From: Leptolyngbyaceae cyanobacterium HOT.MB2.61
GTDB taxonomy: Bacteria > Cyanobacteriota > Cyanobacteriia > Leptolyngbyales > Leptolyngbyaceae
Assembly (NCBI GenBank): GCA_023511615.1
Contig: JAIMBL010000018.1
Location: 1-37,318, forward strand
DNA: 37,318 nucleotides
Direction: 5' to 3'
Shown here in pieces: positions 1-37,318 of the stretch (its first letter is position 1; each line of letters opens with the position of its first letter). A program made the position numbers and the translations under genes. The notes under the pieces are model-generated. The model was not told the origin of the DNA. It saw only the letters and a program-made list of their open reading frames with translations, and did not search any database.

Positions 1-77
1 TGGAGGGGGTGAAACCCCCTGCCTGGGGGCAACGCCCCCACTCCCCTTGCTTCCAATTAATGATGTCTACCTACTTA
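1..77 (-). repeat. Family D structured repeat, partial copy at window edge
   Basis: This is nearly identical, in reverse complement, to the element at 27448-27570. It contains two adjacent G/C hairpins (GGGGG-TGAAA-CCCCC and TGGGGGC-AA-CGCCCCCA) and ends at 71-77 in CTACTTA, the inner part of the terminal inverted repeat seen complete in the other copy. Its left end lies outside the window. The trmJ stop codon (75-77) falls inside this terminal sequence. Confidence 0.8.
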
Positions 78-833
78 AGCATTTTTGGAGTGTTGTAGTG
101 CCCACTCCACCTGGCTCAAAATGCCTCTCAGCATTGCCACTTCTGCACTGGATGGCATGGCCCGGCTAAACAATCGCCGAAACTTCTGCATCCGGCTGTC
201 TGCGGTGTGCGGGTAAAGATAGCCAACCCTGAGCAACAGGGCCTCTAGCTGTTGATAGTACGCTTCCAGAGTTTCAAAAGCAGCGGGAATATCAGGAGTA
301 AAACTGGAACTATCTGAGAGCGAGGGATCCTTGCTCGAAACCAGTTGATAAAGCTCATAGCAACAAATGGCAGTTGCCTGGGCCAGGTTGAGTGAGGGAT
401 AGGCTGGATTGGCAGGAATGGAAAGGAAGCGCTGGGCATAATTCAGTTCGATATTGTTTAAGCCCCGATCCTCTGGACCAAAGATGAGAGCCACTGGACC
501 CTGCTGGGCAAGTTCCACCAACCAGAGCAAAGCAATCCTGGGGTGTTCCAGGGGAGCAGACAGGGTGCGAGTTCGGGCGGTGGTCGCGATCGCCCCCCGA
601 CACCCTACCAACCCCTCTGGCAACGTCCCCACAACCTTTGCCAGGTCCAGGACATCCTGAGCATGAACCGCCATCTGTCGGGCTTCATCTCCCAGATGAT
701 CACAGTGAGGATTGACCAGTACCAACTGGCAAAGCCCCATGTTCTTCATCACCCGGGCAATTGACCCAATATTCAAAGCCCCCGCTGGCTCTACCAACAC
801 AATTTGAATATTGGCTAACGTGGCTTCCAACAT
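75..833 (-). CDS. trmJ: tRNA (cytidine/uridine-2'-O-)-methyltransferase TrmJ-like (SPOUT)
   Basis: A 252-residue SpoU/TrmH-family (SPOUT, trefoil-knot) RNA methyltransferase that transfers a methyl group from S-adenosylmethionine to a ribose 2'-OH. All three family motifs are visible: N21-IGSIAR (residues 21-27), GPEDRGL (119-125) and SLNLAQA (147-153). Length and motif wording fit the TrmJ branch, which modifies position 32 of the tRNA anticodon loop; substrate is inferred from the family. The protein is cytoplasmic. The ATG at 833 lies 48 bp from the divergent DUF2256 start, so the two share a short promoter region. No strong Shine-Dalgarno is visible. The stop codon and final few bases lie in the end of a family D repeat, so the extreme C-terminus may have been trimmed or set by that insertion. 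Confidence 0.88.
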   Translation of the reverse strand: MLEATLANIQIVLVEPAGALNIGSIARVMKNMGLCQLVLVNPHCDHLGDEARQMAVHAQDVLDLAKVVGTLPEGLVGCRGAIATTARTRTLSAPLEHPRIALLWLVELAQQGPVALIFGPEDRGLNNIELNYAQRFLSIPANPAYPSLNLAQATAICCYELYQLVSSKDPSLSDSSSFTPDIPAAFETLEAYYQQLEALLLRVGYLYPHTADSRMQKFRRLFSRAMPSSAEVAMLRGILSQVEWALQHSKNA

Positions 834-881
834 TTTGCACTTGTTAAGTTTTATGATGTCTAAGGAGTTAACTTATATGTT

Positions 882-1046
882 ATGGGGCGTGCTCGATCAA
901 AATCCGACCTGCCAACCAAAATTTGTCTGGTCTGCGATCGCCCCTTTGCCTGGCGCAAAAAGTGGGAAGATTGCTGGGATGACGTGAAATATTGCTCTGA
1001 ACGCTGCCGTCGTCGGCGATCGCAAACGAAAAGAGGTTCCCAATAA
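882..1046 (+). CDS. DUF2256 small Cys-rich (zinc-binding-like) protein
   Basis: A 54-residue protein that is easily missed because it is so short. It has the DUF2256 pattern: C15-x2-C18, then RPFAWRKKWED, then VKYC38-SERC42. The four cysteines suggest a small zinc ribbon, and the basic C-terminus (RCRRRR) suggests nucleic-acid or ribosome contact. The function is unknown in the literature I can recall. The ATG at 882 is preceded by AAGGAG at 862-867, a longer spacing than usual; an ATG at 877 is in another frame and opens only a short unrelated reading. The stop TAA (1044-1046) overlaps the next gene's ATG (1046-1048), so translation of the two is probably coupled. The family match is by eye and fairly distinctive. 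Confidence 0.85.
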   Translation: MGRARSKSDLPTKICLVCDRPFAWRKKWEDCWDDVKYCSERCRRRRSQTKRGSQ

Positions 1047-2014
1047 TGTCAACTGAGCCAGTACAACCCAAACTCATTATTCACGGTGGAGCAGGTAGTT
1101 CCTTAAAGGGAAAGGGAGGCGTCGATGCGGTGCGGAAATCCCTCTACACCGTGATTGAAGAGGTTTATGCCCTGCTACTGGCAGGGGCAACCGCTAAAGA
1201 AGCGGTAGTGCGCGGTTGCCAGCTTTTAGAAGATGATCCCCACTTTAATGCTGGTACGGGTTCTGTGCTTCAGTCAGACGGGCAGATTCGTATGAGTGCC
1301 TCCTTGATGGATGGGGCTGCTCAGCGGTTTAGCGGGGTTATTAACGTATCACGGGTGAGAAACCCCATCGAGCTCGCATTGACTCTGCAAGATTCCGACG
1401 ATCGCATCCTGTCTGACCACGGTGCTGCCGAACTTCTACGTGAGTTGCAAATTCCTACCTACGACCCCCTCACCGAAATTCGTTTACGGGAATGGATGCT
1501 GGAACGGGCTGGCAACTTTACCAGGGAAATGGCTGATGTGGTGGCCGAGCATGAACTGATAGAAGACAATGCCGGACGTGGCACCATTGGGGTTGTTGCC
1601 CTGGACAGTCAAGGGCAAATCGCTGTTGGCACCTCAACAGGCGGCAAGGGATTTGAGCGCATCGGACGGGTCAGCGATTCGGCCATGCCCGCCGGAAACT
1701 ACGCCCTACCGCAGGCTGCTGTGAGCTGTACTGGAATTGGAGAAGATATCATTGATGAATGTCTGGCACCCCGGATTGTGATTCGAGTGGCCGATGGATT
1801 GCCTATTCAAGAGGCTTTTCGGCGCTCCTTTGAAGAGTCCCACCAGAATGGGCGAGACCTGGGAGCAATTGGCATTGACCAGACCGGAGCGATCGCCTGG
1901 GGTAAGACCAGCGAAGTTCTGTTAGCGGCTTACCACACAGGCGAAAAGGTAGGAGACACCCTGGAATGGCAGGGGGAGCAGCTAGTAGCAGGGATTGCAG
2001 GTGATAGGAGCTAG
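1046..2014 (+). CDS. Isoaspartyl peptidase / L-asparaginase (Ntn hydrolase, plant type)
   Basis: A 322-residue precursor of the T2 family of N-terminal nucleophile hydrolases. The family self-cleaves before a threonine to give alpha and beta chains, and removes N-terminal isoaspartyl residues from peptides while also hydrolysing L-asparagine. Visible signs are the N-terminal HGGAGS (residues 13-18), NAGTGS (68-73) and GRGT-IGVVALD, which makes Thr180 the predicted nucleophile at the start of the beta chain, followed by the substrate-loop TSTGG and later CTGIGED. Length is typical. AAGAGG at 1031-1036, inside the preceding DUF2256 gene, sits 9 nt before the ATG, which supports this start. In the cell it would recycle damaged proteins or cyanophycin-derived dipeptides; that role is known for relatives and only inferred here. 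Confidence 0.92.
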   Translation: MSTEPVQPKLIIHGGAGSSLKGKGGVDAVRKSLYTVIEEVYALLLAGATAKEAVVRGCQLLEDDPHFNAGTGSVLQSDGQIRMSASLMDGAAQRFSGVINVSRVRNPIELALTLQDSDDRILSDHGAAELLRELQIPTYDPLTEIRLREWMLERAGNFTREMADVVAEHELIEDNAGRGTIGVVALDSQGQIAVGTSTGGKGFERIGRVSDSAMPAGNYALPQAAVSCTGIGEDIIDECLAPRIVIRVADGLPIQEAFRRSFEESHQNGRDLGAIGIDQTGAIAWGKTSEVLLAAYHTGEKVGDTLEWQGEQLVAGIAGDRS

Positions 2015-2120
2015 GGGAAGCGGAGAGTCAGGGTGAAGAAGTGATGGAGTGATAAGGACATCCATCCACCTATTCAGTCACCCACCACATCCAGAAATTA
2101 CGTAAATTACGCTGGGGCGA

Positions 2121-2229
2121 CTAGTAATCTGTCAAATTGAATTTGACAGTTAGCGAATACCCAGGAAGTTGATGGGGGTTAAATTTTGAGGGTCTGCGAC
2201 CCGTCAAAATTTTCCTGGCGGAACACTAG
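2121..2229 (+). repeat. Family A structured repeat, copy A1 (109 bp)
   Basis: One of three copies of the same length in the window (others 25122-25230 and 32568-32676), all in the same orientation. The ends are CTAGT / ACTAG. Inside are a palindrome GTCAAATTGAATTTGAC (2130-2146 region) and a larger nested hairpin: outer arms CCAGGAA / TTCCTGG and inner arms AAATTTTGA-GGGTC / GACCC-GTCAAAATTT around a TGC loop. The inner hairpin, with A-run before and T-run after, resembles a bidirectional terminator. It lies between the convergent asparaginase and PRC-barrel genes. The remaining intergenic sequence (2015-2315) shows nothing else I can name. Confidence 0.85.
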
Positions 2230-2315
2230 GGCCATTCCTCCTTAATGAGGAGAGAAAGCGAGGCTATGATGGGGGTCAAGAGTTGGCCCTGGTGAAAACA
2301 ATCCAGAGCATCTCC

Positions 2316-3269
2316 TCAGTAACTTTCTTCCTCGTATTCTGGGGCTTTCTGCTTTTCAGGAATGTTCATCTTGGGAGGTTGGTACGCCTTTTCTTCTTGG
2401 TCTTTCCAGTAGTCGTCTTCATAATCTTCTTCATACTCATCTGCCGGGTAGGACGGGGGCTTGGCATACCGGTCATACTTTTCTTCGTACAAATTAGTTG
2501 GGCTGGCTTCCTTCCAGTTGTCTTCTTCATCCTCGTAGAGGGGTTCTGCCCGCCGCTGTTGCTGATGCAGTTGCCTAGGTTCGTCGCCCCAGTTGTCGTC
2601 GTTCCAGGTTTGCTGCACTGGCTCTCTAGTTTTTACAGGAGTCGAGATGGGTGTGCGGACTCCGCTGGGAAGCTGGTTGTCAGGCCGAACGGTGGGAACG
2701 TAGCCTTCATCGTATTCATCCCGTTCCCAGGGCGCTTTGCCAATGCCGAGCCGCTCCAGCATGCCAACAGAGAGTTGAACTAGTCGTTCTTCTGCGCCTT
2801 CAAATACGATCAGGCGATCGGGGCCGCTGCTGACAATTTCCTCAATCGGCAGTTCGTAGGTACTGACAACCTGGTCGGGAATCAGGGGAACTCCCAAAGA
2901 AGCGATTATCAGCGAGGTGAGTCTACCGTCATCTACATCAAACTTGTAACCCCGAACCTTTCCAAGTAGCTCCCCTGTTTCGGTAATAACCTCGCAGCCA
3001 ATCAGGGTGCTGTAGGATTCAACGTCAATGTCCTCGATCACATTCTCATCGTCAACCAGAATGACATCACCAATCTGCCGGATGCTGCTCAGGAGCATGG
3101 GTTGGGGAGTGCCATAGAACAGGTTGGGACGCAGACTCAGTGCAACCACTTCTCGCTGGTCGATATCGACCCAGAGTTGACTGACCACTCCCAACTTTTT
3201 GCCCGTGTCGCGGGTGACAACAAGCGTTCCAAGGAGATCAGATCGTTGGCGAATTTCTTCAGATGCCAT
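2316..3269 (-). CDS. PRC-barrel domain protein with long acidic Tyr-rich tail
   Basis: A 317-residue protein with two PRC-barrel modules, about residues 5-80 (begins RSDLLGTLVVTRDTGKKLG) and 85-165 (STLIGCEVITETGELLGKV), each the small beta-barrel found in RimM and photosynthetic reaction centre H subunits. Residues from about 185 to 317 are low-complexity, proline-containing and strongly acidic with many tyrosines (runs such as YEEDYEDDYW), so probably disordered. No signal peptide or membrane segment is seen. It starts 46 nt after the smc stop on the same strand, so the pair is probably co-transcribed. Double-PRC proteins of this kind are widespread in cyanobacteria without a settled function; a role in SMC loading or localisation is only suggested by position. 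Confidence 0.85.
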   Translation of the reverse strand: MASEEIRQRSDLLGTLVVTRDTGKKLGVVSQLWVDIDQREVVALSLRPNLFYGTPQPMLLSSIRQIGDVILVDDENVIEDIDVESYSTLIGCEVITETGELLGKVRGYKFDVDDGRLTSLIIASLGVPLIPDQVVSTYELPIEEIVSSGPDRLIVFEGAEERLVQLSVGMLERLGIGKAPWERDEYDEGYVPTVRPDNQLPSGVRTPISTPVKTREPVQQTWNDDNWGDEPRQLHQQQRRAEPLYEDEEDNWKEASPTNLYEEKYDRYAKPPSYPADEYEEDYEDDYWKDQEEKAYQPPKMNIPEKQKAPEYEEESY

Positions 3270-3315
3270 TTTTAATTGCCGAATCCTGATTCGCGAATCC
3301 TAAATCAATATCAAA

Positions 3316-6300
3316 TCACATAGAGGCGCTTTGGGGCAGCAGGTTAATTCCTAGAACCTGAGTGTAAGCTCCCCGTGCTTGGGTAACCCCAATGGTACGT
3401 TGAGCTGACTCAATCATCGGACGTCGGAGGCTGACGACAATAAACTGCGCTTGCTGTGCCTGCTGTTTGATCATTCTAGCTAATCGCTCTACATTTGCCC
3501 CATCCAGGAACATATCGACCTCGTCGAAAGCGTAAAACGGCGATGGGCGGTAGCGTTGGAGGGCAAAGATAAAACTGAGGGCAGTCAGGGACTTTTCTCC
3601 TCCAGACATTGAGGCAAGGCGCTGAACTGGTTTGCCCTTGGGGTGGGCGACCAGATTCAGGCCACCATTAAACGGGTCGTGAGAATCTTCTAATTGTAGG
3701 TGACCATCACCTTCGGAAAGTGTAGCGAAGATTGCCTGAAAGTTCTCGTTGACAGCATCGAAGGCTTCTTTGAATGCGCGTTGGCGGAGGGTGGTAAAGT
3801 TTTCAATCCGTAACAGAAGTTCGGTTCGCTCTTCTTCCAGGGTTTTAAGTTTGTCGGTGAGTTCTTCCAGGCGTTTTTGGGTGCGATCGTACTCTTCGAG
3901 AGCCAGCATGTTGACGGGTTCCATTGCCTGGATACGCTTTTGCAGGGATCGCAGTTCATGCTGTAGGGCGGAAAGATCTTGAGTTTCTAAATCGGGGGGC
4001 AGATCGGGGAGGGGATCGGGGAGTTCCTGGCGTTCCGTTTCCAGTTGGACCTGGAGGGTGGAAAGTTCTTCGTGGCGGGTTTGTTGGGTTTCCTGAAGTT
4101 TTTGCTGCTGCCACTCCAGTTGTTGCTTACGAGTCTGGTATTCGCGGAGCTGGCGATCGCAGCGATCGCGTTCCTGCTTTTCTGCACCCAATCGGCGATC
4201 GAGTTCTGCCAGAGCTAACTGAGTTTCCTCGATTTGGCGGGTGACGGCAGACTGCTGCTGGCTGATCGCTGATTGCTGATTTAGCTGGGTTGCTTGCTGA
4301 TTGCGGTAGTCCTGTAGGCGTTCCTGTCCCTGCTGGATTTTCTCCTGAATCCGCTGGCACTGATTTTCCAGGTCTTGCAGGCGTTGCTCCAGGGTGCGGA
4401 CTGCCAGTTCTCGCTGGTTCAGCTCGGCTTCCTGGGTGCGGAGGGTTGCCTGGATCTGTTGCCATTCGCTGTGGGTCTGGGAAGCTTCGAGGGTTGCCAG
4501 TTCCTGCCGCAGGTCGTGTAGCTGACGTTCCTGGGTGGGAATTGCGGATTCCAGGGTTTGCAGGCGATCGCGGGCACCGGCCAACTCTTGGGAATTGGAG
4601 CCAAGCTGAGTTTTAACCTGGCTTAGCGAAGTCTCCAGGGTTTGCTGTTCTTTTTCTAGCTGCTCCAACTGAAGCTGGGCTTCCCGGTGTTGCTGACGGG
4701 CTTCTGCTAAGCTCTGGGTGCGTTCTTTGACAAGTTGAGTGGCGCGGTGGATACTGTTCTCGCAATATTCCAGAATTTGCTCGATTTCCCGCAGGCGATC
4801 GCGCAGTTCTGCCACTTCTACCGACTCCGTCGGGTCTACGGTGCCAAAGTGAAGGGACTGGCGTGTGCTGGTGCTGCCCCCAGTCATGGCACCGCTGGTT
4901 TCCAGCAGTTCCCCTTCTAGGGTGACGATGCGGTACTCGCCCAGATAACGGCGGGCATCTTTCAGGGTTTCAAAGACAACTGTAGTCCCAAAGACGTAGG
5001 CAAAGACATCGCGGTAGCGGGGCTCGAAGTCAACCAGATTGAAGGCATAGTCGATGCAACCCGGCAGCGATCGCACTCCCTGCCCCCCCGGAATTCGGCT
5101 CGGTTGCAATTTGTTGAGCGGCAGAAAGGTGGCCCGTCCTGCTTTTTGCTGTTTCAAAAGTTCGATTCCGGCAGCGGCGATCGCGTCGTCTTCAACGACC
5201 AGATGGCCCAGTCGAGCACCTGCGGCGGTTTCGAGGGCCAATTGGTAGCGGGGATCCACTCGCCCCAGTTGGGCAACCAGGCCACAGACCCCAGGCAGGT
5301 CAGATTTCAGGATCAATTGGGTAGCATGGGTGCCCTGGGCTTCGTGTATTGCCTGGGTTTGAGCTTCCAGCCTGTCGAGGCGACGCTGTTTGTCTCGCTG
5401 TTCGCCCACGAGTCGGCTTTGGGTTTCCTGCTGGATTTGCAATTCCTGTTCGGCGGCAGCCAATCCTTCTGCCAGGGTCTGCACCTGTTGTTGGGTAGTT
5501 GCCTGCAAGGTTGCTACGGCTGTGGTTTGCTGGCGTTTTGTCTCAATTTGTTCCTGGAGAGTGTGGCAGGTCTGGGTTTGTTCCTGAATCTGGCGTTCTA
5601 GCTGCCGGATGCGCTCCTGTAGTTGAGCCTGCTCCGTTCGCTGAGGTTCAAGGTTGTCCAGCAGGGCTTCAATTTGACGATGGAGGGCCGCCTGTTCCTG
5701 TCCTGAAGTTTCGGCAGTGGCTGCGATCGCATCAGCGGTTTCCCGTGTTTGTTGCAGTTGTTGGTGGGCGCGGTTGCGATCTGCTCGCAGGGAAGCTGCA
5801 CGCTGCGACTCTGATCTCTGTTCCTGGATGAGGGACTCCAGATTTTGTCGATGTTCTTGAATGTCTTGCTGAATTTGGGCCAGGCGGGTAGTCAATTCAC
5901 GGTTTGTGGCTTGCAGATCTTGCTCCTGGCGTTGAAGCTGGCGCAATTCTGCCTCGTGGGTGGCCAGGGTGGATTGGAGGGCAAGCTGTTCCTCTTCACC
6001 CAGAGCCCGAACGCGAGCATTTCGTTGCTCCAATTCAGCCGTTGCCTGACGAATTTCAGTGTTTAGAGTGGCAAGCTGTTCAATGATTTCAGCCGATTCG
6101 TGATCGCCCGCCTCAATCTGCTGCCGAATTTTTTCAACGGCATGGGCAGACTGACGGTAGCGAATGATAATTTCCCACTGTTCCCTGGTTTGCAGTTCGT
6201 TCCGCAATTTCTGGTACTTTTCGGCTTTAATGCGGTCCTGGGCGAGGCGATCGCGCTGGTCAATTAACTCCCGCTCAACGATGTGATAGCGGTCTTCTCG

Positions 6301-6999
6301 CTCCTTGACCGCATCCAGTTTCTCTTTGGCCTGGTTGATTTTGCGATCAAACGTGGCAACACCCGCCAATTCATCAATAATTTCCCGCCGCTCACGGGGA
6401 TTCATCGAAATAATTCGGGTCACGTCCCCTTGCAGCACGACGTTATAGCCTTCCGGGTAGATCCGCAGACGGTTCAACTCTTCGTGCAGCTCTGTGAGGG
6501 TACAGGGAGTGCCATTGATGTAGTAGTTTGAGGTGTAAGTCCCCTGCTGAGTCACCCGTAGCTTACGAGTAACGCTCCATTCCTGTGGAGCAGATGTCTT
6601 ACCGTTTCCATTTTTCGACCGTTTGTTCAAATCAATCGCGTTACAGGCAGAACCATTATCAGCTTCCACCTCCGGCACTTTTCCATTACCACTGACCTGC
6701 CGCTCGATCACATCATCCAGCAGGTCGGGCTCATCGGAAAGGTCGAAGGTTACAGTCACACTGGCTTCCACTGCTGAACGATTGCGGCTGATTTGAGTAT
6801 GGTTAACCAGGTCAGGTAACCGTTCCGCCCGCATGCCCTTAGACCCAGCTAACCCCAGGCAGAACAGCAATGCATCAATCAGATTGGATTTTCCCGAACC
6901 ATTGGGGCCGGAAATCACAGTAAAGCCAGGCAGCAACGGGATTAGCGTTGTGCCGCCAAAAGACTTAAAGTTTGTGAGTTCCAGGCGTTTAATATACAC
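3316..6999 (-). CDS. smc: Chromosome segregation / condensation ATPase SMC
   Basis: A 1,227-residue SMC protein. The N-terminal head begins YIKRLELTNFKSFGG with Walker A GPNGSGKS at 31-38. A long coiled coil runs to about 560, the hinge covers about 566-720 (LPGVCGLVAQLGRVDPRYQ and onward), a second coiled coil returns, and the C-terminal head has the ABC signature SGGEK (about 1132-1136) and Walker B FYAFDEVD (about 1155-1162). It forms a dimer that, with ScpA and ScpB, extrudes DNA loops and condenses the chromosome. The start codon is GTG at 6999, with a GGGCAGG stretch just upstream; the usual cyanobacterial N-terminus begins at this point. Residues about 101-139 form a polar Gly/Asn/Lys-rich insert before EWSVTRKL. 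scpA lies about 2 kb upstream; the PRC-barrel gene follows closely. Confidence 0.97.
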   Translation of the reverse strand: MYIKRLELTNFKSFGGTTLIPLLPGFTVISGPNGSGKSNLIDALLFCLGLAGSKGMRAERLPDLVNHTQISRNRSAVEASVTVTFDLSDEPDLLDDVIERQVSGNGKVPEVEADNGSACNAIDLNKRSKNGNGKTSAPQEWSVTRKLRVTQQGTYTSNYYINGTPCTLTELHEELNRLRIYPEGYNVVLQGDVTRIISMNPRERREIIDELAGVATFDRKINQAKEKLDAVKEREDRYHIVERELIDQRDRLAQDRIKAEKYQKLRNELQTREQWEIIIRYRQSAHAVEKIRQQIEAGDHESAEIIEQLATLNTEIRQATAELEQRNARVRALGEEEQLALQSTLATHEAELRQLQRQEQDLQATNRELTTRLAQIQQDIQEHRQNLESLIQEQRSESQRAASLRADRNRAHQQLQQTRETADAIAATAETSGQEQAALHRQIEALLDNLEPQRTEQAQLQERIRQLERQIQEQTQTCHTLQEQIETKRQQTTAVATLQATTQQQVQTLAEGLAAAEQELQIQQETQSRLVGEQRDKQRRLDRLEAQTQAIHEAQGTHATQLILKSDLPGVCGLVAQLGRVDPRYQLALETAAGARLGHLVVEDDAIAAAGIELLKQQKAGRATFLPLNKLQPSRIPGGQGVRSLPGCIDYAFNLVDFEPRYRDVFAYVFGTTVVFETLKDARRYLGEYRIVTLEGELLETSGAMTGGSTSTRQSLHFGTVDPTESVEVAELRDRLREIEQILEYCENSIHRATQLVKERTQSLAEARQQHREAQLQLEQLEKEQQTLETSLSQVKTQLGSNSQELAGARDRLQTLESAIPTQERQLHDLRQELATLEASQTHSEWQQIQATLRTQEAELNQRELAVRTLEQRLQDLENQCQRIQEKIQQGQERLQDYRNQQATQLNQQSAISQQQSAVTRQIEETQLALAELDRRLGAEKQERDRCDRQLREYQTRKQQLEWQQQKLQETQQTRHEELSTLQVQLETERQELPDPLPDLPPDLETQDLSALQHELRSLQKRIQAMEPVNMLALEEYDRTQKRLEELTDKLKTLEEERTELLLRIENFTTLRQRAFKEAFDAVNENFQAIFATLSEGDGHLQLEDSHDPFNGGLNLVAHPKGKPVQRLASMSGGEKSLTALSFIFALQRYRPSPFYAFDEVDMFLDGANVERLARMIKQQAQQAQFIVVSLRRPMIESAQRTIGVTQARGAYTQVLGINLLPQSASM

Positions 7000-7392
7000 A
7001 GCCTGCCCAGGTTAGAAGGGGAAAAGAAGGAGTCAGAGTTCAGTGTAATGGCTAGATGCTTGCTTGAGCAGAAATATCGCTATTTTCTAATTCATACAGC
7101 TCTACGCAGGTGCGTTAGGACATTGGAATTAGAGAGAGTGGGGGCTTCGCCCCCAGCTAGGGGTAGAACCCCTGCCCCCCGTCCTAACCATAATGACTAC
7201 TGCTATAGTATTTATAGAACATTTGCTCTATAAAAAATGCAAAATTTCCGCAATGCGTCATCAAGGGATGGATAGGGGCCAGAAGTTGGGAACTACTGAG
7301 GCTTTGAGTTTTGAGTTCTGAGTTTTCCCCTCACCTATCACTCCTTACTCCTCACTCGCAACTAACAACCAACCACTCATCAAGCTCTTTGC
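7000..7392. other. Intergenic region, smc upstream / sugar pyrophosphorylase downstream
   Basis: This 393-bp gap holds the double-hairpin repeat at 7114-7188 (listed separately) and AT-rich sequence at 7190-7245. The end (about 7310-7380) is made of degenerate CTCACTCC/AACTAACAACC simple sequence typical of cyanobacterial spacers. I see no convincing small gene. Confidence 0.6.
7114..7188. repeat. Double-hairpin G/C repeat bounded by GTTAGGAC / GTCCTAAC
   Basis: A perfect 8-bp inverted repeat, GTTAGGAC (7114-7121) and GTCCTAAC (7181-7188), encloses two adjacent hairpins, GGGGGC-TTC-GCCCCC and AGGGG-TAGA-ACCCCT. The architecture matches family D (two G/C hairpins side by side inside terminal inverted repeats), but the flanks differ, so it may be a related subfamily. 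Confidence 0.65.
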
Positions 7393-8571
7393 TTAGACCC
7401 CAATGGTTTTATTTTCAGTCCCCAGCAGTTCTGCGATCGCCTGCCGCTCCAGAGGTGGTTGAGAAGGTAATACCTGGCGAGCATCGGTAATTAGCCAGTC
7501 TAAAGAAGCAGCCTGAACATCGATAGTAGCGCCCGTTTTGTCTACGCAGTAGCGACCGAACACCAGCTTATCCACCAGACGCACACCCGGACCCAGTCGG
7601 GAATGTTCGAAGATGACGCTGTTATCAACGACAGCACCACTACACACCCAGCAATTAGGGCCAATCATCGTCGGTCCAATGATTGTTGCGCCGTCTTCAA
7701 TTCGGGTCATGCCACCAATGTAAACTGGCCCCTGAATGTTCACTTTATCCCAGTTCACGGCCACGTTAAGCCCGGTATAAATTCCCGGAGCCACTTGATA
7801 ACCGGGGATCTGCACATTTTTGATTTCGCGGGTCAGCACCCCTCGAATTGCGTGCCAGTAGTCAGGTACCTTTCCGATATCCACCCATTCAAAGTCCATG
7901 GCAATGCCATAGAAGGGTGCGCCTACCTCAACCAGCTTGGGAAAAAGCTGGCTACCGATGTCATATTCCACCCCCGAGGGAATGAAATTGAAAATTTCGG
8001 GTTCAAAAATGTAAATTCCGGTATTAATGCAGGTGCTGAGGGCTTCTTCGACGGAGGGCTTTTCCTGAAAGGCTTTGATTCTACCGTCTTCGTCGGTCAC
8101 CACGACCCCATAGCTGGAGACATCTTCACGAGGAACTTCGCGCATCACGACGGTGGCGATTGCCCCCTTCTCCCGATGCCACTTGACTGCTGCCGTTAAG
8201 TCAAGATCAATCAGGGCATCCCCGCAAAGTACGACAAACGTATCATCAAAGAAGGGATAAAAATCCTGGATCTTGCGCATGCCTCCGGCTGAACCAAGTG
8301 CTTCTCCCACCAGTTCCCCATCCACAACTCGCCCTTCAAAGGAGTAGGCGATTTGCACGCCAAACCGTTGTCCATCCCGGAAATAGCTCTCAATTTCATG
8401 GGCCAGATGGCTGACGTTGACCATAATTTCCGTAAACCCATGCTGGCGGAGCAACTCCAGCAGAAACTCCATCACTGGCTTTTGCAGGATGGGAATCATG
8501 GGTTTGGGAATCGTGTAAGTGATTGGACGAACCCGAGTTCCCTTACCGGCTGCCAGAATCATGGCTTTCAT
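7393..8571 (-). CDS. Nucleotidyltransferase / NDP-sugar pyrophosphorylase (mannose-1-P guanylyltransferase-like)
   Basis: A 392-residue two-domain enzyme. The N-terminal Rossmann-like nucleotidyltransferase domain has LAAGKGTRVRP (residues 6-16), the activating lysine K23 in IPKPM, and the metal-binding CGD (116-118, Asp118). The C-terminal part from about 255 has the hexapeptide pattern of a left-handed beta helix (IYIGGMTRIEDGATIIGP and so on), and the extreme C-terminus adds about 70 less-conserved residues. It would join a sugar-1-phosphate to NTP to make an activated sugar for cell-wall or exopolysaccharide synthesis. Cyanobacterial relatives are usually annotated as mannose-1-phosphate guanylyltransferase, but the base and sugar cannot be read with certainty; glucose-1-phosphate specificity is possible. 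ATG at 8571. It is transcribed alone or with scpA upstream across a 421-bp gap. Confidence 0.87.
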   Translation of the reverse strand: MKAMILAAGKGTRVRPITYTIPKPMIPILQKPVMEFLLELLRQHGFTEIMVNVSHLAHEIESYFRDGQRFGVQIAYSFEGRVVDGELVGEALGSAGGMRKIQDFYPFFDDTFVVLCGDALIDLDLTAAVKWHREKGAIATVVMREVPREDVSSYGVVVTDEDGRIKAFQEKPSVEEALSTCINTGIYIFEPEIFNFIPSGVEYDIGSQLFPKLVEVGAPFYGIAMDFEWVDIGKVPDYWHAIRGVLTREIKNVQIPGYQVAPGIYTGLNVAVNWDKVNIQGPVYIGGMTRIEDGATIIGPTMIGPNCWVCSGAVVDNSVIFEHSRLGPGVRLVDKLVFGRYCVDKTGATIDVQAASLDWLITDARQVLPSQPPLERQAIAELLGTENKTIGV

Positions 8572-8992
8572 AGACGTTTATCTCCCCAACCTTTAGCCAC
8601 TATAATGATAAATCGGTTACAAGATCTCACCAGGCTTCTGTAAAACTAATGCCTTTCAAACTTCCCAGAATAGGTCGAGGGGTCTGATTGGCTTCAGTCT
8701 AGGCCTCAAATCCACAATCAAACAATCCAGATGCTAGAAGATTCTCAGGACTGGCAGTGGTTAAACATCTGACTCTTCGTCATTTTCTGCTTCAACCCTG
8801 GTATTTCTTCACAGCATCTACATCTAAACACCTATCCAAGTCTATTGGAAACCTCCCTCCCGCAATACAGCAAATCCCCTCACAGAGATGTATTGATTGC
8901 AGGTATGGAAGGTAGTATGAATTACATGTAGTTTCAATTTTTACAACCTCCATTCGTATCAGCATCAGATCAGGAAACTCCCTGCCAGGGTG
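8572..8992. other. Intergenic region with no recognisable gene
   Basis: A 421-bp spacer between scpA and the sugar pyrophosphorylase, both on the minus strand. Reading minus, TATCATTATAGT around 8598-8610 could hold a -10 element for the pyrophosphorylase about 30 nt before its ATG; this is weak. No tRNA cloverleaf, repeat family copy or credible short reading frame was found on either strand. Confidence 0.5.
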
Positions 8993-9838
8993 CTAATCGG
9001 GGGAAGCACGGGTGGCCGAACTGGTTAAATCGGTTACCGACTGATCCGTGAGTTGGCGAATCTTTAAATCCCGATAAAACTCTTCCTGGGCTAGTTCAAC
9101 TTTGGATTGAGCCGTGAGCAGCAGGAGTGCCCAAAAGACTCCAACCCGTTCGTGATTGGGAGAATGTGTCATTCGCTCAGAGGTTGCGGAGGTGGTTTGG
9201 ATCTGCTTCCAGAACTCCACCAGAAGTTCAAAGTCCAACCACTCCTGTCCCTGGGAAATTTCTGTCCAGTTATTCTGGAAAAATTCCTCCAGGGCGATCG
9301 CCATCTCCGATAAATTTTCCTGGTGGGCCAGTTGGGCGATCGCTCGCACTGCCTGAGTGCGCGATTGGGGGCGGGGGTGGCGAATCCGTGTGCGAGGCGG
9401 TCTTTCCTCCAGGGCAGCGGCGATCGTCCGCAACTGATCAATCAGTTCCTTCAAAGTTACCCGCCGCCGTTTGGGAGGCTGGGCAACTGCGCGACGGCTC
9501 AATCGCCGCTCCAAAAACGGAGGCAGAGCAGATCCGCTAAAATCCAGTGCTTCTAGAAACCCGTCTTCGTCCTCAAGCTCAGGGTTTGCAACCTCTTCTT
9601 GTTCTACCTGGGACAAACTCTCTGCTTTTAACAGCACCAGCATCGAAGCATACAAAAACGCCTGTCCCGATTGAGACAGGGTTGCTTCATAGGGCTTTCC
9701 TTGAGTCACCACAGGAGCTAAATCGCTCAGAAAACGATCAATCACATCAATCACCTTGACATCCCAGGGGTCAATTTCTCCCCGTTCTGCCAGATCGATG
9801 AGAAAGGCGATCGCATCCTGTGCAAGGGAAAGGGCCAT
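8993..9838 (-). CDS. scpA: Segregation and condensation protein A (kleisin ScpA)
   Basis: A kleisin subunit that bridges the two SMC heads. From the ATG at 9838 it is 281 residues. The N-terminus (ALSLAQDAIAFLIDLAERGEIDPWDVKVIDVIDRFL) matches ScpA, where helix and GEIDPWDV-type wording are diagnostic; the middle is acidic and variable (about 85-110); the C-terminus carries a winged-helix-like segment (about 190-270) that should bind the SMC cap. An upstream GTG/ATG extension to 9871 is open, but it would overlap the 38-residue ORF that ends at 9849, so the later ATG is preferred. It lies in a lapA / small ORF / scpA cluster with 10-18 nt gaps and sits about 2 kb from smc. No scpB is visible in the window. 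Confidence 0.9.
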   Translation of the reverse strand: MALSLAQDAIAFLIDLAERGEIDPWDVKVIDVIDRFLSDLAPVVTQGKPYEATLSQSGQAFLYASMLVLLKAESLSQVEQEEVANPELEDEDGFLEALDFSGSALPPFLERRLSRRAVAQPPKRRRVTLKELIDQLRTIAAALEERPPRTRIRHPRPQSRTQAVRAIAQLAHQENLSEMAIALEEFFQNNWTEISQGQEWLDFELLVEFWKQIQTTSATSERMTHSPNHERVGVFWALLLLTAQSKVELAQEEFYRDLKIRQLTDQSVTDLTSSATRASPD

Positions 9839-9848
9839 GCAAGAAGAC

Positions 9849-9965
9849 CTATCGGATAGGAATCCGGGCAAAATAGATTGCGGCCAAAAGAATCAACCCC
9901 AAGAGCAGCAGAGGTACCCAAAGGCTCCAGAGACTGAGGGGATTAAAAAAGCTAGACCACTCCAT
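9849..9965 (-). CDS. Putative 38-residue single-pass membrane protein
   Basis: A short reading frame that I translated by hand: it begins MEWSSFFNPLSLWSLW and continues into a single hydrophobic helix (about residues 15-33, rich in Leu/Ile/Ala) and ends in the basic FARIPIR. It fits exactly into the gap between lapA and scpA: its ATG is 18 nt after the lapA stop and its stop is 10 nt before the scpA ATG, on the same strand, so it is probably in the same operon. The topology (aromatic N-terminus, one helix, positive tail) is like the small thylakoid subunits of photosynthetic complexes, but I do not recognise the family. It lacks a strong Shine-Dalgarno (only AAAGA). It could be a chance frame; the tight fit argues otherwise. 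Confidence 0.6.
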   Translation of the reverse strand: MEWSSFFNPLSLWSLWVPLLLLGLILLAAIYFARIPIR

Positions 9966-9983
9966 TCTTTGTATGCTAGCTCA

Positions 9984-10349
9984 CTACTGAGCCGTTACAA
10001 CCTCTGCTTCCGTTTCTTCAGTCCTCTGCTGGGAAGCAGGCAACAGGCGTTGCTGCTCCTGAATCTCCGCGCGATAACGTTCAATGTCTTCCTCTAGCTG
10101 CTGAATGCGAGTGTCCTTAACCCGAATTTCCTTACCTGTTTCTAAAAGTTTTTGTACTGAAGTCCAGACGCTAAAAACCCACGCCAAGACAGCCCCAATT
10201 CCCATTGCCAGAATCAACTCAATCGCAAGGGGAGCCTGTAGCTGTACCCCCTTTACAACATGGATTACCGCAGGCTCAGTATTCTCGATTCCAAATAGAA
10301 CAAGGGCCAGACAGATGACGAAGATGATGACGAAATTAATTTGTCGCAT
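9984..10349 (-). CDS. LapA-domain (DUF1049) membrane protein
   Basis: A 121-residue inner-membrane protein from the ATG at 10349, beginning MRQINFVIIFVICLALVLF. It has the LapA/DUF1049 layout: two membrane helices (about 5-22 and 43-63) separated by a short loop with GIENTEPAVIHV, then a cytoplasmic coiled coil (about 75-110, VKDTRIQQLEEDIERYRAEI). In proteobacteria LapA helps regulate lipopolysaccharide assembly; in cyanobacteria the function is not established. The start is chosen because AAAGGTGG (about 10357-10364) lies 8-9 nt upstream; a longer in-frame start at 10427 would run into the family B repeat at 10382-10501 and is less likely. It heads the lapA / small ORF / scpA cluster. Confidence 0.85.
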   Translation of the reverse strand: MRQINFVIIFVICLALVLFGIENTEPAVIHVVKGVQLQAPLAIELILAMGIGAVLAWVFSVWTSVQKLLETGKEIRVKDTRIQQLEEDIERYRAEIQEQQRLLPASQQRTEETEAEVVTAQ

Positions 10350-10381
10350 ATCAATTTCCACCTTTGCAGGTAACTTTCTGT

Positions 10382-10501
10382 GGTTCTCTAGCTTGCCGGT
10401 GAAAGAGTAGCATAAATACTCTTTCATCCCAACAAAATCCTTGAAATCGTGATCTTGTTTCAGTAATAGAGCTTGCCTACTACTAATCCTTCAAGAGAAC
10501 C
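10382..10501 (+). repeat. Family B structured repeat, copy B1 (120 bp)
   Basis: Bounded by a perfect inverted repeat GGTTCTCT (10382-10389) / AGAGAACC (10494-10501). Inside, GAAAGAGTA and TACTCTTTC form a 9-bp stem, followed by an AACAAAATC / GATCTTGTTT stem. It matches copies at 13015-13136 and 24988-25110 and a deleted reverse copy at 34468-34521. It lies upstream of lapA and so may be part of its 5' region. Confidence 0.82.
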
Positions 10502-10633
10502 CTTTCTACTGCTTCCAGGGATGGCTAAATCAAAATAGCCCCCAGACGTGCTGATCAAATTTGTAGCAGAGGGAGGGGATAATGTGGAATGCTCGGGAAA
10601 GGTTTTGGGATTTGGGAAGGGGGTATAGACCGT

Positions 10634-11716
10634 TTATTCCTCCACTGGCGGCTCTTTAGGCATCACTTCCTTTATCGCTTGAGACTGCCTTCCCAGGATG
10701 ACATCCAGGGTGCCTTTGATCGTGCCTGCTATGGGAACCGCAATCACGACCCCCAAAAATCCGGCAATCTTCAATCCCATCAGCAGGGCAATCACAATCC
10801 AGATAGGATTTAGTCCAGTAAAATCCCCCATCATCCGGGGAGCCAGAATATTATCTCGAATCTGGTGTAAAACAGTCGCAACAAACCCCACCTGAATTCC
10901 CAAACCGATATCCTGCAACATCACTAACAGGGCAACCAGGCTGATTCCCAACGCTGCACCAATAAAGGGAATTAGCTCTGAAATACCAATCACAACCGTA
11001 AATAGCAGGGCAAACGGTACCTTCATCCAGATAAAGATTGGAATCAGTGCCACTACCATAAAGATGGCCAGTAGAATCTGGCTGATGAAAAAATTCTGGA
11101 AGTTGAGCCGCAGGGATTCGCTGAGGGGAATCCCAATCTGGGGGGGGAGAAGATTGATTAAACCCTGCCAGAGGCGACCGCCATAAAGCAGCATGTAGAA
11201 CGCCAGCACCAGCACTAGAATGCTATCTATTACTCCGCTGAGGGTCCCTAGCGCTAATCCAACCGCCTGGCTTGCCAGTGTTTGGAGCTGGCTCTCAATC
11301 TGGGTATTAATCCGACCACTGAATCCCCTGAGATCAAGTGGGAGGTTATGCCTTTTTGCCCAGGCATCCAGGGCATCAAAATTCTGGCGGCTGGCTTCTA
11401 ACCACTCCGGAATTTTGTTGACAAGCTGGGTGGTTTGCTCCGTCACGAGTGGCACCAGAGTCAACCCTACGAGAATGAGCAAGGCCAGAGTGATCAGCAG
11501 TACCAGAGTGACTGCCTGCGCCCTGCTCATGCGAATGTATTGAAACAACCGAACCAGGTAGTTCAGTAAAAATGCCAGGATGGCGGCAACAACCAGTAGC
11601 GTAATCAGATGCTCAAAATACCGAAAAACCTGGGTCAGCAGCCAAACGTTCAAAGCCACAATGGGACCGCTCAGACCAAAAATTAACAGGCGTTGGAGGT
11701 TGACTGAACGGTGCAT
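10634..11716 (-). CDS. AI-2E family transporter (PerM/TqsA-type permease)
   Basis: A 360-residue polytopic inner-membrane protein of the AI-2E (PerM/YdiK) family. About eight hydrophobic helices are visible: one pair at 8-50, one near 65-90, then a soluble loop (about 95-150), and a helical cluster from 155 to 335. The family hallmark region LIPFIGAALGISLVALLVML and the DNILAPRMMGDFTGLNPIWIV segment are both present. Relatives export autoinducer-2 or exchange Na+/H+; in cyanobacteria the substrate is unknown. ATG at 11716 with CAGGG about 8-12 nt upstream on the minus strand. The ORF ends in EVMPKEPPVEE. It stands alone, separated from the DUF3153 gene by 134 bp containing a degenerate GGGGCTAGGG repeat. 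Confidence 0.9.
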   Translation of the reverse strand: MHRSVNLQRLLIFGLSGPIVALNVWLLTQVFRYFEHLITLLVVAAILAFLLNYLVRLFQYIRMSRAQAVTLVLLITLALLILVGLTLVPLVTEQTTQLVNKIPEWLEASRQNFDALDAWAKRHNLPLDLRGFSGRINTQIESQLQTLASQAVGLALGTLSGVIDSILVLVLAFYMLLYGGRLWQGLINLLPPQIGIPLSESLRLNFQNFFISQILLAIFMVVALIPIFIWMKVPFALLFTVVIGISELIPFIGAALGISLVALLVMLQDIGLGIQVGFVATVLHQIRDNILAPRMMGDFTGLNPIWIVIALLMGLKIAGFLGVVIAVPIAGTIKGTLDVILGRQSQAIKEVMPKEPPVEE

Positions 11717-11850
11717 CTTTCAACCCTGGGCAAGGTTTTGAGTGAGGGGCTGAGGGAGAGAGACTAAAATTAGGGGCTGGAGACTAGGGGCTAGGGAGGA
11801 AACAGAAGTCAGGAGCCAGAATTAATTAATCACGAACAAGGGAAGGTGGT
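11717..11850. repeat. Low-complexity purine-rich spacer
   Basis: The gap contains degenerate repeats of an (A/C)TAGGGGCT(A/G)G unit at about 11766-11800, similar in reverse to TAGCCCCTAGCCCC at 27684-27725. Such simple repeats are common in cyanobacterial spacers. No gene or terminator was found. Confidence 0.55.
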
Positions 11851-12804
11851 TTATGTCGCTGTATCGGGATGGGAGTCTGGGGATTGCACCATTGCATTGT
11901 TGTTGGGCTGAAACCGTTGGGGATATTTCAGGTAGATGCCAACGATGACGAAAAGCACAATCACCAAAGTACCAATTCCCAGCGGGTTGGGTAGCCAGAA
12001 CACCGCCTCTAAATGGTTCAATTCACCAGGTACTAGCTGCCAGCCCAGTTCCTTACGATTCTGATAAATCCCAGGTTTAGCAGATTTTGAGGTTAGATTG
12101 CGGGCACCCCAGGGCGTGGTAAGCCCGAATTCCAGGTTGATCAGGGAACCAGGACTGAGGAGCAGATCACCAGTGGAGGAGAGTACGCCCAGCGATCGCA
12201 AATCCAGGTCGTAGCGTAAGTGATTTCGCTCTACGAGTAAAAAGTTGCTGCGGGTCAACTCAAGGTGCGAACCAATTTCAGGTAGGTCTGCCATAGCCCC
12301 TGTGGCAAAGGAATCGTCTTTTGCAGAGGGACTGAAGAATTGATTGAACTTCGCTTCCAGGTCAGTGTGATTGCTGAAGGGAATTGTGGCGATGAGTTCC
12401 TGATTGGGGAGACGCTCGACCTGTCCTCCCAGATTACGACTCCGCTGGGCGATCGCGTCTAACCATTGCTGAGTTGTGGAGCCGCTCAGGGTTTGCAGTC
12501 GGTCTGCCAGATGAATATGTTGCACAATTTTGCCCTGACTGGGGCTCTGAAATTGAAGCTCAACGTTATACTCCACACACCCCGAAAGCAGTAGAGAAAC
12601 GAATAAGATGCTCCCCAAAAGAGAAAATCTTTGGAGCCAGCTCTTATGGGTAGCGGCTACAACAGGTGCATAGAAAGAACAGGCAGGCGATGGAGGGGTT
12701 CGCCTAACCCGTTGACCGGTCAAGCGTTGCCAGAGGCCAATCACAGAGGGAACAACGTTTGTGAACCGGAACCTCAAAATACTGAGAACAAGAAGTGGGC
12801 ACAT
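11851..12804 (-). CDS. DUF3153 domain lipoprotein with C-terminal membrane helix
   Basis: A cyanobacterial DUF3153 protein. The reliable part starts at a hydrophobic segment LLGSILFVSLLL followed by the lipobox LSGC, then the DUF3153 body (VEYNVELQFQ, IVQHIHLADRLQTLSGSTTQQWLDAI) and ends with a membrane helix (LGIGTLVIVLFVIVGIYL) and a short KYPQRF-containing tail. The lipobox predicts lipid anchoring outside the cytoplasmic or thylakoid membrane. The start is uncertain: the frame is open to 12975, the given ATG (12804) leaves an unusually long 75-residue stretch before the Cys, and possible GTG (12744) or TTG starts lie closer. Function is unknown; upstream sequence may belong to the 5' region. 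It follows the TPR-like gene across 139 bp holding a family B repeat. Confidence 0.75.
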   Translation of the reverse strand: MCPLLVLSILRFRFTNVVPSVIGLWQRLTGQRVRRTPPSPACSFYAPVVAATHKSWLQRFSLLGSILFVSLLLSGCVEYNVELQFQSPSQGKIVQHIHLADRLQTLSGSTTQQWLDAIAQRSRNLGGQVERLPNQELIATIPFSNHTDLEAKFNQFFSPSAKDDSFATGAMADLPEIGSHLELTRSNFLLVERNHLRYDLDLRSLGVLSSTGDLLLSPGSLINLEFGLTTPWGARNLTSKSAKPGIYQNRKELGWQLVPGELNHLEAVFWLPNPLGIGTLVIVLFVIVGIYLKYPQRFQPNNNAMVQSPDSHPDTAT

Positions 12805-13014
12805 GTTAACCGTCAGTTCAACTCCATCAGGAAATAATCGCCCATATTGCAAAATTGGTGTTGCTGATTCCGGGAATGAATTGAGGGTTGGATAAATCGA
12901 AACTTCGTTCCAATGCATCCTGCTATTCAGCACCTCCGAAAAATTGAGTATTTGCAACACTGGTTCAAATATCATCCCCTATCCCCGACCTGATAGCTAC
13001 CACAAAGTTCCCAA

Positions 13015-13136
13015 GGTTCTCCTGGCTTGCCGGTGAACGAGTAGCGTAAGCGACTCTTTCATCTAAAACAAAATCCCTGGAATATTGATTTTGTTTTGGC
13101 TATAAGCGTCCCTATCACCACACTCTCAGGAGAGTC
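13015..13136 (+). repeat. Family B structured repeat, copy B2 (about 122 bp)
   Basis: It starts GGTTCTCCTGGCTTGCCGGT and ends CAGGAGAGTC, an imperfect inverted repeat. It has a perfect 11-bp stem AAAACAAAATC / GATTTTGTTTT in the middle. The final 20 bp encode, on the opposite strand, the last residues and stop codon of the TPR-like gene. Confidence 0.82.
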
Positions 13137-13678
13137 GCTCCCAATACCAGGGTGGTTGCTAATAATGCAACCCAGATGAAGCGATTATCTTGATTATTCA
13201 CCTGACCGGGATCAATGGGTTCTAACTGAAATACTGGCTTTTCTATCTGAGATCGTCGGGCTACTGGAGCGAACGAGCCCTTACGGTCTTGAGTGTTACT
13301 CTCCACGAGGTTAGTCAGATCGGGAATTTGGGTCAGCCATTCTGGACGGCTCCTTAGTTTGGGAGCTTCCAGGATGTAGAGCAATCGCTTACCCTGCTTA
13401 CGCGTGTGTAAGTCTGGGTGGCGGCTGACCTGACGGCAAAGGGCGATCGCTTCAGTCCTCTGCCCTGCCGCCTCGTAAGCAGTGACTAACCAGGTTTGAA
13501 TCTCTCCTCCCAGGCGTGTTCTAGCCTCAGCCAGGGCGTTGGCTGCTTCCAAGTGTTGGACCGACTTCCGGTACTCACCCCGCTCAAACGCTTTTCTGCC
13601 AGCCTGGTACTCTATTTCAATAGTTTTAAGGTCGTCTGAACTCACGGTAGAAATTTGGAAATACACATTTTTGCTCAT
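13115..13678 (-). CDS. TPR-like membrane protein of unknown function
   Basis: About 187 residues. Residues 15-100 look like two to three TPR/alpha-alpha hairpins (YQAGRKAFERGEYRKSVQHL, then LVTAYEAAGQRTEAIALCRQV), followed by a Pro-rich linker, and a C-terminal membrane helix (FIWVALLATTLVLGATLL), so it is probably tail-anchored with the TPR part in the cytoplasm. Related proteins with TPR plus one terminal helix occur across cyanobacteria without assigned function. The start is ambiguous because an 18-bp tandem duplication (13669-13704) offers four in-frame ATGs at 13678, 13681, 13696 and 13699; I chose 13678. The last residues (LLRVW) and the stop lie inside a family B repeat, so the natural C-terminus may have been altered by insertion. 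Confidence 0.75.
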   Translation of the reverse strand: MSKNVYFQISTVSSDDLKTIEIEYQAGRKAFERGEYRKSVQHLEAANALAEARTRLGGEIQTWLVTAYEAAGQRTEAIALCRQVSRHPDLHTRKQGKRLLYILEAPKLRSRPEWLTQIPDLTNLVESNTQDRKGSFAPVARRSQIEKPVFQLEPIDPGQVNNQDNRFIWVALLATTLVLGATLLRVW

Positions 13679-13704
13679 CATAAAGGTTTTGCCCATCATA
13701 AAGG
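13669..13704. repeat. 18-bp tandem duplication at a start codon
   Basis: Two adjacent units, TTTTGCTCATCATAAAGG (13669-13686) and TTTTGCCCATCATAAAGG (13687-13704), differ at one base. On the minus strand each contains ATGATG, so the TPR-like gene has two possible in-frame start pairs. Confidence 0.9.
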
Positions 13705-13846
13705 AGCTTAATTTCTATGGATGACACGCATTGGTGCAGATTTTTCAACTTTATTGAAACCCCCTTATTTGGGAGTTAAGCTCGAAATGACAGGTGGTAT
13801 GAAGTCGTACATCCTGTAGATGTCAATAGATGGAGAAATGGGTAGA

Positions 13847-14017
13847 GTGCATCCCAATTATGCAATTTGCCCTCATCCCCCAGCCCCTTCTCCCAAAAGT
13901 GGGGAGCTAGGTCAAAGTCCCTCTCCCAATCAATTTTGAGAGAAGGGGAGCTAGATCAAAGTCCCTCTCCCAGCTTGGGAGCGGGATTAGGGTGAGGGCT
14001 ACAAAAGTGGGATGCAC
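13847..14017. mobile_element. 171-bp element with 10-bp terminal inverted repeats
   Basis: GTGCATCCCA (13847-13856) and TGGGATGCAC (14008-14017) are perfect inverted repeats. The interior is made of the common cyanobacterial CCTCATCCCCCAGCCCCTTC-type sequence with two copies of an AGCTAG(G/A)TCAAAGTCCCTC unit (about 13906-13926 and 13950-13970). No coding capacity; probably a miniature non-autonomous element. The rest of 13700-14173 shows nothing else. Confidence 0.7.
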
Positions 14018-14173
14018 CCAATGGGTATTCCTTAGAAGCTGAAAATTAGAAATGGCCGTCAACCGATTGCCCTTCTTAACTTTGCTTTGCATTTTTGAAC
14101 TGTTCATTCTCTCAAGAGGGTTGCACTCGACAGTGTTTTCTTAACAAGAAGTGGACAACAAGTGGAAAAAACT

Positions 14174-14737
14174 ATGAACCGATCAAACTTTTGTTCCCAA
14201 AATTATTTTGCTGGGTGGACTTCGCCTCTTTTGCTGGCGGCGATCGCGGTCAGCCTTTCGCCTTCTCCAAGCAACGCCCTACCCGCCAATCTTGAATACC
14301 GCACCCATTCAAACTTCAGTCAGGCGAATTATGGAACGACCGTTTACGGTGGCTCAACCTCCTACGGGTCATACAACTCCAGTGGTTTTGGCGTTCGCAT
14401 CGACGGCTATTCCAGAGAATATCCCTACACCTACCCCTCCTTCTACCACCCTGGCTACTCAACAGGAACTGTGATCACTCAACCAATTTATCCCTACTAC
14501 CCCGTCTATCCCCACCATCCAGAAGGCTTTAACAAATCAGTACTGATCCATCCAACGGTTATCAATGGCCGCTTCTACAAACCGACGCTGGTCAACCCAA
14601 CCATTATTGGTACACCCCGATCGGTGGGTAGCCGCTCCTGGAGCCGGACGACCGTTATTCGCTATCCAGTTCCCTACGGGGCCTCTGGCGTTACCATTCA
14701 ATTTGCCCCTCGTCGGGCCTATCCTTACCCCCACTGA
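14174..14737 (+). CDS. Secreted Tyr/Pro-rich protein of unknown function
   Basis: A 187-residue protein from the ATG at 14174 (a GTG at 14162 would add four residues). The N-terminus has a hydrophobic core (SPLLLAAIAVSLSPSPSNA) followed by ALP, a likely signal-peptidase I site near residue 38. The mature part is unusual: rich in Tyr, Pro, Gly, Ser and His, with YPYYPVYPHHP and repeated GYS/YPYTYPSF runs, then two similar halves reading VLIHPTVINGRF and TLVNPTIIGTPR. No Cys. I do not recognise a family; composition suggests a cell-surface or extracellular matrix role, which is inference. GTGG about 10 nt upstream could act as ribosome-binding site. It stands alone after a transposon-like spacer and converges on holB. 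Confidence 0.72.
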   Translation: MNRSNFCSQNYFAGWTSPLLLAAIAVSLSPSPSNALPANLEYRTHSNFSQANYGTTVYGGSTSYGSYNSSGFGVRIDGYSREYPYTYPSFYHPGYSTGTVITQPIYPYYPVYPHHPEGFNKSVLIHPTVINGRFYKPTLVNPTIIGTPRSVGSRSWSRTTVIRYPVPYGASGVTIQFAPRRAYPYPH

Positions 14738-14804
14738 GTTGAAAATAAGTTGAAAAAATAGAATTCAGATCACTCCTCACTCCCTCTGGCTCCTGACTTC
14801 TTGA

Positions 14805-15779
14805 TTAGCTAGAAACCATTCCCAGCAGGGTCACTTCCCAAACCAGGCGAGGCTGAACGTATCGCCGCAAATAGTCACGGGCGCGCTCTAAACGCTGCAG
14901 CGGTGCCAGGTTGGGTAGAACTTGCGTTGAAAACTTTGCCTGGAGTTGCTGCCAGTAATGGTGTTGCAGGTAGCCAATTAGCCAGAGTTGGGCTTCTGTA
15001 TCAATTGCTTTATCGATTTGGCGGGCGAGGTTAAGGGCATCTCGATAAGATCTGGGCAATTGGATTACGGCTTCCAGAAGATCAGGCGGAATTTCCTGGA
15101 GTTGTTGCCAGTGGGCGATCGCCTCTCCAGGGCTACCCTCCGCCAGCTCTAATACCTGAGGATGGGTCAAAATCTCTGCCTGCCCCACCTGTTGCAAGAC
15201 GGCTGCAACCCCTTCACTGGTTAATCGATAGAAGGGAATTCGCTGACAGCGGGAAACCAGCGTTGGCATCAGGGACTCCCCCCCTGGCGCAATCAAGATT
15301 AGAGTTGCCTGACCCGGCTCCTCCAGGGTTTTAAGCAACCCATTGGCAGGTGCCTCTGCCATTGTTTCTGCCTGTTCGATCACTACCAGCGATCGCGGAG
15401 CCTCCAGCGGTGCCCGCGAAAGAAATTGAGAAATCTCCCGCACCTGCTCCAATCGAATCAACGGCGGTGCCTTTCGTTTGACTCCCGCTGCCGCCGCTTC
15501 TGCCGCCGTCAGCCGTTTCCCCTGGTGCAGGTACGTCGGTTCCACCCAGAGCAAGTCAGGATGGTTTCGCTGGCGAATCCGGCTCCGCAGCACTGCCCCC
15601 GACCCTCCAGAATTTGCACCGCCAAACAACAGTTCCGCAAAACATTCTGCTGCCAAACTCCGTCCTACCCCAGCCGGACCCGCAAACAGGTAGGCAGGCG
15701 CAACCCGATCCCTGGCAACGGCCTGGGTCAACAGTTCAACAGCCTGGGGTTGTCCAATGAGAGCAGCGAAAGGGGACAT
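14805..15779 (-). CDS. holB: DNA polymerase III delta prime subunit
   Basis: A 324-residue AAA+ clamp-loader subunit. Residues 5-40 carry the family start (FAALIGQPQAVELLTQAVARDRVAPAYLF) and the P-loop region GPAGVGRS (34-41), in which the usual lysine is Arg40; delta prime is normally not an active ATPase, so this is tolerated. The arginine-finger motif SRC is at 176-178, and NHPDLLWVEPTY (72-83) is the usual cyanobacterial wording. The Zn-binding cysteines of the bacterial module are absent. It places the sliding clamp together with DnaX and HolA. ATG at 15779 lies 47 nt after the pyrC stop, so the two are probably co-transcribed. Confidence 0.92.
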   Translation of the reverse strand: MSPFAALIGQPQAVELLTQAVARDRVAPAYLFAGPAGVGRSLAAECFAELLFGGANSGGSGAVLRSRIRQRNHPDLLWVEPTYLHQGKRLTAAEAAAAGVKRKAPPLIRLEQVREISQFLSRAPLEAPRSLVVIEQAETMAEAPANGLLKTLEEPGQATLILIAPGGESLMPTLVSRCQRIPFYRLTSEGVAAVLQQVGQAEILTHPQVLELAEGSPGEAIAHWQQLQEIPPDLLEAVIQLPRSYRDALNLARQIDKAIDTEAQLWLIGYLQHHYWQQLQAKFSTQVLPNLAPLQRLERARDYLRRYVQPRLVWEVTLLGMVSS

Positions 15780-15826
15780 ATTGCGCTATCCTAACTTCCC
15801 GTTTGATCGCGATAGTTATAAATGGA

Positions 15827-17158
15827 CTATGCGTCAAAACTTAAGGCGCGTCCACGAACATCGGTGTGCAGTTTGCCTCGCTCGTAGACAATCTTTCCTC
15901 CGACGATGGTATAAACTGCCCAACCGGTCAAGTTCCAGCCTTCAAAGGGGCTCCAGCCGCATTTGGTTAGAAGTTCTTCTCGCAGAACGGGGTGATAGGT
16001 GTTGAGATCGACCAGAACCAGGTCAGCATCGTAACCGGGAGCGATCGCACCCTTGTTTGGAATTCGATAAGCTTTGGCAACTGCGGTAGACATCCAGTGG
16101 GCTACCTGAGCCACCGTGCAGCGTCCCTGAACGGCCTGAGTCAACATCAGTGCCAGAGAGGTTTCAACTCCTGGCATTCCAGAAGGACTGTTGGGATAGG
16201 GCTGTGCTTTTTCTTCCAGGGTATGGGGGGCATGATCCGTGGCAATGAAGTCAATCACACCGTCCAGTAGTGCCTGCCAGAGGACTTCGTTATCGTGGGG
16301 CGATCGCAACGGTGGGTTCATCTGGGCCAGGGTGCCAATCTTCTCGTAAGCACTGGTATTCAAGAGCAAATGCTGGGGAGTGACTTCGGCTGTCACCCAG
16401 GCAGGTTTGTCCTGGCGTAGCAACTCTGCTTCCTCTGCTGTGGACATATGCAGGATGTGTAATCGCCGTCGGTATTGTTTTGCAAGCCGCAGTGCCAGCT
16501 GAGTCGCGTTTAGCGCTGCCTGGTTATCTTGAATAGTAGAATGAATCGCCGGATCGGTGATGCCAGCAAACTGCTGCCGCCGTTGGCTGATGCGAGCCTG
16601 GTCTTCAGCATGGACGGCAATCAGGCGATCGCCCTGGGCAAAAATTTTCTCTAACAGCGCGTCCTGATCGATCAGCAAGGGGCCATGCATTGATCCCATA
16701 AAAATTTTAATTCCTGGGGTCGGGGTAGCTTCCAGCAGGTCAGGCAATACCTCTGCGGTTGCACCAATGAAAAAGCCATAGTTCACCAGGCATTTCTGGG
16801 CAGCCCGTTGCAGCTTGTCATCCAGTGCTGCCTGGGTGGTGGTTAGGGGGCGGGTATTCGGCATTTCCAGGAAGGAAGTCACTCCTCCTCTCGCACAGGC
16901 ACAACTTGCGGTAAATAAATCTTCTTTATGCTCCAAGCCTGGTTCACGAAAGTGAACTTGAGGATCAATCACCCCTGGCAACAAAGTTAACCCGGCTGCG
17001 TCTATTTCAGTGATGGAATCCTCTGGAGCAGAAAGCCCCACTTCGGGATTAACCTTTGCAATAAGGCCATTCCGCACATGCACATCCCCTACCATAAACT
17101 CTCCATCAGGCCGGAGAATTCGTGCATGCCGAATCAACAAGGACGAATTGAGTGCCAT
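15827..17158 (-). CDS. pyrC: Dihydroorotase (pyrimidine biosynthesis)
   Basis: A 443-residue amidohydrolase that cyclises N-carbamoyl-aspartate to dihydroorotate, third step of UMP synthesis. Visible are DPQVHFREPG (about 65-74), GIKIFMGSM (with the lysine expected to be carboxylated), HAEDQ, HILHMST and DHAPHT, which supply metal ligands and the catalytic aspartate. The first metal motif reads Q-x-H rather than the common H-x-H, as in a subgroup of class I enzymes that I recall from Bacteroidetes and cyanobacteria. The ATG at 17158 is preferred; an in-frame TTG at 17182 would add eight residues. No strong Shine-Dalgarno. holB follows 47 nt downstream; lepB diverges upstream across 195 bp with a 17-bp tandem repeat. 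Confidence 0.92.
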   Translation of the reverse strand: MALNSSLLIRHARILRPDGEFMVGDVHVRNGLIAKVNPEVGLSAPEDSITEIDAAGLTLLPGVIDPQVHFREPGLEHKEDLFTASCACARGGVTSFLEMPNTRPLTTTQAALDDKLQRAAQKCLVNYGFFIGATAEVLPDLLEATPTPGIKIFMGSMHGPLLIDQDALLEKIFAQGDRLIAVHAEDQARISQRRQQFAGITDPAIHSTIQDNQAALNATQLALRLAKQYRRRLHILHMSTAEEAELLRQDKPAWVTAEVTPQHLLLNTSAYEKIGTLAQMNPPLRSPHDNEVLWQALLDGVIDFIATDHAPHTLEEKAQPYPNSPSGMPGVETSLALMLTQAVQGRCTVAQVAHWMSTAVAKAYRIPNKGAIAPGYDADLVLVDLNTYHPVLREELLTKCGWSPFEGWNLTGWAVYTIVGGKIVYERGKLHTDVRGRALSFDA

Positions 17159-17235
17159 GATTTTGTCGTGCAGGATTTGCAATCCTGGAGTAGCTTAGAA
17201 AAGGATTCCGGTTTTCGGAAGCGAGTAAAGTTTAT

Positions 17236-17269
17236 ACAGTAGATAGTGCTGCACAGTAGATAGTGCTGC
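17236..17269. repeat. Perfect 17-bp tandem duplication upstream of lepB
   Basis: ACAGTAGATAGTGCTGC occurs twice without a gap, at 17236-17252 and 17253-17269, in the divergent spacer between pyrC and lepB. Confidence 0.95.
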
Positions 17270-17353
17270 AATGGCTTAACCATATTACCCCCTTATTCGG
17301 GATCGGCACCCTGACATTTACCAGAATTAGCGAGTACCTGATAGTTAAACCCT

Positions 17354-17947
17354 ATGACGCGCGTACAAAGTAAAGTATCGGATGATGATTTTCCCAGGCA
17401 GCAGAAAAATGCTGAGAATCCCTGGATGGAGGGACTCAAGACGATAGGCTTGAGTGCTGTTTTGGCGTTTGGCATTCGAACTTTTGTTGCTGAGGCTCGC
17501 TACATTCCATCGGGTTCCATGTTGCCAACCCTCCAGGTTAACGATCGCCTCATCGTAGACAAGTTGGGCTACTACTTCAAGAGTCCTCAAAGAGGAGACA
17601 TCATCGTTTTCTCACCTACCGATGCGTTGCAGAAGCAAAACTTCCACGACGCATTCATTAAGCGAGTGATTGGTTTACCCGGTGAAAAGGTTGAGGTGAA
17701 AGGGGGGCGGGTTTACATCAACGACAAACCGTTGAAAGAAAACTACATTGCCGATGCTCCCCAGTATCAGTGGGGGCCGAAGGTAATACCTGAAGATTCA
17801 TATCTCGTGCTGGGTGACAACCGCAATAATAGCTATGACAGCCACTACTGGGGCTTCGTTCCTCGCAACAAAATCATCGGTCGGGCGGTAATCCGCTTCT
17901 GGCCCCCGGATCGCATGGGCGAAATCAAGCCAGACCCGACCTATTGA
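17354..17947 (+). CDS. lepB: Signal peptidase I
   Basis: A 197-residue type I leader peptidase that cleaves signal peptides of exported proteins. After a short polar N-terminus there is one membrane helix (about 27-45, [16 protein letters not shown]), then the catalytic Ser55 in IPSGSMLPT, the conserved GDIIVF (about 81-86), the catalytic Lys103 in [11 protein letters not shown], and [14 protein letters not shown] near 155-168. The catalytic part faces the periplasm or lumen. ATG at 17354 with no obvious Shine-Dalgarno. In this lineage multiple signal peptidases are usual (cytoplasmic membrane and thylakoid); which one this is cannot be read. The gene diverges from pyrC and converges on the Psb35-like gene, with family C repeat C1 in between. 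Confidence 0.95.
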
Positions 17948-17976
17948 CTTATTGAAAACAAGTTGAACAAACTGGG

Positions 17977-18056
17977 GTAATGCCCAAATCGTAGTGATTT
18001 TGAGTCATTAATGATGGCGGCTAGTGCCGCTCATCATTACCTTGTCAGGTCTACCA
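17977..18056 (+). repeat. Family C structured repeat, copy C1 (80 bp)
   Basis: About 85% identical to the reverse complement of 34340-34420. Core hairpin: AATGATGGCGGC, loop TAGT, then GCCGCTCATCATT, a stem with one bulge. It lies between the convergent lepB and Psb35-like genes and could end transcription on both strands. Confidence 0.8.
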
Positions 18057-18083
18057 AAGCTGGCTCGTGTCAATTTCTTTACA

Positions 18084-18353
18084 CTATGAGCCTGAAGAAT
18101 CATCATTTTTAATTTCCGGTACGAAGTCAGGGCGTTCTTTATCTTCCCAACCGGCGGGGCGCTTGGAGTTGTACCAGGCAATTGATCCAATGGTCACAGC
18201 GGCAATGAATCCCACTACGTAAACCGCAGTAAACGCGACAGGAAAATGTCCAACAGCCGAAGCAGCAGCCAATGTTACCATCATTACGTTCATCAAAAGG
18301 ACTCCAATTAACAAAACAAAGGAATAGAGACTGCTCCATGATTGCCAACCCAC
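18084..18353 (-). CDS. Small two-helix membrane protein, Psb35-related (photosystem II)
   Basis: An 89-residue protein with two membrane helices (about 8-32 and 39-60) followed by a conserved-looking polar tail SIAWYNSKRPAGWEDKERPDFVP and an acidic end. The tail wording and size recall the cyanobacterial proteins annotated as photosystem II protein Psb35-related, which are thought to stabilise CP47 and Hlips; I rate this name as likely, not certain. The start is GTG at 18353, only 2 nt after the stop of the penicillin-binding protein gene, so the two are coupled; the next Met is at residue 21, inside the first helix, so GTG is favoured. A photosystem protein behind a peptidoglycan gene would be a mixed operon. 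Confidence 0.65.
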   Translation of the reverse strand: MGWQSWSSLYSFVLLIGVLLMNVMMVTLAAASAVGHFPVAFTAVYVVGFIAAVTIGSIAWYNSKRPAGWEDKERPDFVPEIKNDDSSGS

Positions 18354-18355
18354 CT

Positions 18356-20740
18356 TTAGTTGGGTGGAACATAAGGAGAAGGTTCAGAAGTCGGTGGTGA
18401 AACTGGTTCACTGGGGGGAAGGTCAGGAGGAGCCGAGTTCTCTGCCGGAGGGGGGGCTACGGGCTCAGATCCTGTTGAGGGAGATAGGGGAATGGGAGGG
18501 GGTTCAGCTGGGGTACCGTTATTTTCGGAGGGAGAATCCGCTTGATCGGTTATAGGAGCGGAGTTTCCACCGGATGACTCAGCAGGCTTTGGACTACCGC
18601 TGCCGCCTGCCTGCCCGCCTGAGGAACCTTCACTGGGTCTATCCATCGTATAGGTTCGATTAGGACGGACTGGCTTCGCTTTAATGCTGCCCTTACGGCT
18701 ACCAAGATTGGGCGGTAAATCTGGAAAAGTTTTTACTGGCATCCCCTTCACGGCAACAACCATAAAGTTATGCCAGACTTCTGCGGCTGTACTGCTGGCA
18801 CTCCAGGTAGGGCTGTTGTTGTCGTTTCCCAGCCAGACTCCAGTTACCACTTGCGGGATAAACCCAACAAACCAGAGGTCGCGGGAATTTTCGGAGGTGC
18901 CTGTTTTACCAGCAACGGGGCGATCGCTGAGTTGGGCAGTCCGACCTGTACCGCTACTTACCACTCCCTGCATCATCCAGGTAACAATGGCAACAGTACT
19001 CTGGTCAACTACCCGTCTGGCTTTGAAGTCCGCGTCATAGATGACATTTCCTTTGCGGTCAAGAATTCGGCGAATGCCATGGGGCTCGTTAAATTTACCC
19101 CCATTAGCTAGAACTCCATAGGCACTGGTTAGTTCGAGCAGGTTAACTTCTGAAGCCCCCAATGCCAGAGAGTAGGTAGGTAGCAGTTTGGATTTGATGC
19201 CCATCTCCCGTGCCATCTTAATAACGGGATCGAAGCCGATATCAATCAACAGCTTGACGGAAACAATATTGACCGAGTTGGTCAACGCTTCTCGTAGGGT
19301 CAGCCAGCCACTGTATTTCTTGTTGTAATTTTCGGGTTCGTAGCCATCAATGTAGTAAGGAGCATCCAGATAGGATGTCCAGGGAGACATCCCTGTGGCG
19401 ATCGCAGTAGTGTACAGAATAGTTTTGAAGGCGGACCCTGGCTGACGTTGTGCCTGGGTTGCCCGGTTAAACTGGCTACTTCTAAAATCGGTTCCCCCCA
19501 CCATCGCCCGGATTTCTCCATTGCTGGGATCAATTGAAACCAGGGCTGCCTGCTGAAAGCCTTCGTAAGGTCCGATGTTTTTAACAGCATCTGAAGTTAC
19601 CTTCTCCGCTGCCTTCTGCCAGATAGGGTTGAGGGTTGTTTCAACGGTCAAGCCCCCCATTTCTAGAGCTTCCCTGGAAACCAGCCGGGAGAGTTGTTGC
19701 TGAACGTAAGAGGTGAAGTAGGGGGTATCGCTATAGAGTTTCTTAGGAACGCTGGGTTTGAGCTGCAAGGGCAAATTGCGAGCTGCCGCTGCCTCCGCCT
19801 CCGTAATGTATCCTGCTTCTTGCATCCGTTCCAAAACTATATTTCGCCGCTGCATAGCCTTATCTAAGTTCACCAGCGGAGAATAGTCGCTGGGAGCAGG
19901 CGGCAGACCGGCGATCGTAGCAATTTCGGGCAGAGTGAGTTGATCAACGGATTTACTGAAATAAACCCAGGCGGCGTCTGCAACACCGTAGGCACCGGAA
20001 CCCAGGTAAACCAGGTTCAAATATTGTTCCAGTACCTGCTGCTTGCTCATTTTCCGCTCAATCTTCTGAGCCAGAAAGGCTTCTTGCACTTTCCGCCACA
20101 GACTGCGTTCCTGGTTCAGGTAAACAACGCGGGCAAGCTGCTGGGTAATCGTGCTACCACCCTCTACCAGATCCCTGGCAAGTAAATTTGTGGCGATCGC
20201 TCTCGCAATTGACTGAAAATCGACCCCATTGTGCTGGTAGAAGCGACGGTCTTCCGCAGCAATAAAGGCCTGTACCACCTTAGGTGGAATCTGCTCATAA
20301 GACAGTTTCTCCCGTGTGGCGGGTCCAATCTGCTGCAAAATGCTGCCATCCGCTGCTTCAATCGTCAGCGTTCCATTACGGGTAAAGCTGGAAATCTCTG
20401 AAACATCGGGCAAACTCCGCTCAATGTTCCAGACTCCAAATGCCAGACTTCCTGCGCCCCCAACGACCAGGAAAGTTAACCAGAGCCTGCGGTGGTTATT
20501 GAAGGGTTTTTTCCCACGCGGATGTTTTGAGGGGGTAGCCTCTACCTCTGCCCGATCCAGCCTTGGCTTTGGTTTATCAAACACGCGTCGGAGTTTTAAC
20601 CAGACACCACTCTCCTGGCGAGCCCCCCTGGAAGCAGAACGGCGATTTGAAGTAGTGCTCTGTAAATCCTTTGGTTGGAGTGAATTTGAGCGATTGGAGT
20701 CGCTCGAAATTTTTTTGATCTTCGATAGAAAATCATCCAC
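18356..20740 (-). CDS. Class A penicillin-binding protein (PBP1A), bifunctional
   Basis: A 794-residue cell-wall synthase. After a basic cytoplasmic N-terminus comes a membrane helix (86-104), then the GT51 transglycosylase domain with catalytic Glu163 in AAEDRRFYQHNGVD and GGSTITQQLARVVY (194-207), and then the transpeptidase domain with S436-x-x-K439 (PGSAFKT), SVN and KTGT (about 614-617). It polymerises lipid II and cross-links glycan strands in the periplasm. The C-terminus (about 700-794) is a low-complexity Pro/Ser/Glu-rich tail. The start is GTG at 20740. It is the second gene of a minus-strand run after chlG (83 bp upstream) and is followed at 2 nt by the Psb35-like gene. Several paralogues are usual in cyanobacteria. 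Confidence 0.94.
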   Translation of the reverse strand: MDDFLSKIKKISSDSNRSNSLQPKDLQSTTSNRRSASRGARQESGVWLKLRRVFDKPKPRLDRAEVEATPSKHPRGKKPFNNHRRLWLTFLVVGGAGSLAFGVWNIERSLPDVSEISSFTRNGTLTIEAADGSILQQIGPATREKLSYEQIPPKVVQAFIAAEDRRFYQHNGVDFQSIARAIATNLLARDLVEGGSTITQQLARVVYLNQERSLWRKVQEAFLAQKIERKMSKQQVLEQYLNLVYLGSGAYGVADAAWVYFSKSVDQLTLPEIATIAGLPPAPSDYSPLVNLDKAMQRRNIVLERMQEAGYITEAEAAAARNLPLQLKPSVPKKLYSDTPYFTSYVQQQLSRLVSREALEMGGLTVETTLNPIWQKAAEKVTSDAVKNIGPYEGFQQAALVSIDPSNGEIRAMVGGTDFRSSQFNRATQAQRQPGSAFKTILYTTAIATGMSPWTSYLDAPYYIDGYEPENYNKKYSGWLTLREALTNSVNIVSVKLLIDIGFDPVIKMAREMGIKSKLLPTYSLALGASEVNLLELTSAYGVLANGGKFNEPHGIRRILDRKGNVIYDADFKARRVVDQSTVAIVTWMMQGVVSSGTGRTAQLSDRPVAGKTGTSENSRDLWFVGFIPQVVTGVWLGNDNNSPTWSASSTAAEVWHNFMVVAVKGMPVKTFPDLPPNLGSRKGSIKAKPVRPNRTYTMDRPSEGSSGGQAGGSGSPKPAESSGGNSAPITDQADSPSENNGTPAEPPPIPLSPSTGSEPVAPPPAENSAPPDLPPSEPVSPPTSEPSPYVPPN

Positions 20741-20823
20741 ACTAAAGCCCCATCACCACCAAGTTATTACCCGCTCCTGTTCTGGCTCCCTTGAGAGCCC
20801 AGCCTTGTCCAGCACCTTCTACA

Positions 20824-21885
20824 TCAAACACCAGCATGACCCAGTGCCAGGGCGGCGACCAACATCCCCAAAACAAGGAATGGTTGAGCACTTGCCTGGT
20901 ACTTCACGTCATTCTTTAGCGGATCGCGGAGGAAGTACATATCCTGGAACGTGATCTGAGGGATCACTAACAGCAGTAAGATTGCAGCATACAGGTTCTC
21001 ATGAATATGGATCAAGTAGGCAGCAATTCCTACCTGAAAAACATCAATCATCAGAACACAGATCCAGGCGGCAGTCGTAATTCCAAACATGACGGGGAGA
21101 GACTTTAAACCCAGCTGGCGATCGCCCTCTACACTCTTAAAGTCATTCACGACTGCAATTCCCAACCCTGCCAGGCTGTAGAACAGGGTCAGTACGATGA
21201 TAGTTCCGTTCAGGTCACCGAATAGAGCATGGCCTGCCCACCAGGGAAGCGCAATATAGCTGGCACCTAGAGCATAGTTCCCCAGCCAGCCGTTCTGCTT
21301 CAGCTTCAACGGAGGAGCGGAGTAGATATAGGACAAAAAAGAACCGCCGATCGCCATCACCGTAATGGTCGGAAATTGGTGCCCTGCCCACTGATCTAGT
21401 CCGTAGGCGAGGACAATTCCGGCGCATAGTAGAACCAGAATTTGAGTAACGACTTGCGGGATGGAGATTGCCCCAGAGGGGATGGGACGATAGGGTTCAT
21501 TGATGGCGTCAATGTCGCGATCGTAAAAGTCGTTCAACGTCTGGGTGTAGCCCGTCAGCAATGGCCCTGACAGCAGCATACAGGCGGCTGAAATTAGTAC
21601 GTACTCTGGTGTCCAGCGAAAGTTGCCAGATGAGGCGGCACCACACACCACTCCCCACATCAGCGGGATCCAGGTAATTGGCTTCATCAACTGTAACCGG
21701 ATCTTCCAGATAGAAGTTTCCCCAGTCTGGGCTCCCTTCATACCCAGGAGCTGACGCGTTTTGGCACTCCGATCGTTAGCGGTTTCCCGATTGGGTGAAG
21801 TAGCATCAGGAACCAGTGCAACTTCCGCTGTATCAGCCGAGGCGTTCTCCATTTCAGTTTGAGAAGGATTCATGTCTGGCATCAT
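20824..21885 (-). CDS. chlG: Chlorophyll synthase
   Basis: A 353-residue UbiA-superfamily prenyltransferase that attaches the phytyl (or geranylgeranyl) tail to chlorophyllide, the last step of chlorophyll synthesis, in the thylakoid membrane. The first Asp-rich motif NDFYDRD is at 118-124, followed by DAINEPYRPIPSG, and the second NDFKSVEGD at 247-255; nine hydrophobic helices follow from about residue 65. The first 55 residues are polar and variable. The start (ATG at 21885, with further Met at 2 and 5) is not certain. In cyanobacteria ChlG is found in a complex with HliD, Ycf39 and YidC. Upstream (21886-22153) is a G-run-rich spacer after the Get3d-like gene; downstream is the PBP gene. 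Confidence 0.96.
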   Translation of the reverse strand: MMPDMNPSQTEMENASADTAEVALVPDATSPNRETANDRSAKTRQLLGMKGAQTGETSIWKIRLQLMKPITWIPLMWGVVCGAASSGNFRWTPEYVLISAACMLLSGPLLTGYTQTLNDFYDRDIDAINEPYRPIPSGAISIPQVVTQILVLLCAGIVLAYGLDQWAGHQFPTITVMAIGGSFLSYIYSAPPLKLKQNGWLGNYALGASYIALPWWAGHALFGDLNGTIIVLTLFYSLAGLGIAVVNDFKSVEGDRQLGLKSLPVMFGITTAAWICVLMIDVFQVGIAAYLIHIHENLYAAILLLLVIPQITFQDMYFLRDPLKNDVKYQASAQPFLVLGMLVAALALGHAGV

Positions 21886-21969
21886 CGTTAAGCACCGAGT
21901 TCAGTTGGGTTTGGGTTTGGAGAGTTGTTATCTGTGAGTTGTTAGAGAGGAAATAGAGAGTGGGATGTT

Positions 21970-22024
21970 GGGGGTGGGGGAGTAGAGTGATAGGGTGGGT
22001 GGGCAAATGGGTAATGGGATGGGG
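21970..22024 (+). promoter_or_regulatory. G-run cluster (quadruplex candidate) upstream of chlG
   Basis: Eight G runs of three or more lie in 55 bp: GGGGG at 21970 and 21976, then GGG at 21993, 21997, 22001, 22009 and 22016, and GGGG at 22021. The last six have loops of 1, 1, 5, 4 and 2 nt, fitting a canonical quadruplex pattern. The G-rich strand is the plus strand, opposite to the chlG coding strand. Formation and function are inference. Confidence 0.5.
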
Positions 22025-22153
22025 AAGTGGAGAGATGGATGGACAGATGAGTTCTGAGTTAACCCCTCACTTCTGGCTGCTAGCCACTAGTCCCCAGTCC
22101 CTGGGTCTTACTCCTCGCCTTGAACCCAAAACAACTCCTCAAAAAATTTCCAG

Positions 22154-23248
22154 CTAAAAAGAAATGATTAAGAAGCTGTCCTGAAATTTAGCACTGGTGA
22201 CGGGCTTGCCGCTTAACTCCGGAGGCAGAAAAATATTGCGCCGTTGATCGCCTGCCTCGATTGTAATTTCAGGTCCGTATTGGGTCAGCTTCACCTGTTT
22301 CTTGTCAAACCCAGGCAGGAACAGGCTGACTTTTCGTTCTGCTACGTTGATGGCAATTGGGCGGGGAGCCTGGGAAGCCTCATCAAAGTTGGGCAGCGCA
22401 TCCATCAGCGGTTGCCAATCGTTAACGGGCTGGGTGGGTATTGGGCTGATGGGAAGGGGAGCAAAAAACGGGTCAATCGAAAAGTCGCTGGCTCGATTGA
22501 AAATCACCCCTCCAACCGTAAGTCCCACCTGTTGAGCCGCCCCCCAGAGATACTTTGCAGTTGCGATCGCCCCTTCGTCCTCCGTCACCACCAGATAAGC
22601 TACTACCCGATTGGGATCGGCGATCGCCTTTCGACCCTCTTCCAGCAGATTATTCGCCTGCTGCGCCATGGGTTGATTGAAGATATCCTCAGTCCAACTC
22701 ACATTTAGCACGGCACTGGTGATGGGTTGAATAAAGGGAGACAGGGTCTTACCCAAATCTGAATCAGCAAATACCTTACGAAAGCGACGGATATACCAGC
22801 TCGCAATCTCAGGCATACCCAGCATTCTCAGGGTCGCCTGATCTCCTGTACTATCAAATACAATCACGTCGTACCGGCCACTGGCATCGTATTCTCGAAT
22901 GGCATTGAGAACGAGCGCCTGATCCATGCCTGGCAGCACTCCCAGTTCTTGACCAAAAACCTCTTTTAAGAACGGTGTGCGCAGGTATTGGGTTTCCAGC
23001 CTTTTTAATTCTTCCCAGTTTCGTTCCAACAGTGTCGCCGCCTGAAACTGGACGACTTGCAGGTTGGGAGCCAAATCTTTAGGGTCGGTTTCCAAATCGA
23101 TTCGCAGCATCAAACCTGGTGCTGGGCCTGCTTCCTGAATTGCCAGCAGAACTCGCTTGCCCTCATTGGCAAACCGCCTGGCGGCGGCGATCGCGACAGT
23201 CGTTCGACCCACACCGCCCTTTCCCAAGAATGTCAAAATCAGAGCCAT
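22154..23248 (-). CDS. ArsA/Get3 family ATPase with C-terminal alpha-crystallin-like domain (Get3d-like)
   Basis: A 364-residue soluble P-loop ATPase of the ArsA/Get3 family. The deviant Walker A reads GKGGVGRTT (residues 9-17): the signature Lys10 is kept, but the canonical P-loop lysine is Arg15. Switch-like motifs follow (FDSTGD near 130, after YDVIVF). The last 60 residues (from about 305, VSLFLPGFDKKQVKLTQYG) look like the HSP20/alpha-crystallin-like module, as in Get3d, the branch reported from cyanobacteria and chloroplasts. Get3 relatives hold membrane-protein tail anchors; the client here is unknown. ATG at 23248. It sits 74 bp downstream of petP and 268 bp upstream of chlG on the same strand, an arrangement that suggests work with thylakoid proteins. 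Confidence 0.85.
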   Translation of the reverse strand: MALILTFLGKGGVGRTTVAIAAARRFANEGKRVLLAIQEAGPAPGLMLRIDLETDPKDLAPNLQVVQFQAATLLERNWEELKRLETQYLRTPFLKEVFGQELGVLPGMDQALVLNAIREYDASGRYDVIVFDSTGDQATLRMLGMPEIASWYIRRFRKVFADSDLGKTLSPFIQPITSAVLNVSWTEDIFNQPMAQQANNLLEEGRKAIADPNRVVAYLVVTEDEGAIATAKYLWGAAQQVGLTVGGVIFNRASDFSIDPFFAPLPISPIPTQPVNDWQPLMDALPNFDEASQAPRPIAINVAERKVSLFLPGFDKKQVKLTQYGPEITIEAGDQRRNIFLPPELSGKPVTSAKFQDSFLIISF

Positions 23249-23322
23249 GTGTCAGAATTCCAAGCTCTAAGCGTGCACTGCCAGTCTAACGAGTCAATGA
23301 ATTTACCGCACCTGTCTGTGGT

Positions 23323-23517
23323 TTACTGCAAAATTTCTATCTCGTCTTCAAAAAACCAGGTGGAAAACTTGTCATCAAACTGAACCACCACTCCAATCCC
23401 ACTGCCATCTGTCATTTTGTAGTCTCGGATAGTGCCTACCTGACCCAGTTTTTTTACAACTTCATTAGGCACGCGATCGCGCAACCGCCGTATACGAACT
23501 TTTTGACCGACTTCCAT
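23323..23517 (-). CDS. petP: Cytochrome b6f complex subunit PetP (DUF2862)
   Basis: A 64-residue soluble-looking protein beginning EVGQKVRIRRLRDRVPNE and ending in GIGVVVQFDDKFSTWFFEDEIEIL, an SH3-like small barrel pattern. This wording fits PetP (DUF2862), a peripheral subunit found in the cyanobacterial and red algal cytochrome b6f complex that affects linear electron flow. No membrane helix is present, consistent with attachment to the cytoplasmic side. ATG at 23517; no clear Shine-Dalgarno. It heads the petP / Get3d-like / chlG run, and diverges from hisF across 246 bp. Confidence 0.78.
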   Translation of the reverse strand: MEVGQKVRIRRLRDRVPNEVVKKLGQVGTIRDYKMTDGSGIGVVVQFDDKFSTWFFEDEIEILQ

Positions 23518-23598
23518 TTCAACTTAAGACTATAGACCAAAACTCAGTGTATCAGCGTCCTGCACCCGATTTAGCGAAAGATGCCACAGAAATGTGAG

Positions 23599-23677
23599 TG
23601 ACAGGCAACAGGCGACAGGCAATAGGCAACAGGTGACAGGCAACAGGTGACAGGCAACAGGTGACAGGTGACAGGCA
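23599..23677. repeat. Heptamer-based tandem repeat (GACAGGC/AACAGGT)
   Basis: About eleven tandem 7-bp units, mainly GACAGGC and AACAGGT alternating as a 14-bp period, fill the petP-hisF spacer. The same units (GGCAACAGGCAACAGG) recur briefly at 27393-27410. Such heptamer runs are typical of cyanobacteria and can vary in copy number. Confidence 0.9.
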
Positions 23678-23724
23678 GAGCTAACTCAAAACTCAAAACT
23701 CCACCACCAAATCCTACCGCCTGC

Positions 23725-23732
23725 TATACAAT
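23725..23732 (+). promoter_or_regulatory. Candidate -10 element of hisF
   Basis: TGC-TATACAAT at about 23722-23732 resembles an extended -10, placing a start site about 25 nt before the hisF ATG (23764). No clear -35 was found because the heptamer repeat ends just upstream. This is a reading by eye only. Confidence 0.35.
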
Positions 23733-23763
23733 CCAAGAGTTCAGGTTCCTCCTCCAATAAGCA

Positions 23764-24534
23764 ATGCTGGCAAAACGAATTCTCCCTTGTCTGGATGTTA
23801 AAGCGGGACGAGTGGTGAAGGGTGTCAATTTTGTCGATCTCAAAGATGCGGGTGATCCGGTAGAACTGGCGCAAGTCTACAACGATGCTGGGGCTGATGA
23901 ACTCGTCTTTCTGGATATCACAGCTACCCATGAAGACCGGGACATTATCATTGATGTCGTTTACCGAACGGCGGAGCAGGTTTTTATCCCTCTGACGGTG
24001 GGGGGAGGAATCCAAAGCTTAGAAATGATTAAACAATTGTTAAGGGCTGGTGCAGATAAGGTCAGTATTAACTCGGCGGCTGTACGGGATCCAGGTCTGG
24101 TCGATCGCGCCAGCGATCGCTTTGGAAATCAGTGCATTGTCGTTGCCATTGATGCCCGCCGTCGTCACGATTCCGAAAACCCAGGATGGGATGTTTACGT
24201 GCGTGGAGGACGCAAAAATACTGGATTGGATGCGATCGCCTGGGCTCAGGAAGTTGAAAAGCGAGGAGCAGGAGAATTGCTCGTTACCAGCATGGATGCA
24301 GATGGAACCCAGGCGGGTTACGACCTTGAATTAACCCGTGCGATCGCCGAATGCGTTGAAATTCCAGTGATTGCTTCTGGTGGGGCAGGCAATTGTGAAC
24401 ATATTTACGAAGCCCTGACCCAGGGAAAAGCCGAAGCGGCCCTCCTCGCTTCCCTTTTGCACTACGGGCAATTAACCGTTCCCCAAATCAAATCCTACCT
24501 GTCAGAACGCCATGTGCCTGTCCGAATGGGGTAA
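23764..24534 (+). CDS. hisF: Imidazole glycerol phosphate synthase cyclase subunit
   Basis: A 256-residue TIM-barrel enzyme that, with HisH, makes imidazole glycerol phosphate and AICAR for histidine and purine synthesis. The catalytic aspartates are Asp11 (LPCLDVKAG) and Asp130 (VVAIDARR). Phosphate loops are at TVGGGI (78-83) and [11 protein letters not shown] near 210; the barrel repeats SINSAA and SMDADGT are present. Length and both ends fit the family, so ATG at 23764 is secure. hisH is not in the window, as is usual where his genes are scattered in cyanobacteria. The gene is divergent from petP. A G-run cluster follows the stop. Confidence 0.97.
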
Positions 24535-24551
24535 AGAGGGGATAGCTGAAT

Positions 24552-24575
24552 GGGTAGAGGGGGGATGAGGGAGGG
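24552..24575 (+). promoter_or_regulatory. G-run cluster (quadruplex candidate) after hisF
   Basis: GGG-TAGA-GGGGGG-ATGA-GGG-A-GGG fits the four-run canonical quadruplex pattern with short loops. It lies 18 nt after the hisF stop, in the transcript sense. Effect is unknown; it could slow transcription or protect the 3' end. Confidence 0.45.
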
Positions 24576-24630
24576 AGTGATTACCCATCCCCCGACACTT
24601 CTTCCCCCTGCCCCCTTTCCCTGAATATCT

Positions 24631-24645
24631 GTTACAATATGTAAC
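24631..24645 (+). promoter_or_regulatory. 15-bp palindrome GTTACAATATGTAAC overlapping a likely -10
   Basis: The inverted repeat GTTAC-AATAT-GTAAC ends 2 nt before the ATG of the small membrane protein (24648). The embedded TACAAT is a good -10, which would give a near-leaderless transcript; the symmetry suggests a repressor or activator site. This is read by eye. Confidence 0.5.
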
Positions 24646-24647
24646 GT

Positions 24648-24956
24648 ATGCTGATACCCATTCTTGCTATTGTCATCGCACTGGTTTCCTGGTCTTTGCA
24701 CCTGATGCAGCAGGCAATTGATCGTCGTGAATTTTCACTCATGCTGGCAGGGACACTGGTAGCCTTTTCAGCCGCCGCGATGGTAGGGGTGTATTTTTTG
24801 ATGGGTAACTACATTGGCTATGTAACCGGAAGCTCCCAGCATTCTATCTCCGCGCTGTCTTCCGTTGAGGCAGTGCCCTGGGAAATTTCCCTCGATGATT
24901 CTGAAGAGATTGAAGTTCTCTCCATTCTGCAAGCTTCGATGTCGTTTGAACGATAG
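24648..24956 (+). CDS. Small two-helix membrane protein of unknown function
   Basis: A 102-residue protein with a helix near the N-terminus (IPILAIVIALVSWSLHL), a basic loop (QQAIDRREF) and a second helix (SLMLAGTLVAFSAAAMVGVYFLMG), then an acidic soluble tail (SLDDSEEIEVLSIL). The basic loop points to the loop being cytoplasmic and the tail outside. I do not recognise the family. ATG at 24648 has no Shine-Dalgarno but sits directly after the TACAAT-containing palindrome, compatible with a very short leader. It lies between hisF and the receiver-GAF gene; copies of repeat families B and A follow it. Confidence 0.68.
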   Translation: MLIPILAIVIALVSWSLHLMQQAIDRREFSLMLAGTLVAFSAAAMVGVYFLMGNYIGYVTGSSQHSISALSSVEAVPWEISLDDSEEIEVLSILQASMSFER

Positions 24957-24987
24957 GTGCTTCTCCTCATCCCCTCCAAAATTATTC

Positions 24988-25110
24988 GGTTCTCCCAGCC
25001 TGCTGATGAAAGAGTCGCATGAGCTACTCTTTCATCTAAAACAAAATCCCTGGAATATTAATTTTGTTTTGGTGATAAGCGAAGCTTATCACCAAACTTT
25101 CAGGAGAGCC
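24988..25110 (+). repeat. Family B structured repeat, copy B3 (123 bp)
   Basis: It begins GGTTCTCCCAGCC and ends CAGGAGAGCC. Three serial hairpins: GAAAGAGT / ACTCTTTC, AAAACAAAAT / ATTTTGTTTT and a perfect 11-bp stem TGGTGATAAGC-GAA-GCTTATCACCA. A family A copy starts 11 bp further on. Confidence 0.85.
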
Positions 25111-25121
25111 AATCATTTTGT

Positions 25122-25230
25122 CTGGTACTCTGTCAAATTGAATTTGACGGTTAGCGAATACCTAGGAAGTTGATGGGGGTTAAATTTTGAGGGTCCGCGA
25201 CCCGTCAAAATTTTCCTGGAGGGACACCAG
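25122..25230 (+). repeat. Family A structured repeat, copy A2 (109 bp)
   Basis: Same orientation and length as the copies at 2121-2229 and 32568-32676. Ends are CTGGT / ACCAG; compared with CTAGT / ACTAG in A1, the third terminal base and its partner have both changed (A-T to G-C), preserving the pair. The 25231-25492 remainder of the spacer shows no gene; AAAGGA at 25476-25481 is the likely ribosome-binding site of the next gene. Confidence 0.85.
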
Positions 25231-25492
25231 GGGTGAGCAGCAAAATTCAGTTCACTTTGCTGGAAGTGAAGGGAATTACGTGTTACCTCTCTCGTTTTCA
25301 GTCCTCTAGAGAAGGTTTTCTGGGAGGGCGATCGCATCTTTTCAGGAAAGCAAGTTAGAAATTGCAGAAATTTGGCAAGACTAAAAAAAAGTAGAGCATT
25401 GATTTGTCATCTGCCTGCCATCAATTTGTCTGCAATAACCCATAAGGTAAACCTGATTAGATTTCGGTTTTGCTTAAAGGAATTGACCGTCT

Positions 25493-26449
25493 ATGACCTA
25501 TGCGATCCCTGAGCTTGATACCATCAGTCGTCAACTGATGAGTCTGGAACGACCCAAGAAAGCAAAGATGCTGGTGGTTGATGATGAGCCTGATAACCTG
25601 GATTTGCTATATCGAACCTTCCGGCGCGATTTTAATGTGCTGAAGGCAGAGAGTGGGGTGCGTGCTTTGGAGTTGCTCGCGGCTGAAGGTGAGGTCGCGG
25701 TAATTATTTCAGATCAGCGGATGCCGGAAATGAAGGGAACCGAGTTCCTGAGCCGCACTGTTCCCCAGTTTCCGGACACGATGCGGATTATTTTGACTGG
25801 CTTCACTGATGTGGAAGACCTGGTGGAGGCCATTAACTCTGGGCAGGTGTATAAATACATCACCAAACCCTGGGACCCCAATGAGTTGAAAGCAGTCGTA
25901 CAGCGGGCGGCAGAAACCTACGAATTGCTGAAGCAACGTACCGAAGAATTGCGGCGATCGCAGGCCCAAACCGAACTCCTCTCTACTATCGTCAGGGTGA
26001 CCCAGGAAGCCATCAGTCTGGAGTCTTGCCTGGAACCCATTGCCACCGCTTTTGGTAAAAATTTTCAGGCCGATATCTGCATCTTGCAACTGGTGGAGGG
26101 AGGTGCCCTGGTGCCCAAATACGGTACTTACAGCACGGAGGGTGCTGTTGAGAACTGGTTGGCTAAAGACCCCCTGGTGAAGGAAGCGATCGCCTCTCAA
26201 AAGATTCAGGTGGCTGTTAACGTCCCTGCTGACACTTCTTTAGCTGGAGTTGAGCACTATAGCACCTCCGGGGTGCAGGCACATTTAATTATTCCGGTCA
26301 CCTACCGTCACGAAGTTCTGGCAGTGCTTTCGTTGCAATGGAAGCGACCCTGCATCCTGCGCGAAGATGAACTGCTACTGCTCCATCTCTCCGCCCAGCA
26401 AGTGGCTCTGGCACTGACCAGCACCCGCTATTACCATCCGGTTGCTTAG
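25493..26449 (+). CDS. Response regulator with receiver and GAF domains
   Basis: A 318-residue signalling protein. The receiver domain (about 25-145) has the acidic pair Asp30/Asp31 (VVDDEPDNL), the phosphoacceptor Asp74 in IISDQRMPEMKG, Thr102 (ILTGFTD) and Lys125 (YITKPWD), in the wording of RpfG/HD-GYP-type receivers. A coiled linker (LLKQRTEELRRSQAQ, about 140-160) joins it to a GAF-like domain (about 165-310). There is no DNA-binding, kinase, GGDEF or HD output, so it may act by protein contact, or bind a ligand through GAF. A GAF cysteine for a bilin is not obvious. The ATG at 25493 is supported by AAAGGA 11 nt upstream. It stands alone, with no histidine kinase in the window. Confidence 0.88.
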   Translation: MTYAIPELDTISRQLMSLERPKKAKMLVVDDEPDNLDLLYRTFRRDFNVLKAESGVRALELLAAEGEVAVIISDQRMPEMKGTEFLSRTVPQFPDTMRIILTGFTDVEDLVEAINSGQVYKYITKPWDPNELKAVVQRAAETYELLKQRTEELRRSQAQTELLSTIVRVTQEAISLESCLEPIATAFGKNFQADICILQLVEGGALVPKYGTYSTEGAVENWLAKDPLVKEAIASQKIQVAVNVPADTSLAGVEHYSTSGVQAHLIIPVTYRHEVLAVLSLQWKRPCILREDELLLLHLSAQQVALALTSTRYYHPVA

Positions 26450-26485
26450 ATCCGCGAACTCACATTATTGGAAATATGATTTGGT

Positions 26486-26521
26486 GTCAGTAGGGACGTT
26501 CCATGGAACGTCCCTACTGAC
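26486..26521. terminator. 36-bp perfect palindrome, possible terminator or protein site
   Basis: Every base from GTCAGTAGGGACG to CGTCCCTACTGAC pairs with its mirror across the centre CCATGG. It lies 37 bp after the receiver-GAF stop and before menG. No run of T follows (GTTTAACCC), so it is not a classic intrinsic terminator. It resembles short palindromic repeats scattered in cyanobacterial genomes. Confidence 0.6.
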
Positions 26522-26608
26522 GTTTAACCCTGGGCTTAAAATACAACTCCATTAAACTCTAGACTAAACTCAGAAACCCCAGGCCGATTTCACCTACCCC
26601 TCACTCCT

Positions 26609-26643
26609 CAGTTAACCAACAACTTTCAGTTAACCAACAACTT
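26609..26643. repeat. 17-bp direct repeat just upstream of menG
   Basis: CAGTTAACCAACAACTT occurs at 26609-26625 and 26627-26643, separated by one T, 15 bp before the menG ATG. Similar AACTAACAA/AACCAACAA simple sequence occurs elsewhere in the window. Confidence 0.9.
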
Positions 26644-26658
26644 CTTCTCACCCGCTAT

Positions 26659-27363
26659 ATGAACTCAGACCAGATTCGTACCATCTTCAACCGCATTGCT
26701 CCAGTTTATGACCAGCTCAACAATTGGCTGAGCCTGGGACAACACCGAATCTGGAAGCAGATGACGGTGAAGTGGAGTGGGGCAAAACCTGGAGATATCT
26801 GTCTGGATGTGTGTTGCGGAAGTGGCGATCTGGCGCAAATGCTGGCAGAACGGGTTGGTATGAAGGGTCAGGTGTTTGGAGTGGACTTTTCTCCAGAGCA
26901 GTTGGAGATCGCCCGTCAGCGGGTGCAGACTCGCTACCCCAATTTGCCTATTACCTGGATTGAAGGGGATGCCCTCGATCTTCCCTTTCCTGACCATCAA
27001 TTTGATGCCGCCACAATGGGTTACGGGCTACGAAACGTAACGGATATTTCCCGCAGCCTCCAAGAATTATATCGGGTGCTAAAACCCGGTGCGAAGGCTG
27101 CCATTTTAGACTTTAACCATCCCACCAATCCCCAGGTTCGCGCTTTTCAGCAGTGGTATCTGGATGCGATCGTTGTTCCTGCGGCTCAGCGGTTTAGCTT
27201 ATCGGAAGAATATGCCTACATCGCCCCTAGCCTGGACCGATTTCCCACTGGTCAGGAGCAGGTAAAACTCGCCCTTGAGGTAGGGTTTTCCGCTGCCACC
27301 CATTACCCAATTGCTGGGGGTACGATGGGAGTATTGGTGATCGGTAAATCGGCGGGTGGATGA
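26659..27363 (+). CDS. menG: Demethylphylloquinone / demethylmenaquinone methyltransferase (UbiE family)
   Basis: A 234-residue class I SAM-dependent methyltransferase. Motif I is DVCCGSGDLAQ (50-60), preceded by the family start IFNRIAPVYDQLNNWLSLGQHRIWKQ (9-34) that is diagnostic for UbiE/MenG; later FDAATMGYGLRNV and KPGAKAAILDFNHP fit. In cyanobacteria it makes the last methylation of phylloquinone, the A1 acceptor in photosystem I; related enzymes also act in ubiquinone synthesis, which cyanobacteria lack. ATG at 26659. No other men gene in the window. It is flanked by low-complexity spacers on both sides. Confidence 0.92.
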   Translation: MNSDQIRTIFNRIAPVYDQLNNWLSLGQHRIWKQMTVKWSGAKPGDICLDVCCGSGDLAQMLAERVGMKGQVFGVDFSPEQLEIARQRVQTRYPNLPITWIEGDALDLPFPDHQFDAATMGYGLRNVTDISRSLQELYRVLKPGAKAAILDFNHPTNPQVRAFQQWYLDAIVVPAAQRFSLSEEYAYIAPSLDRFPTGQEQVKLALEVGFSAATHYPIAGGTMGVLVIGKSAGG

Positions 27364-27447
27364 ATTTTGAGTTTGGATAAAAGCAAAAGACTATGGGCAA
27401 CAGGCAACAGGTACTCCTCTAATCTCTTTCCTGTTATCTGAATACTT

Positions 27448-27570
27448 TACTAAGTAGGTAGACATCATTAATTGGAAGAAAAGGGAGTGGGGGCGTTGCC
27501 CCCAGGCAGGGGGTTTCACCCCCTCCACCCCAAAACCATCTTTAATTTAACTGCACCCAGCTACTTAGTA
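27448..27570 (+). mobile_element. Family D element with 10-bp terminal inverted repeats (123 bp)
   Basis: TACTAAGTAG (27448-27457) and CTACTTAGTA (27561-27570) are perfect inverted repeats. Inside are GACATCATTAATTGG, then two G/C hairpins, GGGGGC-GTT-GCCCCC and AGGGGG-TTTC-ACCCCCT. The sequence from 27451 to about 27528 is nearly identical to the reverse complement of 1-77. No reading frame: it looks like a miniature (MITE-like) element. Confidence 0.82.
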
Positions 27571-27854
27571 CCATTTTGGGTTTTAGATTTTGGATTGTGG
27601 AATCGTTGAAATCGCTGGTTTCGTCAATCGATCTGCCAAATTCGCAATTTACAGCCAGTTTCAAATGCATCAACTATACTTCAGCCCCTAGCCCCTAGCC
27701 CCTTAAAGCCAGCTTCTAGCCCCTCAAAGTGTGGCTAACTCAACTAAAAACCCCTTTAAATTGGTGTAATAACCCACAACTAACACCCCACAACTAACAC
27801 CCCACAACTAACAACCCATAACTAACAACTTTCCCCTTTACTCCCGTATTAACC
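27571..27854. repeat. Simple-sequence spacer before the DUF445 gene
   Basis: This holds TAGCCCC-type repeats (about 27684-27725) and a 14-bp unit CCCACAACTAACAC repeated about four times (27773-27829). No gene was found. The DUF445 gene begins at a TTG at 27855. Confidence 0.75.
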
Positions 27855-29093
27855 TTGGATCTTGCCATTCTGTGGACAATCTGGCTGTATGTCGGCCCTC
27901 CCGTTATGGGTGCCATCATTGGCTATTTCACCAATGACATTGCCATTAAGATGCTGTTTCGCCCTTACCGGGCCTGGTATGTTGGCGATCGCCGCCTTCC
28001 CTTCACCCCTGGTCTGATTCCTCGTAACCAGGAACGACTGGCAAAGCGTGTTTCAGATACCATCATGGGGTCTCTCCTGACCCCAGAAGAGTTGCAGAAC
28101 ATTGCCCGCCGATTGCTGCAAACGGAGCGGGTGCAGTCAGCCATTCTCTGGCTGCTAAAATTAGGACTGGATCAGATTCAGAGCGACAAGAACCCAAGAG
28201 CAGCTAAAGTATTAGCCAATATTCTGCGGGATTTGTTTGGGCAATCCCTGCCAAGGCTGCTCAAGGTTCTGGCCCGACGAGAAGATTTTCTGGAAGCTCA
28301 ACTGAACCAAATTTTTGACCAGGTACTGCTGGAAATTCAATTGAGTGATGAACAGGCCACTAAGTTGGCAGACTGGCTGCTTCAGGTGGTGTTGCCACCG
28401 GATGTGATCCGGCAGGGGCTGATTGATTTTTTAACGGATCGCAACATTCAGGTCATTGATGAAGGCTTTCGGGAAAGAACCAGTGGGACCTATTGGGTCG
28501 TTGCTAATTTGTTTGGAGTGCGGAATGCGCTCACGCGTCTGCGCACCTTTTTGCTGGATGAACGGGAAGAGAGCAATCGTCGATTGGAAGAGTTAATTGT
28601 TTCCCTGGGTATCCGGCAACGGTTAAAGGAATTGCTACAGAATTTGTCGCTGCAAAACCTGCCTGTTTCAACGGTGCGACAACTGCGGAAGACTTTACGA
28701 GATACCGTGCGTGACTACATCCAGGAGAAGGGAACTGACCTGTTACAGGAATTGGGCAAATCCATTGACTGGGAGAATTTAGCGGCGCTGATCCTGAATC
28801 GGTTGACCAATTCGGAAGCTGTTTCTGAGTCGCTGGAGGTAGTGAGCCTGGAACTGGCGCTTATCCTGGAACGGTATCTGGAGCGGGAATTGGAAGCGTT
28901 GGTTGCCCAACTAATTCCCATCCTGAATATTGACCAGGTGATTATTGATCGAGTCAAGGCGACTTCCCCCAGGGATTTGGAAGCCGCTATCAATGGCATT
29001 GTCAGAAGTGAACTCCAGGCGATTGTTAATCTGGGTGGCGTTCTGGGTTTTACCATTGGCCTGCTCCAGTCGGCTTCACTTCTGTTCCGTTAG
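27855..29093 (+). CDS. DUF445 family membrane protein
   Basis: A 412-residue DUF445 protein. It starts with a membrane helix (about 3-33, [22 protein letters not shown]) followed by the family-defining [16 protein letters not shown] and [19 protein letters not shown], then a long helical middle and a second hydrophobic segment at the very end ([16 protein letters not shown]). In Gram-positive relatives (YheB) it is a sporulation or membrane-associated protein; in cyanobacteria function is unknown. The start is TTG at 27855 because no ATG or GTG lies before the helix. Its last 18 bp overlap the end of the convergent 3D-domain gene. Confidence 0.87.
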
Positions 29094-29906
29094 CCTTTGA
29101 TGCAAGGCCTGGAGTGCCTGGGCGATGTCGGTATCCTGAATGAAAAATGCTTGGAACGTTCCGCTGGGACGGCTCGTGATAAAGGGAAATGGGTTACGCT
29201 CCGCTGTTCCAATGAAAACGTCAATGTGGTTGCCGTGGATAGCACTGCCAACGTCGGCAGCGAAGAAGTAGCCATCGTGAATCGCCCACTGGCCGGAAGG
29301 CGTAGTCACAGTCCTGCCCCGTGCTTGGGGAATGTAGAGGACTGAACCGAGCGGAATTTGGGTTCGATCAACGGCAACTGTACGATAGGGAACCAGCTTA
29401 AAGCCCGCCGTACCGTAGCCGTAGGGTGCAGTTGCAACCTGGAAGCGAACCCGGTTGACTTTGGCGATCGCCTCCCAGGAAAGACTAGAGAAAAAAGGGG
29501 AACAGTCGACCTGGGGGGTGGGGCTGCGTCCGGCGAAGTTGTAGGTGGTTGATTGCCCATGTCCTTCATGAACGATTACCGTGCCTTGTAAAGCCGCATG
29601 GCACCAGTCCCATCGCGAAAGGTTAGGCCCCAGATGATTGCCTGCCGGATCGAGGAGGGGGAGCCCGTAAGGAATGCTGCGGGTCTGGTGGACGTAGTAG
29701 AAGGTTGCCCACAGGTTAAGGGGAATACCCCGCGTAGGTGCCCGATCAATCCGTAACCAGTCACCCTGCCAGCGAGCAACGGAGCTTCTGGTTTGCTGTC
29801 TGGAGGATAACACTGGGGTTGATTGGGCAGTGATAGCTGCCAGAACGGGGAATGGCAGCAGGAGAAAGCACGGCAGCAGGGTGATGGGTGGGAGGAGCGA
29901 TCGCAT
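29076..29906 (-). CDS. Secreted 3D (Asp-Asp-Asp) domain protein, MltA-C-like
   Basis: About 276 residues from ATG at 29906, which has AGGTGA 7 nt upstream; a GTG at 29915 is less likely. A signal peptide ([20 protein letters not shown]) precedes a unique middle part. The C-terminal 3D domain (about 165-240) shows the three aspartates Asp210, Asp218 and Asp229 ([22 protein letters not shown]), the fold of MltA lytic transglycosylases and of resuscitation factors, so peptidoglycan or glycan binding/cleavage is likely. The full MltA barrel is not evident; residue function is inferred from the family. The AGGTGA overlaps the stop of the repeat protein gene, so translation is coupled. Confidence 0.82.
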
Positions 29907-29915
29907 AAATCTCAC

Positions 29916-32063
29916 CTAAAGCCCTAAGGCGCGCTTCCATGACTCAATCAGTTGCTGGGCTTCTGCATATACAGGGGCGCGGGATGGGATCTTTTGGGCG
30001 ATCGCAATGGCTCCTGGTAAGTCATAACTGGCCTGAGTCTTGGCGACTTGCAGGAGTTGCTGGCTCCATTCGTTGATCGCCCTGGTTGCCTCCCCTCGTA
30101 GCGAACTGGCCGCAGGCACCCGGTCAGCAACTTGAATGGCCGTTGCTAAAGCATTGGGAGAACCGGAGTTCGCTAGCTGACGGGCCTCCTGCATGGCGGC
30201 GATCGCCTGGGCTTTAGCGGTTTTTTCCTGAATTCGCTCACGCCAGCGACGAACATCGGCCTGAGCTTCGTTGTAGAGCGATCGCCCGGAGCGGATCTGC
30301 TGGGCCAGATTGATTGCTCCCTGCAAATCACCCGCATTTGCGTACTCTCGCGCCTGTAGCAGAATGGGTTCATCTTGAATGCGCTGGATTTCAGCCGTCC
30401 ATTTTTGGATTTTGCTGCGGGCTTCTCTGGAGAGGGCCCTGCCCTGCCCTACCTGCTCCGCCTGGGCGATCGCTGCCTGGAGGGAGGGCATATCTCCACC
30501 GCTGGCGATCTGATCTGCCTGTTCCAGGATAGGGCGGTCTTGAATGGTTTCGATCTGAGCCCTCCAGCGCCGAATTTGCTGCTGAGCATCATCCCAGCGG
30601 GGATTAGACCGTTCGATTAAATTGGCTTCAGCAATCCCGGCATTGAGGTCATCCACTGAACCTGGCTGAGCAAGGAGCCGCGCTTTTTCTAGTTGGGCGA
30701 TCGCCTCAATTTCAAGCTGCCAGCGGGTGATAAGTTGCTGGGCTTTACTATACAGTGGGCTGTTGGGGCCAATTCGCTGGGCCTGGGAGATGGCCTCTTC
30801 CACCGCAGGAATAGAGTTTTGCCAAACCTGAGATTGGGCATTGGCCAGGATCGTATAATCCTTTACCTCATCCTTCAGGTTGGCCTTTTCAGGAATTTTG
30901 TCCAGGATATCCAGTGCTTCTGCCAGGTTGCGCCGATCCAGGGCGGCCTGGGCCATTTCCAGCATCTGCTGTCCAAATTTAGGGATTGCCTGCTGGGCTG
31001 CCTGGTAAAGGTAACTTTCGGGGCGAATAGATTCGACTAACTTGATTGCCTGCAACAGGTTGTTCAGCCCACCTGTGTCTGCCAGCCGATAGGCCCGACC
31101 CAATTTGTTGCCGTCATTTCGGGTAGCGGTGATTCGGTTACTCAGCTCCTCAAATTTAGTCGTTCGCCAGTACTCGTTTTCAACATCCAGCAGGCGAACC
31201 GCATTGGAAAATGCCTGGCGAAAGTCCTGCTTCCGCAAAAGCTCTTCAGATTTCTTATAGATTCCTTCTGCCTCTGACCAGATGGACTGCCAGCGCTTGA
31301 TTCGTTCTTCGATCAGTTTGTGGGCTGTGACCTTGCTGGGAATCCGACGAGCAGAGGCGATCGCATCCCCCAATTTACCCGCATTGAAATCTTCCTCAGC
31401 TAGCCGCAGGACATCCTGGGACCATTCCTCCACCAGGCGATTGGCTTCTTCTCGCATAGAATGGTTGGGGGGGAGGGAATCAACCAGGGCGATCGCTTCC
31501 AGCAAGTCCTTAGCCGTCTGCTTACTTGCGGCCAGCCGGGCGCACTCAAACCGCAGCGATGCAGAAGCCAGAGGCCAGAAAATAGCTGGACAATTCGGTA
31601 ACCCCGGAATTTGAAACAGCAGCATTGCCGCCACCATTCCTGAACCGCCAAAGAGCAACAGGGTCCCAATAAGCCACAGTTTCCAGTTATAAAACCATCT
31701 CAGCCAATAAGAGTGCACTCTAAGGATGGGTTGCTCTGCTCTTTCTGGCTTCTGGTGTGACAATGGTACCGTTGTCTGACGTTTGCCATTCGCCTGGATA
31801 GCCCTGGGAGCAGGGTGTTGAGGAGGTTGAAATTCGTACTGGACTTCCTGATGCTGGAGCGGACGAGACTCTGCCTGGTTTGGGGTAATCACTTCTCGCT
31901 CCATTGGTTTGGGTGAGCGAGGCGATCGCGGTCTGGAAGTCCCGTTGTGATGAGCAACTGGGGCTCTTCGAGACACGGAATTGACCCGGCGCGTATCCCC
32001 TCCTGGTCTTGAGGGGCTGCCAGGGGGCTGATGGTCTGGTATTCCCGGATCTCTAGTAGTCAT
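29916..32063 (-). CDS. Large single-pass membrane protein with helical repeats
   Basis: About 715 residues from ATG at 32063 (a TTG at 32093 is possible). The first 125 residues are basic and proline-rich (PPGSPSRPGGD, SRPRSPRSPKP), then one membrane helix (about 127-150, WLIGTLLLFGGSGMVAAMLLF), and an extracytoplasmic part of about ten repeats of 45-60 residues, each reading roughly L-x-x-A-x-x-LA-x-G-x-x-x-x-L-x-x-AI-x-x-A-x-x-I ... Y-x-x-A-x-x-x-I-x-x-W. The repeats look like TPR/SEL1-type hairpins. Cyanobacterial homologues have at times been labelled chromosome segregation ATPase, but no nucleotide-binding motif is present. It immediately precedes, and is coupled to, the 3D-domain gene, suggesting an envelope role. 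Confidence 0.75.
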   Translation of the reverse strand: MTTRDPGIPDHQPPGSPSRPGGDTRRVNSVSRRAPVAHHNGTSRPRSPRSPKPMEREVITPNQAESRPLQHQEVQYEFQPPQHPAPRAIQANGKRQTTVPLSHQKPERAEQPILRVHSYWLRWFYNWKLWLIGTLLLFGGSGMVAAMLLFQIPGLPNCPAIFWPLASASLRFECARLAASKQTAKDLLEAIALVDSLPPNHSMREEANRLVEEWSQDVLRLAEEDFNAGKLGDAIASARRIPSKVTAHKLIEERIKRWQSIWSEAEGIYKKSEELLRKQDFRQAFSNAVRLLDVENEYWRTTKFEELSNRITATRNDGNKLGRAYRLADTGGLNNLLQAIKLVESIRPESYLYQAAQQAIPKFGQQMLEMAQAALDRRNLAEALDILDKIPEKANLKDEVKDYTILANAQSQVWQNSIPAVEEAISQAQRIGPNSPLYSKAQQLITRWQLEIEAIAQLEKARLLAQPGSVDDLNAGIAEANLIERSNPRWDDAQQQIRRWRAQIETIQDRPILEQADQIASGGDMPSLQAAIAQAEQVGQGRALSREARSKIQKWTAEIQRIQDEPILLQAREYANAGDLQGAINLAQQIRSGRSLYNEAQADVRRWRERIQEKTAKAQAIAAMQEARQLANSGSPNALATAIQVADRVPAASSLRGEATRAINEWSQQLLQVAKTQASYDLPGAIAIAQKIPSRAPVYAEAQQLIESWKRALGL

Positions 32064-32156
32064 ACGCTCAAAGGGAACGGCAGTGCCGCACAAACTCCTC
32101 GAACCAACACAGTTGACATCCTACTCTCCAAACTCCAAAAAGCCAAATTTATCGCA

Positions 32157-32483
32157 ATGGTTTCTAAAACGCCATCCCCCTCATTGCCTTCTGTCAAATC
32201 CTCAAGGAGCAAAGGATGTGTGCTGGTGTGTCAAAACCGCACCTGCTTAAAGCAAGGCGCCGCCGCAGTACTGGCTGCCTTTCAGGCAGAACCAATTGCC
32301 AATTATGGTGTGACAGGGACGGGCTGTATGGGGCAGTGTGGAAGTGGCCCCATGGTGCGAATTGTGCCCGATGAAATCTGGTATAGCCAGATTCAACCAG
32401 AGGAAGTTTCATTGATCATTCAGCATCACTTGCTGGGAGGAAAACCTGTCAAAGCGATGCTTTATCCAAAATTTCACTCGTAA
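32157..32483 (+). CDS. Thioredoxin-like [2Fe-2S] ferredoxin
   Basis: A 108-residue protein from ATG at 32157. Cysteines are arranged as VLVC25-QNRTC30-LKQGA, then GTGC57-MGQC61-GSGPMVRI, the pattern of the thioredoxin-fold [2Fe-2S] ferredoxins (COG3411), with Cys25, Cys30, Cys57 and Cys61 as likely ligands and an extra Cys21. The fold is like the NuoE C-terminal domain. Electron transfer is implied; the partner is unknown. It diverges from the repeat protein (94 bp between starts) and converges on the ygfZ gene, with repeat A3 in between. An upstream in-frame start at 32031 would read back through that divergent spacer and is unlikely. Confidence 0.85.
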   Translation: MVSKTPSPSLPSVKSSRSKGCVLVCQNRTCLKQGAAAVLAAFQAEPIANYGVTGTGCMGQCGSGPMVRIVPDEIWYSQIQPEEVSLIIQHHLLGGKPVKAMLYPKFHS

Positions 32484-32567
32484 TTGGTGGCGGATCAGTT
32501 GTTCGTTGTTCGAAAGAAGTTTTGAGTTGGCGGACTACCAGGATCGCTGGCTCCCAGCCCCCCGTCC

Positions 32568-32676
32568 CCAGTACTCTGTCAAATTGAATTTGACGGCTAG
32601 CGAATACCCAGGAAGCTGATAGGAGTTAAATTTTGAGGGTCTGCGACCCGTCAAAATTTTCCTGGCGGAATACTAG
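32568..32676 (+). repeat. Family A structured repeat, copy A3 (109 bp)
   Basis: It begins CCAGTACTCTGTC and ends GGAATACTAG. The same GTCAAATTGAATTTGAC palindrome and nested hairpin are present. Located between the convergent ferredoxin and ygfZ genes, as A1 lies between convergent genes. The remainder of 32484-32731 is low-complexity C-rich sequence. Confidence 0.85.
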
Positions 32677-32731
32677 TCTCTGCCTCCCAATTTCCAGTTC
32701 CTGGCTGCTGACTTGTCCCCCCTCTCGTTAA

Positions 32732-33784
32732 TCAGGTCAGGCGATCGCGCTGCAAGAAGGGGACTTCCACCAGTTCTCCTTCACTGTTGCCAATCTTTAC
32801 CTTCAGTCCCTTGCCACCAGCTTTAGTACGCACATAACCCAATCCAAAGGGGCCCCGTTCGGTCTGGGTGAGGCTGGTGAGGATACCTATTTTTTCCTCG
32901 CCTAGAGTAATCGCCGTTCCCACTTCGGGTGGCTGATCGAGCTGAATGCCCCAGATCTGCTGTTTTACGCCTTTGTAGGTATCGAGGCGGGCTATGGTTT
33001 CCTGCCCGATGTAGCAGCCCTTATTCAGGGAAATAGCCTGCCAGAGGGATGCTTCAACTGCATTGTAGTCTTCGGTGAGTTCATGGTCCGGGGCCGGGCG
33101 ACCCTGCTCAATCCGGAGTTGCTCCCAGGCGCGATCGCCCATCGGCACTGCCCCTGCCTCCGTTAGCGCCTGCCAGAGGGCTGCGGCTCCCTCTCGCTCC
33201 ATTACCAGAGTGTACCCTGGCAATGCCAGCCCGCTCCCGACTGCAACCCGGACGGCCTCACCCGCAAGGCTGAAAAGTTGGTGACGGGCGTAAGGTTGAT
33301 TGACCAGCTCACTCACACCCCATTGCTCTAAAACGCGATCGCTTCCAGGCCCAATCACGCTGAACATGGCGGTTTGAGTGGTAATGTCTGCCAGTTTAAC
33401 CTTGTCACCGAAGAAAATATAGCGGTCCAACCAGGTCAGCAATTTTTCACGTCGATTGGGCGAAACGATTACCAGAACTTCATCTTCCAGTACGTAGGCT
33501 GTTGCCAGATCCAGGGTGCGAGCGGTGGAGGTGACAAAGATCGTGTCGCACCCTTCTCCTGGTTTCAGGCGATTGAAGTCGTTTGTGCTCTGGTTATGCA
33601 AGAAGGTGAGGCGATCGCTATCGGTAATTTGAAGGCGGCCCCAGTGGGAGCGATCGCAAACGGCAACGCCTTCCCTAGCAGCTCGAACTGCCCCCACCTC
33701 ATTTCCAAAACAAACGGGGACTGCTAAATCGGGTTCAAAGACTGCACCGCTTTTTTTCTGTAACGTCTGTAAGCTTTCCACCAT
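32732..33784 (-). CDS. ygfZ: YgfZ/GcvT-like folate-binding protein (Fe-S cluster assembly)
   Basis: A 350-residue protein of the YgfZ/COG0354 family, related to the T-protein of glycine cleavage. The signature KGCYIGQE is at about 255-262 (Cys257 conserved), followed by TIARLDTYKGVKQQIWG; the N-terminal half has RAAREGVAVCDRSHWGRLQITDSDRLTFLHNQSTNDF. It is thought to help assemble or repair certain [4Fe-4S] enzymes, binding a tetrahydrofolate. The ATG at 33784 is chosen; an upstream TTG (33811) overlaps the previous gene's TGA as TTGA, which would be a coupled start nine residues longer. The acidic protein gene is directly upstream on the same strand. Confidence 0.9.
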   Translation of the reverse strand: MVESLQTLQKKSGAVFEPDLAVPVCFGNEVGAVRAAREGVAVCDRSHWGRLQITDSDRLTFLHNQSTNDFNRLKPGEGCDTIFVTSTARTLDLATAYVLEDEVLVIVSPNRREKLLTWLDRYIFFGDKVKLADITTQTAMFSVIGPGSDRVLEQWGVSELVNQPYARHQLFSLAGEAVRVAVGSGLALPGYTLVMEREGAAALWQALTEAGAVPMGDRAWEQLRIEQGRPAPDHELTEDYNAVEASLWQAISLNKGCYIGQETIARLDTYKGVKQQIWGIQLDQPPEVGTAITLGEEKIGILTSLTQTERGPFGLGYVRTKAGGKGLKVKIGNSEGELVEVPFLQRDRLT

Positions 33785-33807
33785 CGCCGTTAAATCGTTG
33801 GAATGAA

Positions 33808-34323
33808 TCAACTCGGCAAGCCAGTAAATATCTCTGCCACGATCGCGTGGGTCTTATCATCCAACCGATTCCAGTCTACCTCTCCAGTTTCGTCCAACAG
33901 GCTGGTATCGACTTCGACTCCATCCTGGTCAGCATCATCAGAGATGTGGGAAGTACCGCTGTTGGGGTCGTAGTTCTGGAAGCAGATTTGATAGCACACA
34001 TCCCACAAATCGATGTAAATTTCGTGGTCATGCTGCTTGAGACAGAGCTGGTATCTGAGGAAAGGCGACGGCAGTTCAGCAAGTGCCTCTTCAATTTCAT
34101 CCGCACGTTCTGGTGAAACTGTATCCAATTCTGCCTGAAGCTGATTCACCCTGAACTTAACTTCTTCGCTGGTGCCCTCCGGCCAGATGGCGGTCTCCAC
34201 GTAGCTACCCTGCCAGGAAGATTGCTCAAGCTGCTTGCGGATATTATCGATCAGTCGAATAAAAACTGGCTGCATCAGGGCTTCCGCCTGTTGCCAGGTG
34301 GTAATGTCCTGGAACTTCGGCAT
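33808..34323 (-). CDS. Conserved acidic cyanobacterial protein of unknown function
   Basis: A 171-residue, probably soluble protein, starting PKFQDITTWQQAEALMQPVFIRLIDNIRKQLE. The middle has alternating hydrophobic and charged residues (FLRYQLCLKQHDHEIYIDLWDVCYQICF), and the C-terminus is very acidic (SDDADQDGVEVDTSLLDETGEVDW). No membrane helix, signal peptide or known catalytic motif. ATG at 34323 with AAGG 9 nt upstream. It precedes ygfZ with a 4-bp overlap of the TTG alternative start, so a link with Fe-S cluster repair is possible. I do not know the family. Confidence 0.75.
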   Translation of the reverse strand: MPKFQDITTWQQAEALMQPVFIRLIDNIRKQLEQSSWQGSYVETAIWPEGTSEEVKFRVNQLQAELDTVSPERADEIEEALAELPSPFLRYQLCLKQHDHEIYIDLWDVCYQICFQNYDPNSGTSHISDDADQDGVEVDTSLLDETGEVDWNRLDDKTHAIVAEIFTGLPS

Positions 34324-34339
34324 GGAAATTAAACCTTAC

Positions 34340-34420
34340 TGGTGGACTTAACAAGGTAATGATAAGCGGCGCTAGCCACCATCATTAACGACTCAAAAAT
34401 CATTACGATTTGGGCACTAC
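34340..34420 (-). repeat. Family C structured repeat, copy C2 (81 bp)
   Basis: Reverse orientation to C1 (17977-18056). It reads GGTGGAC... to GGGCACTAC and carries the same AATGATG-stem hairpin with loop TAGC. It begins 17 bp before the start codon of the acidic protein (in its 5' leader). Confidence 0.8.
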
Positions 34421-34467
34421 TCAACCTTACTAGTGACTGTATAAGTCTATCCAGCAGCACCCCTGGA

Positions 34468-34521
34468 GGCTCTCCTGAGAGTTTTGTGATAAGCTCTCTT
34501 TCACCGACAAGCCGGTGAACC
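34468..34521 (-). repeat. Family B repeat, deleted copy B4 (54 bp)
   Basis: Reverse orientation. It keeps both ends (GGCTCTCCTG... and GGTGAACC) and one hairpin arm (GTGATAAGC) but lacks about 70 internal bp. It suggests internal deletion of a full-length copy. Confidence 0.65.
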
Positions 34522-35114
34522 CCCCTGAAATTAGGGGCCAGAGGCCAGGGAAAAAGATTCTTGTTTCTGTTTCCCGACTTCTACTTCTGAGATAGATAGC
34601 TACCAGGCGCACTAGATTATCTAAAAGCAGTCGTTTTCTCAAGACTTTGAAACAAAAGAACAAAAAGTGTCACCCTAGAGGAGCGATCGCCCCAATCAGC
34701 CTCTATGGCCGAGATCGGCACCAGAAAAAGATCTCAGACCTTCTGTAGACTTCTATAAATATAAAGCTTTCGAAATGTCTATTAAAAAAGTGTCATAAGG
34801 TGGACAGATGGCTTAAATTTTCTTAACAAGGTGGGGTAACATAGCTGATAGGTAATTATTCACAGATATCAATCTCAAACGTTTGCTTAGTCTGTCAAGG
34901 AAAAATCTGTGGGATCGGTTCACAATCATTGCCTCGCAGCGTCCTGGGAATGGTGGCTATCCCTTCTGCTCAGTTATCAAATGCAAGCGCGTCTGGTTCA
35001 TTTCCAGTCCTCCACTTGGGATAGGTGGGCTTCTTTGCGGATTAAGCATGGGTTGCGTAAGCATCATCTGGCAAGCCCAACGCTCTTAATTCCCACGACC
35101 CTTGTGTTGTCAAG
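34522..35114. other. Long spacer upstream of ndhD1
   Basis: About 590 bp with no credible gene. It holds a HIP1 site (34684-34690 region), an AT-rich stretch (34755-34800) and TTTCTTAACAAGG at 34818. A small open frame at 34883-35089 has no recognisable content. ndhF is not adjacent here, although in some cyanobacteria it precedes ndhD1. The promoter was not identified with confidence. Confidence 0.55.
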
Positions 35115-36719
35115 ATGAGTACTAACTTTCCTTGGTTAACGACAATCACACTGCTACCCCTGGTAGCCTCTCTTCTGATTCCGGTTCTTCCCGACAAGTA
35201 CGGCAAAACTGTCCGCTGGTACTCTCTTGCGGTTGGTCTGATTGATTTTGCCCTGATTGTCTACGCGTTCTGGTACCACTACGATTTTCAGAATCCGGAC
35301 TTTCAACTGGTTGAAACCTATGCCTGGTTACCCCAGTTGGGACTGAACTGGACTCTGGCAGTGGATGGCATTTCTATGCCGCTGGTGCTGTTGGCAAGTC
35401 TCGTCACGACACTCTCGATGCTCGCTGGCTGGCAGGTCACTTACAAGCCTCGCCTCTTCTACTTCCTGATGCTGGCGATGTATAGCGCTCAGATTGGGGT
35501 CTTTTGCGCTCAAGATATCCTGCTCTTCTTCCTGATGTGGGAACTGGAATTGGTTCCAGTTTATATCTTGATTTCCATCTGGGGTGGCCCCAAACGGCTG
35601 TACGCCGCCACGAAGTTTATTTTATATACGGCAATCGGGTCTATCTTCATCCTGGTTGCTGCCCTGGCAATGGCTTTCTACGGTGGCAACGTCACCTTTG
35701 ACATGCGTGAGCTGGGCATGAAAGACTACTCACTCACGTTCGAACTGCTGGTCTATGCAGCTTTAATCATTGCCTACGGAGTGAAACTGCCTATCTTCCC
35801 TCTCCACACCTGGTTACCTGATGCCCATGGAGAAGCTTCGGCTCCTGTTTCCATGATTCTGGCAGGCGTTCTGCTGAAGATGGGTGGGTATGCCATCATC
35901 CGCATGAATGTGGAAATGTTGACGGATGCCCATTTTTACTTCGCTCCAGTTCTAGCCATTCTGGGAGTGGTCAACATTGTTTACGGGGCATTGGTCTCCT
36001 TTGCCCAGCGAAATTTGAAGCGCCGGATGGCTTACTCTTCTGTTTCCCACATGGGGTTTGTGCTTCTGGGTATCGCCTCCTACACTGAATTAGGCCTGAG
36101 CGGTGCAGTTTTACAAATGATCTCCCACGGGTTGATTGCTGCTGCCCTGTTCTACCTGTCTGGTGTCACCTATGAGCGCACTCACACTCTGATGCTCGAT
36201 AAAATGGGCGGTTTGGGCCGGTCAATGCCGACGGTATTTGCTCTGTTTACCATTGCTTCAATGGCGTCTCTGGCACTTCCCGGCATGAGTGGCTTCGTTG
36301 GTGAACTGGCAGTATTCATCGGTTTTGCAACCAGCGATTCCTACACCTCTGCATTCAAGCTGGTAGTTGTGTTGCTGTCCGCAGTAGGCTTGATTCTGAC
36401 TCCCATGTACCTGCTCTCCATGCTGCGAGAAATGTTTTACGGCAAGGAGAACACAGAGTTTAGGGGAGTTCCGCTACTGGATGCCAGGCCCCGCGAGGTG
36501 TTTGTCACAGCCTGTTTGCTGATTCCCATCATTGGAATTGGTCTATATCCCAAGCTGTTTACCCAAACCTATGACGTAAAAACCGTACAGGTAGCCAGCC
36601 ATGCTCGTATGGCTGTTTCCACAGTAGCTCAACAGCCTCTGCAATTGTTCTCTGAAGTTTCCCAGGCTCCTGCGCTGAACTCCGTTACGTCAGGTGAGTT
36701 TTTGGGGATTGTGAAGTAA
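35115..36719 (+). CDS. ndhD1: NAD(P)H-quinone oxidoreductase subunit 4 (NDH-1 NdhD1)
   Basis: A 534-residue, about 14-helix proton-pumping subunit of the thylakoid NDH-1 complex (homologue of NuoM). Key residues are visible: Glu143/Glu145 in [15 protein letters not shown] and Lys224 in [25 protein letters not shown]; later SHMGF (about 315) and the C-terminal helices are normal. Which NdhD (D1 respiratory/cyclic versus D3/D4 CO2-uptake) is judged from its overall NdhD1-like length and wording, so the number is less certain than the family. ATG at 35115 without a strong Shine-Dalgarno. A hairpin terminator follows the stop by 35 bp, so it is probably monocistronic. Confidence 0.93.
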
Positions 36720-36753
36720 GTTTTGCATCGGTTCAAATTCTCCTTAGTCTGAT

Positions 36754-36786
36754 AGCCTGGATGCTGTTGGGTATCCAGGCTTTTTC
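36754..36786 (+). terminator. Intrinsic terminator of ndhD1
   Basis: AGCCTGGAT (36754-36762) pairs with ATCCAGGCT (36773-36781) around a 10-nt loop, followed directly by TTTTT. Nine perfect base pairs and a T-tract, 35 bp after the ndhD1 stop. Confidence 0.9.
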
Positions 36787-36819
36787 TCAGGTGTTATTAA
36801 CCTGGCAACTGTTGTGACT

Positions 36820-36899
36820 ACAGACGCCCTCACCCTAAATCCCTCGCCCAATTTGGGCTACTGTGTATACCCATCTTGGGCATGAGCTAGAATCCAGCC
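36820..36899. other. Possible insertion-sequence end
   Basis: CCTCACCCTAAATCCCTCGC resembles the spacer-type repeats seen at 13870-13990, then CTACTGTGTATACCCATCTT, which may be the outer end of the IS that carries the transposase remnant. The other end lies outside the window, so the match cannot be verified. Confidence 0.35.
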
Positions 36900-37318
36900 T
36901 TAAAAGATACGCTCAAACGTTTGCAGTCCTTTGAATAGAGTCCTGATTCCTGGAGGTCGCTGGCTTTGGAGACCAGACCATCCGCCTAAACGGGCAATCA
37001 GCCAGGATGCCCAAGCCAAGGTGTAGCGAGGATAAGGGTTTTGTTGCTTACGGGGGCGTCCCTCCAGCGGCGGAGCTCGCTCAGTTAAACACTGCTGTTG
37101 CTGTTGGCAGAAGACCACCCGGGCCGCTTGGTTCGGGTCATCGCGACCTTGTTGCAATTGCAACAGTTGAACCGCCGCGGCCAGGGACAGGACCCATCAG
37201 CGTTGAATCGCTACTCCAGATTCTAATTGAGTGGCTTCGATGTCGAAACCATCGCCTTTCAGGATGGCCAACAGTGGTTCAATCTGCCAGCGCCAACTGT
37301 ACCATGGAATCCCTTGGA
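36900..37318 (-). pseudogene. IS4-family transposase, C-terminal part, interrupted by a stop codon
   Basis: The right window edge cuts this gene, so only the C-terminal 139 codons are seen. Reading minus strand from 37318, the frame contains Y-x2-R-x3-E-x6-K (YSWRWQIEPLLAILK), the YREK signature of IS4 transposases, followed by GDGFDIEATQLESGVAIQR. Then an in-frame TGA (37197-37199) interrupts the frame, after which it continues as WVLSLAAAVQLLQLQQ and ends LARLGGWSGLQSQRPPG...FKGLQTFERIF. The catalytic Glu is still present, so only the nonsense change is seen to break it. Unless read through, the protein would lack about 99 residues of its C-terminus. Confidence 0.82.

Follow-up and report, generated by a model that had tools for sequence, protein, structure and literature searches.

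A CTAG-flanked family of 109-bp repeats in Leptolyngbyaceae cyanobacteria, probably MITEs moved by IS630-type transposases

The window analyzed here, a stretch of 37,318 nucleotides from Leptolyngbyaceae cyanobacterium HOT.MB2.61, carries three copies of a 109-bp repeat that we interpret, with a probability of about 0.92, as gene-less MITE copies moved in trans by IS630/Tc1-mariner-type transposases, inserting at CTAG with duplication of the target. The observations behind this reading are the family and its end sequences, transposase-bearing ISs with matching ends in relatives, boundaries shared by neighboring elements, empty sites and concordant 4-bp flanks. Under the proposed mechanism, the transposase would recognize ends of about 28 bp of the form T-N-N-TCYGYCA(A)-N7-TTTGAYRG, and the element would insert at CTAG, rarely at CTAC or GTAG, the target being duplicated, apparently over 4 bp. 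Repeated insertion into the CTAG of an existing end would then give rise to head-to-tail arrays of MITEs and full ISs with single CTAGs in common.

Three Copies in the Window and Their Structure

The three repeats, 91–93% identical to each other, are all complete, all on the plus strand and all recovered by the covariance model, and they have the equal length and single orientation already described in the earlier note. Copy A1 (2121–2229; 127 bits) has CTAG...CTAG ends and lies in the gap between the convergent genes 1046–2014 (+) and 2316–3269 (-). Copy A2 (25122–25230) has CTGG...CCAG ends and is located between co-directional genes. Copy A3 (32568–32676) has CCAG...CTAG ends and again occupies a convergent gap, between 2Fe-2S ferredoxin-like and YgfZ/GcvT-like genes (32031–32483, + and 32732–33811, -), in agreement with the previous observation that two of the three copies separate convergent genes.

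In A1, the outermost tetranucleotides are assigned as left and right target copies (2121–2124 and 2226–2229), the left CTAG on the basis of direct-repeat statistics on 210 copies and of empty paralogous sites. The MITE ends read CTAG followed by TACTCTGTCAA... and CTAG followed by TGTTCCGCCAGG..., and in A1 they comprise a left terminal inverted repeat, TAATCTGTCAA-N7-TTGACAGTTA (2125–2152, plus strand), and a right one that reads TGTTCCGCCAGGAAAATTTTGACGGGTC on the minus strand (2198–2225). Both inner features named before, the palindrome GTCAAATT-G-AATTTGAC and the nested hairpin AAATTTTGA-GGGTC-TGC-GACCC-G-TCAAAATTT, were found, the latter as an internal quasi-palindrome at 2181–2212 (plus strand). 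The GTCAAATT palindrome (2131–2147) falls inside the left terminal inverted repeat and is the bipartite end motif with a complementary spacer. A 34-bp match at 9312–9345 falls inside a coding frame, and we regarded it as due to chance or as a relic.

A Dispersed Family in the Genome and in Relatives

Searching the draft genome (5.29 Mb, 383 contigs) with the core pattern at up to two mismatches gave 123 matches, in comparison with 0 for a reversed-pattern control, and with a covariance model based on 12 diverse copies the family was detected in 23 of the 58 related genomes, with 77 matches in G009 and 149 in G050. Searching the genome and relatives, as the earlier note had proposed, thus returned a dispersed family. 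Exact-core matches were present in Leptolyngbya sp. PCC 6406, Petrachloros mirabilis ULC683 and one Leptolyngbyaceae MAG, and many GCGATCGC sites occur in the window. With a length of 109 bp, no coding capacity and 123 core matches, the family has the properties by which MITEs are recognized, namely, shortness (below about 600 bp), a lack of coding capacity and numerous dispersed copies. Several contigs of the genome terminate inside a copy, as expected because repeats break assembly. The window had no Rfam match at gathering thresholds, and no description of this MITE family was found in the open-licence literature; this sizeable IS630-type MITE family is apparently undescribed.

Other repeats were observed alongside this family. 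A sister subfamily of 107–120 bp (CTAGTGGTCTGTCAAACTAAATTTGACAGGTGG...) is represented in the same genome by L246, L247, L255 and L257, two of which are enlarged via partial internal duplications. A second dispersed family of about 94 bp (GGTTCTCC...AACAAAATCCCTGGAATATTGATTTTGTTTTGG) occupies 13015–13108, 24988–25081 and partly 10388–10460 of the window, one copy lying 40 bp from A2, as well as many further genome loci, and its copy at L064 hosts a MITE insertion. Window positions 7122–7163 and 27471–27512 hold a repeat with a GGGGGC...GCCCCC hairpin (GTGGGGGCTTCGCCCCCAGC), and similar sequence adjoins some MITE copies. Short tandem repeats with a 7/14-base rhythm are located at 23598–23681 and 27767–27836 (GTGACAGGCAACAG; TAACACCCCACAAC).

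Ends in Common with IS630-Type Insertion Sequences

IS630/Tc1-mariner-type ISs of about 1.2 kb (HTH + DDE_3) in relatives, including the same-genus genome G001, bear MITE-like ends, which answers, with a partner from relatives, the earlier suggestion to look for a transposase with the same ends. When inverted pairs of the end motif were searched for, a 1222-bp element was retrieved in G009 (L190), and a search for the IS630 family showed the same element to be present in G001 in over 20 copies. These ISs of about 1.22 kb, in G001 and G009 alike, encode orfA (HTH_32/HTH_23) and orfB (DDE_3); in the G009 copy, orfB (PF13358, E=5.6e-24) overlaps orfA, and a run of seven A inside the overlap points to probable frameshifting. 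Matches above cut-off to NF033545, together with matches to PF13358, PF13565 and PF13384, place the partner transposase in the IS630 type. In G029, a matching left end lies beside a third transposase gene of this type (L222).

After CTAG, the A1 ends agree with the IS ends at 20 (left) and 21 (right) of 28 positions, whereas 587 other CTAG sites in DNA of the HOT.MB2.61 genome gave 18 of 28 at best. The layout common to MITE and IS ends is T-N-N-TCYGYCA-N-N7-TTTGA or near it, and beyond the end motif no similarity was found between the interiors of IS and MITE. The terminal inverted repeats are therefore common to the MITE and a transposase-bearing element, and IS630-type transposases probably move this MITE. 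In the draft genome itself, whose 383 contigs often end in repeats, an intact IS630-type IS with these ends was not detected, and the sole IS630-type ORF seen there beside such an end is interrupted by that end (L212). At this locus (G000 C351, about 1463–1977), an orfA is truncated by the end of another CTAG-ended element.

An IS701 partner was first suspected because of the CTAG target. IS701-family elements have 4-bp YTAG targets, and a 4-bp CTAG target duplication would fit a MITE of this family. However, two complete IS701-family genes in relatives (L140 and L141) lack these ends, which flank IS630-family genes instead, and we regard an IS701 origin as very improbable.

Shared Boundaries, Empty Sites and Target Duplication

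The claim that the repeats could be mobile elements was borne out by shared boundaries and empty sites, in combination with the matching IS630-family ISs of relatives. MITE tandems in G001 and G029 are spaced at 105 bp, i.e., 109 minus 4, and adjacent copies therefore have one CTAG in common. Head-to-tail junctions of a MITE and a full IS via one CTAG were likewise observed (L213, L274, L276, L277 and L195/L136), the L195 chain consisting of a MITE, a second MITE and an IS. Additionally, MITE copies lie inside other repeat families whose unoccupied paralogues carry a single tetranucleotide at the site (L071 compared with L080; L111 with L055; L101 with the window; and L036, with CTAC, compared with L078, with CCAC). 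A3 is missing between the corresponding genes of G001, so that empty sites accompany the direct 4-bp flanks as expected of a MITE with target-site duplication.

The flanks read CTAG/CTAG in 140 of 210 complete copies from several genomes. A duplicated target predicts that the remaining flanks form direct repeats, whereas the earlier idea of paired ends predicts inverted-complement pairs. Concordant non-CTAG flanks were direct repeats, namely, five CTAC/CTAC and one GTAG/GTAG (210 copies; permutation p=1.2e-4), and exact inverted-complement pairs numbered three (p=0.06; p=0.08 for such ends in the 73 copies complete in the HOT.MB2.61 genome). GTAG/GTAG flanks were also found in one IS copy (L269). 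Among discordant flanks, CTAG/CTAA (9) and TTAG/CTAG (5) were found along with a few with CTAT; a simple TA duplication in which the outer base is free to vary would explain these flanks but does not account for the concordant CTAC and GTAG cases, and most of the changes are transitions, compatible with decay. In G050, at least 6 of about 40 copies (e.g., L294, L331 and L337) have a right target CTAA and a left CTAG, a frequency possibly above that expected from simple decay. TA is the target center; the concordant CTAC/CTAC and GTAG/GTAG flanks favor 4 bp, and the discordant CTAG/CTAA flanks are compatible with 2 bp. We give roughly even odds to the proposal that, in Leptolyngbya-like cyanobacteria, target duplication by a lineage of IS630-type ISs and their MITEs spans 4 bp (CTAG, in some cases CTAC or GTAG) in place of the TA by which Tc1/mariner-IS630 integration is defined, and that this drives the formation of element chains with single CTAGs in common.

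The same flanks bear on the maintained pairing of the ends that had been proposed from A1 and A2. The change from CTAGT/ACTAG in A1 to CTGGT/ACCAG in A2 is present as stated, but A3 ends in CCAGT/ACTAG, which breaks the supposed pair in one of the three window copies, and across the 73 complete copies of the genome the four outermost pairs show 3 compensatory against 40 one-sided changes, a ratio that does not uphold maintained pairing. Two of these three compensatory changes are CTGG/CCAG. The A2 pattern recurs once (L101), the empty paralogue of which reads CTAG, and the pattern would be accounted for by a pair of transitions within a palindromic site. No covariation beyond chance was seen in the end stem, its double changes being reached by 85 of 500 shuffles of the 12 diverse rows. 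The mismatch to consensus was 0.081 at the eight target positions and 0.055 elsewhere; therefore, conservation at the ends does not exceed that of the remaining positions. The outer 4 bp is thus target DNA, mostly CTAG and apparently duplicated, and its maintenance as an RNA stem is not supported.

Joint variation of both flanks as direct repeats also speaks against a single-strand element of the IS200/IS605 type (REPIN-like), which would have subterminal hairpins, no duplication and a target tetranucleotide at the left end only. In IS200/IS605-type elements, the right-end tetranucleotide is fixed. Subterminal hairpins are indeed present here, a single CTAG is common to tandem neighbors, and GTAG-tagged REPs are known in cyanobacteria (PMC3733652), but the transposases that possess these ends are HTH + DDE_3 rather than Y1, a contradiction that leaves this reading hardly any probability.

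Inner Hairpins and Gene Context

The two inner helices of the MITE pair in 95.6% of cells, and their covariation score (0.092) was above that of shuffled alignments (0.045), none of 500 of which reached it. Both partners changed together at columns 16/22 and 17/21 in the left helix and at 74/78 in the right one. The hairpin tips GGGTC...GACCC and GGGTT...AACCC alternate between lineages. Covariation thus holds statistically for the inner hairpins, with no excess at the outer end pair for which the earlier note had put it forward. This inner covariation is either a real constraint or correction towards symmetry, and it fits equally well a symmetric transposase site, a DNA hairpin, template-switch correction of quasi-palindromes or RNA. 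In five copies of the genome (L105, L085, L093, L108 and L115), the hairpin tip is inverted (TTTTGACGGGTCGCAGACCC instead of TTTTGAGGGTCTGCGACCC); three of them read exactly CGGGTCGCAGACCC, and some of the five are perfect palindromes, which suggests template-switch correction of quasi-palindromes. In the MITE, the internal palindromes may serve as transposase sites or as DNA hairpins used in transposition.

An RNA element or bidirectional terminator under selection, whose end stem and hairpins would form in RNA and stop transcription arriving from either side, would draw on this inner covariation, on the folding of most single copies, which is better than that of shuffles (z down to about -8), and on the convergent genes around two of the three window copies. 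Nevertheless, covariation in a palindrome is equally expected of a symmetric protein site or DNA hairpin, and the end stem, as reported above, does not covary beyond chance. The gene context, determined with a home-made gene caller that missed the ferredoxin-like gene beside A3, is no more favorable: the 63 classifiable copies, none of which overlaps a predicted gene, lie in 35 co-directional, 15 divergent and 13 convergent gaps, the convergent fraction (21%) equaling the 21% expected by intergenic length, and in co-directional gaps 17 copies are oriented with the upstream gene and 18 against it. The terminator scan called no intrinsic terminator (a GC hairpin directly followed by a T run) within the copies, and in G001 the gene pair that flanks A3 has no repeat between its members. 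With convergent gaps not enriched, strand bias absent and no terminator called, the proposed bidirectional terminators found no support, and we consider this explanation unlikely. A host role of the copies is not indicated, and we infer that they have no positive host function; single copies may affect transcripts.

Comparison with Known Systems

The closest known systems are IS630/Tc1-mariner elements, such as ISY100, and their MITEs, which resemble the family described here in short inverted-repeat ends, an HTH + DDE transposase, TA-centered insertion and a cyanobacterial host. ISY100 of Synechocystis PCC 6803 and IS630 are reported to insert at TA with duplication of that dinucleotide alone (PMC2170065), whereas the stretch duplicated here looks like 4 bp (CTAG, CTAC or GTAG); furthermore, ISY100 has a single reading frame and the present ISs have two that overlap. 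The apparent 4-bp CTAG duplication is the new detail, and the open-licence papers searched yielded no bacterial IS630 element that duplicates CTAG. By description only, the family can also be likened to the Nezha MITEs of cyanobacteria, as cited in PMC3733652, and to the MITEs of Anabaena sp. 90 (PMC3542288), both short and multi-copy. The Anabaena MITEs, structured and mostly intergenic, were reported as type II, with no IS that has their ends (PMC3542288), whereas matching ISs exist for the present family in related genomes. GTAG-tagged REPs and REPINs (PMC3733652, PMC3116915) are likewise multi-copy palindromes situated close to a GTAG tetranucleotide and occur in cyanobacteria as well, but REPs go with RAYT (IS200/IS605) transposases and have the tag at one end, while here the target stands at both ends and the transposase is of the DDE type.

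Implications

A large class of short dispersed repeats, in this cyanobacterial genome and in those of relatives, is accounted for by the MITE family, as are the assembly breaks at these repeats. It also illustrates that a palindromic target site can mimic covariation of the ends when only two or three copies are seen. The 4-bp duplication, if true, would depart from the TA rule of IS630 integration, an exception testable in vitro.
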